From NCBI GenBank assembly GCA_003251535.1, contig QKFD01000076.1:1-64000 (forward strand): 64,000 nt of DNA, read 5' to 3'. Below are positions 1-64,000 of the stretch, in pieces. Below the pieces are notes generated by a model. That model saw only the letters and a list, made by a program, of their open reading frames with translations, was not told where the DNA came from and made no database searches. The position numbers and the translations under genes were made by a program. Source of the DNA: Chromatiales bacterium. GTDB taxonomy: Bacteria > Pseudomonadota > Gammaproteobacteria > Thiohalomonadales > Thiohalomonadaceae. Each line of letters begins with the position of its first letter. Position 1 is the first letter of the stretch.

Positions 1-160
1 CAGGACACCCTTCCGGGTGGCAGGACACCCTTCCGGGTGGCAGGACACCCTTCCGGGTGGCAGGACACCCTTCCGGGTGGCAGGACACCCTTCCGGGTGG
101 CAGGACACCCTTCCGGGTGGCAGGACACCCTTCCGGGTGGCAGGACACCCGGAAGGGTGG
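1..160. repeat. 20-bp tandem repeat array
   Basis: Seven perfect copies of CAGGACACCCTTCCGGGTGG fill positions 1-140. An eighth copy at 141-160 has its central TTCC replaced by GGAA, so the ACCC/GGGT arms are kept and the centre is flipped. Each unit is a short inverted repeat with a four-base centre. The array starts at the window edge, so its true length is unknown. There are no spacers, so it is not a CRISPR array. An open frame crosses it only because three copies make 60 bp. Confidence 0.95.
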
Positions 161-567
161 GGTCGGAACAACATATATGCAGTGGCTGTCCTGCTGAGCG
201 CCGGAGCGGCTGAGCGCCGCCACTGAGCCGCGCGGTCCAGGGGAGATGGCGAGTCCTTAGGCCACCCCATGGAGATGGCCGGCGGCATGGTTACTGCCAG
301 AACACGCTTGGGCCCAGCAGAGCGTTACCCTTATTTACTCCTCCAACTGCCCCTGACGCCCTATACTGTATAAATTCCTATCTATTAGGCGCCGATGCGA
401 GACCCTGATCCCCCCGATAGATAGGGGGCGCTTTGGGGTCGCTTCATTACTTCACCTCCCGGTAATTCGGTTTTCATAATCCAGTTACAGAATCCGCGGC
501 TGCCAAACCCCCTGAAGGCGTAGGGCCCATGGGGGACCCACTAGAATAAATTTGGAGCCGGGATCCC
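161..567. other. Intergenic leader with hairpin
   Basis: No gene is supported here. An AT-rich patch at about 360-390 precedes an imperfect inverted repeat at about 398-442. Its inner stem is a C-run at 411-415 and a G-run at 424-428 around an 8-nt loop. This could be a leader structure or a terminator for something to the left. It lacks a T-tract. A ribosome-binding GGAG lies just before the ATG at 568. Confidence 0.4.
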
Positions 568-3500
568 ATGTCGCTACCCTTTTCGCGTCACGCTGTTGCC
601 AGCGCCCTCATGGCGGCGCTGTTGCCCGCTGTGGGGCACGCCGCCCCGACCGAGCTGTTTATCTCCGAATATGTGGAGGGGAGCAGCAACAATAAGGCCG
701 TCGAGATTTATAACGGCACAGGTGCCAGCGTCGATCTCAGCACCTACACGCTGCAATACTTCTTCAATGGCTCTACCTCTGCCGGCAACACCATCACCTT
801 GAGCGGTGCCCTGGCCGATGGCGCCACCTATGTGGTGGCGGATGACTCCGCCGACAGCGCTATCCTGGCGGTGGCCAATCTGGCCGACCCCGGCTCCTGG
901 TTCAACGGCGATGACGCTGTGGTGCTAAGCCATAGTGGCACAGTGGTGGATAGTATCGGTCAGGTCGGTTTTGATCCTGGTTCGGAGTGGGGTACTGGCG
1001 ATGTGAGTACCGCCAATAACACCATCCGTCGCCAGGCCAGTGTCTGTGCCGGTGACACCAATAGCAGCGACGCCTACGACCCCAGTGGCGAGTGGGACGG
1101 TTACGTCAGCGATACCTTTGACGGCCTAGGCAGCCACACCGTCTCCTGCGGGGCACCGGTGGACCTGCCCCCTAGCGTCTCCACCACCACGCCGCTCGAT
1201 GGTGCCACTGGCGTCGCTGCCAGCAGTAACGTGACCGTCAACTTCAGCGAGACAGTGGATGCCGCTGCCGATGCGGTGACCATCGACTGCCCCAGCGGCA
1301 GCGCCATCAGCGCCAGCGGTCTGCCGGCCAGTGGGGTCAGCAGCGTTGCCTTGGATCCGAGCGCAGATCTGCCGGCCGGTGAGGTCTGCCAGGTGACGGT
1401 CCACGCCAGCCTGGTGACCGATCTCGACGGCAGCAGCGACACCATGGTTGCCGACTACAGCTTCTCCTTCACGGTCGATAGCGGCCTGCCCACTGCCATC
1501 CACACCATCCAGGGGAGCGGTAGTGCTAGCCCGCTGGCGGGCGAGGTACACACCATTGAGGGGATTGTGGTTGGGGTGTTCCAGGGGGCGAGCCCGCAGC
1601 TCAACGGCTTCTACGTGCAGGAGGAGGACGCCGACGCCGACGCCGATGTCACCACCTCGGAAGGGATCTTTGTCTACCGCGGCAGCGGTACGGTGAGTGT
1701 TGGCGACAAGGTGAGCATCACCGGGACGGTGAAGGAGTACTACGACTTCACTGAGCTGGATGCCGCCAGCAACGCCATCTCCATCCTCTCCCACGACAAT
1801 CCGCTGCCCACCGCTGCCAGTATCTCTCTGCCGCTGGCCGACTCCAGCCACTGGGAGTATTACGAAGGGATGCGGGTCACCTTCCCCGGCAAGCTGGTGG
1901 TCACTGAGAACTATCAGCTGGGCCGTTACGGTGAGGTGGTGCTGGCCGGTGGTAGCCCGGAGTATCAGTTCACCCACGCCAATCTGCCGAGCGTAGCCGG
2001 TTATAACGACCACCTGGAGGCGTTGGCGCGCAACACCGTCATTCTGGATGACGCCCTCACCTCGCAGAACCCGGATCCCATCATCCACGGTCGGGGCGGT
2101 AACCCGCTCAGCGCCAGCAACACCCTGCGGGGTGGTGACTCGGTTACCGGTCTCACCGCGGTGCTCTACTACAGCTACGGCGACTATCTGTTAGAGCCGC
2201 TGGGCCCGGTCAATTTCCAGGCCGATAACCCGCGGCCAGCGGCACCGGAGGCGGTGGGTGGCGCGGTGAAGGTGGCCAGCTTTAACGTGCTCAACTACTT
2301 CAACACCTTCGGCACCGGTGCCTGCACGGGCGGCGTTGGGGGGGCGGCGATGGACTGCCGTGGCGCAGAGGACACCACCGAGTTCGACCGCCAGTGGCAG
2401 AAGACGGTGGATGCCATCGTCCAGATGGATGCCGATGTGGTGGGTCTGATGGAGATGGAGAATGACGGCTATGGTGCCGACAGTGCCATCCAGGACCTGG
2501 TGACCAAACTCAACAGCGTGATGGGGGCCGGCACCTACGCCTTCATCAACCCGGATCCGGCGCTCGGAACCAACATCCTCGGCAGCGATGCCATCAAGGT
2601 TGGACTGCTCTACAAGCCGGCCACGGTGACACTGCTGACCAATGGCACCCACTCCAGCAGCGATGCCATCTTCGACCGCCCGCCGTTGGTCCAGACCTTC
2701 ACCCATACCGCCACCGGCGATAACTTCACCGTGGCCGTCAACCACTTCAAGTCCAAGGGGAGCTGCCCCTCGGCGCCCGATGCCAACGCCGATGCCGGTG
2801 ATGGGCAGTCCTGCTGGAGCCCCAAGCGGGTGCAGCAGGCCAGCGCCCTGTTGACCCTGCTCCAGGGGATCAGCGACGACTCGGATATCCTCATCATCGG
2901 TGACCTCAACTCCTACGCCAAAGAGGACCCGGTGACCACCCTCATCGGCGGCGGCTACACCGATCTCATCGGCGGCGGCAGCCACTACTCCTACGTCTTT
3001 GACGGCCAGCGCGGTTACCTCGACCACGCCCTGGCCAGCGCGGCGCTCGCGGCCAAGGTGGCCGGAGTGACCCACTGGCACATCAATACCGATGAGCCTT
3101 CGGTGCTCGACTACAACACCAACTACAAGAGCGCTGGCCAGATCACCTCCCTCTATGAGTCGAGCCGCTACCGCGCCTCGGATCATGACCCGGTGGTGGT
3201 GGGACTCAACCTCGCCGCGGCGGTGGCGAGTTATACCCTCGATATCAACCTGATCGGCGACGGCAGCGGTAGCGTCAGCAGCAACCCCGGCCTCGACTGC
3301 GGCCTCGATTGCAGCGAGAGCTACACCGCTGGCAGTAGCGTTGACCTCACCGCCACGGCGGCCACCGGCTCCACCTTTGTAGGCTGGGGCGATGATTGTA
3401 GTGGTAGCAGCAATCCCCTGACCGTCACGCTGAACAGCGACCTCAGCTGCACCGCCGAGTTCATCGCCGATGCCGATGGTGATGGTATCCCCGATAGCGT

Positions 3501-4194
3501 AGAGGGGAGCGGCGACAGCGATGGCGATGGCACCCCCGACATGGCCGACACCGACTCCGATGATGATGGTGTGCCGGATGCGGAGGAGGGGAGTGGCGAT
3601 AGCGATGGCGACGGCCTGGCCGACTTCCGCGATGAGGACGATGACAACGATAGCGTTACTACCTTCATTGAGCAGCAGGTGACTGGCGGTGACGGCAACG
3701 GCGATGGCATCCAGGATCGCCTCCAGCCCCATGTCGCCTCACTCCCCAGCGCCACCGGCCCTTATGCCACCTTGGTGGGTCCGAGCGGTAGCCGCTTCGC
3801 CGCGGTGGTGGCGCTGGCGGCCCCCGCTGATGCCGGCGTCAGCTTCCCCTATGGTCGCTTCAGTGCCCAGGTGACCGGCATGGGTAGCGGCGCCGGGCTG
3901 GAGTTGAGTGTCATCGTTCCTGACCTGGCAGAGGCGAGCGGTTACCGTGAACACCACAACGTCACCGGTAACTACGATGACCGCGCTGCCAACCTCAGCC
4001 GTACGGGCGGCCTGTTGCGCTACACCGTCAGTGCCAGCGATGGTAGCGACTACGACCAAGACGGCAGCAGCAACGGTAGCTACGCCACCCTCGGTGGCCC
4101 GGTGACCGGCGCCGTCGCCGTGCCGCTGCTCGGTCCTTGGGGCCTGCTCGCCACCGCTGGCTTGTTAGCCGGGTTGGCACGTCGCCGTCGCTAG
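568..4194 (+). CDS. ExeM/NucH-like extracellular endonuclease
   Basis: A secreted multidomain nuclease of 1208 aa. In order it has: a signal peptide (about 1-25); a lamin-tail domain (about 26-190); a Big_5-type Ig-like domain (about 200-305); an OB-like region typical of ExeM/NucH proteins; and an endonuclease/exonuclease/phosphatase domain (about 565-890). That domain shows ASFNVLNYF, GLMEMENDG, VNHFKSKGS, IIGDLNSY and SDHDPVVVGL, the expected metal and catalytic motifs. Then come an InlB-type repeat ending near 965, Asp/Gly-rich calcium-type repeats, a choice-of-anchor U-like domain and a C-terminal VPLLGPWGLL helix followed by RRRR, like an IPTL-CTERM sorting tail. Family knowledge suggests extracellular or surface DNA degradation for nutrient use or biofilm turnover. 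Surface anchoring is inferred from the tail. GGAG precedes the ATG. Confidence 0.88.
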   Translation: MSLPFSRHAVASALMAALLPAVGHAAPTELFISEYVEGSSNNKAVEIYNGTGASVDLSTYTLQYFFNGSTSAGNTITLSGALADGATYVVADDSADSAILAVANLADPGSWFNGDDAVVLSHSGTVVDSIGQVGFDPGSEWGTGDVSTANNTIRRQASVCAGDTNSSDAYDPSGEWDGYVSDTFDGLGSHTVSCGAPVDLPPSVSTTTPLDGATGVAASSNVTVNFSETVDAAADAVTIDCPSGSAISASGLPASGVSSVALDPSADLPAGEVCQVTVHASLVTDLDGSSDTMVADYSFSFTVDSGLPTAIHTIQGSGSASPLAGEVHTIEGIVVGVFQGASPQLNGFYVQEEDADADADVTTSEGIFVYRGSGTVSVGDKVSITGTVKEYYDFTELDAASNAISILSHDNPLPTAASISLPLADSSHWEYYEGMRVTFPGKLVVTENYQLGRYGEVVLAGGSPEYQFTHANLPSVAGYNDHLEALARNTVILDDALTSQNPDPIIHGRGGNPLSASNTLRGGDSVTGLTAVLYYSYGDYLLEPLGPVNFQADNPRPAAPEAVGGAVKVASFNVLNYFNTFGTGACTGGVGGAAMDCRGAEDTTEFDRQWQKTVDAIVQMDADVVGLMEMENDGYGADSAIQDLVTKLNSVMGAGTYAFINPDPALGTNILGSDAIKVGLLYKPATVTLLTNGTHSSSDAIFDRPPLVQTFTHTATGDNFTVAVNHFKSKGSCPSAPDANADAGDGQSCWSPKRVQQASALLTLLQGISDDSDILIIGDLNSYAKEDPVTTLIGGGYTDLIGGGSHYSYVFDGQRGYLDHALASAALAAKVAGVTHWHINTDEPSVLDYNTNYKSAGQITSLYESSRYRASDHDPVVVGLNLAAAVASYTLDINLIGDGSGSVSSNPGLDCGLDCSESYTAGSSVDLTATAATGSTFVGWGDDCSGSSNPLTVTLNSDLSCTAEFIADADGDGIPDSVEGSGDSDGDGTPDMADTDSDDDGVPDAEEGSGDSDGDGLADFRDEDDDNDSVTTFIEQQVTGGDGNGDGIQDRLQPHVASLPSATGPYATLVGPSGSRFAAVVALAAPADAGVSFPYGRFSAQVTGMGSGAGLELSVIVPDLAEASGYREHHNVTGNYDDRAANLSRTGGLLRYTVSASDGSDYDQDGSSNGSYATLGGPVTGAVAVPLLGPWGLLATAGLLAGLARRRR

Positions 4195-4224
4195 TCAAAC
4201 CCTAGCGGTCTGGTCGTAAGGGAG

Positions 4225-4245
4225 GGCCCCGCCTATGGCGGGGCC
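4225..4245 (+). terminator. Stem-loop after the nuclease gene
   Basis: GGCCCCGCC, loop TAT, GGCGGGGCC form a perfect 9-bp stem 31 bp after the nuclease stop. The following T-tract is poor (TTCGCCGTTT), so it is a probable but not ideal intrinsic terminator. Confidence 0.55.
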
Positions 4246-4373
4246 TTCGCCGTTTGGGGGCGCGTCTCTTTGCGGGGGGAGTGGTGGGGCGCGGTGAATT
4301 ATCAGATGAGGTGGACGGCCGGCGGTGGCTTGGGTCAATCTGTGTCCCGTCGATAGACAGGAAGAGATGTCCG

Positions 4374-4721
4374 ATGAGTGAAGCCGTGATCACCCTATTT
4401 CGCCCCACCGGTCCCCATGAGCTGGAGTTGGTGGCTGCGAGTGGTTACCGGCGCTGGCCGCCGCGTTTGCCGGAGCAGCCTATCTTCTATCCGGTGACCA
4501 ATCTTGACTACGCCACCCAGATTGCCCAGGAGTGGAACGTGCGCCAGAGTGGGGCGGGTTTCGTCACCCGTTTTCAGGTGCGGCGTGCCTTTATGGAGCG
4601 TTATGCAGTACAGCAGGTGGGTGGGGCACTCCACACCGAGTGGTGGGTTCCGGCGGAGGATCTAGAGGCGCTGAACGACAATATTGTCGGCCTGATTGAG
4701 GTGATTGCCCGTTTCCCTTGA
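4374..4721 (+). CDS. ADP-ribosylation/crystallin J1-type small protein
   Basis: A 115-aa cytoplasmic protein without signal or membrane segment. The pattern near the N-terminus (LFRPTGPHELELV, then PPRLPEQPIFYPV and YATQIAQEWN) matches a small conserved family usually labelled ADP-ribosylation/crystallin J1. That label is inherited annotation and no activity can be read from the sequence. I chose the ATG at 4374 because AGGAAGAG lies upstream and similarity to the family begins there. An in-frame start at 4254 would add unrelated residues. It stands alone between two hairpins. Confidence 0.65.
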   Translation: MSEAVITLFRPTGPHELELVAASGYRRWPPRLPEQPIFYPVTNLDYATQIAQEWNVRQSGAGFVTRFQVRRAFMERYAVQQVGGALHTEWWVPAEDLEALNDNIVGLIEVIARFP

Positions 4722-4729
4722 GGGAGGGG

Positions 4730-4753
4730 GGCGCTCCGCTGGGGCGGAGCGCC
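4730..4753. terminator. GC-rich stem-loop between convergent genes
   Basis: GGCGCTCCG and CGGAGCGCC form a 9-bp stem around a 6-nt loop, directly after the stop at 4721 and before the leftward small acidic frame. It has no T-tract on either side, so it is only a possible terminator. Confidence 0.4.
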
Positions 4754-4764
4754 GCGGAGGCGGG

Positions 4765-4950
4765 CTACTCCTCGTCAGACTCCTCCTCAAAATCCTCGTC
4801 ATCGAGGGCATCGCCATATTCGCCCTCTTCCTCGTCCCACTCCTCCTCTTCCCACTCCTCCTCCTCCGGGAGGTATTCGCCAATCTCGTCGTCGTCTATC
4901 TCCATCACTGCGGCCTGGTGGACCGGACCCGATGCCGGCGCCGCCATCAT
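4765..4950 (-). CDS. Possible small acidic protein
   Basis: An open frame of 61 codons from the ATG at 4950, extendable to a TTG at 5019. The C-terminal 45 residues are almost all Glu and Asp with a few Trp and Tyr. There is no clear ribosome-binding site and I recognise no family. The opposite strand reads as poly-Ser or poly-Leu, so low-complexity DNA alone could keep this frame open. It could be a real polyacidic protein or a chance frame. Confidence 0.3.
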   Translation of the reverse strand: MMAAPASGPVHQAAVMEIDDDEIGEYLPEEEEWEEEEWDEEEGEYGDALDDEDFEEESDEE

Positions 4951-5174
4951 AGACGAGTGGCCCAGGTGCGGCACCTCCCTTTGTTCTTGGTGTGGTATGG
5001 GGGCGGCTGTCGGTTGCAAGCAGCGCCGCGCTCTACGGATTTAGACCCCTTATGCACTGAGCGCCACTGGAGAGGGTTCCTCTCGCGGTGCGCTCGGTAG
5101 ATATAACCCTGACCGGGTGACGTTCAAGGCGCCCACGCTTGCCATAGAACCGCCGGTGTGAAGGGCGGCGTGGC

Positions 5175-5585
5175 TCAGCGCCGAACACCCAAGAAGCCCA
5201 CTGGGTAGCCGGCCGCCTTCAGCACGCGTGTGGCCTGAGAATTGAGGAGTGCCAAAGTGAGGAGGTTAATATAGGGCATGACCAGTAGGATATAGATGAA
5301 AATCTGGACAAAGATAGAGTAGCGAAGACCCGATGTTAAAAAATAGGTCCCCACGATGGCGAGGATGATCGATGGAATTATGATCAGATTGGCAATGGCG
5401 AGGAGGGCCGATGGAATCATGATCAGGTTGGCAATAGCGCCAAGCATCATATAAAGCGAGAATATTAATAATTGGATGGCGATGGCGTAGATCACTAGCC
5501 TTTGTCCGGTGATCACCCGTTCAATGCGGGGGGGCGCTGTGTCCGTTGGGGCGGTGGGTGGGGTCATCTTGTGAATCTCCTCCAT
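5175..5585 (-). CDS. Small polytopic membrane protein with internal duplication
   Basis: 136 aa, with an N-terminal soluble stretch rich in Pro and Thr and then about four hydrophobic segments. The C-terminus (LLNSQATRVLKAAGYPVGFLG) resembles the end of many uncharacterised bacterial membrane proteins that finish in an Asn-x-x-Ala-Thr-x-Leu-Lys motif. A 39-bp tandem duplication at 5356-5433 adds 13 residues in frame to a hydrophobic segment (IANLIMIPSALLA then IANLIIIPSIILA). It is a lone gene and its function is unknown. Confidence 0.7.
   Translation of the reverse strand: MEEIHKMTPPTAPTDTAPPRIERVITGQRLVIYAIAIQLLIFSLYMMLGAIANLIMIPSALLAIANLIIIPSIILAIVGTYFLTSGLRYSIFVQIFIYILLVMPYINLLTLALLNSQATRVLKAAGYPVGFLGVRR
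5356..5433 (-). repeat. 39-bp in-frame tandem duplication
   Basis: Two adjacent 39-bp units (5356-5394 and 5395-5433) differ at only a few bases. The duplication adds 13 residues to a transmembrane segment of the membrane protein at 5175-5585. The close similarity suggests it is recent. Confidence 0.85.
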
Positions 5586-6166
5586 GGATGGATCATGTGT
5601 TGGGGCAGCGCCTCTGGCTTCTGTTATGAGGCCGCCAAGGGGACGCTATGCGCGCGAATGATGAGATAAATAGAGCCCTTTAGGGGCGTGATGTTGTGGC
5701 TTGATGGCATCTTGGCCGCTGAGTATATGAACGTCAATCCTGTCAACTCTGCCAGGTTTTCAAGACCCTCCCTGCCTCTTCCCGTTTTTCCTTGTTACTT
5801 TGAGCCCTCCTTCTTTCGTATCGGAGTAGTCGTCTCCTCTGCGCATGGGGTCGGCGTGGTGTATGCGGGCTTGGGGGGGGATCTGAAGGGCACTGCTTTT
5901 GGGCGGTATGCGGAGGCGGGGGTATAGCGATCTCTATGAGCGCCCGCTCAGTGGTGGGGTATGGGGAGGGCGCTGCGGGTGCGGGTAGCGCTGCGCCCTG
6001 CAACGGGGAGATAGCTAGAGCTTGATTGAGCGATACCCAGCGGGGCGGCGCAGCTCAGTGGTGAACTGCGCCGTGGTCCGGGTGGTTGGCCAGCCGATGC
6101 GCTGTGGCCAGTGATGCTATGGCCGACCGGTGACGCTGCCGCTTGGGTGCGGCTTGAGGCGTCTGC
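5586..6166. other. Intergenic, no gene seen
   Basis: About 580 bp without a convincing gene. The open frames on both strands are short, lack ribosome-binding sites and have unusual composition. I see no RNA gene. The base composition is more uneven than in the coding DNA around it, with T-rich patches near 5760-5830. Confidence 0.4.
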
Positions 6167-6565
6167 TCAGGGGCGTAGCAAGGCGCAGGGGGCGGCGAGA
6201 TAGCCCGGTTGGCTGCGGCTTGGATCCAGATAGAGTTGGAAGCTGCCGGCGTTGGGGTGGGTCAGCTGATAGGTTCCACTCGGTAGCGTCGGGTCGCCGC
6301 TGAAGAGCACCTGGAAGCAGTCGATGCTGCCGTTGGGCAGTTCGCCATCGAGGGCGACGAGGCGCAGGGTGGTGAGGGGGCTGCCACTGTTTTGGGCAGA
6401 AAACTCTTGGCCGATATAGGCCGCGAAGTTACTGCGACTGAGATCGTTGGCGAGCGAGGGGAGCTGGCCCCCCTTGCCATTCGACTTGGCCAGGGCCGGC
6501 AGTGCCAGTGTGGCAGCTAGGCCAGTGCCAAGTTTGAGTAGGGTGCGGCGCTTGGGATTGAACAT
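6167..6565 (-). CDS. Tat-signal DUF6916-like exported protein
   Basis: 132 aa. The N-terminus (KRRTLLKLGTGLAATLALPALA) is a twin-arginine signal followed by a cleavage-type sequence, so export of a folded protein is expected. The mature part has the DUF6916 pattern: FAAYIGQEF, then FQVLFSGDPTLPSGTYQLTH, then a Tyr/Leu-rich strand. DUF6916 has no known function. It is the last leftward gene after the 2313-aa protein, the collar genes and a second DUF6916-like gene. The 198-bp gap to that gene leaves cotranscription uncertain. Confidence 0.7.
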   Translation of the reverse strand: MFNPKRRTLLKLGTGLAATLALPALAKSNGKGGQLPSLANDLSRSNFAAYIGQEFSAQNSGSPLTTLRLVALDGELPNGSIDCFQVLFSGDPTLPSGTYQLTHPNAGSFQLYLDPSRSQPGYLAAPCALLRP

Positions 6566-6763
6566 AGGTGCGGATGCCTGGTTTCGTTAGGGCCGCCCGG
6601 TCCCCGCACGCTCCTTCACGGACACCGAGATTCCCTGGTGGCAGGCGGCTGGCGTCATGTGGTCGCGGCGGCCATGTCCGCGGTTTGGGTTCAGCTGGTG
6701 CTTGATTCTCCCCTGGATGGACAGAGGGCGCGAGAGATCCTCGCACCCTCTGCCCGCCGGTCT

Positions 6764-7180
6764 CTAGCGATGAGGGGCGAGGGCGGGATCGAACCCCTTC
6801 AGCAGGCTGAAGCGGGCAACGAAGTAGCGCCCCTTGCTGTCCTCGCCGTCCGGCTCCAAAAAGAGCCGCCAACGGCTACCGTCCTCATGCTCCAGGGTGT
6901 AGATGGTCTTGTGCAACGCACTCTCGCGTTGGGCGCGCAAGCGTACCACAAACTGCTCCAGTTGCTGATTCGATCCCTCATCCGTGACGGCCATCAACTC
7001 CACCCGCTCGGTCCATCGAGCCCCTTGTAACCCCTCGGCGCCGTAGATCAGGAAGGTCTGACCCACCCGTGCCCGGAAGGTGTCGAGGGAGTAGGCCGGG
7101 TCCGTTGCCGCCGACTCTGCCGCCAGGGCCAGGGGGAGCCAGAGCAGTAGCGATAGCAGCAGATGACGCCAGCGTCCCAT
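6764..7180 (-). CDS. Exported DUF6916-like protein
   Basis: 138 aa starting with a Sec-type signal (RWRHLLLSLLLWLPLALAAES), so probably periplasmic or secreted. The mature protein keeps a DUF6916-like layout: FRARVGQTFLIYG, a central FVVRLRAQ strand, YTLEHEDGSRWRLFLEP and a C-terminal aromatic strand. The ATG at 7180 overlaps the stop of the upstream collar gene (TAATG), which implies translational coupling and sets the start. A longer in-frame start at 7219 would lie inside the upstream gene. The role is unknown; coupling ties it to the collar proteins. Confidence 0.72.
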   Translation of the reverse strand: MGRWRHLLLSLLLWLPLALAAESAATDPAYSLDTFRARVGQTFLIYGAEGLQGARWTERVELMAVTDEGSNQQLEQFVVRLRAQRESALHKTIYTLEHEDGSRWRLFLEPDGEDSKGRYFVARFSLLKGFDPALAPHR

Positions 7181-7701
7181 TAGGTGCGCGGCGGGAAGAC
7201 GCCCTGGAGGGCGATACAAAAATAGAGGGTCAGGTAGGGCATCATGTTGTTGTGTGCCACATCTGCCCCCGCGTCGGACAACGCCTGGGGTGACATGCTG
7301 ACATTGGTACTGCTCTGGTAGAGCGCACCGTTGGCCGACAGGGCCAGCGAGGCGTTGGAACTCACCACATTGGTGTCACCTAAATCCAGCGTGTTGACTA
7401 CCAGTTGGTGGGTGTGGGCTGGCATCTCGCTCTCTAGCAGTGTGACGGTCTCACTGCCGCCACTCTCACCCAGGTCGTAGAGCGATAGACCCGGTCCGTG
7501 GCCCGGTTGCAACGGTGAACGGCCCTGGAGGTCAGGCAGGGCAAAATTGGTTTTGCCATTGCCACCATAGGTGGTGCCGAGCAGAGAGAAGAGGGCGGTG
7601 TTCTGGCTCAAGGGCATCAACTGACCATCGCACCAAGCCCACCCTTTGGGGGCAAAATTGAAGGGAAAGATACGGATCTCTGCGACAAAGGGATCGGCCA
7701 T
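7180..7701 (-). CDS. Tail-collar (MdpB-like) protein 3
   Basis: 173 aa of the phage tail collar/microcystin-dependent protein family. It opens with the typical FVAEIRIFPFNFAPKGWAWC and LSQNTALFSLLGTTYGGNG, then FALPDLQGRSPLQPG, an AHTH motif in the middle and a C-terminal YLTLYFCIALQGVFP. No signal peptide is visible, as is usual in this family. It is the third of three tandem paralogues and its stop overlaps the start of the DUF6916-like gene. Its middle section is the most divergent of the three. Confidence 0.88.
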   Translation of the reverse strand: MADPFVAEIRIFPFNFAPKGWAWCDGQLMPLSQNTALFSLLGTTYGGNGKTNFALPDLQGRSPLQPGHGPGLSLYDLGESGGSETVTLLESEMPAHTHQLVVNTLDLGDTNVVSSNASLALSANGALYQSSTNVSMSPQALSDAGADVAHNNMMPYLTLYFCIALQGVFPPRT

Positions 7702-7712
7702 GATCGGGTTCC

Positions 7713-8216
7713 TCAGGTGGGCGACGGGAAGATGCCGTACAGCGAGATGATGAAGTTCAGGCAGAGGAAGGGCTGTAGATTGTTGTGTGACTGATTCCCA
7801 CCGGTAGAGGTGATGGCTTGGATATTCATGATCCCCATACCCACATCGTTGATGTACGGGGTGATGTTGAATGAGTTGGCCAGGAGGGCATTCTCCGGGC
7901 TGATCTCATTGCCATTGGTCCCCGAGGCCAGCAGGGTATGGTTGTGATTGGGGAGCTGGCTATTGAGTAGCGTGACCGACTCGGCGCCTCCCCTCTCCGC
8001 CAACACCATGCCATTGCCCTGATGAGTCGGTAGCCGGCCCCGCATGTCGGGCAGGCCGAAGGTGCTCTGCCCATCCCCGCCGTAGGTGGTGCCGATGAGT
8101 TGGAATAGGGTCTCGTATTCTGAAATGGGTAGCAGCTGGCCGTGGCATAGCATCCAGCCGGCCGGGGCAAAGTTGCCAGCGAAAATGCGGATCTCCCCAA
8201 CATAAGGCATTGCCAT
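7713..8216 (-). CDS. Tail-collar (MdpB-like) protein 2
   Basis: 167 aa, same family as its neighbours: YVGEIRIFAGNFAPAGWMLC, then LIGTTYGGDGQSTFGLPDMR, NHNHTLLA and a C-terminal FLCLNFIISLYGIFPSPT. The first and last 50 residues are conserved and the centre varies, as expected for a trimer-forming collar fold with a variable exposed face. Gaps to neighbours are 11-12 bp, so it is in one transcript. No other phage structural gene is present. Confidence 0.88.
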   Translation of the reverse strand: MAMPYVGEIRIFAGNFAPAGWMLCHGQLLPISEYETLFQLIGTTYGGDGQSTFGLPDMRGRLPTHQGNGMVLAERGGAESVTLLNSQLPNHNHTLLASGTNGNEISPENALLANSFNITPYINDVGMGIMNIQAITSTGGNQSHNNLQPFLCLNFIISLYGIFPSPT

Positions 8217-8228
8217 CTCTGTGCTCTC

Positions 8229-8729
8229 CTAGGTCGGACTCGGGAAGATGCCCTGGAGGGCGATGCAGAAATTCAGCGTGAGGAAGGGCTGCATATTCTG
8301 GTGTGCCTGATTGCCCCCCGTGTTGGCAATGGAGGTACTGCGCATAGCGACCGGCGTGCCGGTGGCGTGGTAGACGTTATTGCCCCCTCCAAGATAGTTA
8401 TTGGTGGGGTTGGCGCTGCCGCCGGAGGCGTTGGAGGAGGCGTGCAGGGTGTGGCTATGGGATGGCATCTCCATGTTGGAGAGGGTGTGGCTGCTGGCCC
8501 CACCCCGCTCTCCTAAGGAGTGGGAATTACCCACGTGCATGGGGGTCCGGGCCCGGAGATCGGGGAGTGCAAAAGTGACCTGACCATTGCCGCCATAGGT
8601 GGTGCCCAGGAGCGAGAAGAGCCCCTGGTTCTGGTTAATGGGCAGCAGCTGCCCATCGCATAGTGCCCATCCTTTAGGGGCGAAGTTGAAGCTCATTATC
8701 CTAAGCTCCGACAAAAACGGTTCAGCCAT
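8229..8729 (-). CDS. Tail-collar (MdpB-like) protein 1
   Basis: 166 aa with the family hallmarks FLSELRIMSFNFAPKGWALC, FSLLGTTYGGNGQVTFALPD, PSHSHTLHA and FLTLNFCIALQGIFPSPT. It is the first of the three collar genes and starts 33 bp after the stop of the 2313-aa surface protein, so the two are probably cotranscribed. The three copies most likely arose by duplication. Such proteins are found in many bacteria outside prophages, but their role is not established. Confidence 0.88.
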   Translation of the reverse strand: MAEPFLSELRIMSFNFAPKGWALCDGQLLPINQNQGLFSLLGTTYGGNGQVTFALPDLRARTPMHVGNSHSLGERGGASSHTLSNMEMPSHSHTLHASSNASGGSANPTNNYLGGGNNVYHATGTPVAMRSTSIANTGGNQAHQNMQPFLTLNFCIALQGIFPSPT

Positions 8730-8762
8730 GTTTACCTCTCCGATCGGTTGTTGTTGTTGCGT

Positions 8763-11700
8763 CTACGGTTGGGTACATGCAGCACCACCATTGAACCCGG
8801 TGCTGTTGATACTGGCGAGGGCGCTGCTACCCGCCTGGTTACGGCCGATGAGGTAGCTCTCTACCGCGGCGGCATCGGTGGCGGCGCCACCATAGCCCGG
8901 GAGGCGCACGGTGGAGTCTTGCCGTTGGCGCAGACGGATATCGGTAGCACCATTGACGCCGCTCCCCACGGGGTCGTTGGTCAGTCCGCTTCCCCCCACA
9001 TCCATGCAGATGGCGTAGGTGTCACCGGGGACGGTGCCGCCATTGAGGTGGATGCCGTTGTAGGGGAGGCCATCGGTGGCGTCGTTGTTTTTGACCGTAT
9101 TGTTGACGACGGTCATATCAAAGTTGCCGCCCAGGGCGATGGCCCCGCCACCCGTGAGGTACTCCATACCCATCTGGGCGAAGTGGCTCAGTTGGTTGGT
9201 CGATACCCGCGCCACCATGTTCCCCTTGCCGGCGCTCTGGACCTTCAGTGCGCCGCCCTCCAACGAACCCGATTTGGTGACCCCGGAGGCGCCGATGGTG
9301 TTGTTGGAGAAGCTGCCAGCGGTGGTGCCCGTATCGGTGGACTTCACCAGCAGCACCGCGCCTCCCACGGCGTCACGGAAGGTGTTGCCACTGATGTCGT
9401 AGGTCAGGGTTGAGCCACCCAGGTCGTTGCCGGAGATGATGGTGACTCCGCCGCCGCCGGTGGCGATGGCGGGGTGGTTGTTGCTCAAGGTGTTGCCGCT
9501 GAAGATCAGGTCCGACACCCCAGTTTCTAAGAGGTTGAGCTGGAACAGATCGCCGCGGGCAGAGGTGAAGATACTGCCCTGCACGGTGACGTTGGCCGTT
9601 GCGTTACCGCTCACCTCAAGGGTGATGCCATCGTTGCCTACGGTCGCGTCGTTGGGGCCGATATTCACCCCGTTGAAGACGAGGCGATCAAGGACCCCCG
9701 AGCTGTTCAACATGCGGAAGTTGTCCTCATAGCCACCGCTGATGGCGGTGTTCATGAGGGTGGCGCTGCCGAGCAGGTTTTCGAAGGTGATGCTGCCCTC
9801 GTTGTCGCCGGTGCTGTTGCCATTGCTACCGTTGATCACCGAGTTATTGAGGGTGAAACCGGTGACGGTGTTGCCCCAGATGGCGAAGTTGGAGAAGTCA
9901 TTGAGCTGCATCCAGTTGAGGGAGACCGCCTGGGTGTTGTTGAGGTAGGCCCCAATGCCGTTGGTGCTGCCGTTGGCGCCACCGGTCATGTTGGCCAAGG
10001 TACCGCCGCTGCCAGGGGTGCCGGTGCCCTTGACGCTAAGACCGCCAGCACTGCCGGTCAGCATCAGGACAATACCGTTGTTGCCGCCACTGGCAGAGAT
10101 GCTGCGGAACTCCAGACCGTTGCTACCGATGTTGGTATTGATGATGGTCAAGGCGGTGTTGGCCGTCGTGGTGAGGCTATTGACGAGCGCACCGGTGGTA
10201 GCGCTGCCGACACAGGGGTTCTCATCACACACCTCCACCGTCCCACCACCGCTGGCGGTGAAGGCGGCGTTGGCGCCGGTGCTCAGCAGCAGGCCACCGG
10301 CAAAGCGGATGGTGGTACCACTGTTGTTCGCCAGGTTGACGCCAGCACCATCACCATCGTTGCCGTCGCTGATGGCGCCGGTGAAGGCGATGGTGCCACC
10401 GGTGTTATTGCTGGCGGCGACCAGCTGGCCCACATCATCGGTGATGGTGCCCTGGTAGGTGATGTTGGCGTTGCTGGTGTTGACCGTGAAGTCGGTGCTG
10501 CTTGGGTTGGTGATGGCGCCGCCGGTGACGAGCAGCTGGCCGGTGATGCCCGTTAAGCTGACGCCGTTTGCCAAGGAGTTGGTGCTGAACAGCGAACCGA
10601 GGGTGACATCCAACTGCACGGTGCTGAGGTCGAGGGCGGCACCGCCGTTGGCAGAGACCACGGCGCCACTATCGGCCACGCTGAGGGTCATGCTACCGCT
10701 GCCCAGCAGGTTCAGGCCGGTGCCGTTGTCGGCGTAGATCTCCAGGCCGGAGAAGGCGAGGTTGCCCTGCACATTGCTGAGCACCATGCCGGCGGCCCCC
10801 ACACCGTTGCCACTCGTCCCGATGGTGGTCAGGCCGCCGCTGACGGCGTCGTATCCGCCGCCCGGTACCTGGTCGAAGGTGACGTAGTTGGCGTTGATAC
10901 CGCTGCCGCTGCTGTCACCGGCCACCGAGTTGTCCTGGAACGAGGTGACGGTGATGAAGTTACCGCTGGTGCCATTGATGGCGATGGCGTTGGCACCGTT
11001 GCTGCTGACATCGTTACCGTCAATGACCAGCTGGAGGGTCCCGGCATTGGCCGCGATATCGATGGCGTTACCCGAGTAGGGGCCACCGGCGATCCAGACG
11101 TTATTGGCGATGGTCAGCGGCAGGCTACCGCTGGTGCCGGCATTGAAGTTGATATCGAAGCCCTCGCTACCGCTCGCCAGGATGTTGTTGTCGCTGATGA
11201 GTAGGCTGCTGGCGCCGGCAAGGGCACTACTGGCGGTGAGGTCGATGGCGTTGCCACCGCTGCTGGAGAGGGCGAGGCCGCGCACCTCCACCGGGAGGGC
11301 GGCGCCGTTGATGACCACGGCATCGCCGGTGTGGGTGACGCTGGGGCGGCTGCCGGCAGCGCGTAGCAGGAAGGGTCCGCTGACGCCGTTGACGCTGGCG
11401 CCCGGATCGACACTGAGGGCGACCGCCTCGCCCAACAGGTGCTGCCCCGCCTCTAGTTCAATGCTGCCGTTGAGGTTGGCGGCGGCGGCGTGGACAAAGA
11501 TGTAGGCGCCGGCCCCATCCACATCCCCTGCACCGCCCGCCCCGTTGAGGGCGGTGAAGCTATTGAAGGGGTGCACCGAGGTACCGTTGCCACCTGCAGG
11601 GGCGTCGGCGTTTACATACCAGACCGCCCCCTTGAGGTTGATGGTGACGGTGCTGTTGGTGGTATCGGTGCCGTCACTCAGCTGGTACTGGAAGCTGTCG

Positions 11701-14700
11701 CTGGCCGCAATGGCGAGCGGGGTGACAGAGAAGGTGCCATCGGCATTCATGGAGACGGTGCCGCCGTTGGTGGTGGTGCAGTCAAACGGCGCGGTGACAT
11801 CGGCACAGCCGACGATGCCGGCGACAAAGATCGTGTCACCCTCCACCGGATCGCTGTCGTTGTTGAGGACACCGAAGTTACCACCCGGGGCGTCGTGGGT
11901 GAGATAGGGAGTGGCGGCAGCGGTGAAGATGTCTACCCGCAGCTCGGTATTGCCAATCGCCTCGAAGGTGTCGCTACCGGCCACCGGTGGGTCATTCACC
12001 GGATTGACGGTGAGGGTAAAGGTGACTGGGCCGACCGTATCCACCGTGTCGTAGATGCTCACCGAGACGGTGGCGCTGCCGAAGGCGTTGGCCGCCGGGG
12101 TGAAGGTCAGGGTACCGGTGCTGGAGATGGCCGGTTGGACCGAGAACAGGGCGTTGTTGTCGTTGGTCACGATAAAGCTAATGGTCTGCGACTCGCCCGG
12201 GCCGGCAGAGATAGCGGTGGCCCAGGTGGCGCTGTAGGCGCCGGAGTCCTCATCGACCGCGACATTGCCGCCGGCGGTGAAACTCGGCGGGTCGTTCACC
12301 GGATTGACGGTGATGGTGAAGTTCACCGTGCTAGAGGTGTCACTACCGCCGTTGGCGGTACCGCCGTTGTCATGGAGGGTGATGGCGATATTGGCGCTGC
12401 CGGAGGCGTTGGCCGCTGGGGTAAAGCTGAGGTTGCCGTTAGCGGCCACGCTGGGGGCGGCGGAGAACAGGGCGGGGTTGTTGTTGCTATCGATGGAGAA
12501 GGAGAGGCTCTGACCTGACTCGTTAGCCGGGCCGGCGGAGATAGCGCTGGCCCAGGCGGAGTTGTAGCTGCCGGAGTCCTCATCGACCGTGACAGTGCCA
12601 CCACCGCTGAAGCTGGGGGCGTCGTTGATGCTGGTCACCGTGATGGTGAAGTTCTGGGTCGCAGAGGTATCGACACCGCCGTTGGCGGTACCGCCATCAT
12701 CCACCAGTTGGACGGAGAGGGTGGTGCTGCCGTAGGCGTCAGCCGCCACCGTAAAGCTGAGGGTGCCATTGCTTGCCAGCGTCGGGCCGACGCTGAACAG
12801 GCTCGGATCGGTGTTGCCCGTGATGTTGAAGTGGACCACCTGGCTCGACTCGCTACCGGGGCCGGGGGAGATGGCGGTGGCCCAGGTGGCGCTGTAGGCG
12901 CCGGAGTCCTCATCGACCGTGACGGTGCCACCACTGGTGAAGCTGGGGGCGGTGTTGATGTCGTTGACGGTGATGGTGAAGGTGTGGGCCACGCTGTCGC
13001 TGCCGCCATTGGCCGTACCGCCATCGTCACTCAAGGTGACGGTGATATCGGCGCTGCCGGAGAGATCGGTGGTCGGGGTAAAGCTCAGGGTGCCATCCAG
13101 CGCCACGCTGGGGGCGACGGCAAACAGCGTCGGGTTGGTGTTGCCCGTGACGTTGAAGTGGAGCACCTGGCCCGACTCATCACTGGGACCGGCGGAGATG
13201 GCGCTGGCCCAGGCGGCGCTATAGGCGCCGGAGTTCTCCAGCACGGCCACATTGCCGCCGCTGGTGTAGCTGGGGGCGTCATTCACGGCGGTGATGGCGA
13301 TGGTGAAGCTCTGGCTGGCCGAGCTGTCTACGCCGCCGTTGCTGGTGCCGCCATCGTCTTTGATGAGCAGGGTGATGGTGGCACTACCGTTGGCATCGGC
13401 CGCCGGGGTGTAGCTGAGGGCACCGCTGGCATCCACAGCCGGGGCGCTGGCGAAGAGGGCAGCGTTGCTGTTGTTGGTGATCTGGAAGGAGAGGGTCTGG
13501 CTCGCCTCATTGGCCGCCCCCGCGGAGATGGCGGTGGCCCAGCCGGCGATGTTTTGCGCACCGGCATCTTCAAGGAGCGTCTGATCCGCACCCTTAGTGA
13601 AGCTGGGGGCATCGTTGATCGGCGTGATGGTGATGACAAAGCTCTGGGTGGCCGAGCTGTCGCTGCCGCCGTTGGCGGTGCCACCGTCGTCGTGCAGGCT
13701 CAGCGTGATGTTGGCGCTGCCGTTGGCGTCGGCCGCCGGGGTGAAGGTGAGGGTGCCGCTGGCATCCACCGCCGGCCCACTGGCGAACAGAGCGGGGTTG
13801 TCGTTGCTGTCGATGATGAAGGTGAGGGTCTGGCCCGTCTCATCCGCCGAGCCGGCGGAGATGGCGGTGGCCCAGGCGGCGCTGTAGGCGCCGGAGTCCT
13901 CGTTCACCGTGACATCGGGCCCCTTGGTGAAGCTCGGGGCGTCGTTGATGGTGACCACATTGAAGACCACCGTCACATCGGCGGCGAGGTTGGCCGGGGG
14001 ATCGATGGTGTCGCTATCGTCCACCTGGGCCGCGATCACCGTGAGGGTACAGCTCCCCTCCGGCAGGGTCTCGGAGGGATCGAGGGTGTAGGTCCAGGGG
14101 GCGACGCTGGGCGCTGCGACGGCGAGGGTGCCGCTGACGCTATCGCAGCTGAGATCAAACGAGGCGCTGCTGACATCCACCTGTTCGCTGAAGGTGACGC
14201 TGAGGTTGCCGATGCGGTCAAGGTTCTCCGTGGCAGCCGGCGTGGTGGCGGTGACCGCCGGAGCGGCGTCGATGGTGAAGCCAAAGGTGTAGTCGGCACT
14301 CGGCTGATCCGGCGGATCGGTCAGGTCCTGGTCGCTCACCTGGGCGGCATAGATGGTGGCGGTACAGCTCTCGCCGGCGCTGAAGTCGCTGCTCGGATCG
14401 AGGGTGAAGGTGATCTGGTCGGCGCTATTGACGTTGCTATTACCCGGGTCGTGGGTCCCGCTGCTGGAGCAGACAATGGCAAACCAGGTGGCGGTGACAT
14501 CCACCGCTTTATTAAAGGTGATGGTGACGTTGCTATCGCTGGCCACCTCGGCGCTGTCGGTCGGGACGCTGGCGATCACGGCGGGGATGGTGGTGACGGT
14601 GAAGCTGCTGCTGACATCGGCCGCCAGATTGTCGGGTGGGTCGTAGCTGTCGTCGTCGGTGACACCGGCGGCGCTCACCGTCACGGTACACAGTCCACCC

Positions 14701-15704
14701 AGCGGTAGGGTGCTATCGGGGGTGAGGATGAACTGATCGGCCGGTCCCGGCAGGGTGGGGGTCACACTGAAGCTAACGGGGTTACCGTCACAGCTCAGGG
14801 CGAGGGCGCCACCGGCGATGTTGACCGGCTCACTGAAGTTGAGGGTGATGGTGCTGTCGGTGGCCACCTCGGTGGCGCTGTTGGCCGGTACGATGCTGGT
14901 CAGCTCCGGCGCCGCCTCGGTGACCACGGCTAGGTCGATATCGACCCGGAACTCGATATTACCGCCCTCGGCCACCGCCCACAGGCTGGCGATGTCGGCC
15001 CCGCTGGCGCTGGCGTCACTCAGTGGATCGGTGGCGAGGCGCTGGCTGGCAAGCCACTCGCCGGGGTTGCCGTCGCGCACGATGGCGGCCCAGGCGATCC
15101 CCATGCCGATGGTGATGAGGGCGATGGCGGCCAGGCCGCTGGAGCCCACCCCGCCACGGCGGGCAGTGCGCAGGGCGGCGATCGCCAGCAGCAGCGAGAG
15201 TAGCAGGAGGGGGAGGGGACCAAGGGCGGGGATGGCATTGATATCGATGAGGATATCGCCACCGCCCAGCTGGCCGTTGCTGGTGAGTAGATCATCCTCA
15301 CCACCGCTGATGAGGTCGTGGGTGGCGATCCCCACCCGCACCGGCGCAGAGAACTCATGGTCGAGCGGGGTGTAGCTCTCCACCACACTGAAGCCGTTGT
15401 CGCCTAGGTTGACGCCTACGGCCCAACCGCCGCCATCGCTAAAGCCGGGGTCGCTCTGGAGGGTGCCGGCGTTGCACACCTCGCGGCTGATGCCGGTCAC
15501 CTGGGCCGGATCCAGAGTGGAGAGCGTGGTGGTGACCACCTCCTCGGCGCCAGCGAAGGTCCCGCTCGGCGTGGTGACCGCGCAGCCGGTTGTGGCGTCG
15601 TGATCGAGATCAAGGAAGGTGCGCAGTTCGGTATCGGCCTGCGCCGTGCTGACCAGCAGCAGGGCGGAGAGGGCGAGCAGAAGGCGGCGCGAACGCAGGC
15701 GCAT
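8763..15704 (-). CDS. Giant secreted Ig/cadherin-like/beta-helix protein
   Basis: 2313 aa. It has a signal peptide (1-23), a short domain (24-150), then an unexpected IPALGPLPLLLL helix followed by RTARR at about 158-183 and a second hydrophobic stretch at 189-208. Three Big_5-like Ig domains follow (about 262-580), then six similar cadherin-like repeats of about 110 aa, each opening with an Asn-Asp/Thr-x-Pro-Ser motif and an EDSGAY-type motif. A seventh, degenerate repeat follows (about 585-1290). The rest is a Gly/Asn-rich right-handed beta-helix that ends in GFNGGAACTQP. No autotransporter barrel or C-terminal anchor is seen. A role as a surface adhesin or matrix protein is inferred. It heads the operon with the collar genes. 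Confidence 0.82.
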   Translation of the reverse strand: MRLRSRRLLLALSALLLVSTAQADTELRTFLDLDHDATTGCAVTTPSGTFAGAEEVVTTTLSTLDPAQVTGISREVCNAGTLQSDPGFSDGGGWAVGVNLGDNGFSVVESYTPLDHEFSAPVRVGIATHDLISGGEDDLLTSNGQLGGGDILIDINAIPALGPLPLLLLSLLLAIAALRTARRGGVGSSGLAAIALITIGMGIAWAAIVRDGNPGEWLASQRLATDPLSDASASGADIASLWAVAEGGNIEFRVDIDLAVVTEAAPELTSIVPANSATEVATDSTITLNFSEPVNIAGGALALSCDGNPVSFSVTPTLPGPADQFILTPDSTLPLGGLCTVTVSAAGVTDDDSYDPPDNLAADVSSSFTVTTIPAVIASVPTDSAEVASDSNVTITFNKAVDVTATWFAIVCSSSGTHDPGNSNVNSADQITFTLDPSSDFSAGESCTATIYAAQVSDQDLTDPPDQPSADYTFGFTIDAAPAVTATTPAATENLDRIGNLSVTFSEQVDVSSASFDLSCDSVSGTLAVAAPSVAPWTYTLDPSETLPEGSCTLTVIAAQVDDSDTIDPPANLAADVTVVFNVVTINDAPSFTKGPDVTVNEDSGAYSAAWATAISAGSADETGQTLTFIIDSNDNPALFASGPAVDASGTLTFTPAADANGSANITLSLHDDGGTANGGSDSSATQSFVITITPINDAPSFTKGADQTLLEDAGAQNIAGWATAISAGAANEASQTLSFQITNNSNAALFASAPAVDASGALSYTPAADANGSATITLLIKDDGGTSNGGVDSSASQSFTIAITAVNDAPSYTSGGNVAVLENSGAYSAAWASAISAGPSDESGQVLHFNVTGNTNPTLFAVAPSVALDGTLSFTPTTDLSGSADITVTLSDDGGTANGGSDSVAHTFTITVNDINTAPSFTSGGTVTVDEDSGAYSATWATAISPGPGSESSQVVHFNITGNTDPSLFSVGPTLASNGTLSFTVAADAYGSTTLSVQLVDDGGTANGGVDTSATQNFTITVTSINDAPSFSGGGTVTVDEDSGSYNSAWASAISAGPANESGQSLSFSIDSNNNPALFSAAPSVAANGNLSFTPAANASGSANIAITLHDNGGTANGGSDTSSTVNFTITVNPVNDPPSFTAGGNVAVDEDSGAYSATWATAISAGPGESQTISFIVTNDNNALFSVQPAISSTGTLTFTPAANAFGSATVSVSIYDTVDTVGPVTFTLTVNPVNDPPVAGSDTFEAIGNTELRVDIFTAAATPYLTHDAPGGNFGVLNNDSDPVEGDTIFVAGIVGCADVTAPFDCTTTNGGTVSMNADGTFSVTPLAIAASDSFQYQLSDGTDTTNSTVTINLKGAVWYVNADAPAGGNGTSVHPFNSFTALNGAGGAGDVDGAGAYIFVHAAAANLNGSIELEAGQHLLGEAVALSVDPGASVNGVSGPFLLRAAGSRPSVTHTGDAVVINGAALPVEVRGLALSSSGGNAIDLTASSALAGASSLLISDNNILASGSEGFDINFNAGTSGSLPLTIANNVWIAGGPYSGNAIDIAANAGTLQLVIDGNDVSSNGANAIAINGTSGNFITVTSFQDNSVAGDSSGSGINANYVTFDQVPGGGYDAVSGGLTTIGTSGNGVGAAGMVLSNVQGNLAFSGLEIYADNGTGLNLLGSGSMTLSVADSGAVVSANGGAALDLSTVQLDVTLGSLFSTNSLANGVSLTGITGQLLVTGGAITNPSSTDFTVNTSNANITYQGTITDDVGQLVAASNNTGGTIAFTGAISDGNDGDGAGVNLANNSGTTIRFAGGLLLSTGANAAFTASGGGTVEVCDENPCVGSATTGALVNSLTTTANTALTIINTNIGSNGLEFRSISASGGNNGIVLMLTGSAGGLSVKGTGTPGSGGTLANMTGGANGSTNGIGAYLNNTQAVSLNWMQLNDFSNFAIWGNTVTGFTLNNSVINGSNGNSTGDNEGSITFENLLGSATLMNTAISGGYEDNFRMLNSSGVLDRLVFNGVNIGPNDATVGNDGITLEVSGNATANVTVQGSIFTSARGDLFQLNLLETGVSDLIFSGNTLSNNHPAIATGGGGVTIISGNDLGGSTLTYDISGNTFRDAVGGAVLLVKSTDTGTTAGSFSNNTIGASGVTKSGSLEGGALKVQSAGKGNMVARVSTNQLSHFAQMGMEYLTGGGAIALGGNFDMTVVNNTVKNNDATDGLPYNGIHLNGGTVPGDTYAICMDVGGSGLTNDPVGSGVNGATDIRLRQRQDSTVRLPGYGGAATDAAAVESYLIGRNQAGSSALASINSTGFNGGAACTQP
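11964..13950 (-). repeat. Six to seven cadherin-like repeats of about 330 bp
   Basis: Within the giant gene, units begin (on the minus strand) near 13950, 13620, 13284, 12960, 12630, 12300 and 12000. Each codes for an Asn-Asp-x-Pro-Ser-Phe opening, a Val-x-Glu-Asp-Ser-Gly motif and a NGSANITLSLHDDGG-like end. The DNA is similar enough between units to allow recombination and change of repeat number. The last unit (NDPPVAGSDTF) has diverged. Confidence 0.85.
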
Positions 15705-15857
15705 GGAGGCGGTCCTTTATTAAATATTGATAGGTTAGGTTGGGGCGTCAGCCTCGCCACCAGCCAAACAGGATAGGAAGGAGCAATTTATTGATTTTCT
15801 TGTTGAGCGTATATATCAGGCCGGTCCATCTATACGCAACGGGGGGGAACATTGCAT

Positions 15858-15890
15858 AAAAATTGCGGCGGCGGGTTCCGCCTCACGCAA
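15858..15890 (-). terminator. Probable intrinsic terminator, leftward
   Basis: A two-part stem (TTGCG/CGCAA outside, GGCGG/CCGCC inside, loop GTT) at 15863-15890 has an A-tract on its left, which is a U-tract in the leftward transcript. It lies about 75 bp beyond the stop of the DUF6916 gene at 15967-16257. It would separate that gene from the giant-protein operon. Confidence 0.55.
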
Positions 15891-15966
15891 CGTCATGCCC
15901 CGTTTGAAATTTCATTCCTCATTCTGACGGGTGTGTCAGCACTGTTAAATTTGGGGTCTGATGGCA

Positions 15967-16257
15967 TTATCCAAATACCACCTCATACTCGATCCCCGCC
16001 GCCTGCTGTCCTACCGGCACCATGAACAGCTCCAGTGTCCCCAACTGCTCATGGTGCAGGGGGTAGATCCGTTGCGGTAGCAGGGGTTTTTGGGGCCCAA
16101 GCAGGTGCAGGATGAAGGGGGCGCGCAGGGGGTTGGCGGTGGCGTCCTTCTCCTCCACGGTGGTGAGTGTGAGGGGGAGCACAGTGGCATCGAGCTGGAG
16201 GGTAAAGGTGTGACCCACCAGCGGATGAAAGTGGGCGGGGGTGAGGGATTCGAGCAT
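15967..16257 (-). CDS. DUF6916-like protein
   Basis: 96 aa with no signal peptide. The layout FHPLVGHTFTLQL, then FILHLLGPQKPLLPQRIYPL, then LGTLELFMVPVG is the clearest DUF6916 pattern of the three such proteins in this window. I chose the ATG at 16257 because GGAG lies nine bases upstream; an in-frame ATG at 16272 lacks one. It lies upstream of the giant-protein gene on the same strand, but a likely terminator separates them. Confidence 0.72.
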   Translation of the reverse strand: MLESLTPAHFHPLVGHTFTLQLDATVLPLTLTTVEEKDATANPLRAPFILHLLGPQKPLLPQRIYPLHHEQLGTLELFMVPVGQQAAGIEYEVVFG

Positions 16258-16425
16258 GGCGTAGGGCTCCATAGAGAGAGGCCGTCATAGTGCCCTATTG
16301 CGTCCAACGGCACACCCTGCATGACGCTTGCCGGAGCCGTCCGGCAGAGAGAATGAAAGAAATGTGAAAGGATTGCTCTGGCGCTGGGGCGAGGGGGAGG
16401 CTAAGGCGCCGATGGCGCGCCGATT

Positions 16426-17043
16426 TTATTGTGCGGCGCCATAGTCCAAGCGGACCCGGATCGCCTCCTCTTGATCCATCTCCTCCAGGCGGGTGGTCAC
16501 CTCGGCGATGGCCGACTCCAACTCCGGCAGCAGTACATCCTCCAGCGCCCGGGTGCGGCGCTGGGTGTGGCGATACTCCGCCAACAGGCGCTCTAAGTTG
16601 CCGGTGAGGGCGGCCAGCTGGGCGGTCTGGGTGAGTAGCTCCTGAAACAGCTGCTCGGCTTGACGGGACTCGGGCGAGTCGCAGGCCAGGGGGGTGGTGG
16701 GGGCGGCTGGGGTCAGTTGCAGCTCCACCTCCTCCAGGCGGACCCCGAGGAAGAGGCGCTCAGTGACGGTGAGCTGCGCCTGGAGCGGGTGGGTGGGGTG
16801 GACCTGAAGTCCCTCGAAGCCGTGGCGCGCCACCGCCAGCGCCAGCGCCTGGGTGGCCTGGCGTTGGCGCTGGAGGTAGTGCTGATGCAGCTCCTCATAG
16901 AGGCGCAGCTGGCGCACCACCTCCGCCGCCAACAGCATCCGCTTCTCATCGAGGAACTGATAGCCGTCCCGCACCACCTGCCGCTCCTCCTTCAGCTCCA
17001 GCAGGACCGAGGCGGTGGGGCTGCGGCCGTTCAGTTGGGACAT
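16426..17043 (-). CDS. ntpD: V/A-type ATPase subunit D
   Basis: 205 aa. This is the central-shaft subunit of a V/A-type rotary ATPase. The N-terminus (LNGRSPTASVLLELKEER, then FLDEKRMLL) and the C-terminal LEDVLLPELE helix are typical of subunit D, which forms an antiparallel coiled coil inside the A3B3 head. The start is the ATG at 17043; the upstream in-frame extension is unlike the family. It is the last gene of the nine-gene operon and follows subunit B by 26 bp, matching the usual A-B-D order. Confidence 0.93.
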   Translation of the reverse strand: MSQLNGRSPTASVLLELKEERQVVRDGYQFLDEKRMLLAAEVVRQLRLYEELHQHYLQRQRQATQALALAVARHGFEGLQVHPTHPLQAQLTVTERLFLGVRLEEVELQLTPAAPTTPLACDSPESRQAEQLFQELLTQTAQLAALTGNLERLLAEYRHTQRRTRALEDVLLPELESAIAEVTTRLEEMDQEEAIRVRLDYGAAQ

Positions 17044-17069
17044 GGGGGCTCCTCCCGCGAGATGCCGGC

Positions 17070-18438
<1,369 letters not shown>

Positions 18439-18449
<11 letters not shown>

Positions 18450-20193
18450 CGTGGGCCTCCGGTAGCAGGGGGGCGAACTCCGCCTCCAGCCGATTGGCCA
18501 GTTCGGTGAACTGCGCCATCTGCCCCTCGCCGATCTCCTCCCCCATGCGTGCCACTCGGCGTACCACGGCCAGCTGGCGGATCTCCTCCACCTCGGCCCC
18601 CGCCGCCACCGCCTGCTCGGCTAGATCGATAAAGCGCTCGATGAGCCGCATCATCGCCAGTTGGCGCTCCGGGGAGCAGTAGCGATCGTTCGGCGAGAGG
18701 CTCGATTGGCGCAAAAAGCCGTCGCCGATCACCTCCGCGGCCAGCAGCTCCAGCTGCTGTGGGGGCGGCAGTGCATCTTGCCCGACGATGCGCGCCATCC
18801 GCTCCAGGTGGGCCTGGCGCTCCAACAGGGCGAGGAAACGGCGCCGCCCGGCGGCCCACTGCGGGTGCCCCGCGGCCACCCACCACGGCTCCACCTCCAC
18901 CGCATCTTCGGAGTAGGAGAGCAGGGGGTGGACGGCGGGGTAGAAGCGGGCCTGGGCACGGCCCCGATCCAGGGCCCAGAAGCAGCGCACGTAGCGCTTG
19001 GTGTGGGTCGTGACCGGTTCGGAGAAGTCACCGGAGGGGGGGCTGACGGCGCCGATGAGGGTGAGCGAACCCTCGCCCCCTGCCAGTGGTTCTACCCGAG
19101 CCGCCCGCTCATAGAAACCGGCCAGGCGACTACTGAGGTAGGCAGGGTAGCCCCCTTCGCCCGGTAGCTCCCCCAGGTGGCCGGAGATCTCCCGCAGCGC
19201 CTCGGCCCAGCGGGAGGTAGAGTCGGCCATCAGCGCCACGTGTAGCCCCTGATCACGGAAATACTCCGCCACGGTGATGCCGGTGTAGATACTCGCCTCC
19301 CGCGCCGCCACCGGCATGTTGGAGGTGTTGGCGATGATGACGGTGCGCTCCATCAGTGGGTGGCCGGTGCGGGGGTCCTCCAGCTGGGGGAACTCGTGTA
19401 GCACCCCGGCCATCTCATTGCCCCGCTCGCCGCAGCCGACGTAGACGATGATGTCGGCGTCGCAGTGGCGGGCCAGCGCCTCTTGCAGCACCGTCTTGCC
19501 GGTGCCGAAGCCGCCGGGTAGCGCCGCCTTGCCGCCGCGGGTGACCGGAAAGAGGATATCGAGGATGCGTTGGCCGGTGATAAGAGGGCGCTCCGCCGGG
19601 AGCCGGCGCGCCACCGGACGCGGGCGGCGGACCGGCCAGCGGTGGCTGAGGGCGATGGTGTGGTGCTGACCGGCAGGCGTCTCCAGGGTGAGCAGGGGTT
19701 GGTCGTCAGCGTAGTCGCCGGCCGCCGCCACCTCCACGACCCGCCCCGCTTGGTCGGGTGGGAGCAGGCAGTGTTGCACCCGCCCTCCAGGGGGGGCGAT
19801 GGTGCCGAAGATGGCCCCTGGGGCCAGCTGTTGACCCAGCGCCACCCGGGGGGCAAAGGGGAAGCTCTGGGGCGGTAGTTCATACAACCCAGGCTGCACG
19901 TAGTCCCCCCCCACGCCGAGGGGGCGTAGCAGGCCATCGAAGATGCGCCCTAGCAGGGCCGGCCCCAGCCGGACCGCGATGGGCATCCCACTGCCCACGA
20001 CTTCATCACCCGGCCGCAGACCACCGGTGTCCTCATAGACCTGGATCACCGCCTCTGCACCATCCAGCCGGATCACCTCACCCAGCAGTCCGCGCCGCCC
20101 CACCCGCACCGCCTCATTGATGGTGAAGGGGCGCTCGGCACGGGCCCGCAGCACCGGACCACTGGCCCAGACGATCTGCCCGCTACCGTTCAC
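18439..20193 (-). CDS. ntpA: V/A-type ATPase catalytic subunit A
   Basis: 584 aa. This is the catalytic subunit that hydrolyses or makes ATP. It has GQIVWASGPVLRA at the start, the extra domain typical of A subunits, a P-loop GGFGTGKTVLQ, the catalytic-glutamate region CGERGNEMAGVL and DSTSRWAEALREISG. The GTG at 20193 is the likely start: GGGGAGG precedes it, it overlaps the stop of subunit E by four bases (GTGA), and the resulting length fits the family. An ATG at 20247 would lie inside subunit E. Confidence 0.95.
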
Positions 20194-20822
20194 GGTGCCT
20201 CCCCGCTGAGGGTCGCCAGCTCGGCCAGCAGCAGCCCCTCTACCCACGCCCGGTCGGCGAGCAACCCCGCCGTACTACCGTCGAGGCAGGCCCCTGCCAC
20301 CCGGATGCGTAGTCCCGCCTGGAGGGCGGTGTCGATGTGGAACTGCGGTTCGGTGCCGCAGTGACGCACCATGCGCTCCCACTGGTGGCTCAGCTCCGCC
20401 GGCTCCCAGTAGACCGGGTGCTCCACCTGCCAGGGGTGGTTCGGCAGCCGCTCGAAGGCCAGTTCTAGCAGGCTATCGATCCAGGCACGGCGCGCCTTTC
20501 TCTCCTGCCAGCGGGCCGTCAGGGCCTCGGGGATCCGCGCCCAGGCGCTATCGAGCAGGATGCGGATCTCCCCCTGCTCGCGGACTCGCAGCAGACTCTC
20601 CTGTTGGGCCGCGGCGACCTCGCGGGCCCGCGTCAGGCGCTGGCGCTCGCTGGCCACCGCCTGCGCCATTGCCGCCCGGGCGGCGCGCCAGGCACTGCGG
20701 CGCAACGCCTGGGCCTGGTTGGCGGCCTGCTCTGCCAGCGCCTGACAGCGCTCCTGGCGGTGGCTCTCCACCCGTTCCAGCAGGGCGCTCATCTGGGTCT
20801 CTAACACGCTGGGACCGCTCAT
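20190..20822 (-). CDS. ntpE: V/A-type ATPase subunit E
   Basis: 210 aa, a peripheral-stalk subunit. The first 100 residues form a long Ala/Gln/Arg-rich helix suited to pair with the G/H subunit, followed by a mixed C-terminal domain that contacts the head. Sequence conservation in this subunit is low, so the call rests on position (between F and A), length and helical pattern. It overlaps both neighbours by four bases. Confidence 0.85.
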   Translation of the reverse strand: MSGPSVLETQMSALLERVESHRQERCQALAEQAANQAQALRRSAWRAARAAMAQAVASERQRLTRAREVAAAQQESLLRVREQGEIRILLDSAWARIPEALTARWQERKARRAWIDSLLELAFERLPNHPWQVEHPVYWEPAELSHQWERMVRHCGTEPQFHIDTALQAGLRIRVAGACLDGSTAGLLADRAWVEGLLLAELATLSGEAP

Positions 20823-21142
20823 GGCCGCATCCCCAGTTCCCGCCGCAGACGGGTAGCGAGGTCACGCACCGGGGTGCGCTCCCGCAGGTCCGGCAGGATC
20901 AATAGCAGGGGGCCAGGGCCACGGAGTGCCTGGTGGAGCAGATCGGCGGGGATGGTGCGCGCCAACTCCGCCGAGAGCAGCAGCAGCGGATGGGTGGCCA
21001 GTGCCCGTTGGAAGGTGGTGCTGGCGTCGGCGGCGCTGGGGGTGTAGACCGTGGCCCCGCCGAGGCGCCAGCCGGCGGCGCTCACCTCATCGCCGATGAA
21101 GGCGATCTCGCCCTGGTAGTCGCGGCGACGGAGGCGCGCCAT
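20819..21142 (-). CDS. V/A-type ATPase subunit F
   Basis: 107 aa. Subunit F binds the central shaft and regulates the motor. It shows IAFIGDEVSAAGWRLGGATVY, the typical Rossmann-like N-terminus, then LLLLSAELARTIP and LLLILPDLRER, and an Arg-rich C-terminal helix. Its ATG at 21142 shares one base with the stop of the proteolipid gene (TGATG). Much longer in-frame starts lie inside that gene and are not used. Confidence 0.88.
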   Translation of the reverse strand: MARLRRRDYQGEIAFIGDEVSAAGWRLGGATVYTPSAADASTTFQRALATHPLLLLSAELARTIPADLLHQALRGPGPLLLILPDLRERTPVRDLATRLRRELGMRP

Positions 21143-21474
21143 CAGACACGGTTCAGGATGAGGATGGAGATGATGACGCCGTAGATGGCGATCCCCTCCG
21201 CCAGGCCGACAAAGATCAGCAAGCGGCCGAACAGCTCCGGCTTTTCGGCGATGGCACCGATGGCGGAGGAGCCCACCATCGCCACCGCATAACCGGCACC
21301 GAGGGAGGAGAGGCCCGTGGCCAGGGCCGCCGCCAGATAGGCCCACTCGGAGCCGGCGGCGCTGCCCGCCTCCACCGCCCCGGCAGGGGCCGCCAGGAGG
21401 GCGGTGGCAGTGAACGAGAGTAGGGCGGTGACCAGGGTGAGGGCCAGCGCTCGGAGATAGAGTGGACGACTCAT
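21142..21474 (-). CDS. ntpK: V/A-type ATPase proteolipid subunit K
   Basis: 110 aa. A signal-like N-terminal segment (about 1-33) precedes a single two-helix hairpin with many Gly and Ala residues (LGAGYAVAMVGSSAIGAIAEKPE). The ion-carrying Glu93 lies in helix two (GLAEGIAIYGVIIS). I do not see the Gln and Ser/Thr ligands associated with sodium-type rings, so proton transport is the simpler inference. It is a one-hairpin rotor subunit as in Thermus, not the doubled form of Enterococcus. Confidence 0.9.
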   Translation of the reverse strand: MSRPLYLRALALTLVTALLSFTATALLAAPAGAVEAGSAAGSEWAYLAAALATGLSSLGAGYAVAMVGSSAIGAIAEKPELFGRLLIFVGLAEGIAIYGVIISILILNRV

Positions 21475-23327
21475 CGACGGGGTCCTTGTCCCTGCCGGCC
21501 GGGGGCAGCGATGGGCCGGAAGCCTCGCCCCTCCCCGCGCAGGAAGCGGATAAAGAATTCAAATAGAACCAGGCGGGTGATCTGGATAGAGACCACCAGC
21601 CCCTCCAGGGCAATGATAACGCCGTTGCCCATCACCACCACCAGTAACGAACTGAACCCGCCTCCAGCCGCCTCCGCCAGGGCGACGACGGCACTGGAGA
21701 GGCCGGCATGGGCTAGGGCAAAGGCGCCAACGCGGGCAAATGAGAGGGTATTGAGGAGAAGTTGCAGCGTGGTTTCAAGTAGCTCGCCCACCTTAGCCAG
21801 CCAGGCGATGGGGGCGCGGGTCTCCAGGGCTGCCCCAGTGAGGTACCAGGCGATCCCCCCCACCAGCGGGAGCAGGGCGAGCTGTTGGAAGGGCAGCAGT
21901 AGCAGACCGGCATAGATCACCATCACCGCCGCCTCCTGGTGCCACCAGTGGCGGGCCTGGCCGCGCCACGCCGCCCCCAGCCCACCGAGGGCGAGGCCGG
22001 TGAGGAGGAGTAGGGCACCCGCTACCAGGGGGATCGCCAGTAGTGTCAGCGGTTCATCCAGGGGGTAGAGCCAGAGTGGGGGCCACAACTCCAGGCTGAA
22101 GCAGCTACCGAACAGCGCGCCAAACCCCATCGCCGCGGCGCCGCCCCAGATCAGGATGCGCAGGGCGGGCCAGCGGCGCGCCAAGAGCACCCCGGTCAGC
22201 AGCAGGATGGCCCCTTGGCCGACATCGCCAAACATGTAACCGAACAGGAGGGGTACCACCAGCGCCAGCAGGCGGCTGGGGTCTGCCTCTGCACTGGCCG
22301 GGGTGCCGAGCAGACGGGCGAATAGCTCGAAGGGGCGTGCCCAACCGGGGTTGACCAGGACCATGGGGGGCTGTTTGCCGTGGGGAGGGGGAGGGAAGCC
22401 CACCACCCCATCCACCTGGGCCGCCAGCAGCGCCGCCTCCAGCCGCTGGCCGCTAAAGTCGTCGGTCCAGCCGGTGACGAAGCCAAAGTTCTCTGAGACC
22501 GGGAGTGACTGCACATGGAGCAAGAACCACTCCAGCCGCTCCACCTCTGCCAACACCCGCTCCAGCTCAAACTGCTGCGCCAACCTCTCTAGCTCCAGGT
22601 GTAGCTGGTGCTCCCGACCCGACTGCTCGCCCAAGTGCCGGGCCAGATTGACGCGGGCGGTGGGGAGCGAGGCGCCGAGCCCGGCCGGTAGCGGTAGCGG
22701 TCGCCCTTTGAGGGTGGCCACACTCTGGATCAACGACTCCACCTCCTCCGGCGGACCCACTGCCACCAAGAACTGGTGTTGTGGGGTGGGGAAGGGCACG
22801 GTGATCACCCCGGGGGGCTGCTGGCTGAGGCGGGCACGCGGCGGTAGCAGTAGAAGGCGGGCGGCGAGCGGGGCGGCGGCCTGGGCCAGTAGGGTGGGGT
22901 TGAGTGGGCTGCTGCCCATCGCCGTGAGCGCCTCTGCTAGTAGCAGTAGATCGCCGCGACCGTTGGCCAGCTCTTCCAGTTCGGCGATGCGCGGGTCGGC
23001 CTCGGTGCGCCAGCGGGCCAGCTGGTCGAGCGCCCGCTGGAGGATGTCAACGGGGCTACCACTGGCCGCCTGGCAGGGGGCCGGGGTGGTGGGCCAGTAG
23101 GGGCGGTAGCGCTGGGCCAGGCGGTGAAACTGGTCGAGCGGTCCCTGTAGATCGGGCAGGGTGAGGCGGGCACTGGTCTCGCTGCGGTTCTCCAGCTCCA
23201 CCGAGCCGGTCTCGGCCAGCGCCTCCACCACCCGGGCGAGGTCGTCACGGGTGGTGAGTAGTTCAAACCAGCGGGCCGGCTGGGGGCGCATCTGGTGTTG
23301 GTGGCGGGGGTGGTTTGAGCGACTCAT
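21471..23327 (-). CDS. ntpI: V/A-type ATPase membrane subunit I
   Basis: 618 aa. The N-terminal half (about 1-340) is soluble and partly coiled coil; the C-terminal half has about seven or eight membrane segments. FGYMFGDVGQGAILL, the family signature, begins the membrane part, and ALAHAGLSSAVVALAEAAGG near the end is also typical. Subunit I is the stator that provides the ion path next to the proteolipid ring. It overlaps both neighbours by four bases. Confidence 0.93.
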   Translation of the reverse strand: MSRSNHPRHQHQMRPQPARWFELLTTRDDLARVVEALAETGSVELENRSETSARLTLPDLQGPLDQFHRLAQRYRPYWPTTPAPCQAASGSPVDILQRALDQLARWRTEADPRIAELEELANGRGDLLLLAEALTAMGSSPLNPTLLAQAAAPLAARLLLLPPRARLSQQPPGVITVPFPTPQHQFLVAVGPPEEVESLIQSVATLKGRPLPLPAGLGASLPTARVNLARHLGEQSGREHQLHLELERLAQQFELERVLAEVERLEWFLLHVQSLPVSENFGFVTGWTDDFSGQRLEAALLAAQVDGVVGFPPPPHGKQPPMVLVNPGWARPFELFARLLGTPASAEADPSRLLALVVPLLFGYMFGDVGQGAILLLTGVLLARRWPALRILIWGGAAAMGFGALFGSCFSLELWPPLWLYPLDEPLTLLAIPLVAGALLLLTGLALGGLGAAWRGQARHWWHQEAAVMVIYAGLLLLPFQQLALLPLVGGIAWYLTGAALETRAPIAWLAKVGELLETTLQLLLNTLSFARVGAFALAHAGLSSAVVALAEAAGGGFSSLLVVVMGNGVIIALEGLVVSIQITRLVLFEFFIRFLRGEGRGFRPIAAPGRQGQGPRR

Positions 23328-24070
23328 GCCGTCCCCTCCCGCCCAAAGAGGGCGCGGCTGGCCAGGGCACCGTCTAGCCAGCCGAGGGTGAGGGCGGCGA
23401 GGGTGAGGTAGGCGGCGGCCGCGACCGGGGTGAAGGGGTGGGCGCGGAAGGCCCGACGCAGCAGCGCCTCGGCCTGGTTGTGGGCCGCCGCCAGGGGGGC
23501 CGCCTCACCCCTCTGCTCTGCATAGAGTTGGGCGAGGCGCTGGGCCAGGCGCTCCAGCGCTGGCAGGGGTTGAGGCCACTGGCGGCGCCAGTGGGTCAGC
23601 CAGAGCTGGTCCAGGGGCCGATCGAGGGTGGCTGGCAGTAGTGCCGCTAAGGGTGAGGCGGCAAAGGCGTTGCGTCGGCGCTGCGGATCGCCATCCGCGA
23701 AGTGGCGCAGGAGCGGGTCGTGACGGACCCATGACGGCGGCGGGGAGCCGGCCAGCAGCAGGGCGATGGCCGGTAGCTCCGGCAGCCACACCAGCCACTG
23801 GATGCCGGTACGCCACGCCGTGGGGAGCCAGCCGGCCACCAGATCAACCTCTAGCCGCCAGAGCTGCCGCAGATGGGCGGCGATGGTGTGTACCTCCCCC
23901 TCGGCGCTGATGCCGGCTACCCAGCCCCGCAGCTCACCATGGCGCAACTCCTGGAGTAGGTGGCCATAGCCGCCGCTCCCATTCAGCCGGTGGCGCGCAC
24001 CGGCGTCCGGGAGGCGGGCGTAGTGGGCCTGGAGACGGGCCTGGGCGTAGGCGTAGGGGGTGGTGTTCAC
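23324..24070 (-). CDS. ntpC: V/A-type ATPase subunit C-like
   Basis: 248 aa. Subunit C joins the central shaft to the proteolipid ring. TTPYAYAQARLQAHYARLP at the start matches the Tyr-x-Tyr-Ala-x-Ala-Arg opening of the family; the rest is helical and poorly conserved. The start is a GTG at 24070, because the frame further upstream lies over the G/H gene. It is shorter than the typical 330-350 aa, so one of the three pseudo-repeats may be reduced. The call rests on the N-terminus and operon position. Confidence 0.75.
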   Translation of the reverse strand: MNTTPYAYAQARLQAHYARLPDAGARHRLNGSGGYGHLLQELRHGELRGWVAGISAEGEVHTIAAHLRQLWRLEVDLVAGWLPTAWRTGIQWLVWLPELPAIALLLAGSPPPSWVRHDPLLRHFADGDPQRRRNAFAASPLAALLPATLDRPLDQLWLTHWRRQWPQPLPALERLAQRLAQLYAEQRGEAAPLAAAHNQAEALLRRAFRAHPFTPVAAAAYLTLAALTLGWLDGALASRALFGREGTA

Positions 24071-24098
24071 GCGCCCTGGCCCCGTTGGGGTTGCTGGG

Positions 24099-24458
24099 TC
24101 ATAGGGACTCCTGTCCCTCTCCCGGCTCTCCGCCGGTGAGGCGGGCGGCCAGCCGGGCGATGGCGCTCTCCAACAGCGCTGCCCGCTCTCCATCGGCCGA
24201 GCCAGTGGGGGGCAGGGGGGTGGAGGCGGTTCGGTTGGCCCGCTCGATCTGGCTGGCGCAGCGGGCGTGGAGTTGGGCGATGCGGTGGTCGGCCCGTTCT
24301 TCGATGGCGCGCGCATCACGGCGCGCCTGGGCAACGCCCTGTTGGGCGACCTGTTCACACTCCGCAATGGCCAGGCGCGCCACCTGCTCGGCGTGGAGGA
24401 CGCGGTTGATCGCCTCTTCGGCGGCGGTAGGGGGGGGGACGTCGGGATCGGCTGACAT
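24099..24458 (-). CDS. V/A-type ATPase G/H-like stalk subunit
   Basis: 119 aa, mostly one long charged helix (EEAINRVLHAEQVARLAIAE, then ARRDARAIEERADHRIAQL). This is typical of the peripheral-stalk G/H subunit that pairs with E. The ATG at 24458 has AGGAGAG upstream; the in-frame region before it is not helical and is excluded. It is the first gene of the ATPase operon, whose promoter should lie between 24458 and 24609. Confidence 0.78.
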   Translation of the reverse strand: MSADPDVPPPTAAEEAINRVLHAEQVARLAIAECEQVAQQGVAQARRDARAIEERADHRIAQLHARCASQIERANRTASTPLPPTGSADGERAALLESAIARLAARLTGGEPGEGQESL

Positions 24459-24608
24459 GGGGACTCTCCTCACCGCCGAGCTTACCAGATGGCATCCCGT
24501 CGGCGCGTGACGATTACGCTGGCGCTTGCCTTTCCTGGCGGGGAGTGTGGTATCTATGGGCCCTCGTCCGGCGGAGGAGCGTCCGCCGTCTTCGCACCAG
24601 GGGGGTCC

Positions 24609-25703
24609 ATGTCCGAACAACGAAAGTTCATGCCCAATGCCCGGCTCGATGACCTGCTGGCGCAGCTGACCCGCGCCGGCTTCCAGCTCATCGGGCCACA
24701 GCTCCAGGAGGGGGCTATTGTCTACCGCCCTATGACCTCAGTGGCCGAGCTGCCGCTGGGGGTTCGAGATTCGCAGGCGCCGGGTCGTTATCGGGCGGCG
24801 CGGGGCGAAGAGGGGGGGCGTTGGTTTGCCTGGGCCAATGGCCCACAGGCGCTCAAACCACTCACCTTTGCCCCGCGGGAGCCGATGTGGCGTGCAGTGG
24901 CCGCCGAGGGGCGGCTGCATTTTGCCGCGGTGCTACCGGAGATGCCGCCCACCGCTGTTATCGGTGTGCGGGCCTGCGACCTGGCCGCCTTGGCCATCCA
25001 GGATCGCCACTTCGCCGATGAGCCGGCCTATCAGGCGCGGCGGCGTCAACTACTGTTGGTGGCGGTCAACTGTAGCCACCCGGCGGCTACCTGCTTCTGT
25101 GCCTCCACCGGTGATGGCCCCGCCGCAAGCAGCGGTTATGACCTGCTGTTGGATGAGCTGGATGAGGGGTTTGTGGTGGCAGCGGGTAGCGAGGCGGGGG
25201 CGGGGATCCTGGCGCTGCTCAACCTGACCGACGCCGATCCCACTCAGCTGGAGGAGGCAGCCGCCCTGTTAGGGCGGGCGGCGGCGGTGCAGCAGCGCAC
25301 CTTGCCGGCCGGCGATCTGGCGGCGACGCTGTTTGCCCGGCTGGATCACCTGCGCTGGGATGAGGTGGCCCAACGCTGTCTGGCCTGTGCCAACTGCACC
25401 CAGGTCTGCCCCACCTGTTTCTGCCACAGCCACCAGGAGGTGCCGGCACTGGATGGCAGCCACTCCGAACACTACCGAGAGTGGGACTCCTGCTTCAGCG
25501 AGGGGCATAGCTACATCCACGGCTTTAAGGTCCGCCCCGATATCCGTACCCGCTATCGGCAGTGGCTCACCCATAAACTGGGTGGTTGGCAGCGTCAGTT
25601 TGGTCGCTCCGGCTGCGTCGGCTGCGGTCGCTGTATCACCTGGTGCCCGGCGGGTATCGATATTACCGAAGAGGCGCGGGCCATCTGCGCAGGAGAGCCG
25701 TGA
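24609..25703 (+). CDS. hydB: HydB-like 4Fe-4S electron-transfer protein
   Basis: 364 aa, resembling the beta subunit of sulfhydrogenase/NAD(P)-linked group 3b hydrogenases and the anaerobic sulfite reductase A subunit. A cysteine cluster in the middle (VNCSHPAATCFCASTGDGP) is followed by two ferredoxin-type clusters, CLACANCTQVCPTCFC and CVGCGRCITWCP. It would carry electrons between the flavoprotein encoded next and an unknown partner. Its stop overlaps the next ATG (TGATG). The start at 24609 has AGGGGGG upstream. No hydrogenase small or large subunit is in the window. Confidence 0.8.
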   Translation: MSEQRKFMPNARLDDLLAQLTRAGFQLIGPQLQEGAIVYRPMTSVAELPLGVRDSQAPGRYRAARGEEGGRWFAWANGPQALKPLTFAPREPMWRAVAAEGRLHFAAVLPEMPPTAVIGVRACDLAALAIQDRHFADEPAYQARRRQLLLVAVNCSHPAATCFCASTGDGPAASSGYDLLLDELDEGFVVAAGSEAGAGILALLNLTDADPTQLEEAAALLGRAAAVQQRTLPAGDLAATLFARLDHLRWDEVAQRCLACANCTQVCPTCFCHSHQEVPALDGSHSEHYREWDSCFSEGHSYIHGFKVRPDIRTRYRQWLTHKLGGWQRQFGRSGCVGCGRCITWCPAGIDITEEARAICAGEP

Positions 25704-26551
25704 TGGAAGCGTTCCCACTGGAGAGCAATCCCGCCCTGCCCCACGAGGCGGAGATCATCGAGCGTATCGAAGAGACCCCCACCATCTTTACCCTCCGGCT
25801 GCGCTTTACCGATCCAGCGCTGCATCAGCGCTATAGCTTCATGCCGGGCCAGTTCAACATGCTCTACCTCCCCGGCGTGGGGGAGATCCCCATCTCCATC
25901 GTCTCCGATCCAGAGGATGAGCACCTCTATGACCACACCATCCGCATGGTGGGTCGGGTCACGCGCCCCTTTGCCCAACTCAAGGCGGGGGACCATATCG
26001 GGGTGCGGGGCCCCTTCGGCCGCGGATGGCCGGTGGCCCAGGCGCTGGGGCAGGATGTGGTGATCGCCACCGGCGGCCTTGGCTGTGCCCCTGTCGTGGC
26101 GATGATCAACTATGTGCTGCGGCGGCGGGAGCAGTTTGGTCGCCTCACCATCATCCAGGGGGTGCGCCACTCGGCCGATCTCATCTGGCGTGAGCGCTAT
26201 GAGGCGTGGTCGCAGCTACCCAACACCCAGGTACTATTGGCGGCGGGTCAGGCCGGTCCCGATTGGCGGTGGCACACCGGCCACATTACCGCCTGTCTGG
26301 AGGATGCCACGATCACCCCGGAGAGTGTGGTCATGATGTGCGGGCCAGAGCCGATGATGGTGGCCGTGGCCAAGGATATGCTGCTGCGCGGCGTGTCGGA
26401 GGAGCGGTTATGGCTCAGTATGGAGCGCAACATGCAGTGTGGTTTCGGCAAGTGTGGCCACTGCCAGGTGGGTCCCCGCTTTGTCTGCAAGGATGGGCCG
26501 GTATTCTCCTACCACGAGGTCAAAGATCTGCTGGGCAAGGCAGGCTTTTGA
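25703..26551 (+). CDS. hydG: HydG-like FAD/NAD(P)-binding reductase subunit
   Basis: 282 aa of the ferredoxin-NADP reductase-like group that includes HydG, PyrK and AsrB. It has FAD-binding YSFMPGQFNMLYLPG and RMVGRVTRPFAQL, NAD(P)-binding IATGGLGCAPVVAMINYVL and VVMMCGPEPMM, and a C-terminal [2Fe-2S] site CGFGKCGHCQVGPRFVCKDG. The likely role is electron exchange between NAD(P)H and the HydB-like protein. It is translationally coupled to hydB. The operon ends here, facing a convergent response regulator. Confidence 0.82.
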   Translation: MEAFPLESNPALPHEAEIIERIEETPTIFTLRLRFTDPALHQRYSFMPGQFNMLYLPGVGEIPISIVSDPEDEHLYDHTIRMVGRVTRPFAQLKAGDHIGVRGPFGRGWPVAQALGQDVVIATGGLGCAPVVAMINYVLRRREQFGRLTIIQGVRHSADLIWRERYEAWSQLPNTQVLLAAGQAGPDWRWHTGHITACLEDATITPESVVMMCGPEPMMVAVAKDMLLRGVSEERLWLSMERNMQCGFGKCGHCQVGPRFVCKDGPVFSYHEVKDLLGKAGF

Positions 26552-26561
26552 GGGTAGGGAC

Positions 26562-26588
26562 CACTGGGGGGGGTGACCCCCCTCAGTG
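26562..26588. terminator. GC-rich hairpin between convergent genes
   Basis: CACTG plus a run of G pairs with a run of C plus CAGTG around a short loop. The hairpin covers the last codons of the response regulator and the space after hydG. There is no T-tract, so a bidirectional terminator role is only possible. Confidence 0.45.
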
Positions 26589-27002
26589 TTGCGGGATGCG
26601 GTTAAGCCGTAGCCAGTAGTTGCTGATGGTGGTGACCGTGGCGGCAAACGCCTGGTTCTCTGCTGGCTTGATCACATAGCTGTTGGCCCCGAGCTGGCGA
26701 CAACGGCTTACCTCCTGCTCCTCTCGGGCAGTACTCAGCATCACCACCGGCACCAGGCGGGTGTGGGGATCGGCCCGCACCCGCTCCAGCACCTCCAAAC
26801 CACCCACCCGTGGCATTCGGATGTCGAGCAGCAGCAGCCGCGGGGGAAGCTCCCAACGATCACCAAATAGCAGCGCCAGCGCCTCCTCACCGTCCTGCAC
26901 GGTGTAGAGATACTGGCCTAGCCCCTCCTGGGTAAATATCTGGTGGGTGAGGGCGAGGTCGGTCGGGTTGTGTTGGGCAATGAGGACGTCGATCCGGGGC
27001 AT
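26583..27002 (-). CDS. Single-domain response regulator
   Basis: 139 aa. A receiver domain only, of the Rcp1/CheY-like type: IDVLIAQHNPTDLALTHQIF at the start, the phosphoacceptor Asp in LLLLDIRMPRVGGLEVL, then the conserved VVMLSTAREEQ and VIKPAEN. No output domain is present, so it should act by protein contact, perhaps with a phytochrome or hybrid kinase encoded elsewhere. The start is uncertain: the ATG at 27002 starts at the domain, while a GTG at 27026 adds eight residues. Confidence 0.85.
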   Translation of the reverse strand: MPRIDVLIAQHNPTDLALTHQIFTQEGLGQYLYTVQDGEEALALLFGDRWELPPRLLLLDIRMPRVGGLEVLERVRADPHTRLVPVVMLSTAREEQEVSRCRQLGANSYVIKPAENQAFAATVTTISNYWLRLNRIPQH

Positions 27003-27026
27003 AGGAGGTTTGGTCTCCGCACGCAC

Positions 27027-27552
27027 CCTCCCTGGCTATCACGGCTGGCTTGGGGTGGATATTTAACTCTTCGCTGGTGCCTCTTCCTTGCAGCACGGCA
27101 CCGCTGATCTCCCAAGGTTCGGACGGCGCGGGCGTTGCTCGGACGGCGCAGGACTCGACTGGAGAGGGCGGCGATACTAGCAAGAATAGTATGGCTTGAA
27201 TGTGTCTTTTTGTCGGCTAAGCCCAACAAGTCGCTGATTTTTTGATGAAGTTCCAACAACACCCGATTCCGGGCCGTGGGGCGTGAAGGGGTGGTGAGTT
27301 TCGGGTGAGAAATGGCCTGGCGTTCGGCACCTCCCCTCCCCCTCGCTCCCTTCACCCACCACCCACTCATCCGTTGGCTGCTACGGTTGTAGATAGGGGG
27401 CACGGGTGACCGCCTGCGTGAGGAGCAGTGGGCGCCGTGCCGCCCACCATCCGCTAGCCCCTGGCGACGGGGTGCGACATCCCCGCGCTCGGCAAATCGC
27501 TGTTTCGCGCGCTTATCTTCGCGCCAAGTGTTGTCAAAAGATGGGCGTATTC
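27027..27552. other. Intergenic left flank of the restriction islet
   Basis: About 525 bp without a supported gene. Frames exist on both strands but show no recognisable family and no ribosome-binding sites. The region runs from ordinary GC-rich DNA at 27030-27150 through an AT-richer patch at 27180-27260. It probably contains the left junction of the acquired restriction-modification segment. I found no clear inverted repeat or attachment site. Confidence 0.4.
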
Positions 27553-28296
27553 TCACCCCAGCCGGGCAGCCTCTGCCGCAATGTGACCGGCCAAGGCTGT
27601 AACAAATGTCTTGAGGCTGGTCATCGACGACAACTCCGTGAAGTCGCCGGTATTCACTGCACTGCGCGGCGCGGCGATGACGGCCGCAGTGGTGTAAAGC
27701 TGCTCCTGCACCAGTCGCTGACACAGCAGATCGTACCGCTGGAGGTACGACGTTTCCTTAAACTCCTTGAACACGTGGAAGTGCGGCGACGAGTCGTCGC
27801 GGACAGGTCTACGAGATTCCGGCGCATCCTCGACCATCATCAGCCATCCCACAAAGGGACGTGGTTGCTTCCCGAACGCCTCCTTCCGAAAGGCCGTCCA
27901 AAGGTCATGAGCGGTCCCGATAGCCTCCTCGGTTCGGTTGTTGAAATTATTCCCGAACGATGGGCCAACCTGACTCTTCAGCTCAATAGCAGCGATCAGC
28001 TGGCGCTCATATACCACGACCAGATCCCAGCACTTCGTGGGGCGGAAATAACCAGGCAATGTCAGCATTGCCTTGTTCTGATGGATCTCCGCATGGGCCA
28101 GCCCGTTGGATTTTATTATGTCTAGCACCAAGGCTAAGAAACCGTCCATATTCTTGCCCCCAGTGACACCTGCGCGTTCACCTTGGTCGGCCTTGCCTGA
28201 CTGGATCTGCTTCTGCCGCGCAGCTTCGCGGTGGCCCCAGAACGCTTTCACCGCATCGCGGGCTTTCTGTTCATAATTGACGAGATCCAGTGCCAT
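27553..28296 (-). CDS. paeR7IR: PaeR7I/XhoI-type type II restriction endonuclease
   Basis: 247 aa. It matches the PaeR7I family, whose members cut CTCGAG. Recognisable stretches are [39 protein letters not shown] and [20 protein letters not shown]. The Asp of CWD followed by the Glu-Leu-Lys of IELKS forms the PD-(D/E)xK catalytic pair. Its ATG follows the methylase stop directly (TAAATG), with GGAG inside the end of the methylase. Recognition of CTCGAG is inferred from family membership. Confidence 0.93.
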
Positions 28297-30021
28297 TTAT
28301 TCTCCATTATCTCCGAGGGCAGATCGCTCTTCGTGGCTTAAGCCATAGAGTTTGAATACAGCCTGATTACACGCTGACAAATCTCGCTTGACGGCGGACT
28401 CGGACAACTCACGCCGGAGCAGTTCGGGCACATCCGCCCAGCGTGGGATGCGGATACGACGCAGGTATTGTGCCTGGAAGCGCAGGAATCCTCCCCGCAT
28501 TTTTGTGGAATAGGTTGCCACGAACAGGCGAGTGACAGCGGACAATAAAACGGCCTGCAAGGCCCGCAAATCCCACTCGTCTGAAGTGACGTAGTAGAGG
28601 TTGTGGTGGGGATACAGCTCGCCGCTTTCAAAAACGATATGAGCCTCACCTTTGATGTCTGGGATCAGGAGCTTTGGCCTCGCGGCCAGTGCTGGGGTGA
28701 TGCGGTCAATTGTGCGATACCAGTTGGTTGGGGCTTTCTGTGCGCAGTGACGTCCGGCAATGACCGCTCTTCGGGCCACAAGGTAACGGCGCAGGCGCGG
28801 GTACTCATCAAGATTGACCAACCCGCCCGACTCGGCAAAGGGGTTGATGACACCTTGACCGCGCCACTGCACCTCACCGGTCAGGATGTCCTTGGTTGTC
28901 ACCAGCGGTAGTTTCCGGTCTGGCTCGACATCCAGAGCCTCAAAGTTCCCGATAAACTCCTTGTCAGCGCCGGTCGCTACACCGATCCCAACCTTGCAAC
29001 CCGCGTCTTCCAGCAGGGGGAAATCACCCTCAATGCGACGAATGAGTGCCATCTGGTCGGCTGATTCCAGTAGCCACGGTTCCGCACCGTTGGTGACCTG
29101 AGCAAGCTCACGTACTGGGCCGGTTTCTTTTGGCAACGCAGATGCTCTGAGTAAGCCTGCCAGTGTAGTCAGCGTCACCCGATCAATGGTTGGACGGTGA
29201 GCGATACGCGTTGTACCTGGCAGGCCACGGCTGATGACGGTGATGGCCGGATAGGCGATCACATCGGTGTGGAAAGCGGGTGTATCCACCATATCTACAT
29301 AGATTTTCAGGTGGAACTGCTCGGCTATTAGCGCGCGCAGCGGCCCTCCATAGCGGTTCTTCATCCAGCGATCTGCGCAGATGAAGCTCAGATTGCCACC
29401 CTCCGACAAGACCGATAGAGACCGTTCGATGAAAGGAATATAGATATCGGCCCGGTCGTACATGGTTTGGAAACGACTGCGATATTCAGCCAGCAGTGGG
29501 GCAGGGATCAGCTCCTGGCGGACATAGGGGGGATTGCCCACCACAAAATCGAATTTCCCCTCCAGCAGCATCAGCAGGAAATCCCCTTGTGACAGCCAGC
29601 GGCCAGCTAAGGCTGTTGCGGTATTCGCAGCCAGTCCCTCTCTCTTGAGAAGCGTGACAACGGCAGCATGGGTGCTAAGAAAGGTATTGTGGTGCAGCTC
29701 GACCGCCCGGATCGCAGCGCTCAGATCGTCGAGCGCGGAACCCTTTGGACGTGCTGCACGCCATGCACTCAGCAGCCGCTGAATGATCGGCAATAAAAAA
29801 TCCCCTCCTCCGAAGGAGGGTTCCAAAAGCCGCTTTTCGTGGAGCGGTTGATCCGCTGTATAGCCAGCCAGGTCAAGGATGAAATCAACTACCTCAGAAC
29901 GCGTGAAGATGGCTCCGCGCGCCTCGATCCCCTCTCCCGTCGCTAGTGCTTTGGTCGCGGCCATGATAGGGCAGGCAGCAGCAACAACAGGGATCCGGGC
30001 GGTGCCCGGCGAACTCGTCAT
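28297..30021 (-). CDS. paeR7IM: N6-adenine DNA methyltransferase of the PaeR7I system
   Basis: 574 aa. It has SAM-binding motif I ([11 protein letters not shown], 67-77) and catalytic motif [10 protein letters not shown] (163-170), the order of Eco57I-like gamma-class adenine methylases such as M.PaeR7I. The C-terminal half should hold the target-recognition domain. It would protect the host site from the endonuclease encoded just after it. GAGG precedes the ATG at 30021. The gene begins 18 bp after the stop of a resolvase relic. GC appears lower than in neighbouring genes, consistent with transfer. Confidence 0.92.
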
Positions 30022-30038
30022 GGAAAAACCTCACTAAC

Positions 30039-30197
30039 TCATAAAACGCCATAGCGTTTCGCCATGTCGGCGATCTGGACATCAGGATCACGCAGAAGTG
30101 CCTGGTGCTCTCTGACCTGCCTAGCGTCCAGCATAGGCTTTCTCCGACCTTTGCGGTCACTAGTGCGGGCAGCAGCTAAACCTGCCTGTGTCTGCTC
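30039..30197 (-). pseudogene. Serine resolvase/invertase C-terminal relic
   Basis: Reading leftward from 30197, the frame gives EQTQAGLAAAR, then DRKGRRKPMLDARQV, then ALLRDPDVQIADMAKRYGV and a stop at 30039-30041. This is the linker and DNA-binding start of a Tn3/Hin-family serine recombinase (compare the usual ERTQAGLAAARARGR and IAxxYGVSRxTLY patterns). An in-frame stop lies directly upstream and the catalytic domain is absent. The helix-turn-helix is cut just after YGV. It was too short to appear as an ordinary gene. Confidence 0.75.
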
Positions 30198-30232
30198 TCA
30201 GATTAGGTTGCGCTCAGATTAGGTTGCGCTCA
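30197..30232. repeat. 16-bp direct repeat next to the resolvase relic
   Basis: CTCAGATTAGGTTGCG occurs twice in tandem (30197-30212 and 30213-30228), followed by a further CTCA. It lies exactly where the resolvase frame ends on its 5' side, so it may mark a junction of the acquired segment. Confidence 0.8.
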
Positions 30233-30343
30233 AAGTCATCGGTCGTCACGGTGTATGAATGGGATGCCAAGTGACCGCGGCGGGATCCCCCTGCGGTGCG
30301 GTGCGATGGGGTGGAGCGAGATCCCGCCGGCTACGGGCGTGCC

Positions 30344-30700
30344 TCAGTCGTCCGGGTGGGGGGCCAACACCCGATCGCCATGCGCCATGGGCGCTGATAT
30401 CACAATAAATTCCAGTGGCTGCGGCCCCTCGTTGATGAGCTGATGGGGCGCCCCTGCGGGCACCTGGCATCCCTGACCGGCAGTGAGGTGCAGGTGTCTG
30501 CCATCGACCTCAAGGCGGGCGATGCCGGAGAGTACAAAGAAGAACTGCTGCGCCTGTTGATGGTAGTGCCTGACCTCGGCCCGACCGGCAGGTACACGCT
30601 CCTGGATCACACTGAGCCCGGGGGATTTGAGCAGATGCCAACCTTCGCACCCCTCGCCCCAGAGGTAGTGTTCGGCGTTCTCCTGGCTAATGGCGTTCAT
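30344..30700 (-). CDS. Cupin-domain protein
   Basis: 118 aa, a single small beta-barrel. Motif 1 is VRHYHQQAQQFFFVLSG and motif 2 is VPAGAPHQLINEG. The first two His of motif 1 and the His of motif 2 are kept, while the usual motif-1 Glu is Gln. The start is the ATG at 30700; the frame further upstream overlaps the preceding gene. It lies 28 bp after the GH114-like gene and may be cotranscribed. Substrate unknown. Confidence 0.82.
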   Translation of the reverse strand: MNAISQENAEHYLWGEGCEGWHLLKSPGLSVIQERVPAGRAEVRHYHQQAQQFFFVLSGIARLEVDGRHLHLTAGQGCQVPAGAPHQLINEGPQPLEFIVISAPMAHGDRVLAPHPDD

Positions 30701-30728
30701 TGTTTTTGATTCACTCCCGTGCGGGCCT

Positions 30729-31847
30729 TTAGGGTGAATGACAGGCGTAGCGCCAGGCATCCAGGGTGAGCTGTTTGATCAGGGTGTCTAGGCCGAATGC
30801 CTGGGCCTGCTGGCATACCGTGGTGGGATCCCCGCTATATTCGATGTTAAAAACGGCCTTGCCTGCCGTGACAAAGGGGCGCAGTAGGTCGCAGTTCTGC
30901 TGTTCGATGCACTGCTCGTTGACGGCAAAGTCATATTGCTCCACCAGCTCAGCCACCTGGCTGAGATCGTTTTTGAGGCCAATGGCGAGACCGCGGCGCT
31001 GCGCCTGGTAGGCGAGCCAGAGGTTGTAGTTGAGCTGATCTTCGGCACTGAGGGGGAAGCCGGTGTCGTTATCGAAGCCATCCACGTTGTCGGTATCTAC
31101 GGCATCGCACCCCTTGCTCACGGCGAGGTCTAGGCGCGCCTCCATCACGGGGGCCAATAGGTCGATCTGCCGGATATCCAGCCACCACTCTCCAGGCCAG
31201 CCGGCCAGTGGTTGACCTTGCACCAGCGCTGGAAAGTCTGCGGCGTCCGGCCGCCACTGTTCAAAGCTGCCGGCACTGAAGTAGCAGATGACCCGTTGTC
31301 CGGCGGCGTGTCGCTCGCTAATGAGCGACGCCGGGGTGTCGAATAGATCGATATCAAACAGCTCTACCGGCGGGGTGGTATCGATCTCCCCATCGAGTTG
31401 GATCTGCCAGGCGCCGCCGGGGGCCGGCTGCCAGCGGCCCAGCGGGGCACTCTCCTCCAGGTTCAGGGCAAAGTGGTTGAGATCATCTGAGGTGAGTACG
31501 GCACGGTAGGTTTCGCGCCCCGCTGCTGAGAGATATTCGGCCAGCGCTAACTCCAGGCGCCAAGGCGTGCCGCTGCGCAGGAGCGCGAGCCCCTCGGCCC
31601 GTCTGTTGGTGGGCAGTGGCGCTACGCTCTCAGGGACCAAGTTGAGCCCCGCGAGATCTGCCCCACGCAGCGTCCCCTGCCAAGCGCTCCCCTCAAAGGT
31701 GAGATAAGGCACCGTCACCTGCCACTCCCCCGTGGCTAGACGGGTGGCCGTGGCGAGATCTCCCCCCTGGGCCGCGCCCGCTATCAGCAGGCCCATACCT
31801 ACACACCCCCCCGTGCGCCAACTGGCCATGCGTCCCCTCCGCCCCAT
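30729..31847 (-). CDS. GH114-like (TM1410-type) exported glycosidase
   Basis: 372 aa. An N-terminal hydrophobic segment (about 7-28) looks like a signal peptide. An N-terminal beta-rich region of about 150 residues is followed by an alpha-galactosaminidase/TM1410-like barrel: VICYFSAGSFEQWRPDAADF, KGCDAVDTDNVDGF, GLAIGLKNDLSQVAELVEQ, FAVNEQC and KAVFNIEY. Family knowledge suggests hydrolysis of alpha-1,4-galactosamine-type exopolysaccharide. The true substrate is not shown. It is upstream of the cupin gene on the same strand. Confidence 0.82.
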   Translation of the reverse strand: MGRRGRMASWRTGGCVGMGLLIAGAAQGGDLATATRLATGEWQVTVPYLTFEGSAWQGTLRGADLAGLNLVPESVAPLPTNRRAEGLALLRSGTPWRLELALAEYLSAAGRETYRAVLTSDDLNHFALNLEESAPLGRWQPAPGGAWQIQLDGEIDTTPPVELFDIDLFDTPASLISERHAAGQRVICYFSAGSFEQWRPDAADFPALVQGQPLAGWPGEWWLDIRQIDLLAPVMEARLDLAVSKGCDAVDTDNVDGFDNDTGFPLSAEDQLNYNLWLAYQAQRRGLAIGLKNDLSQVAELVEQYDFAVNEQCIEQQNCDLLRPFVTAGKAVFNIEYSGDPTTVCQQAQAFGLDTLIKQLTLDAWRYACHSP

Positions 31848-31946
31848 GTAAGAGCTGCCATTCTGACACGCCTTTTCCGGGCGAGCCCAGCCGGTGGGCG
31901 GGCTCTTGCGGTGGCGGCGGTGCGTTGCACTACGCGCCGTGGCGCC

Positions 31947-34900
31947 TCAGTGGAAATCCCGTGATACCACCGGCAGCTCGCCGAGCAGCTGGCTCTGGTC
32001 CTCCAGCTGCTCGGCCACCAGGTGGATCACCTCCCCCTGGCGTTGCAGCCGTCCTCGCACCACCAAGAGTCGTGCCCCCAGCAGCGCCTGGCGAAAGCGC
32101 TCGGCGACTTTGGGCCAGACCACCACATTGCCCTGACCGCTCTCATCCTCCAAGGTGACGAAGATGACGCCACTGGCACTGCCTGGCCGTTGGCGCACGC
32201 TGACTAGGCCGGCGGTAGCCAGCCGGCTCTCGTTGGGGCGGTGCCTTAGTTCGCTAAGGGGGCGTAGACCGCTACGGCTTAACTGGGGGCGCAGTAGCGC
32301 CAGCGGGTGGCGGCGGAGGGTGAGGCCTAGGCTGCTGTAATCGGCGCAGATCTCCTGCCCCTCCGCCGGGGCGGGCAGCGTAGGGCGCGCCTCGGGGATG
32401 GCCAGCTCCGGAAAGAGGGGGAGGGGGGCCTCAACCCCCTGTACCGCCCAGTGCGCCCGCCGGCGGTGGCCACTGAGATTGGCGAGCGCCCCTGCGTTGG
32501 CAAGGGCGTCGAGGGCGGGGCGGTCAAGGTCGGCGCGGCGGGCGAGATCGGCCACATCGCGGAAGGGGCCGTTACGGCGCGCCTGCTCGATACGGCGCCC
32601 GGCGGCCTCGCCTAGCCCTTTGATCATGCCGAGCCCCAGCCGCAGCGCCAGCGTCTCTGCCACCACCCGCTCCAGCGTGCACTCCCAGCCGCTCGCCTGT
32701 ATATCCACCGGCCGTACCTCGCCCCCCTGGCGCCGCAACTCACCGACCAGTTGGGCCGGAGGATAGAAACCCATGGGTTGGCTGTTGAGTAGTGCGCAGG
32801 TGAAGGCGGCGGGGTAGTGGCGTTTGAGCCAGGCGGAGGTGTAGGCGAGCAGGGCGAAGCTGGCGGAGTGGGATTCAGGGAAGCCGTACTCTCCGAAGCC
32901 CTGGATCTGGGCAAAAATCTGCTGGGCAAACTGTTCGCTGTAACCGCGCTGCTGCATCCCGCGGTAGAGCTGCTGTTCAAAGGTGCGCAGCTCCCCTTTG
33001 CGCCGCCAGGCACCGATGGCACGCCGCAGCTGGTCCGCCTCGCCGGCAGAGAAACCGGCGGCCACCATCGCTAGTTTGATCGCCTGCTCTTGGAAGATGG
33101 GGACCCCAAGGGTGCGCTCCAGGATATGGCGCACCTCCTCACTCGGGTAGCTGACCGGCTCTAGCCCCTGGCGTCGTTGCAGATAGGGGTGGACCATGTT
33201 GCCCTGGATGGGACCTGGACGGACGATGGCCACCTCGATCACCAGATCGTAGAAAGTACGCGGTGCCAGCCGCGGCAACATCGACATCTGCGCCCGGGAC
33301 TCGATCTGGAAGACACCGATGGTCTCCGCCTTGCGGATCATGGCGTAGGTGGCCGGATCTTCCGCAGGAATGGTGGTGAGGGTGAGGGGCCGGTGGTGGT
33401 GATGGGCGATGAGATCAAAGCTACGGCGGAGGGCGGAGAGCATCCCTAGGGCAAGGATATCGACCTTGAGCAGGCCCACGGCGTCCAAGTCATCTTTGTC
33501 CCACTGGATGACGGTGCGCTCTGCCATCGCGGCATTCTCAATGGGTACCAGCTGCGCCAAGGGCTCGCGGGAGATGACAAAGCCGCCGACGTGCTGGGAT
33601 AGATGGCGGGGGAAGCCGCGTAGCTGTGGCACCAGATCGAGTAGCAGACGGAGGGTGGGGTTGTGGGGATCGAAGCCCACCTCGCGCAGGCGCGCCTCCA
33701 GGCTGTCACGATCCCGATCCCACCAGGCGAGTTGACCGGCGATGCGATCCACCTGGGCCGGCTCCAGACCTAGGGCGCGGGCGGTGTCCCGCACCGCACT
33801 TTTGGTGCGATAGGTGATGACGCTGGCGGCGAGGGCCGACCGCTCGCGGCCGTAGCGCCGGTAGAGGTATTGGATCACCTCTTCCCGCCGTTCGTGTTCG
33901 AAATCCACGTCGATATCGGGCGGTTCACCCCGCTCTTTGGAGATGAAGCGCTCGAACAGCATCTCCATGCGCGCTGGGTCCACCGCTGTGATGCCGAGGC
34001 AGTAGCAGACCGCCGAGTTGGCGGCGGAGCCACGCCCTTGGCAGAGGATGGCCTGCTCGCGGGCAAACCGCACGATGTCGTGTACGGCGAGGAAGTAGGG
34101 TTCATAACCGAGTTCGGCTATCACCGCCAGCTCATGTTCAATGAGTTGGCGCACCCGCGGGTTGCCTTGAGGCCAATGGTGGGCAAAGCCGGCCTCGGTC
34201 AGGCGGCGCAGGCAGGTGCGGGGGCTCTCCCCGACGGGGACAAAATCGAGCGGAAAGTTGTAGCTCAGCTCCGCCAAGGAGAAGGTGCAGCGGGCGGCGA
34301 TGCGCATCGTTTCGGCCAACCCGTCGGTTGGGTAGAGCGCCGTCAATTGGGCCCAGGGGCGTAGATGGCGCTCACGGTTGGCCTCCAACGCGAGTCCCAC
34401 CTCGGCCAGGGGGCGTTTGAGGCGGATGGCGGTGAGCAGATCGGCCAGGCGCTGTCGTGCGGGGTGGTGCATGAGCGCCCCGCCACTTGCCACCAGCGGT
34501 AGCTGGTGCTGGTGGGCGAGTTGTTCTAGCCAGTGGCGCAGCTCCCCGTCGGCCCCGTTGCGATGTAGCTCCATGGCCAGCCAGCTGCGTGCTGGGAAGG
34601 TGGTGGCCAGCCAGGCCAACTGCCCTGCCAACTCTGCTGGGCTGATCCCGTCGGCGGAGGGCGGAGGGGGTGTGCCGCCGAGGGGGGAGCGCGGTGCTAC
34701 CGCTTGTGGTGGGGGGAGCCAGAGGGCGAACAGCCGATCGGCTCGGGGCGCTATATCGGCCCGCGTGAGCTGATAGGTGCCTTTCTCTGAGCGACGCCGA
34801 GCCGTGGTGATGAGGCTGACCAGGTCCTCATAGGCGGCGCGATCCGGTACCAGCAGCACCAGCCGAAGACCGCAAGTGAGGCGGAGTTCACTGCCGATGA

Positions 34901-35120
34901 TGAGCTTGAGCCCGCACGCCTTGGCGGCCCCATGGGCCCGCACCACCCCCGCCAGTGAACACTCATCGGTCAGGGCGAGGGCTTGGTAGCCGAGGGCGTG
35001 GGCCTGCGCCACCAACTCCTCCGGGTGGGAGGCGCCTCGGAGGAAGGTGAAGTTGGAGATTGTGTGGAGTTCAGCGTAAGGGGTGGTGGGGGGGGCGGAG
35101 GGATTGGCAGAATGGACCAC
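31947..35120 (-). CDS. dnaE2: Error-prone DNA polymerase DnaE2 (ImuC)
   Basis: 1057 aa. A C-family polymerase for damage-induced translesion synthesis. It begins with a PHP domain (YAELHTISNFTFLRGASHP); the palm has PDIDVDFEHERREEV with the catalytic Asp residues; a helix-hairpin-helix (IKGLGEAAGRRIEQARRNG) and an OB fold near the end complete the layout. Its length and lack of a C-terminal tau-binding extension separate it from DnaE1. The usual partners imuA and imuB are not adjacent: the upstream gene is on the other strand and the downstream gene is a glycosidase. A LexA-like box lies upstream. Confidence 0.93.
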   Translation of the reverse strand: MVHSANPSAPPTTPYAELHTISNFTFLRGASHPEELVAQAHALGYQALALTDECSLAGVVRAHGAAKACGLKLIIGSELRLTCGLRLVLLVPDRAAYEDLVSLITTARRRSEKGTYQLTRADIAPRADRLFALWLPPPQAVAPRSPLGGTPPPPSADGISPAELAGQLAWLATTFPARSWLAMELHRNGADGELRHWLEQLAHQHQLPLVASGGALMHHPARQRLADLLTAIRLKRPLAEVGLALEANRERHLRPWAQLTALYPTDGLAETMRIAARCTFSLAELSYNFPLDFVPVGESPRTCLRRLTEAGFAHHWPQGNPRVRQLIEHELAVIAELGYEPYFLAVHDIVRFAREQAILCQGRGSAANSAVCYCLGITAVDPARMEMLFERFISKERGEPPDIDVDFEHERREEVIQYLYRRYGRERSALAASVITYRTKSAVRDTARALGLEPAQVDRIAGQLAWWDRDRDSLEARLREVGFDPHNPTLRLLLDLVPQLRGFPRHLSQHVGGFVISREPLAQLVPIENAAMAERTVIQWDKDDLDAVGLLKVDILALGMLSALRRSFDLIAHHHHRPLTLTTIPAEDPATYAMIRKAETIGVFQIESRAQMSMLPRLAPRTFYDLVIEVAIVRPGPIQGNMVHPYLQRRQGLEPVSYPSEEVRHILERTLGVPIFQEQAIKLAMVAAGFSAGEADQLRRAIGAWRRKGELRTFEQQLYRGMQQRGYSEQFAQQIFAQIQGFGEYGFPESHSASFALLAYTSAWLKRHYPAAFTCALLNSQPMGFYPPAQLVGELRRQGGEVRPVDIQASGWECTLERVVAETLALRLGLGMIKGLGEAAGRRIEQARRNGPFRDVADLARRADLDRPALDALANAGALANLSGHRRRAHWAVQGVEAPLPLFPELAIPEARPTLPAPAEGQEICADYSSLGLTLRRHPLALLRPQLSRSGLRPLSELRHRPNESRLATAGLVSVRQRPGSASGVIFVTLEDESGQGNVVVWPKVAERFRQALLGARLLVVRGRLQRQGEVIHLVAEQLEDQSQLLGELPVVSRDFH

Positions 35121-35165
35121 AGCGAGCGCTCCCCAAAGGTGGACGGTGTGGCTGTAGAAGGGCGA

Positions 35166-35181
35166 GTGTTTTTATGTACAG
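35166..35181 (-). promoter_or_regulatory. Possible LexA box upstream of dnaE2
   Basis: Read leftward: CTGTACATAAAAACAC, which differs from the gammaproteobacterial CTGT-N8-ACAG pattern at only the last base. It lies 46 bp upstream of the dnaE2 start, in the right place to repress a promoter. SOS control of dnaE2 is well known in other bacteria, which supports the reading. Confidence 0.5.
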
Positions 35182-35372
35182 TATACGAGTTGCCTCGGGT
35201 GGGCAAGCCGGCAGGGGCTGTCGGTGGAAGGCCCCAGGGGGCCATGCAAAGTGGGCAAGAGGGGATGAGGGGTCAGGAGACCTTAACCCTCCATTTGTAT
35301 CTTCACGGTATACTCACGCCATGCTCTCATAAGCCATTCCACGGCTAGACCAAGAATTCAGGGGAATTTTCT

Positions 35373-37208
35373 ATGGACAGACGCCTAATCAGGCTGCTGG
35401 TAGGGGCTCTTTTGTCTTGGCTGGGCGCCACTGCCACGTCGGTCCAAGCGGCTGGCGAAGTGGATTCCACCGCGTTGGCGAGTGCCGTGGTAGTGGCTGC
35501 CGATGCCCCAGAGCTGGCCGTGACCGCCCGCCAGGTGGCGGTGGGGGGGAGTCTGCGCATCGAGCAGGCCGCGGTGGATGGTTTTGCCGATCGCCAGACG
35601 CTCAACCTAAGTCGCTTTCAGGTGTTTGCCGATGGTGCCCAGGTGGTGATCGACGGTGTGCCGCAGGCGGCGCCGCTCAACGCCTATTTTCGCGGCACCA
35701 TGGCCGGTTTTCCCGATGCCCGTGTGCTGTTGACCGTGCCGGAGCAGGGTCCCCCCCGCGGCCTGATATTTGCCGAAGGCAAGGTGGTGGTGGTACAGGG
35801 CCAGGCGGCAGAGATCGGTGCCGGGGGCTTAAAGACACGCCAGGTGGATGTGGCGCAGGAGCTGACGCCGTTGGCACAGCGCTTCCGCTGTGGTCTGGAG
35901 GAGGCCGGTCCCGAGATGCTGCTGCCCGCCCTCTCTCGTTCACCTACCCCCGCGGAGAAGGGGGAGGGTGTGGTGGCACCTCAGGCCACCAGTATCAGTC
36001 GGGTGGCCCACCTCTATCTGGAAACCGATTACGAGTACTACACCCGCTTTAACAACACCAGTGCGGCGAGCAACTACGCCGCCGATCTCATCGCCTACTC
36101 CTCATCTATCTACGAAGATGAGGTGACGACGGGTCTGATGATCGATACCTTGACCCTCTACACCTCCAATAGCGATCCCTGGACGGTCACCACGAATACG
36201 GCGGATGCGCTCTATGAGCTGCGCAACTACTTCAACGCCCACTATTCAGCGGTCAACCGCACGACCGTCCATCTGCTGAGCGGTAAATCGCTGGGGGGCG
36301 GTATCGCCTATGTGGGGGTGCTCTGCAACAAGAGCTACGGCTATGGCCTGACCGCCAACATCAACGGCGGTTTTGATATCGACAACCCCGGGGTCGGCTG
36401 GGACATCATCGCCGTGAGTCACGAGTTGGGGCACAACTTCGGCTCATCCCATAGCCACTGTTATGCCGGGGTCGGCGGAGTCGCTAGTGACGTGGACCAC
36501 TGCTATGGCAGTGAGGGGGGGTGTTACTCTGGCGCCGTCAGTCTGCCTGGTACCAACAGTACCAGTGGCGGGAGTGCCGGGACTGGGGCGGGGACGCTGA
36601 TGAGTTATTGCCACCTGCTCTCCGGGGGGTACAACAACATCTCCCTCACCTTTGGCCTGAACCACACCTCTGGGGTGGCTGCCTACCGGGTGCCGGCCGT
36701 GATGAGTGCCCATGTGGCCAATCAGGCAAGCTCTTACACCAGCTGCTTTACCACCAACTATCGGGTTGGGGTGACGGTGAGTGGTGGTGGTGTGGTCACC
36801 AGTGCCCCCGCGGGGATCCACTGTGGCACCGACGCCACGGACTGCATTCACGCCTTTAATCCCACCCTCCAAGGGAGCGTGACCCTGACCGCTACCCCAG
36901 ACTCCGATCAGAGCTTCCTCGGTTGGGGCGGCGCCTGTAGCGGCAGTGGGAGCTGTGTGCTCAGCATGAATAGCGATAAGAGCGTGACCGCTACCTTCGA
37001 TGCGGTGACCTGCACGGGTACCGATCTGGTGATCACCAATGAGACCTTCAGCAGTGACACCGACTGTACGGCCACCCACTCGCTCACCACCAGTGGGACG
37101 GTGACGGTAGAGCCGGGGGTAACGGTGAACTTCCAGGCACCCACCATTACCCTGCAACCCACATTTAAGGCCCAGCCGGGGAGCGCCTTCCGGGCGGCGC
37201 CAAATTAG
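35373..37208 (+). CDS. Secreted reprolysin-like metalloprotease with shared C-terminal module
   Basis: 611 aa. It has a signal peptide (about 1-26), a propeptide-like region to about 210, and a zinc protease domain with HELGHNFGSSH (His350, Glu351, His354, His360) typical of M12B/reprolysin-like metzincins. An InlB-type repeat follows (about 470-545), then a C-terminal module at 547-611 beginning CTGTDLVITNETF, which recurs in the next three genes. It is the first of four consecutive secreted proteases. AGGGGAA precedes the ATG. The function is inferred to be extracellular proteolysis. Confidence 0.88.
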   Translation: MDRRLIRLLVGALLSWLGATATSVQAAGEVDSTALASAVVVAADAPELAVTARQVAVGGSLRIEQAAVDGFADRQTLNLSRFQVFADGAQVVIDGVPQAAPLNAYFRGTMAGFPDARVLLTVPEQGPPRGLIFAEGKVVVVQGQAAEIGAGGLKTRQVDVAQELTPLAQRFRCGLEEAGPEMLLPALSRSPTPAEKGEGVVAPQATSISRVAHLYLETDYEYYTRFNNTSAASNYAADLIAYSSSIYEDEVTTGLMIDTLTLYTSNSDPWTVTTNTADALYELRNYFNAHYSAVNRTTVHLLSGKSLGGGIAYVGVLCNKSYGYGLTANINGGFDIDNPGVGWDIIAVSHELGHNFGSSHSHCYAGVGGVASDVDHCYGSEGGCYSGAVSLPGTNSTSGGSAGTGAGTLMSYCHLLSGGYNNISLTFGLNHTSGVAAYRVPAVMSAHVANQASSYTSCFTTNYRVGVTVSGGGVVTSAPAGIHCGTDATDCIHAFNPTLQGSVTLTATPDSDQSFLGWGGACSGSGSCVLSMNSDKSVTATFDAVTCTGTDLVITNETFSSDTDCTATHSLTTSGTVTVEPGVTVNFQAPTITLQPTFKAQPGSAFRAAPN

Positions 37209-37407
37209 TCGCATTGGGTGCGTTGCACGGGTCTGGGAAAAGGCCCCTCGCGCCCTTCAACACCAGCCGCTGGCCAAGGGTAGGGCTGCGCCTACCGATA
37301 CGGCCGCCGGGCGCGCTGTCTCCACCACCCTCTCTGGGACTGATGGGGGAGTGGGGCAGCCGCCTAACGCTACAAACACACTGCTCACTCTATTCTGAGA
37401 TCCCGTC

Positions 37408-39378
37408 ATGACCCATCATCCCCTGAGACTGCTCTCCTTCTCGATTCTATGGCTTGCCATGGCTCCCGCGCTGGCCCAGCCCCTGACCGCCGCCGATGTC
37501 GCCGCTCAGCTTCCCGGCACCCAGGTGGATGCGCTGGAGAGCTTCGCCGCCTCTGCCACCCTGCGTAGTGAGGCGGCGCGGCAGGCGGCGCTGGAGCAGG
37601 CCCTGTTGCTGGGTTGGCCGGTGCGGAGTGAGGGGCAGGAGGGGCGGGTCATGGAGCTGCAAGCGCTGGTGAGCGGCCGCCCTCCGCGCTACTACATGAC
37701 GGACAATCTCAACGCCGCTGATTCGGTGAGCACCGATGAGGTGTGGCCGGGGGGGAGTGCCGGTCTCTCTTTGACCGGCAGTGGCATGGTGCTGGGGGAG
37801 TGGGATGGCGGTAAGGTGCGCTCTACCCACCAGGAGTTTGGGGGACGGGTGACCCAGAGCGACTCCGCCTCCACCCTCTCCGCTCACTCCACCCATGTGG
37901 CGGGGACCATGATCGCCGCGGGGGTGGCCGCGCAGGCCAAGGGGATGGCCTACCAGGCGACGCTAGGCGCCCGCGACTGGAACTCCGATAGCGCAGAGAT
38001 GGCCTCCGCCGCGGCGGGGGGGCTGCTGCTCTCCAACCACTCCTACGGCATCATCACGGGCTGGTATTACAACTACCTTGGCGATGGGCTGTGGGTCTGG
38101 TTTGGGGATGAGAGCGTCAGCACTGTCGAAGATGCCAATTTCGGTTTTTACGACTCGGAGACCCAGACCTGGGATCAGATCGCCGTCAACGCCCCCTACT
38201 ATCTGATTGTCAAATCAGCCGGTAATGACCGCAACGACTCAGGGCCAACCCCCGGTACACAGCACTGGTACTACAGCAACACGACCCACAACTGGGCCCT
38301 CTCCACCGCGGTGCGGGATCCAGATGGTGGCACCACCGGCTATGACACCCTCCCTACCTCCGGCGTGGCCAAGAACATCCTGACCGTGGGGGCGGTGGGG
38401 GATCTCATCGGGGGCTGGTCGAGCGCCGCGGGGGTCAGCATGAGTTCATTCAGCGGTTGGGGGCCGACCGACGATGGGCGCATCAAGCCCGACCTCGTGG
38501 CCAACGGGGTGGGGCTCTATTCCAGTATCTCCAGCAACGACAGCAGTTACGCCTCCTATAGCGGCACCTCCATGGCCGCCCCCAGTACCACCGGCTCCCT
38601 CGCCCTATTGCAACAGCACTACCAGAACACCCATGGGGGTAGCTCCCTGCGTTCCGCCACCCTCAAGGCGCTGGTCCTCAATACCACCGACGAGGCGGGT
38701 AGCTATAGTGGTCCGGACTACGCCTTTGGTTGGGGGTTGCTCAACACCCTCAGTGCGGCACAGCTCATCAGCCAGCTCGATAGCAGTGCCGCTCTGGTAG
38801 AGCAGAGTCTGACCAACGGCAGTACCTACAGCCTGACCATCACCGCCACGGGGGGGCCCATCCGGGCCACCTTGGCGTGGACCGACCCGGCCGCAACGCC
38901 CCCCACCTGGAGCCTCGATCCCACCACGTCGATGCTGGTGAATGACCTCGACCTGCGCCTCAGTCAGGGGGGGAGTACCTGGTATCCCTGGGTCCTAGAT
39001 CCGGCCAATCCCGCCAGTGCCGCCACCACCGGCGACAACAGCCGCGACAACGTGGAGCAGATCTATCTCGCGGCCCCAACGAGCGGTCAGAGCTACACCC
39101 TGACCGTTAGTCATAAAGGGAGCTTGAGCAGCGCGCCACAGCCCTTCTCGTTGGTGGTCAGTGGGGGGGTGGCAGGTGTCTCGTGCGACGGCGACAGCGT
39201 GGTGATCAGCAACCGCACCTTCTCTGGGACCACCAGCTGTGTGGCCACCACCTCCATCACGACCCAGGGGACGGTGGTGGTAGAGAGTGGGGCCGACGTC
39301 ACCTTCACCGCCCCCACCATACAGATCCAGAGTGGCTTCTCCGCGGTAAGTGGTAGCTCTTTCCACGCCGGACAGTAG
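37408..39378 (+). CDS. Secreted S8 subtilase (KP-43-like) with shared C-terminal module
   Basis: 656 aa. It has a signal peptide (about 1-23) and a prodomain to about 115. The subtilase domain has the triad Asp133 (GEWDGG), His160 (AHSTHVAG) and Ser388 (SGTSMAAP). A jelly-roll-like domain follows, with ATLAWTDPA and LVNDLDLRLSQGGSTWYPW as in KP-43-type subtilases. The C-terminal module at 593-656 begins CDGDSVVISNRTF. The gene is about 200 bp from the metalloprotease gene and 120 bp from the next one. Confidence 0.9.
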   Translation: MTHHPLRLLSFSILWLAMAPALAQPLTAADVAAQLPGTQVDALESFAASATLRSEAARQAALEQALLLGWPVRSEGQEGRVMELQALVSGRPPRYYMTDNLNAADSVSTDEVWPGGSAGLSLTGSGMVLGEWDGGKVRSTHQEFGGRVTQSDSASTLSAHSTHVAGTMIAAGVAAQAKGMAYQATLGARDWNSDSAEMASAAAGGLLLSNHSYGIITGWYYNYLGDGLWVWFGDESVSTVEDANFGFYDSETQTWDQIAVNAPYYLIVKSAGNDRNDSGPTPGTQHWYYSNTTHNWALSTAVRDPDGGTTGYDTLPTSGVAKNILTVGAVGDLIGGWSSAAGVSMSSFSGWGPTDDGRIKPDLVANGVGLYSSISSNDSSYASYSGTSMAAPSTTGSLALLQQHYQNTHGGSSLRSATLKALVLNTTDEAGSYSGPDYAFGWGLLNTLSAAQLISQLDSSAALVEQSLTNGSTYSLTITATGGPIRATLAWTDPAATPPTWSLDPTTSMLVNDLDLRLSQGGSTWYPWVLDPANPASAATTGDNSRDNVEQIYLAAPTSGQSYTLTVSHKGSLSSAPQPFSLVVSGGVAGVSCDGDSVVISNRTFSGTTSCVATTSITTQGTVVVESGADVTFTAPTIQIQSGFSAVSGSSFHAGQ

Positions 39379-39498
39379 CGATAGGTTGTCGATCATTTGC
39401 AACGAAGGAGCAATAATTCGTTACGGATACAGATATTGCCCTTGGTAACAGGGATGTGCCGCCGTCTTTTGTATCCACTGGCTTTTGGAGGTGGCGCT

Positions 39499-40968
39499 AT
39501 GTTCCGCTCACTGCTGTTCACGCTTCTCATCCTGCTCTCATCGCTGGCTCAGGCCGCCAATGACCTCTTTCAGCCGGTGGATGGCGCTGAGGTTGGGGGG
39601 CCTTCGGCACCGGCTACCCTGCGGACGCGGGTGGTGGTGGTCGATCCCAATGCCATTGCGGCGGTACAGAGCGATGGCGCAGAGCTGCGGCTCAACCTAT
39701 TTGATGACGTGGTGGTTGAGGCCCTTTTAAGTCGGCGTCTGCCCCACGCTGCCGACCGCTTCTCCTGGGTTGGGATGGAGCGGGGCGGTATCCCAGGGGA
39801 TGTGGTGTTGGTGGTCAACGGTGACCAAGTGACCGGCAGCATCCATAGCGCCGGTCAGCTCTATCGCATCCAACCGCGGGGGGATGGTACCCACCTCATC
39901 AGCCAACTGGATGAGGACCTTTTGCAAGAGCACCCCCCGGGTTGGGAGACACTGCTGGCCCAGGTCCGGGCCGAGGCCGACGCTGCTTGGAGCGCCAAGG
40001 GGGGGAGCGCCGATCTGCCCACAGCGGGAGATGATGGCTCACTGGTGGATGTGATGGTGCTCTACACCAACGGGGCGGCCAGCGCCTACGGCGGCAATAT
40101 GGCGGACTTCATCCAGCTGGGGATCACCGAGACCAATACCTCCTATACCAACAGCGGCATCAGTTTTCAGGTGCGTCTGGTCCATGCCGAGCAGGTGAGC
40201 TATAGCGAGCAGTCGGGCTCAACGGGTTGGAGCAACATGTTGGGGGAGCTGCGGACCGGCGGCGAGAGTGGGAGTGGCAATCTGGCAGTGACCCAGGGGT
40301 TGCGTGACCAGTATGGGGCCGATCTGGTCAGCCTCTGGATCAATGAGCCGACCTATTGCGGCCTCGCCTATGTACTGACCTCGCTCACCTCACGGCCCGA
40401 TCTCGGCTATTCGGTGGTTCACTACAGTTGCGCCACCGGTTACTACTCCTTCGGCCACGAGATGGGCCACAACATGGGGGCGCGCCACGACTGGTATGTC
40501 GATGGTACCGATAACTCGCCCTTTACCTACAACCATGGTTATACCTACCCCACCGGCCACTGGCGCACCGTGATGGCCTATAACAACGCCTGCTCTGCGG
40601 CGGGAACCAGCTGTACCCGCATCCCCTACTGGTCCAGCCCCAACGTCAACTATGGTGGTGTCCCCACCGGCGTTGCCGAGGGTCAGCCGCAGGCGGCGGA
40701 CAACCACCTGGCCTTGAACAACACCGTCTCCCTGATCGCCAACTACCGGCAGACGGTGAGTAGCTGTAATGGCACCGATGTAGTCATCGCTGACACTACT
40801 TATGGCAACGGCACGACTACCACCTGCACCGGTAGTGGCTCCATTACCACTAGCGGTAGCGTGGTGGTCCAGTCAGGGGCGGATGTCACCTTTACGGCCC
40901 CGACGGTCCACCTCCAGTCCGGTTTTTCTGCCGCGGAGGGCAGCACCTTCCACGCCGCCACCCCGTAG
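39499..40968 (+). CDS. Secreted reprolysin-like metalloprotease 2 with shared C-terminal module
   Basis: 489 aa. I chose the ATG at 39499 because TGGAGGTGG lies upstream and a clean signal peptide follows (MFRSLLFTLLILLSSLAQA); an in-frame start at 39397 has neither. A propeptide-like region to about 180 leads to a metzincin domain with HEMGHNMGARHDW (His320, Glu321, His324, His330). The C-terminal module at 423-489 begins CNGTDVVIADTTY. It has no InlB repeat, unlike the first metalloprotease. Confidence 0.88.
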   Translation: MFRSLLFTLLILLSSLAQAANDLFQPVDGAEVGGPSAPATLRTRVVVVDPNAIAAVQSDGAELRLNLFDDVVVEALLSRRLPHAADRFSWVGMERGGIPGDVVLVVNGDQVTGSIHSAGQLYRIQPRGDGTHLISQLDEDLLQEHPPGWETLLAQVRAEADAAWSAKGGSADLPTAGDDGSLVDVMVLYTNGAASAYGGNMADFIQLGITETNTSYTNSGISFQVRLVHAEQVSYSEQSGSTGWSNMLGELRTGGESGSGNLAVTQGLRDQYGADLVSLWINEPTYCGLAYVLTSLTSRPDLGYSVVHYSCATGYYSFGHEMGHNMGARHDWYVDGTDNSPFTYNHGYTYPTGHWRTVMAYNNACSAAGTSCTRIPYWSSPNVNYGGVPTGVAEGQPQAADNHLALNNTVSLIANYRQTVSSCNGTDVVIADTTYGNGTTTTCTGSGSITTSGSVVVQSGADVTFTAPTVHLQSGFSAAEGSTFHAATP

Positions 40969-41112
40969 GCAGTAGCCGACTTGCACCCCCCCCTTCTCGC
41001 GCAGCGGAGAGGGGGGGGGGCCCCCAAGGTTTATGCGGGAGAGGGTATGCCTGACAGATGGCCGTCCCTATCTCTATTCATCTAGCTAGCTGTTGGAAAT
41101 CAGAGGTCTTCT

Positions 41113-43206
41113 ATGTCCCAGTTCAGTCTCCCCCTGCTCACCCTCATTGTTGCCTGTGCAGTGAGCGCAGGGGCGGGGGCGGTGACCCCCCCATCGCCCA
41201 GTGCTATCCGGGGTCCTGAGGAGGTGTGGGATCAGTTGGCGGATACCGCCCAGCAGCAGGGGCAGGTACGGGTCATTGTGACCCTCGATATGCCCTATCT
41301 GGTGGAGACCCAACTCTCCGCCTCCGCCATTACTCAGCAGCGGCAGGAGATCGCCAGTCGCCAGCAGCAGTTGCAGGTGCAGATCCTGCCCCAGGGGGGG
41401 CGCACGCTGCGCAGTTACCAGGTGGTGCCGCAGATGGCACTGGAGCTGCCAGCCGAGGCGCTACAGACGGTGCGGGACAGCGCGCTGGTGAGCCATATTG
41501 AGGTGGATCAACTGGTCCCGCCGATCCTCGACTCCAGCGGACCGGTGATCGGGGTGCCGGCCACCCATGCCGCCGGCTACGATGGCAGTGGTCAACTGGT
41601 GGCGATCCTCGACACCGGGGTCGATAACAGCCACCCCTTCCTCTCCGGCAAGGTGCTCTCAGAGGCGTGTTACTCCACCACCAACGCCAGCGATTCGGCC
41701 ACCAATCTCTGCCCAGGAGGGAGCGACTCCACCGCGAGCGGTAGCGGTGCCCCCTGCTCCAGCACCATCGATGGCTGTAGTCACGGTACCCATGTGGCCG
41801 GCATCGCCACCGGCAAATATGGGGTTGCCGGCAGCCCGGCCGCTGGGGTGGCCAGTGGTGCCAACCTGGTAGCCATTCAGGTATTTAGCAGTATCAACAG
41901 TACCCTCTGTACCTCCTATGGACTCTCCACCCCCTGTGCCCTCTCCTACACCTCTGATCAGGTGGCGGCGCTAGAGCGGGTCTACACCTTGAAGAGCGGT
42001 GGGATGGCCATCGCCGCGGTCAACATGAGCCTGGGCGGGGGGAGCTACACCACCGCCTGCGACTCCGACTCCCGCGCCCTTATCATCCAGAACCTGCGCA
42101 ATGTCGGGGTGGCGACCGCGATAGCCACCGGCAACTCTGGTTACACCAGCTCCATCGGCGCCCCCTCCTGTGTCTCGGCCGCCATCAGCGTCGGGGCAAC
42201 CACCGATAGCGATGATGTCGCCTCTTACTCCAATGCCGCCGCCATCATGGATCTGTTTGCGCCCGGCTCCTCCATCACCTCCTCGGTACCGGGTACCAGC
42301 TATGCGACCTGGAACGGCACCTCTATGGCCACGCCGCAGGTGGCCGGCGCCATTGCCGTGCTGCGTCAGCGCTACCCCAGTGACTCGGTGGATGCCCTGG
42401 AGGGTCGCTTAAAGGCAACCGGGGTGCCTCTCGATGACCAGCGCTCGGGGGGGGGTGTGACCGGTATCCCCCGGGTCCAGCTGGATGCTGCGGTGGGGGA
42501 GATCGTCTGTAATCAGGATGATGTGACCATTGCCAACCACACCTTTGAGGCCGGCCAGACCGTGGAGTGTGTCGCCTATAGCACCATTGCCACCAGCGGC
42601 ACGGTCAGCCTACCGGCCACCGCCAACCTGACACTGCAGGCGCCGCAGATCACCGTGGCAACCGGCTTCCAGGCGGCCACCGGCAGCACCCTCCATCTGT
42701 TGCCCTTGGAGAGCGTGCTTCCCGCTAATAGCTCTGCCATCACGACGACCATCGGGGCGGCGGCCGCCTCACCCTATCCGCTCTCCTTGACCGTGAGCGG
42801 GGTGCCGCGGACCCTCCGCAAGCTGGAGGTAACGCTGCACGGCGTCAGCTATACCTACCCCGACGACCTGCGGGTGCTACTGGTCTCTCCGGCGGGTACC
42901 AAGGTGGTGTTGATGGCGCAAGCGGGTGGGGGAACCGATATCAGCGGGATCGATCTCACCTTTACGGATGGTGGGGCGACCCTGGCCGACGCGGGGCCGC
43001 TCACCAGTGGGAGCTACGCCCCGGCCAACTACGCCGGCAGCTTCGACATGACCTCACCGGCGCCCGCCAGCCCCTATAACAGTGCCCTGGCTGCCTATGT
43101 GGGGGAGAGCGCCAACGGCACTTGGCAGCTCTATGTGGATGATGCCTTCCCCAGCGAGGATATTGGTTCTATCAGCGGGGGGTACAGCTTGGCCATCTAC
43201 TACTAG
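41113..43206 (+). CDS. Secreted S8 subtilase with internal module and P domain
   Basis: 697 aa. It has a signal peptide (about 1-24) and an I9-like prodomain (QVRVIVTLDMPYLVETQL). The subtilase triad is Asp167 (LDTGVD), His224 (HGTHVAG) and Ser404 (NGTSMATP). The module shared with the three preceding proteases is at 466-531 (CNQDDVTIANHTF). Unlike in the others it is internal, followed by a proprotein-convertase P-like domain to the end (TLRKLEVTLHGVSYTYPDDL). The P domain may stabilise or target the enzyme. A leftward terminator follows. Confidence 0.9.
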   Translation: MSQFSLPLLTLIVACAVSAGAGAVTPPSPSAIRGPEEVWDQLADTAQQQGQVRVIVTLDMPYLVETQLSASAITQQRQEIASRQQQLQVQILPQGGRTLRSYQVVPQMALELPAEALQTVRDSALVSHIEVDQLVPPILDSSGPVIGVPATHAAGYDGSGQLVAILDTGVDNSHPFLSGKVLSEACYSTTNASDSATNLCPGGSDSTASGSGAPCSSTIDGCSHGTHVAGIATGKYGVAGSPAAGVASGANLVAIQVFSSINSTLCTSYGLSTPCALSYTSDQVAALERVYTLKSGGMAIAAVNMSLGGGSYTTACDSDSRALIIQNLRNVGVATAIATGNSGYTSSIGAPSCVSAAISVGATTDSDDVASYSNAAAIMDLFAPGSSITSSVPGTSYATWNGTSMATPQVAGAIAVLRQRYPSDSVDALEGRLKATGVPLDDQRSGGGVTGIPRVQLDAAVGEIVCNQDDVTIANHTFEAGQTVECVAYSTIATSGTVSLPATANLTLQAPQITVATGFQAATGSTLHLLPLESVLPANSSAITTTIGAAAASPYPLSLTVSGVPRTLRKLEVTLHGVSYTYPDDLRVLLVSPAGTKVVLMAQAGGGTDISGIDLTFTDGGATLADAGPLTSGSYAPANYAGSFDMTSPAPASPYNSALAAYVGESANGTWQLYVDDAFPSEDIGSISGGYSLAIYY

Positions 43207-43240
43207 GTGGCCGCTACTCTGGCACCTGGGGGAGAGACAT

Positions 43241-43268
43241 AAAAAAAGGGCGGGGAGCCTCCCCGCCC
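43241..43268 (-). terminator. Intrinsic terminator of ppiC
   Basis: GGGCGGGGA, loop GCC, TCCCCGCCC form a perfect 9-bp stem. On the leftward strand it is followed by seven T. It lies 26 bp beyond the ppiC stop. On the rightward strand no T-run follows, so it mainly ends the ppiC transcript. Confidence 0.85.
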
Positions 43269-43293
43269 TCTCTCCTGTAAGCAGTTGGGCTGC

Positions 43294-44088
43294 TTACTTG
43301 AGCTCGATCGTTGCCTTGCCGCGCAGGCCGTCGATGTACTCGGCCAGCTGCTTCTGTTGCAGGTACTGCTTGATCTGCGGCTTCACCTGATCAAACGGCG
43401 GTGCGTCCGCCTTGCGGCTATCTTCCCGCAGGATGACGTGGTAGCCAAACTGGCTCTTCACCGGCTCCTTGCTGTATTTGCCATTCTCCAGTGCCTTCAC
43501 CGCGGCGGTGAACTGCGGCACCATCTGGCGCTCACCAAACCAGCCGAGATCGCCCCCCTGGCCGGCGGAGCCGTCGGTGGACTTCTCTTTGGCGATGGCC
43601 GCGAAATCACCGCCGTCATCGAGCTGCTTGATGATCGCCTTGGCCTCATCCTCATCCTTGACCAGGATGTGGCGTGCCTTGAACTCCTGCTGCTCCAGCT
43701 TCGGCTTCTGTGCCTCGTACTCCTGCTTCATCGCCTCGTCGGTGATGGGGGTGGCGTCCAGGGCCGCCTTGACGCCGGCGCGGATGGTGAGTTCGTGACG
43801 GGCACGCTCCAGTTCGCTCTCAATGTCCGCGCTCTTGTCGAGTTTCTTGCTGGTGGCGTCCTGGAAGACCAGCTCCCGTGCCACCAGCTGCTCAATCACC
43901 TCGCGGCGGGCGTCGGGAGAGTTGAGCTGCTCTTCCCGGATGTTGTGCTCCGTCATGTACTGCTTCAGCGCCTCTTCCGGGATGGGCTTGCCGTTGACGG
44001 TGGCCACCGGGGCAGCAAAGGCGCTACCGGCAAGGCCGATAGCGAGGGCAATCAGGGAGAGAGCGAACGGCTTACGAGTTACGCGCAT
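43294..44088 (-). CDS. ppiC: PpiC-type (parvulin) peptidyl-prolyl isomerase
   Basis: 264 aa. A signal peptide (about 1-25) sends it to the periplasm. A SurA-like N-terminal helical region (about 26-130) is followed by a parvulin domain: ARHILVKDEDEAKAIIKQL, FAAIAKEKSTDGSAGQGGDL, GWFGERQMVPQF and SQFGYHVILRED. It probably helps fold exported proteins. This is notable beside so many secreted enzymes, although such genes are common housekeeping. It is last in the yciB-yciI-bolA-ppiC run and lies 9 bp after bolA. Confidence 0.92.
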   Translation of the reverse strand: MRVTRKPFALSLIALAIGLAGSAFAAPVATVNGKPIPEEALKQYMTEHNIREEQLNSPDARREVIEQLVARELVFQDATSKKLDKSADIESELERARHELTIRAGVKAALDATPITDEAMKQEYEAQKPKLEQQEFKARHILVKDEDEAKAIIKQLDDGGDFAAIAKEKSTDGSAGQGGDLGWFGERQMVPQFTAAVKALENGKYSKEPVKSQFGYHVILREDSRKADAPPFDQVKPQIKQYLQQKQLAEYIDGLRGKATIELK

Positions 44089-44097
44089 AGTATTTCC

Positions 44098-44379
44098 TTA
44101 GGAGGTTTTTTCTGCGGGGGTTTTGGCATCGATGCTAAGTGCATGCACCTCGCCATTTTTCATCAGGTCATCCACCGCCGCGTAGACTAGGCGATGGCGC
44201 TCGACCAGACCTTTGCCGGTAAACTGCGGGCTTACCAGAGAGATCACATAGTGGCCGCCCCCTTGGGCGCTGGCGTGTCCCGCGTGTTTGTGGCTGTCGT
44301 CGATAATCTCCAACTGCTCCGGGGTCAGGGCCTGCTCTAGCCGCTCCCGTAGTGCTTGTAGTCGCTCGGCGGGGTTCAT
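44098..44379 (-). CDS. bolA: BolA family protein
   Basis: 93 aa. The core [27 protein letters not shown] and [19 protein letters not shown] is typical of BolA-like proteins, which work with monothiol glutaredoxins in iron-sulfur handling. The ATG at 44379 overlaps the stop of yciI by four bases (ATGA) and family similarity begins there. A longer in-frame start lies inside yciI and is excluded. Confidence 0.92.
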
Positions 44380-44672
44380 GGCAGCACCTGTTTGAACGGT
44401 TGAATGGTCACCTCGGCATAGACCCCCTCTTGGTAGGGATCGGTGCTGGCCCACTGCTGCGCCTCTGCCAGGGAGCTGAACTCGGCGACGATGAGGCTGC
44501 CGGTAAAGCCTGCCGGCCCCGGGTCGGGGCTATCAATGGCCGGGAAGGGGCCGGCCAGCAGTAGCCGTCCTTGGGTCTTGAGTTGATCGAGGCGGGCAAG
44601 ATGGGCCGGGCGAGCGCGCAGACGGCGCTCCAGGCTGTCGGGGTGATCCCGACCGATAATGCAGTAGAGCAT
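44376..44672 (-). CDS. yciI: YciI family protein
   Basis: 98 aa. It shows [20 protein letters not shown] at the start, then [33 protein letters not shown] and [15 protein letters not shown]. This is the ferredoxin-like YciI fold with a His-Asp pair near the N-terminus; the reaction is unsettled. It begins directly after the yciB stop and overlaps bolA. Confidence 0.92.
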
Positions 44673-45221
44673 TCAGCTGGTTCCGTCGGTTTCTTCCGCC
44701 TCGACATGGCGGGCGATGTAAAAGGCTTGGGCGATGACGAAGGCGAAGGTGAGCCCCATCATGCCAAAGAGTTTGAAGTTGACCCAGGTGTCGGTGTCGA
44801 AGTGGTAGAGCACGTAGACATTGACGGCCCCCAGGGCCAGGAAGAATAGGCCCCAACTCAGATTGAGCCGGTACCACACCTCCCGCGGCAGGGCGATGGA
44901 GGCGGCCATCATGCGCTCGGCCAGCGGTTTCTCGCCCACATACTGGCTAGCGATAAACACTACCCCAAACAGCCAATTGACCAGGGTGGGCTTCCACTTG
45001 ACGAACATCTCGTCTTGGAAGGCGAGGGTGAGTCCGCCGGAGATGGCGACGATACCGAGCACGGCTAGGTGCATCTTCTCGAAGCGGCGATGGCGTAACC
45101 AGAAGAGGGCCACCTGGGCAAACGAGGCGGCAATGGCAACCGCGGTGGCGGTGTAGATACCCCACACCTTGAAGGCAACGAAGAACAGCAGAATAGGAAA
45201 AAAATCAAAAAGAAGCTTCAT
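44673..45221 (-). CDS. yciB: Inner membrane septation protein YciB/IspZ
   Basis: 182 aa with five hydrophobic segments: KLLFDFFPILLFFVAFK at the start, then FVKWKPTLVNWLFGVVF and LNLSWGLFFLALGAVNVYV. The length is close to E. coli YciB. The protein is linked to the cell envelope and septum. The start is the ATG at 45221; upstream in-frame residues do not belong to the family. It is the first gene of the leftward run, divergent from rnm. Confidence 0.92.
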   Translation of the reverse strand: MKLLFDFFPILLFFVAFKVWGIYTATAVAIAASFAQVALFWLRHRRFEKMHLAVLGIVAISGGLTLAFQDEMFVKWKPTLVNWLFGVVFIASQYVGEKPLAERMMAASIALPREVWYRLNLSWGLFFLALGAVNVYVLYHFDTDTWVNFKLFGMMGLTFAFVIAQAFYIARHVEAEETDGTS

Positions 45222-45366
45222 GTAATACCCACCGGTTTGAGGGCGAAACTCTAGCACATGCCCCGGAGCAGTTACAGGAACGACCCAGCCGAACACAGCG
45301 GGTTCCAGCGGTCTCGGTAATCTGCACATCCGCCTTAGAGCGGTTCCACGTTAGAATAGGTTCCCT

Positions 45367-46233
45367 ATGCCCTCCAAGTATGACCTCCATACCCACTCCC
45401 GGGTTTCCGACGGCATCCTCTCTCCCTCCGAATTGGTGGCGCGCGCTGCGGCCGGTGGGGTAGAGGTGCTGGCCTTGACCGACCATGACGATACCGCTGG
45501 TCTGGCAGAGGCGGCCCAGGCGGCCCAGGCCGCCGGGATCCGCTTAATCCAGGGGGTGGAGATCTCGACCACCTGGCAGGCGGCCACCATCCACCTGGTG
45601 GGGCTCGGCATCGATCCCGGGTATCCGCCGCTGCTGGAGGGGTTGGAGCGGCTGCGGGCGTTCCGTGACTGGCGCGCTGAAGAGATCGGGCGCCGCTTGG
45701 CGGCGCGGGGGATCCACGGTGCCTACGAGGGGGCACGTGCCCTGGCGGAGGGGCGCATCGTCAGCCGTACCCACTTTGCCCGCTGGTTGTCCCAGAATGG
45801 TTGCGGCAAGACGGTGCAAGAGGTCTTCAAGCACTACCTGAAGCGCAATAAACCGGGGTATGTGCCGGGGCAGTGGGCCAGCGTGGAGGAGGCGGTGGCC
45901 TGGGTCCGCGGGGCCGGTGGGGTGGCGGTTATCGCCCATCCGGCCCGTTACGACTTTACGACGGCTAAGCTCAAGCGGCTGATTGCTGCCTTCACCGCCG
46001 CGGGCGGCGAGGGGATCGAGGTGCTCTCCAGTAGCCACTCTGCCGATGATGTCGCCCGGATCGCCCGCTTGGCGGTGCAGTTTGGCCTATTGGCCTCGGT
46101 GGGTTCCGATTTTCACGACCCCGCACTCCCCTGGATCGCCTTGGGGCGACTGGGTGAGCTACCCCCAGATTGCCGCCCGGTGTGGCAAGGGGAGCGCTGG
46201 CCACTGGCGCCAGTGGCGGGGGAGGGTCCCTAA
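45367..46233 (+). CDS. rnm: RNase AM (YciV/TrpH), PHP-domain exonuclease
   Basis: 288 aa. A PHP phosphoesterase with YDLHTHSRVSDG, ALTDHDDTAGL, GVEISTTW, VIAHPARY and SVGSDFHDP, which together give the metal ligands. Family members remove nucleotides from RNA 5' ends and degrade pAp. It is directly upstream of yciO, as in E. coli, and begins the rightward housekeeping run. Confidence 0.92.
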   Translation: MPSKYDLHTHSRVSDGILSPSELVARAAAGGVEVLALTDHDDTAGLAEAAQAAQAAGIRLIQGVEISTTWQAATIHLVGLGIDPGYPPLLEGLERLRAFRDWRAEEIGRRLAARGIHGAYEGARALAEGRIVSRTHFARWLSQNGCGKTVQEVFKHYLKRNKPGYVPGQWASVEEAVAWVRGAGGVAVIAHPARYDFTTAKLKRLIAAFTAAGGEGIEVLSSSHSADDVARIARLAVQFGLLASVGSDFHDPALPWIALGRLGELPPDCRPVWQGERWPLAPVAGEGP

Positions 46234-46298
46234 TGAGCCGTTTTTCGTGTGCTGACCTGTTGTGGGTCTAGCCTCCTAGTAGAGAGCCTGAGGGCCCC

Positions 46299-46931
46299 AT
46301 GAGCCAGTTTTTTCAGATCCATCCCGAAAATCCTCAAGCGCGTCTGATCAAACAGGCGGTGGAGGTGATCCGCGCCGGCTCGGTGGTGGTCTATCCCACC
46401 GACTCCGGCTACGCCTTGGGCTGTCAGTTGGGGGAGAAGGGGGCGTTGGAGCGGATCCAGCGCATCCGCCGCCTGCCAGAGAACCACAATTTCACCCTGG
46501 TCTGCCGCGATCTATCGGAGATTGCCACCTACGCCAAGGTGGATAACACCACCTATCGCCTGCTCAAGGCCCACACGCCGGGCCCCTATACCTTCATCCT
46601 GCCGGCCACCCGCGAGGTGCCGCGCCGGTTGCAGCACCCCAAACGTAAGACCATTGGTTTGCGGGTGCCCAGCAACCCCATCGCCCGGGCGCTGCTGGAC
46701 GAGCTGAATGAACCGCTGATGAGTACCACTCTCATTTTGCCGGAGGGGACGACGCCACTGGCCGATCCCTATGAGATGCGGGACCTACTGGAGCGGCAGG
46801 TGGATCTCATCATCGATGGTGGCTACGGCTCCCTGGAGCCCTCCACCGTCATCGCCTTTGAGGAGGGGACCCCGGTGGTGGTGCGCCAGGGGCTCGGTCC
46901 TGTGGAGCCGTTCGAGAGCTTGGACCAGTAA
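46299..46931 (+). CDS. yciO: YciO, TsaC/Sua5-like protein
   Basis: 210 aa. The start SQFFQIHPENPQARLIKQAV and VVVYPTDSGYALGC closely match E. coli YciO, as do KRKTIGLRVPSNPIARALL and TPVVVRQGLGPVEPF. It shares the fold of threonylcarbamoyl-AMP synthase, which acts in t6A tRNA modification, but YciO itself may be a paralogue with a different role. GAGGG precedes the ATG. Confidence 0.92.
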   Translation: MSQFFQIHPENPQARLIKQAVEVIRAGSVVVYPTDSGYALGCQLGEKGALERIQRIRRLPENHNFTLVCRDLSEIATYAKVDNTTYRLLKAHTPGPYTFILPATREVPRRLQHPKRKTIGLRVPSNPIARALLDELNEPLMSTTLILPEGTTPLADPYEMRDLLERQVDLIIDGGYGSLEPSTVIAFEEGTPVVVRQGLGPVEPFESLDQ

Positions 46932-46948
46932 GCCGTTATAATTCGCCG

Positions 46949-47611
46949 ATGGCCGACTTCAACACCATTCAGATCCTCGCCATCTCGGCGCTGCCTATCC
47001 TCTTTGCCATCACGTTGCATGAGGTGGCGCATGGTTGGATGGCGCTCAAGTTGGGGGATCGCACTGCCCAGATGCTGGGGCGGCTCACCCTCAACCCGTT
47101 GAAACATATCGATCTCGTCGGGACCGTTATTGTCCCTATGGCGCTGTTGGTGATGAGCCAGGGGACCCTTATCTTCGGCTGGGCCAAACCGGTGCCGGTG
47201 ACCACGCGCAACTTCTCCAAGCCGCGGCGCGATATGGCACTGGTCTCCCTAGCCGGGCCGCTGGCCAATCTGCTCATGGCGCTGGTCTGGGCGCTGATTA
47301 CCCGCATCTCCAGCCACCTCATCTCCGATGAGACCGTCTGGTACTCCTACCCCCTGCTGCTCATGGGGGAGCGCGGTGTGATCTTCAATCTCGTCTTGAT
47401 GGTGCTGAACCTACTCCCCATCCCCCCCTTGGACGGTTCGCGGGTGGCTGGGGCGCTGCTGCCGGGGCCGCTGGCCTACCGCATGGAGCGTGCTGAAGTG
47501 GTCGGTCCCATCCTCTTGCTGGTGCTATTCGCAACGGGCCTGTTACAGCAGATCGTCCAGCCAATGGTGCTGCTGTGCATCCGACTCATCTCTTCCATCT
47601 TCGGTCTTTAA
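46949..47611 (+). CDS. Site-2-protease-like (M50) membrane metallopeptidase
   Basis: 220 aa, with about five membrane segments. The zinc site is ITLHEVAHGWMALKLGD (HExxH) with LLPIPPLDGSRV supplying the third ligand. No PDZ domain is present, which places it with the small Thermotoga-type M50 proteins and not with RseP. Substrate unknown. It lies 17 bp after yciO and 16 bp before trpS. Confidence 0.9.
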   Translation: MADFNTIQILAISALPILFAITLHEVAHGWMALKLGDRTAQMLGRLTLNPLKHIDLVGTVIVPMALLVMSQGTLIFGWAKPVPVTTRNFSKPRRDMALVSLAGPLANLLMALVWALITRISSHLISDETVWYSYPLLLMGERGVIFNLVLMVLNLLPIPPLDGSRVAGALLPGPLAYRMERAEVVGPILLLVLFATGLLQQIVQPMVLLCIRLISSIFGL

Positions 47612-47627
47612 AAAGGGGAATCCTGCC

Positions 47628-48836
47628 GTGGCCACACATCCGCCGCGTGTCCTATCGGGTATGCGCTCTACCGGGCGCCTGCATTTGGGGCACTATCATG
47701 GCGTGCTAAAGAACTGGGTGAAGTTGCAGCACGAATATGAGTGCTTCTTCTTCGCCGCCGACTGGCACGCCCTCACCACCCACTACGAAGATACTGCCGG
47801 TATCGAAGAGAATGTGTGGGAGATGGTGATCGATTGGCTGGCGGCGGGCGTCAATCCAGGCCATGCTCGCCTCTTCATTCAATCCAAGGTGCCGGAACAC
47901 GCGGAGCTGCATCTGCTGCTCTCCATGATCACGCCGTTGGGTTGGCTGGAACGGGTGCCTACCTATAAAGATCAGCAGGAGCGGCTCAAGGAGCGGGACC
48001 TCGCCACCTATGGCTTCCTCGGCTATCCGCTGCTCCAGAGCGCCGATATCCTCATCTACCGCGCCTCCATGGTGCCGGTGGGCGAAGATCAGGTGGCCCA
48101 CGTGGAGATCACCCGCGAGGTGGCGCGCCGTTTCAACCACCTTTACGGCCGGGAGCCGGACTTCGCCGAAAAGGCGGAGGCAGCGGCCAAGAAGATGGGT
48201 AAGAAGAACGCCAAGCTCTACTGCGAGCTGCGTAAACGCTACCAGGAGCAGGGTGATCACGAGGCGCTAGAGACCGCCCGCGCCCTGTTGGTGGATCAGC
48301 AGAACATCACCTTGGCCGACCGTGAGCGGCTGTTCGGCTATCTGGAAGGGGGTGGGCGCATCGTCCTGCCGGAGCCGCAGGCGCTACTCACTCCCGCCTC
48401 CAAGATGCCGGGGCTCGATGGGCAGAAGATGTCCAAGTCCTACAACAACACCATTCCGCTGCGCGAGGATCCGCAGGTGGTGGAGCAGAAGCTGCGCACC
48501 ATGCCCACCGATCCGGCCCGCGTCCGACGCACCGATCCCGGCACGCCGGAGCGCTGCCCGGTGTGGCAGCTCCACCAGGTCTACTCCAGTGAAGAGGTGC
48601 GGCAGTGGGTCCAAGCGGGGTGTACCTCCGCTGGGATCGGCTGTCTCGACTGCAAACAGCCGGTGATCGATGGGATATTGGCGGAGCTGGCGCCCATCCG
48701 TGAACGGGCGGAGGAGTACGCCGGTAACCGGCAGCTGGTGCGTAATATCATCAACGAGGGTTCGGAGGCGGCGCGGGCCGAGGCGCGCAAGACCCTTGAG
48801 GAGGTGCGTCAGGCGATGCGCCTCGACTACCGCTGA
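47628..48836 (+). CDS. trpS: Tryptophanyl-tRNA synthetase
   Basis: 402 aa, a class I synthetase. The HIGH-type motif is GRLHLGHYHG and the KMSKS-type motif is DGQKMSKSYNN. FFFAADWHALTTHY and HVEITREVARRFN are also typical. The start is the GTG at 47628 with AGGGG upstream; an earlier in-frame start would lie over the M50 gene. It is longer than the usual 330-350 aa because of an insertion before the KMSKS motif, a form I have seen in other gammaproteobacteria. Confidence 0.93.
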   Translation: MATHPPRVLSGMRSTGRLHLGHYHGVLKNWVKLQHEYECFFFAADWHALTTHYEDTAGIEENVWEMVIDWLAAGVNPGHARLFIQSKVPEHAELHLLLSMITPLGWLERVPTYKDQQERLKERDLATYGFLGYPLLQSADILIYRASMVPVGEDQVAHVEITREVARRFNHLYGREPDFAEKAEAAAKKMGKKNAKLYCELRKRYQEQGDHEALETARALLVDQQNITLADRERLFGYLEGGGRIVLPEPQALLTPASKMPGLDGQKMSKSYNNTIPLREDPQVVEQKLRTMPTDPARVRRTDPGTPERCPVWQLHQVYSSEEVRQWVQAGCTSAGIGCLDCKQPVIDGILAELAPIRERAEEYAGNRQLVRNIINEGSEAARAEARKTLEEVRQAMRLDYR

Positions 48837-48844
48837 TAGCCCCC

Positions 48845-49711
48845 GTGGGGGAGCCTGCCGCCATCACGACTGAACCGGCCCAGGAGGGGCCGGCGCAGCA
48901 GGAGATGCCGTTTGCCATGGTGTGCGGCGCAGCGGTGACCGAGCTGCCGAAGGATCTCTATATCCCCCCGGATGCGCTGGAGGTGTTTCTAGAGACCTTT
49001 GAGGGGCCGCTCGACCTCCTGCTCTACCTCATCCGTCGCCAGAACCTCGACATCCTCGATATCCCCATCGCCGAGATCACCCGCCAGTATGTGGAGTATG
49101 TCGAGCTGATGAAGGATCTCAACCTGGAGCTGGCGGCGGAGTATCTAGTGATGGCCGCCATGTTGGCGGAGATCAAGTCGCGCATGTTGCTGCCCCGCCC
49201 GACCGACAGCGCGCAAGAGGAGGAGGACCCGCGGGCCGAGCTGGTGCGTCGTCTACAGGAGTATGAGCGCTTTAAGCAGGCGGCCGAGGAGCTGGATGCC
49301 CTGCCGCGTGTCGGCCGCGATCTCTGGCAGGCCAGCGCCGATATCCCCCATAAACAGGTGCAGCGCGCCCACCCGCCGGTGGAGCTAAAAGAGCTGTTGC
49401 TGGCGATGGCCGAGGTGGTGCGCCGCACGGAGATGTTTGCCCACCATCAGATCCAGCGGGAGCCGCTCTCGGTGCGGGAGCGGATGTCGCAGATCCTGGA
49501 GCGCATCAGTGCCGATCACTTCACCGAATTCACCACCCTGTTTTTGGTGGAGGAGGGGCGCAGAGGGGTGGTGGTCACCCTGATCGCGGTATTGGAGCTG
49601 ATTAAACAGTCGCTGTTGGAGCTGATCCAGACCGAGCCCTACGCCCCCATCCACGTCAAACTGGTGAGCGGGCCGCAGGCGGTGGATCTGGCCGCAGCCG
49701 ATGAGCTATAG
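48845..49711 (+). CDS. scpA: Segregation and condensation protein ScpA
   Basis: 288 aa, the kleisin of the SMC complex. FEGPLDLLLYLIRRQNLDIL and EYLVMAAMLAEIKSRMLLP are the N-terminal SMC-binding part, and the C-terminal winged helix begins around RGVVVTLIAVLELIKQS. The start is uncertain: a GTG at 48845 gives a 20-residue extension without clear ribosome-binding site, while the ATG at 48905 is also possible. Nine bases separate it from trpS. It is followed by scpB, the usual pair. Confidence 0.92.
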   Translation: MGEPAAITTEPAQEGPAQQEMPFAMVCGAAVTELPKDLYIPPDALEVFLETFEGPLDLLLYLIRRQNLDILDIPIAEITRQYVEYVELMKDLNLELAAEYLVMAAMLAEIKSRMLLPRPTDSAQEEEDPRAELVRRLQEYERFKQAAEELDALPRVGRDLWQASADIPHKQVQRAHPPVELKELLLAMAEVVRRTEMFAHHQIQREPLSVRERMSQILERISADHFTEFTTLFLVEEGRRGVVVTLIAVLELIKQSLLELIQTEPYAPIHVKLVSGPQAVDLAAADEL

Positions 49712-49773
49712 GTGGCAGGCACCCGCCGATTGGGGCGGAGCTGCTCGCGGGTGACGGGGTATAAAAGGGCCGG

Positions 49774-50580
49774 ATGGAAGAGCAACAGCTGAAGATGATT
49801 GTGGAGGCGGCACTGTTTGCCGCTGCTGAACCGCTCTCCCCCGATCGGCTGGCCGCGCTGTTTGAAGAGCAGGAGCAGCCGGCGCGGGAGCAGCTGCTGG
49901 CGATTCTGGCGCGCCTCATGGAGGAGTATGCCGGGCACGGGGTGGAGTTGGTGGAGGTGGCTGGTGGGTACCGTTTCCAGGTGGGTAAGGCGATCTCCCC
50001 TTGGGTGAGTCGGCTCTGGGAGGAGCGCCCTGCCCGCTACTCGCGGGCCCTGCTGGAGACCCTGGCGCTGATCGCCTATCGCCAACCCATCACCCGGGCC
50101 GAGATAGAGGAGATCCGGGGGGTCGCCGTCTCCACCAACATCATGAAGACGTTGCAGGAGCGGGAGTGGGTACGGGTGGTGGGACACCGCGATGTCCCCG
50201 GCCGACCGGCCCTCTATGCCACTACCCGGCAGTTCCTCGACTACTTCAACCTCAAGAGCTTGACCGATCTCCCGCCCCTGGCGGAGCTACGGGATATCGA
50301 TAAGCTGAACGCCGAACTCCAGCTGGCGGAGCAGGCGCTGGGATCGCCGGCACCGTCTGCGGCGGCGACCTCTGATGAGGTGGCCGCCGTTGCCGCGTTG
50401 GAAGACCCAAGGGAGGGCGATGGGCCCGCCGCTGCGGCTGAGGGCACTCGCCTGGACAAGCCCACTCATGTGGACCCGTCTACGGCTGCCACTTCCATGG
50501 AGGGGTCGGCCGCCGTTGGGACGCCGGATGAGACCGCGCCCACCGCGTCTGGCATGGAGCCTGCGGCCGATCTTGAATAG
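49774..50580 (+). CDS. scpB: Segregation and condensation protein ScpB
   Basis: 268 aa. Two winged-helix domains are visible (KMIVEAALFAAAEPLSPDRL, then LETLALIAYRQPITRAEIE and RPALYATTRQFLDYFNL). The last 80 or so residues are Ala/Glu/Pro-rich and probably disordered, so the protein is longer than many ScpB. It binds ScpA and completes the SMC complex. Confidence 0.92.
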   Translation: MEEQQLKMIVEAALFAAAEPLSPDRLAALFEEQEQPAREQLLAILARLMEEYAGHGVELVEVAGGYRFQVGKAISPWVSRLWEERPARYSRALLETLALIAYRQPITRAEIEEIRGVAVSTNIMKTLQEREWVRVVGHRDVPGRPALYATTRQFLDYFNLKSLTDLPPLAELRDIDKLNAELQLAEQALGSPAPSAAATSDEVAAVAALEDPREGDGPAAAAEGTRLDKPTHVDPSTAATSMEGSAAVGTPDETAPTASGMEPAADLE

Positions 50581-50685
50581 AGCCGGGCCGGTCTAGCGGC
50601 CGGTCTTAGGTGTGACGATAGCAATAGGTCCTCCCCAGGGGTATCACCCGAGGAGGGAACAGAATCTCTCTGCTGGATCCAACCA

Positions 50686-52020
50686 ATGACTGAAAAGCTG
50701 CAAAAGGTGCTGGCTCGTGCCGGTTTCGGTTCTCGCCGCGAGTTGGAGATCTGGATCGCCGATGGGCGGATCACGGTCAATGGTCAGCCGGCACAACTGG
50801 GTGACCGGGTGGGTCCGGAGGATACGGTCAAGGTCGATGGCCGCAGTTTGAGCCGTGATCTCATAGAAGGTAATGAGAAACCGCGGGTCATCCTCTACCA
50901 CAAGCGGGAGGGGGAGGTCTCCACTCGGATCGATCCCGAGGGGCGCCCCACCATCTTCGATCAGCTGCCGCGCGTCAAAAATGGGCGCTGGGTGGCCGTG
51001 GGGCGACTCGATATCAACACCACGGGCCTCATCCTGCTCACCACCGATGGCGAGCTGGCCAACGGCCTGATGCACCCCTCCAGCGAAGTGGAGCGAGAGT
51101 ATGCCGTGCGGGTGTTGGGGGAGGTGGATGGCGAGCTGTTGCAGCGCCTGCGGGAGGGGGTAACGCTGGACGACGGCATGGCCCACTTCGATCAGATCAT
51201 CGATGCCGGTGGTGACGGTGCCAACCACTGGTATCACGTGGTACTGCGGGAGGGGCGCAACCGCGAGGTCCGGCGTCTCTGGGAGTCGCAGGGGATCCGG
51301 GTCAGTCGCCTCATTCGGGTGCGCTATGGACCCATCGCCCTGCCGCGCCGGCTGCGGCTTGGGCGGCACGAGCCGCTGGATCTGGAGATGGTGATGCCAC
51401 TCTACCTGGCCGCCGGCCTGCGCCCGCCGGCCTCACTGGTACAGGACAAGACCCTTGGCCTCAAGCGCTCATCCCGGGTGCGGCCCGGTCGGCTGGCGGT
51501 GCGGCCGCAGGGGGATCCCGATGCACCCCGTCCCCGCACGGTGCGGGTGCGGATAAAGCGCAATCGGCCCGATGGTGAGGTCCCACCCTTGGAGGATAGC
51601 GCACCACCCCGCCGCAAGGGTCCACCGTCCGGTGCGGGTGGTGGCCGCCGCACGGGGGGGCCGCGGGGCGAGGGCGCTGGCGAGGGGCGGCCACGGGCAG
51701 CCGGGCAGGGACGGCCCACACGGAGTGGTGGTGATGGCCGCCGCACGGGGGGGCCGCGGAGTGAGGGAGTTGGCGAGGGACGGCCACGGGCAGCCGGGCA
51801 GGGACGGCCTGCACGGAGTGGTGGTGATGGCCGCCGCACGGGTGGTCCGCGGAGTGAGGGAGCTGGCGAGGGGCGGTCACGGGCAGCCGGGCAGGGACGG
51901 CCCGCACGGAGTGGTGGTGGTCGGCCTGCCGCTGGGCGCGGTGCACCTGGCGGTGGCCGCGGTGGTGCTCCCCGTCCTAAGGGTGCCGGTAGGCGCGGGC
52001 CTCGCGGCAAGGGCGAGTGA
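50686..52020 (+). CDS. rluB: 23S rRNA pseudouridine synthase RluB with repeat tail
   Basis: 444 aa. An S4 RNA-binding domain (KLQKVLARAGFGSRRELEIW) precedes a RsuA-type synthase domain with the catalytic Asp in GRLDINTTGLILLTTDG. E. coli RluB modifies U2605. From about residue 265 the protein is Arg/Gly/Pro-rich, and residues 320-412 are three 31-aa repeats coded by 93-bp DNA repeats. Such basic tails are common in RluB, but an exact repeat is unusual. Its stop overlaps the next GTG. Confidence 0.92.
   Translation: MTEKLQKVLARAGFGSRRELEIWIADGRITVNGQPAQLGDRVGPEDTVKVDGRSLSRDLIEGNEKPRVILYHKREGEVSTRIDPEGRPTIFDQLPRVKNGRWVAVGRLDINTTGLILLTTDGELANGLMHPSSEVEREYAVRVLGEVDGELLQRLREGVTLDDGMAHFDQIIDAGGDGANHWYHVVLREGRNREVRRLWESQGIRVSRLIRVRYGPIALPRRLRLGRHEPLDLEMVMPLYLAAGLRPPASLVQDKTLGLKRSSRVRPGRLAVRPQGDPDAPRPRTVRVRIKRNRPDGEVPPLEDSAPPRRKGPPSGAGGGRRTGGPRGEGAGEGRPRAAGQGRPTRSGGDGRRTGGPRSEGVGEGRPRAAGQGRPARSGGDGRRTGGPRSEGAGEGRSRAAGQGRPARSGGGRPAAGRGAPGGGRGGAPRPKGAGRRGPRGKGE
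51643..51921 (+). repeat. Three 93-bp tandem repeats in rluB
   Basis: Units start at 51643, 51736 and 51829. Each codes for about 31 residues of the form GRRTGGPR, SEG, GEGRPRAAGQGRPARSGG. The units differ at a few positions only, so the number of copies may vary between strains. Confidence 0.9.
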
Positions 52021-52664
52021 CCCTGCGGCCGATCTATCAACAGCTGTTGGCGGCCTACGGGCCGCAACACTGGTGGCCAGGCGAGACGCCGTTTGAGGTG
52101 ATGGTGGGGGCGGTACTCACCCAGAACACCGCCTGGAGCAACGTGGAGCGGGCCATCCACAACCTGAAGCGGGCCGACGCCCTCTCCCCCGAGGCGCTGT
52201 TGGCGGTGCCGGTGACCCAATTGGCGGAGTGGCTACGCCCCTCCGGCTACTTCAACGTCAAGGCGGAGCGGCTGCGCAGCCTCTGTGCCTGGCTGCTGGC
52301 GGCGGGGGGCGTGCGCGCCCTTGCCCAGCGGGAGACCCACCACCTGCGTCGAGAGCTGTTGGCGATCAAAGGGGTTGGGCCGGAGACCGCCGACGACATC
52401 CTACTCTACGCCTGTGAGCGCCCGGTCTTTGTCATCGACGCCTATACCCGCCGCATCTTCTCCCGGCTTGGCCTCATTGAGGGGGATGAGCACTATGAGG
52501 TGCTGCGGGCCCATTTTGAGGCGGCGTTGGGGCGTGGCCACCGCAACGTACCGCTCTTCAATGAGTACCACGCCTTGATCGTCTTCCACGCCAAGAGCCA
52601 CTGCCGCAAACGCCCTCTCTGCGCAGGCTGCCCCCTGGCTGCCAGCTGTAGGGGGCGGATATAG
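52017..52664 (+). CDS. MagIII-like HhH-GPD DNA glycosylase with 4Fe-4S
   Basis: 215 aa of the endonuclease III superfamily, COG2231-like. It has TPFEVMVGAVLTQNTAWSNV, a helix-hairpin-helix LLAIKGVGPETADDILLYA, and the catalytic Asp in FVIDAYTRR. The Lys used by endonuclease III for strand cleavage (usually Gly-x-Lys-Thr-Ala) is Glu here, so a glycosylase without lyase activity is expected. Four Cys near the end (CRKRPLCAGCPLAASC) form an iron-sulfur site. It starts with GTG overlapping the rluB stop. Confidence 0.85.
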   Translation: MTLRPIYQQLLAAYGPQHWWPGETPFEVMVGAVLTQNTAWSNVERAIHNLKRADALSPEALLAVPVTQLAEWLRPSGYFNVKAERLRSLCAWLLAAGGVRALAQRETHHLRRELLAIKGVGPETADDILLYACERPVFVIDAYTRRIFSRLGLIEGDEHYEVLRAHFEAALGRGHRNVPLFNEYHALIVFHAKSHCRKRPLCAGCPLAASCRGRI

Positions 52665-52667
52665 GCG

Positions 52668-53471
52668 CTACTCCAGCAGGGTTTCGCAGCAACCCGGGGT
52701 GACGCCATCAAAGCTGCTGAGGGCCGCCGCTGCGCGCAGCCCGGCCAGATCATAGATGTGGGTGCGGCGACCATGGGCCTCCAGCAGACCGCGCCGTTGA
52801 AACAGCCGGAACATGCGACTGATCGTCTCCACGGCGAGACCGAGGTAGTCGGCGATCTCCTGCCGCGACATGGGGATGCGGAACTGTTCAGCGGCGATAC
52901 GGTGGCCCCCTAGGCGGGTGGCGAGGCTCACCAAGAAGGCGGCCACCCGCTGCTCGGCGGAGGGCATCCCCATCATCAGCGACATCCACTGGTCGTGGCG
53001 GATACGGCGGCTCATGGCGCGCACCAGCTGTTGATGGAAGGGCAGCAGGCGCTCCCCTAGCCGCGCCGTCTCACCGAGATTGAGGCGGCAGACGCTGCCG
53101 GGCTCTAGCGCTATGAGATCGTGGTCATAGCCAGGTTGATCGAACGCCTCCAGCCCCATCAGCTCGCCCGGGAGGTAGAAGCCCACCAGCTGCGGGAGGC
53201 CATCGGTACGCTGGCGTACCGCCTTGAAGGCCCCCGCCTTGACGGCAAATATGGCCCGTGCTGGATCGCGGGCGTTGTAGAGGCGCTCCCCTTTGGCCAC
53301 CGGCTCTCGGCGGCGGACTAGTAGATCGAGCAGCGAACCATCCAGCGCACCGAGGCCTGCGACCCGACAGAGCCCGAGTAGGCCGCAGCGCTCGCATGGG
53401 ACCTCTCCGGCAGGTTTGTGGTGGCGTAGTGAGGCGAGTGGCGGCTGGCCACAGATGTCCATCTGATTCAT
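52668..53471 (-). CDS. FNR-type oxygen-responsive regulator
   Basis: 267 aa. It has a cyclic-nucleotide-like sensor domain and a C-terminal helix-turn-helix (SRQEIADYLGLAVETISRMF). Cys26, Cys29, Cys35 and Cys128 reproduce the C-x2-C-x5-C plus a central Cys spacing of E. coli FNR exactly (93 residues from third to fourth), so an oxygen-labile 4Fe-4S cluster is likely. The recognition helix ETISR matches FNR, which implies TTGAT-type half sites. The start at 53471 has AAAGGGGGG upstream. It is convergent with the glycosylase gene, three bases apart. Confidence 0.9.
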   Translation of the reverse strand: MNQMDICGQPPLASLRHHKPAGEVPCERCGLLGLCRVAGLGALDGSLLDLLVRRREPVAKGERLYNARDPARAIFAVKAGAFKAVRQRTDGLPQLVGFYLPGELMGLEAFDQPGYDHDLIALEPGSVCRLNLGETARLGERLLPFHQQLVRAMSRRIRHDQWMSLMMGMPSAEQRVAAFLVSLATRLGGHRIAAEQFRIPMSRQEIADYLGLAVETISRMFRLFQRRGLLEAHGRRTHIYDLAGLRAAAALSSFDGVTPGCCETLLE

Positions 53472-53684
53472 TGACGTCCCCCCTTTGAGCTTCCTCCGCG
53501 CCTTGGACCGCGGTTGCCCCGCCCCGGGTCTTGGCCCCCTCTCCCAGATTGGACGGTCTATCGCCCCCGCTGAGTGCGGGGACAATCGTGGGAGTGCTGG
53601 AGTTAGCCCAGGGTCTTCGTAAGGCCCATCTTGCTGTAATTTTGCAGCTAGGGCAAAGGGCGGTTGAACTGACCCCTTGGCCGG
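53472..53684. other. Intergenic between the FNR-like gene and pirin
   Basis: About 210 bp upstream of the FNR-like gene and beyond the end of the pirin gene, both leftward. It should hold the promoter of the regulator. I see no clear TTGAT-N4-ATCAA site. A short TGCTGTAATTTTGCAGC inverted repeat sits near 53630-53650. Confidence 0.35.
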
Positions 53685-54539
53685 CTATTCGATGGTGCTG
53701 AGTGGGGGGGCCAGGCGCCCCTCCGTGTAGTCTCGAAAGGCCTCCATCAGCTCGGCCTGGGTGTTCATCACAAAGGGGCCGCGGCGGGCGATGGGCTCGC
53801 CCAGCGGCCGGCCGGCGATCAGTAGCAGACGACTCGCCTGGCGGGCGTGGAGGGTCACCCCGTCACCGGCCCCCAAGACGCCGAGTTCTCCTGCCTGGAG
53901 GGGACTATCGGCCACCTCTAGCGCGCCCTCAATGAGGTAGATGAAGCCGTTATGGCCGGGCGGCAGTGGCTCCGTCAGCTGGGCATCGGCGGCCAGCGAG
54001 ATGTCGAGATAGAGGGGATCAACGGCGATCCCCTGGATAGGGCCACGGCTACCATGGGCGGTGGTGCCGGCGATGACCCGCACCTCGCTGCCGGGATGGT
54101 GCTCGATGGGGATCTGCCCCGCCCCCAGCTCTTGGTAGTGGGGGGCGCTCATCTTTTGGGCAGCGGGTAGATTGACCCAGAGTTGGAAGCCGTGGAGCAG
54201 CCCCTGCTCCTGCTCGGGCATCTCCTCATGGATGACGCCACGACCGGCACTCATCCACTGTACCCCACCGGCCTGGAGCAGGCCGCTGTGGCCGGCGCTA
54301 TCGCGGTGACGCATCCGTCCGGCGAGTAAGTACGTCACCGTCTCAAAGCCACGGTGGGGGTGGGGTGGGAAACCGGCGAGATAGTCGCCGGGATCGGCGG
54401 AGCGGAAGGCATCGAACAGCAGGAAGGGATCGAGCAGATCGAGCTGTGGCTGGCCGATGATGCGGGTGAGACGGACCCCGGCGCCATCGCTGGTGTCGAG
54501 GCCGGGGTAGCGAGCGGTGAGACGACGGGGTTGTGGCAT
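53685..54539 (-). CDS. Pirin family protein
   Basis: 284 aa, a double cupin. The N-terminal metal-site sequence PPHPHRGFETVTYLLAGRM and GGVQWMSAGRGVIHEEM carry the His, His, His and Glu ligands. Some pirins have quercetinase activity or act as redox sensors; the role here is open. CAGGAGAGAG precedes the ATG at 54539. Longer in-frame starts have no support. Confidence 0.9.
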   Translation of the reverse strand: MPQPRRLTARYPGLDTSDGAGVRLTRIIGQPQLDLLDPFLLFDAFRSADPGDYLAGFPPHPHRGFETVTYLLAGRMRHRDSAGHSGLLQAGGVQWMSAGRGVIHEEMPEQEQGLLHGFQLWVNLPAAQKMSAPHYQELGAGQIPIEHHPGSEVRVIAGTTAHGSRGPIQGIAVDPLYLDISLAADAQLTEPLPPGHNGFIYLIEGALEVADSPLQAGELGVLGAGDGVTLHARQASRLLLIAGRPLGEPIARRGPFVMNTQAELMEAFRDYTEGRLAPPLSTIE

Positions 54540-54627
54540 GGTCTCTCTCCTGCGCAGGTGATCTCCCCAAAATTGGGGCGCGGGAGTTAAAGCCAAGGTG
54601 GCTCTCCTCCGCGGGCGAGGGATCCGC

Positions 54628-56223
54628 TCAGGCGGCACCTGTATCGAAGGGTTGGGGGTTGAGGCGCCGACTGATATCCACCCCCACCATGACAATCCCC
54701 TGGAGGTCGTGGCCAATGTCGCGCATCACCGTGAGGGAGAAGAGGACGGGGATCTCGCGCCCATCCCGGCCCAGGCAGATGTGCTCAAGATTGGTGATGG
54801 TGCCCTGTAATACCAGGTCGGTGAGTTGGGGATCGGCAAGAAAGGGGGTGCGACAGATGCGCTCCACCTGCTGGCCCACCAACTCATCGGCGCGATAGCC
54901 GAGTAGTTGGCAGGCGGCGGGGTTGACCACCTGGATCTGGCCATCGGTCGCCAGCATCACCAGTAGATCAGACATATTGCCGAGGATGCTATCCACATAC
55001 TCTTTGGAGACGGTGGCCAACTTCAGCTCCTCGGTCATGCGATTCAGGGCCGTGCCGAGGAGGGCGATCTCGTCATCCCCCTGGACTTGGAGACGGGTGT
55101 CGAGCCGCCCCTTGCCGATGCGGCGCGCCGCATCGCTCATCACCAGTAGCGGGCGGGCGATCTGGCGGGTGAGTAACAGCCCAAGGGCGGCCACCACGCA
55201 GGCGATGAGCACAAAACCCAACAGCAGGCGCCGACGAGAGTCGGCCACCGGTGCAAACGCCTCGGTGCCGTCGATCTCTGCCACCAGTGACCAGCCCTGG
55301 TTCAGTAGCGGCTCCTTGACCGCCTCTAGTGCCACCATCCGCTCTTGCCCCCTCACCAGCCACGGATGGGCACCGCTAATGGGCAACCCATTGCGGGTCA
55401 CCGCCTCCCAGCTGGGCAGGTGGTGGGCAAAGGCGGCGGCCGGCAGGTCGTGATCGCTCTCTGTGGGGGCGGAAGAGGTGGGGGAGGGGGTGCCGAAGAG
55501 GATGTAACCATCGCGGTCTACCAGACTCAAGCGCAACGTGCGGTGGCGCTCCGACTCCTCCGTGCTCTCGATGATGGCCTGGATGGCCGCTAGGTCCAGC
55601 ACCGCCTTGACGATGCCCACCAGGCGCCCCTCCAGTCGAAGTGGCAGGACTAGATCGACCGAGCGGCTATGGGCGCTGGCATCGAACTCCATCGGGCCTA
55701 GCCAGATCCCTGAGTTAGCCGTGGCCCGTTGATACCACGCCTCATCTGCTTGGAGGAAATCACTGGTACGACCGGTGGTGGCGATCACCACGCCGCGCTC
55801 GTTGGTGAGATAGATCTCGGCAAAGAGTGGATGGCCTGCCGGGGCGCGGGTATGCATGTAGCGACGCAGTGACTGGGCCAGGGGGTGGTTGAGGGCCTCG
55901 ATCAGGGCGGCCGGGGTGGCGCCGCTGCTCCAGGCGGAGTCAATGGCGGCGAGGGTGGCATCATCCACCGAGCGGTAGTCGGCACTGGAGGTGGCGGCAA
56001 CGGTGGTCAGATCGAGGGCGGCCGCGAGAGCCACCAGCTCCTGCTCCCGCCCGCCAATGGTCTGCGCGACTTCATGGGCGGCGGTCCGGGCGAGCAGTTG
56101 GAGCCGCTGGCCAATGGCCTGTTTGAGGGCGCTCTCGGACTCCTCCACGGCAAACAGGGCGCTGCCAAGCAGCAGGAGCCCAAACAGGGTAAAAGAGAGA
56201 CCTAGCTTATGGCTGATGCGCAT
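54628..56223 (-). CDS. Cache-HAMP-PAS membrane sensor without output domain
   Basis: 531 aa. One membrane segment near the N-terminus (about 8-25), a large periplasmic Cache-like domain (about 35-310), a second membrane segment, HAMP (RQIARPLLVMSDAARRIGKG) and a PAS domain (SILGNMSDLLVMLATDGQIQ to the end). The protein stops after the PAS. There is no kinase, GGDEF, EAL or methyl-accepting domain. The ATG at 56223 lies 17 bp inside the end of the EAL-CBS-GGDEF gene, so the two are coupled and may act as one split signalling system. Confidence 0.85.
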   Translation of the reverse strand: MRISHKLGLSFTLFGLLLLGSALFAVEESESALKQAIGQRLQLLARTAAHEVAQTIGGREQELVALAAALDLTTVAATSSADYRSVDDATLAAIDSAWSSGATPAALIEALNHPLAQSLRRYMHTRAPAGHPLFAEIYLTNERGVVIATTGRTSDFLQADEAWYQRATANSGIWLGPMEFDASAHSRSVDLVLPLRLEGRLVGIVKAVLDLAAIQAIIESTEESERHRTLRLSLVDRDGYILFGTPSPTSSAPTESDHDLPAAAFAHHLPSWEAVTRNGLPISGAHPWLVRGQERMVALEAVKEPLLNQGWSLVAEIDGTEAFAPVADSRRRLLLGFVLIACVVAALGLLLTRQIARPLLVMSDAARRIGKGRLDTRLQVQGDDEIALLGTALNRMTEELKLATVSKEYVDSILGNMSDLLVMLATDGQIQVVNPAACQLLGYRADELVGQQVERICRTPFLADPQLTDLVLQGTITNLEHICLGRDGREIPVLFSLTVMRDIGHDLQGIVMVGVDISRRLNPQPFDTGAA

Positions 56224-58063
56224 GGGGGCCGCCGCTGCGGTGGGCATAGTCGCGGCGGTTGATGTAGAGGCTATTGCCCGCCTGGCGCTTGGCCATCTTC
56301 TTGGTCTCTGAGGCGGCCTGGGAGATCTCCATATAGGAGGAGAAGAGCCCGGGAGGGACCACTACCGCACCGATGGAGAGGGTGGTGAGGGGGTGAAATT
56401 CCTTCTCGCCCCGTCGATTCTCCGTGAGATAACCGCCCCGCTCCTGATCCTCTGGATTGAAAAACCCAGCCACCTCTGTGCCAAAGCGCTCCAGTGTCTG
56501 TTGGCAGCGGCTCTCCCAGTCGGGGGTGCGGAAGAGGGCAATGAAGTCATCCCCCCCGATATGGCCAAGGAAATCGTGCTCCGGATGGCAGCTCTCCAGT
56601 AGGAGCTTGCCGGTGAGGCGGATCAGCTCATCGCCTCGACTGAAGCCGTAGACATCATTGAATGGTTTGAAGTGGTCGAGATCGCAGTAGCAGGCGACAA
56701 AGGGCAGGCGACGCGCCAGCAGCTGGTTGATGCGCTCATTGATGGGGACGTTGCCGGGCAGCTGGGTGAGGGGGTTGGCATAGCGTGCCGCCTGGATCTG
56801 GAGATCGGTGATCTCGCGGATGAGATCGTGACCGGTGCCGATACCGAGGTAGCGCCCCTCTTCGGTGATGATGAAGCCGTTGGAGAGGTGGCGACGATCG
56901 GCCCCGGCCACCAGATAGGAGAGCTGTTGGAGGCTCAGATTCTTGTCCACCAGGAGCGGTTCTGGATCCATAAAGATGGCGCAGGGGCGCCGACCGAACA
57001 GCTCCAAGTGGTAGGGGCGGGCCAAGCGGTCGATGAGGGCATGGCGGTTGACCAGACCGACCGGTTGATCATCCTTCACCACCGCGATGGCGTTGAGATC
57101 GGGATCGACCTCAAAGCGGTCGAAGAGGGTGCAGTTGGGGGTATCGGGGGTGACCGGTGCGGCCCGGATGAGGAGCCGGTGTTCGATGATGCAACACTCA
57201 TCGCGCCCGGTGGGTAGGGGCGGCTGCGGGGCTAGGGTGCGGATGACATCGGCCGAGAGCACAGCGCTGGGGCTCAGGCTGGGGCGCCCCAGGTGGTAAC
57301 CCTGACCAAAGACGATGCCAAGGGTGGTGACCTGGGTCAGCTCCGAGTGGCTCTCTATCCCCTCCGCCATGGTCTGCCAGCCCAGGGCTCGGGCCTGCTC
57401 CAGCAATTGGCGCACGTAGCGGCGCTTGATGGCGTCAGTGTCGATGTTTTGGATAAAGTGGCGATCAATCTTGAGATAGTCAGGGGCGATGGCGGCCAGG
57501 CTGGCTAACTCCTCTGGTCGCCCACCCCAGTCGTCGATGGCGATGCGGTAGCCGAGGGCGCGGTAGCGCTCAAGGGCTCGGCCAAGGATCTCTAGCCGAA
57601 AATCGTAGCCGGAGTCGGTCTCGCTCAGCTCAATCACCACCCGCGCCGGATCGAGCGCCAGCTGGCGGAGAAAGCCAAACACATGGCGGGTACGGACATC
57701 GTGCAGTAGCAGGAGATCGGGACTGATATTGATGAACAAGGTGCCGGGCAGCTTGCTCTCTACAAAGCGCTCGACAATCACCTTGCCGCAGAGATTCTCT
57801 AGCTCATAGATGAGCCCGGCCTGACGGGCCGCCTTGAAGAGCTTGCCTGGGGCGTGCAGCTGGCTGTCCGAGGGGCCGCGGATGAGCCCTTCGTAGCCCA
57901 CCACCTCGGCAGAGCGCAGATCCACTACAGGCTGAAACAGAGCGGTCAGCTGCTCATGCTTAATCAGCTGATAGAGTTCATGGGCGGTGGGGCCACGGGT
58001 TGTGGTCGTTACCGAGGGGGAGCGTGGCATCGAGGTGGGGAGGATCTGGGTCTGGGCGTTCAT
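56207..58063 (-). CDS. EAL-CBS-GGDEF cyclic-di-GMP protein
   Basis: 618 aa. The order is unusual: an EAL domain first (EGLIRGP at 58-64, then IELSETDSGYD, IDDWGG, DYLKIDRHFI, MAEGIES), then a pair of CBS domains (about 285-420), then GGDEF (GGDDF at 503-507). EAL metal ligands appear kept, so phosphodiesterase activity is likely. GGDDF may still be active. No inhibitory RxxD site is visible five residues before it. CBS domains may bind adenine nucleotides. The soluble protein overlaps the sensor gene and follows a structured leader or sRNA region. Confidence 0.88.
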   Translation of the reverse strand: MNAQTQILPTSMPRSPSVTTTTRGPTAHELYQLIKHEQLTALFQPVVDLRSAEVVGYEGLIRGPSDSQLHAPGKLFKAARQAGLIYELENLCGKVIVERFVESKLPGTLFINISPDLLLLHDVRTRHVFGFLRQLALDPARVVIELSETDSGYDFRLEILGRALERYRALGYRIAIDDWGGRPEELASLAAIAPDYLKIDRHFIQNIDTDAIKRRYVRQLLEQARALGWQTMAEGIESHSELTQVTTLGIVFGQGYHLGRPSLSPSAVLSADVIRTLAPQPPLPTGRDECCIIEHRLLIRAAPVTPDTPNCTLFDRFEVDPDLNAIAVVKDDQPVGLVNRHALIDRLARPYHLELFGRRPCAIFMDPEPLLVDKNLSLQQLSYLVAGADRRHLSNGFIITEEGRYLGIGTGHDLIREITDLQIQAARYANPLTQLPGNVPINERINQLLARRLPFVACYCDLDHFKPFNDVYGFSRGDELIRLTGKLLLESCHPEHDFLGHIGGDDFIALFRTPDWESRCQQTLERFGTEVAGFFNPEDQERGGYLTENRRGEKEFHPLTTLSIGAVVVPPGLFSSYMEISQAASETKKMAKRQAGNSLYINRRDYAHRSGGPHAHQP

Positions 58064-58185
58064 GCACCGTACCTCTCGCCTCCAGCGGAGAGAGTCTGGA
58101 TGGCGACAGCTTGGACCCGGGATGTGTACGGCGTATGACAGCTAGGCAGGGGGCGCGAGGAGGCCGTGGGCACCTCCCGCAGGGT

Positions 58186-58212
58186 AAAAAAACCCCCGCC
58201 AAACGACGGGGG
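58186..58212 (-). terminator. Strong intrinsic terminator in the EAL-GGDEF upstream region
   Basis: Read leftward: CCCCCGTC, loop GTTT, GGCGGGGG, then seven T. It ends transcription about 120 bp before the EAL-CBS-GGDEF start. No protein gene lies on this strand to the right for more than a kilobase, so the transcript it ends must be a non-coding RNA or the leader of the downstream gene. Confidence 0.88.
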
Positions 58213-58357
58213 GTTGCAAAGACCACAAGTGGGTCAGTCCGTTGGCGCCTGGTCGATCCCTCTTCCAGGTGCATCCCTTCGTCGGACGGCCTGAAACGCT
58301 CAATCCCTTGTCGAGGTGGATAAGGCGAACACGGGGGACCAACCTCGATTGTCCGAC
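58186..58357 (-). ncRNA. Candidate structured GGA-rich small RNA (CsrB/RsmY-like)
   Basis: Leftward, about 172 nt, between parA and the EAL-CBS-GGDEF gene. P1 pairs GTCGGAC (58357-58351) with GTCCGAC (58287-58281). P2 pairs TCGAGGT (58348-58342) with ACCTCGA (58317-58311). P3 pairs CCTGG (58269-58265) with CCAGG (58252-58248). P4 is GACCCAC, TT, GTGGTC (58235-58221). It ends in a strong terminator. Six GGA motifs occur; five lie in loops or single-stranded parts, three as AGGGAT. This is the pattern of RNAs that sequester CsrA/RsmA. The promoter was not identified, so the 5' end is a guess. A transcription-attenuation leader for the downstream gene is the alternative. Confidence 0.5.
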
Positions 58358-58483
58358 GGGCAGATGCTACCAGTGAGCCGATGGAATGGAAGTGCCGATG
58401 ATCACAGTTCAACCCCATGATCCGCTTTGGTCCAGCGGCCAGAAGTGGGGTATATTGGGAAAACCCTTAGCAAAATAGAGAAA

Positions 58484-59299
58484 ATGAGACGGGTACTCGC
58501 GGTAGTCAATCACAAGGGGGGAGTCGGGAAGACCACCTCGGCGGTCAACATTGCCGCGGCCTTGGTGGAGACCGGCGCGCGGGTACTACTCATCGATATG
58601 GATCCCCAGGGCAGTGCCAGCCTGAGCCTGGGGCGGAGCGATAACGGTCGGCGACTGATGACCGCCTTGCGCTCCGGCCAGCCACTGCCGGTGGCCTCAT
58701 CTGCTGTGACCGGCTTGGATCTGGTGCCGGCCGGCCCCGATCTAGGGGAGCTGCACCAGCTGTTTGCCGCGGCCCTCGGCGCCGAGCTACTCCCTCGCTG
58801 TCTGAAGCGGTGTGCCGGGGAGTGGGACTGGGTGTTGATCGATTGTCCACCCAGCCTCGGTGTATTGACCATGGGGGCGCTCAATGCGGCACGGCGGGTG
58901 TTGGTGCCGGTGGAGGCCAACTTCCTGGCCATGAGCGGCCTACAGCAGATGGTGGAGGCCATCGTGCGGGTGTCGGTGCGGATACCCGGCCTGGCACTGG
59001 AGGCGGTGGTGCCCTGTCGAGCACGGCCGCGGCGCCGTATTCACCAAGAGCTGATGGCCGATCTGGAGCGCCGCTTTCCCGGCCAGGTGGCCCCCTTCAT
59101 CCGCGAGAGCGGTGATCTCGCAGAGGCGCCGGCGGCAGGTCTGCCGGTGACCCACTTCTCTCCCAAGTCCCAAGGGGCGCAAGACTACCGGCGTCTCGCC
59201 AGGTGGCTAAGCTCCCGTTTTGAAACCCCGCAGGTGGCAGGGGCCCCGGTGGGGCTAGCTGTGGCGGGTGGTATCGCAGCGGCTGGGTCATCGGCTTGA
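58484..59299 (+). CDS. Orphan ParA/MinD-type ATPase
   Basis: 271 aa. A deviant Walker A (NHKGGVGKTTSAVNIA), Walker A' (LLIDMDPQGSASLSLG) and Walker B (WVLIDCPPSLGVLTMGAL) identify a ParA-type ATPase. No parB-like gene follows and no centromere-like repeats are seen, so it probably positions a protein complex rather than DNA. I prefer the ATG at 58484, right before the conserved strand; an earlier in-frame start at 58427 is possible. The C-terminal 30 residues are Ala/Gly-rich. Confidence 0.88.
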   Translation: MRRVLAVVNHKGGVGKTTSAVNIAAALVETGARVLLIDMDPQGSASLSLGRSDNGRRLMTALRSGQPLPVASSAVTGLDLVPAGPDLGELHQLFAAALGAELLPRCLKRCAGEWDWVLIDCPPSLGVLTMGALNAARRVLVPVEANFLAMSGLQQMVEAIVRVSVRIPGLALEAVVPCRARPRRRIHQELMADLERRFPGQVAPFIRESGDLAEAPAAGLPVTHFSPKSQGAQDYRRLARWLSSRFETPQVAGAPVGLAVAGGIAAAGSSA

Positions 59300-59397
59300 C
59301 GCCATAGGACCCGGTTGCCCGTCCAGGCAACGCCAGGGTCCCTCTCCCTTAGAACCTACTGCTAGTTTTCCGCGAGCGCTGTTGCTTGTTGGGGGGG

Positions 59398-59419
59398 CTT
59401 GCGGGCTGAGGCCCGCAAG
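59398..59419. terminator. Stem-loop between parA and the ATPase gene
   Basis: CTTGCGGGC, loop TGAG, GCCCGCAAG give a perfect 9-bp stem between two convergent genes. No T-tract follows on either strand, so a terminator function is only possible. Confidence 0.5.
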
Positions 59420-59425
59420 GGGGCG

Positions 59426-61915
59426 CTATTTGACGCACACCTTGCGGACCTGGTGGATATCGGTTAACCCCTGCAACACCTTCTCGATACCATCCTGCTT
59501 GAGGGTGCGCATCCCCTCCCGCAGGGCGAGTTCGGTGATGGCGTAGACCGGCGCCTTATCCGCCACTAGCCGTTTGAGGTGGGGGGTAGCGGTGAGTAGT
59601 TCGTGGATACCGATCCGGCCACGGAAGCCGGTGTCGGAGCAGCGCTCGCAACCGCGGGCGCGATAGAGGGTGAACTTGCCATGGGGATCGGCATACTGCT
59701 CGCGCCACTGGGCAATGGTCTCCGCCTTGAGCCTGGTGCCATCCTCCAACGCACCCATCAGCAGCTCCTGGCAATATTCACTCGCCAGCGCGGCAATCTC
59801 CTCCTCTTCCGCCGCATAACTCTCGCAGCAGTCGGGGCAGAAGCGCTTGGTGAGGCGCTGGGCCAGCACCCCGAGCAGGGCATCGGCAAAGTTGAAGGGA
59901 TCTAACCCCATATCGAGCAGCCGGGTCACGCTCTCGGGGGCGCTGTTGGTGTGGAGGGTGGCTAGCACCAGGTGGCCGGTGAGGGAGGCCTCGATGGTGA
60001 TGTGGGTGGTCTCTTGGTCCCGCATCTCACCCACCATGATGATGTCCGGATCGGCACGCAGAAAGGCGCGCATGGCGGCGGCAAAGGTGAGGCCGATTTT
60101 GGGATTGATCTGGACCTGCCGTAGCCCCGGTTGGGTGATCTCCACCGGATCCTCCGCCGTCCAGATCTTGCTCTCCTCGGTATTGAGGTGGCTCAGCAGG
60201 GAGTGCAGGGTGGTGGTCTTACCGGAGCCAGTGGGGCCGCAGACCAAAAACAGCCCGTATGGCTTGTCGATGATCGTGGTGAGGCGGTTCAGGTTGGCGG
60301 AGGTGAGCCCTAGCGTGTCAATGGCGCGGGGTTCGCCTGTGACCAGGATGCGCATCACCACATCCTCCAGACCACCGGTGGTGGGGAGGGTGGCAACTCG
60401 CAGCTCTATGCGCGGCCCGCCAAACTTTTTGAAGTCTATCTTGCCGTCTTGTGGTTTGCGGCGCTCGGAGATATCGAGTCCTGCCATCACCTTGAGACGG
60501 GCCACCACCGCTGCGCGCAGCTTCTGTGGGACCTCAAAAAAGTTCATGAGCGAGCCATCTTTGCGGACCCGCACCATGGTTTTACGGTTGGAGGAGGGCT
60601 CGATATGGATGTCGGAGGCGCCTTTTTGGAAGGCGTCAAAGATGATCTTATTGACCAGCTTCACCACCACGTTGTCGGAGACGGCCGCCTCGTCAACCAA
60701 CTCCTCCTCTAGCTCATCGCTGGCCTCCGTCTCGTACTCGTCGAGCACCATCCGGTTGAGGCCACCAGGGGCGTAGGCGATATCCAACGCCTTGGTGATC
60801 TCGACCCCAAAGGCCATCACCGGCTCAACGAAGCGCTTGGTGTGGAAGCGCACCGCATCCAGCGGCTCCCACGCCATGGGGTTCTCCATGGCGATCACCA
60901 GCTTATCGTTATAGAAATAGAGCGGCAGGATGTTGAACTTACGCGCCATCTCCACCGGCACCATCTCCACCGCCTCATAGTCGATGTTGAATTTATTGAC
61001 ATCGACAAAGGGGATGTTGAGCTTCTTGGCCAGGGCGCGCTGGATGTCGTTGGTGGTGATCAGCCCCTGTTGGAGCAGGATCTCCCCTAGCGGTACTCGG
61101 CGGTTGAGCTTCTGGGCAGCCAGCGCCCCCTCCAGCTGAAGTTCACTGATGAGTCCCTCGCCGATGAGGATCTCGCCCAGGCGCAGATTGGGGGCCAGCT
61201 TCTGGCGCTCTAGCGCCTTCTCTAACTCATGGGTGGTAACCACTGCATGGCTGCGGAAGCCATTCAGGTCGTTCTCCTGCCGTGTCTTCAGCTCTGGCGC
61301 TGCATTGGCCGGTGCGATCTCATCGAGGGTCAGCTCCTCATCCAGGCTGAGGAACGGATCCCCTTCCGACTCTGTGAGACCGATATGGCACTCGGCAACC
61401 ACATCGTGGGGAACGAATATGTAGTTGAATTTACGGCCATTCTGGGAGGGAAATAGATAGATTCCCCACTGGTCCTGCTGCTGGCCCAGGGTATGGCCGG
61501 TCAGCTCTTCGCCATTCTTGAAGCGCAGGGTGAAGGGCTGGCGAGTCGCTGGGGCAATGCTATCGGCCGCCTCCGCGATCCACGCCCGTGGCTGCGGCAG
61601 GTGGAGCAGGGTCAGCTCCTCCACCCCCATGGCGCGGGGGGCCGGCTCTTTATCGACGGAGAGAATGAGGATGCCGACTTCAAAGTTGAAGTCGCGCAGG
61701 ACGGCGAGCAGTTTCCCACCTTCCCGTAGATTGACTACTGCCGGCTCTCCCGCTAGCACGGCGTTGTCGGTGGTGGACACGCAGTGGGGGGGGACCGGTA
61801 ACAGTATGCGTTTGCGCTCGGCTTTGGCCTGCATCGCCGGGGCGACAGCTCCTGAGGTAAGGTCAGAACTTGTGAGCATATCAGATTGGTTTTGTTCAAA
61901 CCTGAAAGGATCCAT
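59426..61915 (-). CDS. MshEN-domain GspE/PilB-type secretion or pilus ATPase
   Basis: 829 aa, longer than the usual 560-600. Residues 1-200 are an extra region unlike PilB. Two successive MshEN half-motifs follow: RLGEILIGEGLI and its LQLEGALAAQ tail (245-268), then PLGEILLQQGLI (275-298). The first fits the known cyclic-di-GMP-binding pattern at every fixed position. The motor has Walker A GPTGSGKTTTLHSLL, an Asp box and a Walker B. A zinc site has CPDCC and CERCSDTG. Such ATPases drive type IV pili or type II secretion. No pilin or other pilus gene is in the window. GGGAG precedes the ATG. Confidence 0.9.
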   Translation of the reverse strand: MDPFRFEQNQSDMLTSSDLTSGAVAPAMQAKAERKRILLPVPPHCVSTTDNAVLAGEPAVVNLREGGKLLAVLRDFNFEVGILILSVDKEPAPRAMGVEELTLLHLPQPRAWIAEAADSIAPATRQPFTLRFKNGEELTGHTLGQQQDQWGIYLFPSQNGRKFNYIFVPHDVVAECHIGLTESEGDPFLSLDEELTLDEIAPANAAPELKTRQENDLNGFRSHAVVTTHELEKALERQKLAPNLRLGEILIGEGLISELQLEGALAAQKLNRRVPLGEILLQQGLITTNDIQRALAKKLNIPFVDVNKFNIDYEAVEMVPVEMARKFNILPLYFYNDKLVIAMENPMAWEPLDAVRFHTKRFVEPVMAFGVEITKALDIAYAPGGLNRMVLDEYETEASDELEEELVDEAAVSDNVVVKLVNKIIFDAFQKGASDIHIEPSSNRKTMVRVRKDGSLMNFFEVPQKLRAAVVARLKVMAGLDISERRKPQDGKIDFKKFGGPRIELRVATLPTTGGLEDVVMRILVTGEPRAIDTLGLTSANLNRLTTIIDKPYGLFLVCGPTGSGKTTTLHSLLSHLNTEESKIWTAEDPVEITQPGLRQVQINPKIGLTFAAAMRAFLRADPDIIMVGEMRDQETTHITIEASLTGHLVLATLHTNSAPESVTRLLDMGLDPFNFADALLGVLAQRLTKRFCPDCCESYAAEEEEIAALASEYCQELLMGALEDGTRLKAETIAQWREQYADPHGKFTLYRARGCERCSDTGFRGRIGIHELLTATPHLKRLVADKAPVYAITELALREGMRTLKQDGIEKVLQGLTDIHQVRKVCVK

Positions 61916-61994
61916 AAGGATCTCCCGGCAGCCGCGCCTTTCGTACCGTGAGCGTTGGACTTAGAATACCCGGCCCAGAATTTTTCGACCCCCC

Positions 61995-63332
61995 ATGATT
62001 CGAACTTTTTATCTCAAGACCTTCGGCTGCCAGATGAACGAGTACGACTCCGCTCGTATGGCGGACGTCCTCGAAGGCGAATTGGGACTACGGCCGGCTA
62101 GCGCACCAGAGGGGGCCGATCTCCTGCTGCTCAACACCTGTTCGGTGCGAGAGAAGGCGCAGGAGAAGGTCTTTTCCCTGCTTGGTGTATGGAAAGAGCT
62201 GAAGCTGGCCCGACCCGGCACCCTAATCGGTGTGGGAGGCTGTGTCGCCAGCCAGGAGGGGGAGGCGATCCGGGGCCGTGCACCGTTTGTCGATCTGGTG
62301 TTTGGTCCCCAGACCCTCCACCGTCTCCCGGAGATGCTGGCCCGCTTGGCGGCCGGTGCGCCGGCAGTGGTGGATGTCTCGTTTCCCGAGATAGAGAAGT
62401 TTGATCGCCTGCCGGAGCCGAGGGCCGAAGGCCCTAGCGCCTATGTATCGGTGATGGAGGGGTGCTCTAAATATTGCACTTACTGCATTGTGCCTTTCAC
62501 TCGTGGGCCGGAGGTGAGTCGGCCGTTCGATGATGTGATTGCTGAAGTCGCTCAGTTGGCGGCCCAAGGGGTGCGCGAGGTCAACCTGCTGGGGCAGAAT
62601 GTCAACGCCTACCGTGGGGTGATGGAGGATGGGGAGCTGGCGGATCTCGCGCTACTCATCGAGTATGTGGCCGCCGTTGAGGGGATCGACCGCATTCGCT
62701 ACACCACCTCTCACCCGATGGAGCTTTCTGATCGGCTCATTGAGGTGTATGAGCGGGTGCCAAAGCTGGTGAGCCATCTCCATCTACCACTCCAGGCCGG
62801 CTCTGATCGCATCCTCGCCCTTATGAAGCGGGGCCACACCCTGGATGACTACCGCCAGCGGGTGGCCAAACTGCGGGCCCTCCGGCCCGATCTCTCCCTC
62901 TCCTCCGACTTCATTGTGGGCTTTCCCGGCGAGACGGAGGCCGACTTTGAACAGACCCTCCAGGCGGTGGCAGAGCTGGAGTTTGATCACTCCTTCAGCT
63001 TTATCTATAGCCCTCGTCCCGGCACGCCCGCCGTGGCGCTGCCGGATGATGTTCCGGGTGAGGTGAAAAAGGCCCGTTTGGCCCGCCTGCAGGCGCTCAT
63101 CAACCACCAGGCGCAGACCATCAGCAGACGTATGGTGGGGAGTGTGCAGCAGGTGTTGGTGGAGGGACCCTCACGCAAGAACCCATTTGAGTTGAGCGGT
63201 CGTACCGCGAACAACCGGGTGGTCAACTTTAAAGGCAGGGCGGCGTCGATTGGCGCCTTTACCCTGGTCCGTATCACCGATGCCCTGCCCAATTCACTGC
63301 GTGGGGAGTCGGTGCAAGGAGATGCCGCATGA
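61995..63332 (+). CDS. miaB: tRNA methylthiotransferase MiaB
   Basis: 445 aa. It has an N-terminal UPF0004 domain with three cluster Cys ([32 protein letters not shown]), a radical-SAM centre [15 protein letters not shown] and a C-terminal TRAM domain ([14 protein letters not shown]). It adds a methylthio group to i6A37 of tRNAs. Its stop overlaps the next ATG, giving the common gammaproteobacterial order miaB-ybeZ. Confidence 0.95.
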
Positions 63333-64000
63333 CTGAATTTAGCGTTGAAGGGCGCGCCTTGGGCGAGGGCCCGGGTAGTCTCGATCTCCTCCTCACCCCG
63401 GATGACAACCCACGCCTGGCCAATCTCTGCGGCCAGTTTGATGAGCATCTGCGGCAGATCGAACGCCGCCTTGGGGTGGAGGTGAACAACCGCGGCAATC
63501 GGTTCCGTATTATCGGTCAGGCGGAGGCGGTGCGGGCAGCGGCGCGGGTACTGGAGGATCTCTATCGCGCCACCGCCGAAGAGAGCCTGAATCCGGCGCG
63601 GGTCCACCTCTTCTTGCAGGCCTCCGGGGTGGAGGCGTTGCTGGTGGAGGCGCTGCCGGATGATGTTGATGATGTCACCATCCGTACCCGCCGTGGTGTC
63701 ATCAAGGGGCGGGGACCCAATCAGAAGCGTTACCTCAAGCACATCCTCGACCACGATATCAACTTTGGTATCGGACCGGCCGGTACTGGCAAGACCTATC
63801 TGGCCGTTGCCTGTGCGGTGGAGGCGCTGGAGCGGGAGCAGGTACGCCGTCTGGTACTCACTCGACCGGCGGTGGAGGCGGGGGAGCGGCTCGGTTTTCT
63901 CCCCGGTGATTTGGCACAGAAGGTAGATCCCTACCTCCGGCCACTCTACGACGCCCTCTACGAGATGCTCGGGTTTGAGCGGGTGGCCAAGCTGATGGAG
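63329..64000 (+). CDS. ybeZ: PhoH-like ATPase YbeZ, cut by the window edge
   Basis: The first 224 codons of a PhoH-family gene, open to the right edge. A KH-like N-terminal part (about 1-110) is followed by the helicase-like ATPase with [20 protein letters not shown] (Walker A), [20 protein letters not shown] and [13 protein letters not shown]. The ATG at 63329 overlaps the miaB stop (ATGA). Family members act with YbeY in RNA metabolism. ybeY would be expected just beyond the window. Confidence 0.93.

Follow-up and report, generated by a model that had tools for sequence, protein, structure and literature searches.

The requirement for several GGA motifs is one of the classical arguments that an RNA serves as a decoy for CsrA-type proteins (PMC2375449), and the RsmX RNA of Pseudomonas fluorescens carries six such motifs (PMC4005645). 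Published affinity rules favour ANGGAX hexaloops that sit directly on a stem (PMC4005645). Here we describe a candidate small RNA (sRNA) of about 172 nt at positions 58186..58357 on the minus strand of a 64,000-nt stretch of DNA (the window) from a Chromatiales bacterium, where a terminator, helices and a cluster of motifs lie on the same strand. The host genome is a draft assembly of 130 contigs (95.6% complete, 4.63 Mb).

Setting and anatomy of the candidate RNA

The candidate resides in a 420-nt gap between divergent genes. On the plus strand lies a gene for a ParA-type ATPase (parA, 58484..59299; Pfam AAA_31 and CbiA), and on the minus strand lies an EAL-CBS-GGDEF gene (56207..58063) that begins 122 nt 3′ of the candidate's terminator. 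All three domains after which the latter gene was named in the initial annotation were confirmed by Pfam. That annotation had also described four helices, a terminator with a U7 tail and six GGA motifs including three AGGGAT, and each of these elements is present when the sequence is read from 58358 to 58186. No strand had been given for them; all prove to be minus-strand features (58357 to 58186). The accompanying statement that the region has no coding frame holds only loosely, given that a 146-amino-acid frame spans the region, yet Pfam matches were lacking in each of the three local frames examined.

The intrinsic terminator (58186..58212, minus strand) consists of CCCCCGUC-GUUU-GGCGGGGG followed by seven U nucleotides, and is the sole terminator-like match between 57900 and 58700. 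Because both flanking genes point outward, this terminator should end a transcript that starts within the gap, unless it serves to stop antisense read-through from the right. A strong terminator in a divergent gap implies a short transcript begun there, and the arrangement of the sequence therefore makes it probable that a stand-alone sRNA gene lies between the two divergent genes. A possible extended −10 element, TGGTAGCAT (58364..58372, minus strand), would place the transcription start near G58357, the base at which helix 1 opens in the initial annotation, although in a promoter scan this element (58372-58364) scores under the threshold.

Helix 1, which starts at 58358 or 58357, is formed by 8 base pairs between CGUCGGAC (58351..58358) and GUCCGACG (58280..58287, pairing from 58287 to 58280). 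Helix 2 (58311..58348) has 7 base pairs, UCGAGGU (58348-58342) with ACCUCGA (58317-58311), and encloses a C-rich loop. Helix 3 (58248..58269) has 5 base pairs, CCUGG (58269-58265) with CCAGG (58252-58248), and its loop is AAGAGGGAUCGA. All of these helices are on the minus strand, as are the three AGGGAT motifs, which fall within 53 nt and belong to a set of six GGA and four ANGGA motifs. Motif 1 (58303..58308) is located 3′ of helix 2, motif 2 (58273..58278) in the linker joining helices 1 and 3, and motif 3 (58256..58261) within the loop of helix 3. The GGA in this loop is the most accessible in the predicted ensemble (0.76-0.80 unpaired), and two GGAs are predicted to be accessible in the candidate overall, one of them in a hairpin loop. 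Thus, the earlier description of the AGGGAT motifs as residing in loops or unpaired segments is apt for one motif and partly so for a second, but not for motif 1, whose two Gs are predominantly base-paired in the ensemble.

The fold itself is unexceptional, with an energy equal to that of shuffled sequences. For 58358-58186 this energy is −64.5 kcal/mol, compared with a shuffle mean of −62.4 kcal/mol (z of −0.5), and nested helices of 8 and 7 base pairs arise in 50 of 2000 shuffles (2.5%). Shifting the 5′ end by 3 nt flips the minimum free energy (MFE) structure to a different fold. In addition, GGUUGGUCCC (58335..58344, minus strand) can pair with GGGAUCGACC (58260-58251); the competing fold that results, 2 kcal/mol above the MFE, conceals motif 3. 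The terminator is present in all folds computed, including this competing one. An RNA from the plus strand, which folds with a z of −2.4, was also considered and was rejected because only the minus strand gives the correct orientation of the terminator and its U-run.

The motif cluster is more distinctive than the fold. Six GGAs per 172 nt are common (7.7% of windows of that length), whereas three AGGGAT motifs in the same length are rare (0.09%). The pattern AGGGATN{0,30}ARGGAN{0,30}ARGGA occurs five times across the 4.6-Mb genome, and of these matches the candidate is the only one that looks non-coding; the other four, judged from their sequences, resemble coding Gln-Gly repeats. Only the candidate carries a triple ARGGAT within 60 nt in the 1.96 Mb of the genome scanned. 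When ANGGA motifs were counted upstream of 357 terminator-like sites, in a scan that covered 1.96 of 4.63 Mb (42% of the genome), the candidate tied for the top position with two sites that look like the ends of coding genes.

Searches for relatives and known families

Searches for homologs found no relative of the candidate. Use of blastn with the candidate RNA against 56 relatives gave a self-match only, and a covariance model built from the single sequence (R1) revealed no ortholog in 369 genomes of the class. R1 produced matches at E ≤0.1 in 20 genomes, the host (G000) included, and the foreign matches inspected were rejected, as they align mainly at the terminator and are devoid of the AGGGAT cluster. 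A collection of plasmids held no match to the candidate. The host's genus is represented by one genome, the host's own, among those searched.

Examination of the neighbouring gene was equally negative. R1 gave three weak matches and no ortholog over 80 contigs surrounding relatives of the EAL protein, and no RNA was seen upstream of the orthologs of this gene in the host family, which are 34-42% identical and have different neighbours. The link to cyclic-di-GMP that had been drawn at the outset consists solely of adjacency; relatives of the EAL gene elsewhere occur without the RNA. The encoded protein shows up to 55-58% identity to proteins of Gallionellaceae and Sulfuricella. Because it is closer to these than to the proteins of its own family, its sequence suggests that the EAL-CBS-GGDEF gene was acquired by horizontal transfer.

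The initial annotation recognized no known RNA family, and a search of Rfam agrees: none of 4227 families reaches its threshold with the candidate. The best sub-threshold match is rsmX (RF02144), with 17.7 bits and an E value of 0.55 relative to a threshold of 56. Across the host genome, neither RF00018 nor RF02144 gives a match at E 0.001. Upstream of the candidate, there is neither a canonical GacA/UvrY-type box nor a box of the TGTAGGA type described below. The canonical GacA box, with 2 mismatches permitted, occurs at 13 sites in the host genome compared with 25 for the reversed control, and the ten sites inspected have no convincing GGA-rich, terminator-ended RNA alongside. The search for a GacA-like response regulator turned up two unassigned LuxR-type regulators in the examined part of the host genome. 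CsrA is encoded once (G000:C1:127410-127565).

CsrB-like RNAs of the host family

A yardstick for the candidate comes from unannotated CsrB-like RNAs, which are GGA-rich, non-coding and terminator-ended, and which are present at an addAB-like locus in 11 of 20 genomes of the host family. This locus was reached through weak CsrB matches combined with the motif pattern, and is flanked by genes that, as read from their sequences, encode a PD-(D/E)XK-type nuclease (addB-like) and a UvrD-type helicase (addA-like). Loci of this kind are L343-L345 and L348-L355 (also L067, L318 and L327), as exemplified by G004:C25:74292-74452. An upstream box beginning with TGTAGGA (TGTAGGA-N4-TCTGATA-like) is common to nine of the eleven RNAs. 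All eleven fall short of the Rfam thresholds, and thus the negative Rfam result means little for the candidate; more generally, little can be concluded about Csr RNAs in the host family from a lack of Rfam matches.

When cut to their approximate lengths, the family RNAs have 4-14 accessible GGAs, compared with 2 in the candidate, although 3 of the 11 show just 2-4 when fixed windows of 173 nt are used. A model built from the family RNAs (R2) recovers all eleven at E below 1e-22, scores that are high because the eleven are its training set. Applied to the host genome, R2 gives a best E value of 1.2 and does not match the candidate, and the addB-like nuclease gene is absent from this genome. The host thus encodes CsrA and has no detectable decoy of the family type, which leaves room for another. 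The candidate is a weak fit to this role, given its 2 accessible GGAs and the absence of an upstream box.

Several further RNAs were encountered among the genomes surveyed. An additional R2 match (G015:C51:17121-17300, E 3e-6) lies away from the addAB-like locus, and a CsrB-like, GGA-rich, terminator-ended RNA that falls under the Rfam threshold was seen in another family of the class (L068, G026:C17:68110-68323). In one genus of the host family (g8; loci L325, L326, L328 and L329), tandem units of about 53 nt directly follow the T-run of a terminator. These units contain the hairpins GTCC-AGGGAT-GGAC and GGCC-AGGGAT-GGCC, which present AGGGAU hexaloops directly on a stem and so match the published high-affinity shape for CsrA/RsmE (PMC4005645). 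It is possible that these units are natural CsrA-binding repeats. Stretches of the window's own genome show no enrichment of repeats of this type.

A putative CsrA decoy and its alternatives

The best single reading is that the candidate is a small, RsmX-like decoy for CsrA, to which we assign a probability of roughly 0.4. If this model is correct, minus-strand transcription initiated near 58357 would stop at the RNA's own terminator and yield an sRNA of about 172 nt; CsrA dimers would bind to the AGGGAU motifs of the linkers and the helix 3 loop, and the bound CsrA would be drawn away from its target mRNAs. Consistent with this function are the location of the U7 terminator between divergent genes, the clustering of AGGGAT motifs, the single csrA gene, rsmX as the best of the weak Rfam matches, the lack of a detected family-type CsrB and of the nuclease gene beside it, and the placement of motif 3 in a hairpin loop. 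Set against these are the failure to find a homolog in the genomes searched, a fold energy not below that of shuffles, a competing fold only 2 kcal/mol away, the two accessible GGAs and the lack of a GacA-type box. Given that no relative was found and that the fold is no stabler than chance, the candidate is plausible but not demonstrated.

Other explanations account for parts of this pattern. Hfq-dependent sRNAs commonly act by base pairing in trans, and the C-rich loop of helix 2 (GGUCCCCCGUG) could pair with G-rich ribosome-binding sites while the U7 tail recruits Hfq, with the AGGGAT cluster being incidental. The loop and the tail fit such a role, but it leaves the genome-unique cluster unexplained and, with no homologs, no conserved seed can be demonstrated; we consider it unlikely. 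Slightly less likely still is that there is no functional RNA at all, and that chance motifs in a GC-rich gap happen to precede a terminator whose role is to block either spurious transcription or antisense read-through entering from the right. The z of about −0.5, the 2.5% of shuffles with nested helices, and the lack of conservation by blastn in 56 relatives and by R1 in 369 genomes all agree with chance, which nevertheless fits poorly with a strong terminator that is immediately preceded, on its own strand, by a motif cluster unique in the genome. The region might instead be the 5′ leader of the EAL-CBS-GGDEF gene, which shares its strand and starts 122 nt past the terminator, such that the terminator would act as an attenuator whose read-through could respond to CsrA or some other factor. 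This arrangement is very unlikely, since a leader of this kind is missing from relatives of the EAL gene, and no antiterminator is seen in the computed folds because the terminator forms in all of them and stays intact in the competing fold.

Should the candidate prove to be a Csr decoy, it would be one that had gone unrecognized, in a host whose relatives maintain their own decoys at a different locus, and would be an example of such RNAs being replaced and not conserved. An extension of this idea, which we regard as a long shot, is that the role of Csr decoy was taken on by a compact, unrelated RNA in a lineage that lacks both the addAB-like locus and the CsrB found there, and that this RNA has a switch through which CsrA release could be tuned when GGUUGGUCCC masks AGGGAU motif 3.

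The likeness to CsrB, RsmY and RsmZ initially proposed is compatible with the genome-rare AGGGAT cluster and the presence of csrA, but is weakened by the 17.7-bit rsmX score, the few exposed GGAs, the missing GacA box, and the fact that the family's CsrB-like RNAs are stronger and located elsewhere. Similar to the family RNAs, the candidate is non-coding, GGA-rich and terminator-ended; unlike them, it resides at a different locus, has no sequence similarity and has fewer accessible GGAs (2 versus 4-14). Measured against the published affinity rules (PMC4005645), the candidate places just motif 3 in a loop, which exceeds the size of a hexaloop. It differs from RsmX, as well as from RsmY and RsmZ, in being longer, in having fewer exposed GGAs and no detected GacA-type upstream box, and in its rsmX score, 17.7 bits where 56 are required. 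Like the RsmX, RsmY and RsmZ RNAs of Pseudomonas, however, the candidate is short, ends in a terminator and carries several GGAs in predicted loops and linkers, and its total of six equals that of P. fluorescens RsmX.
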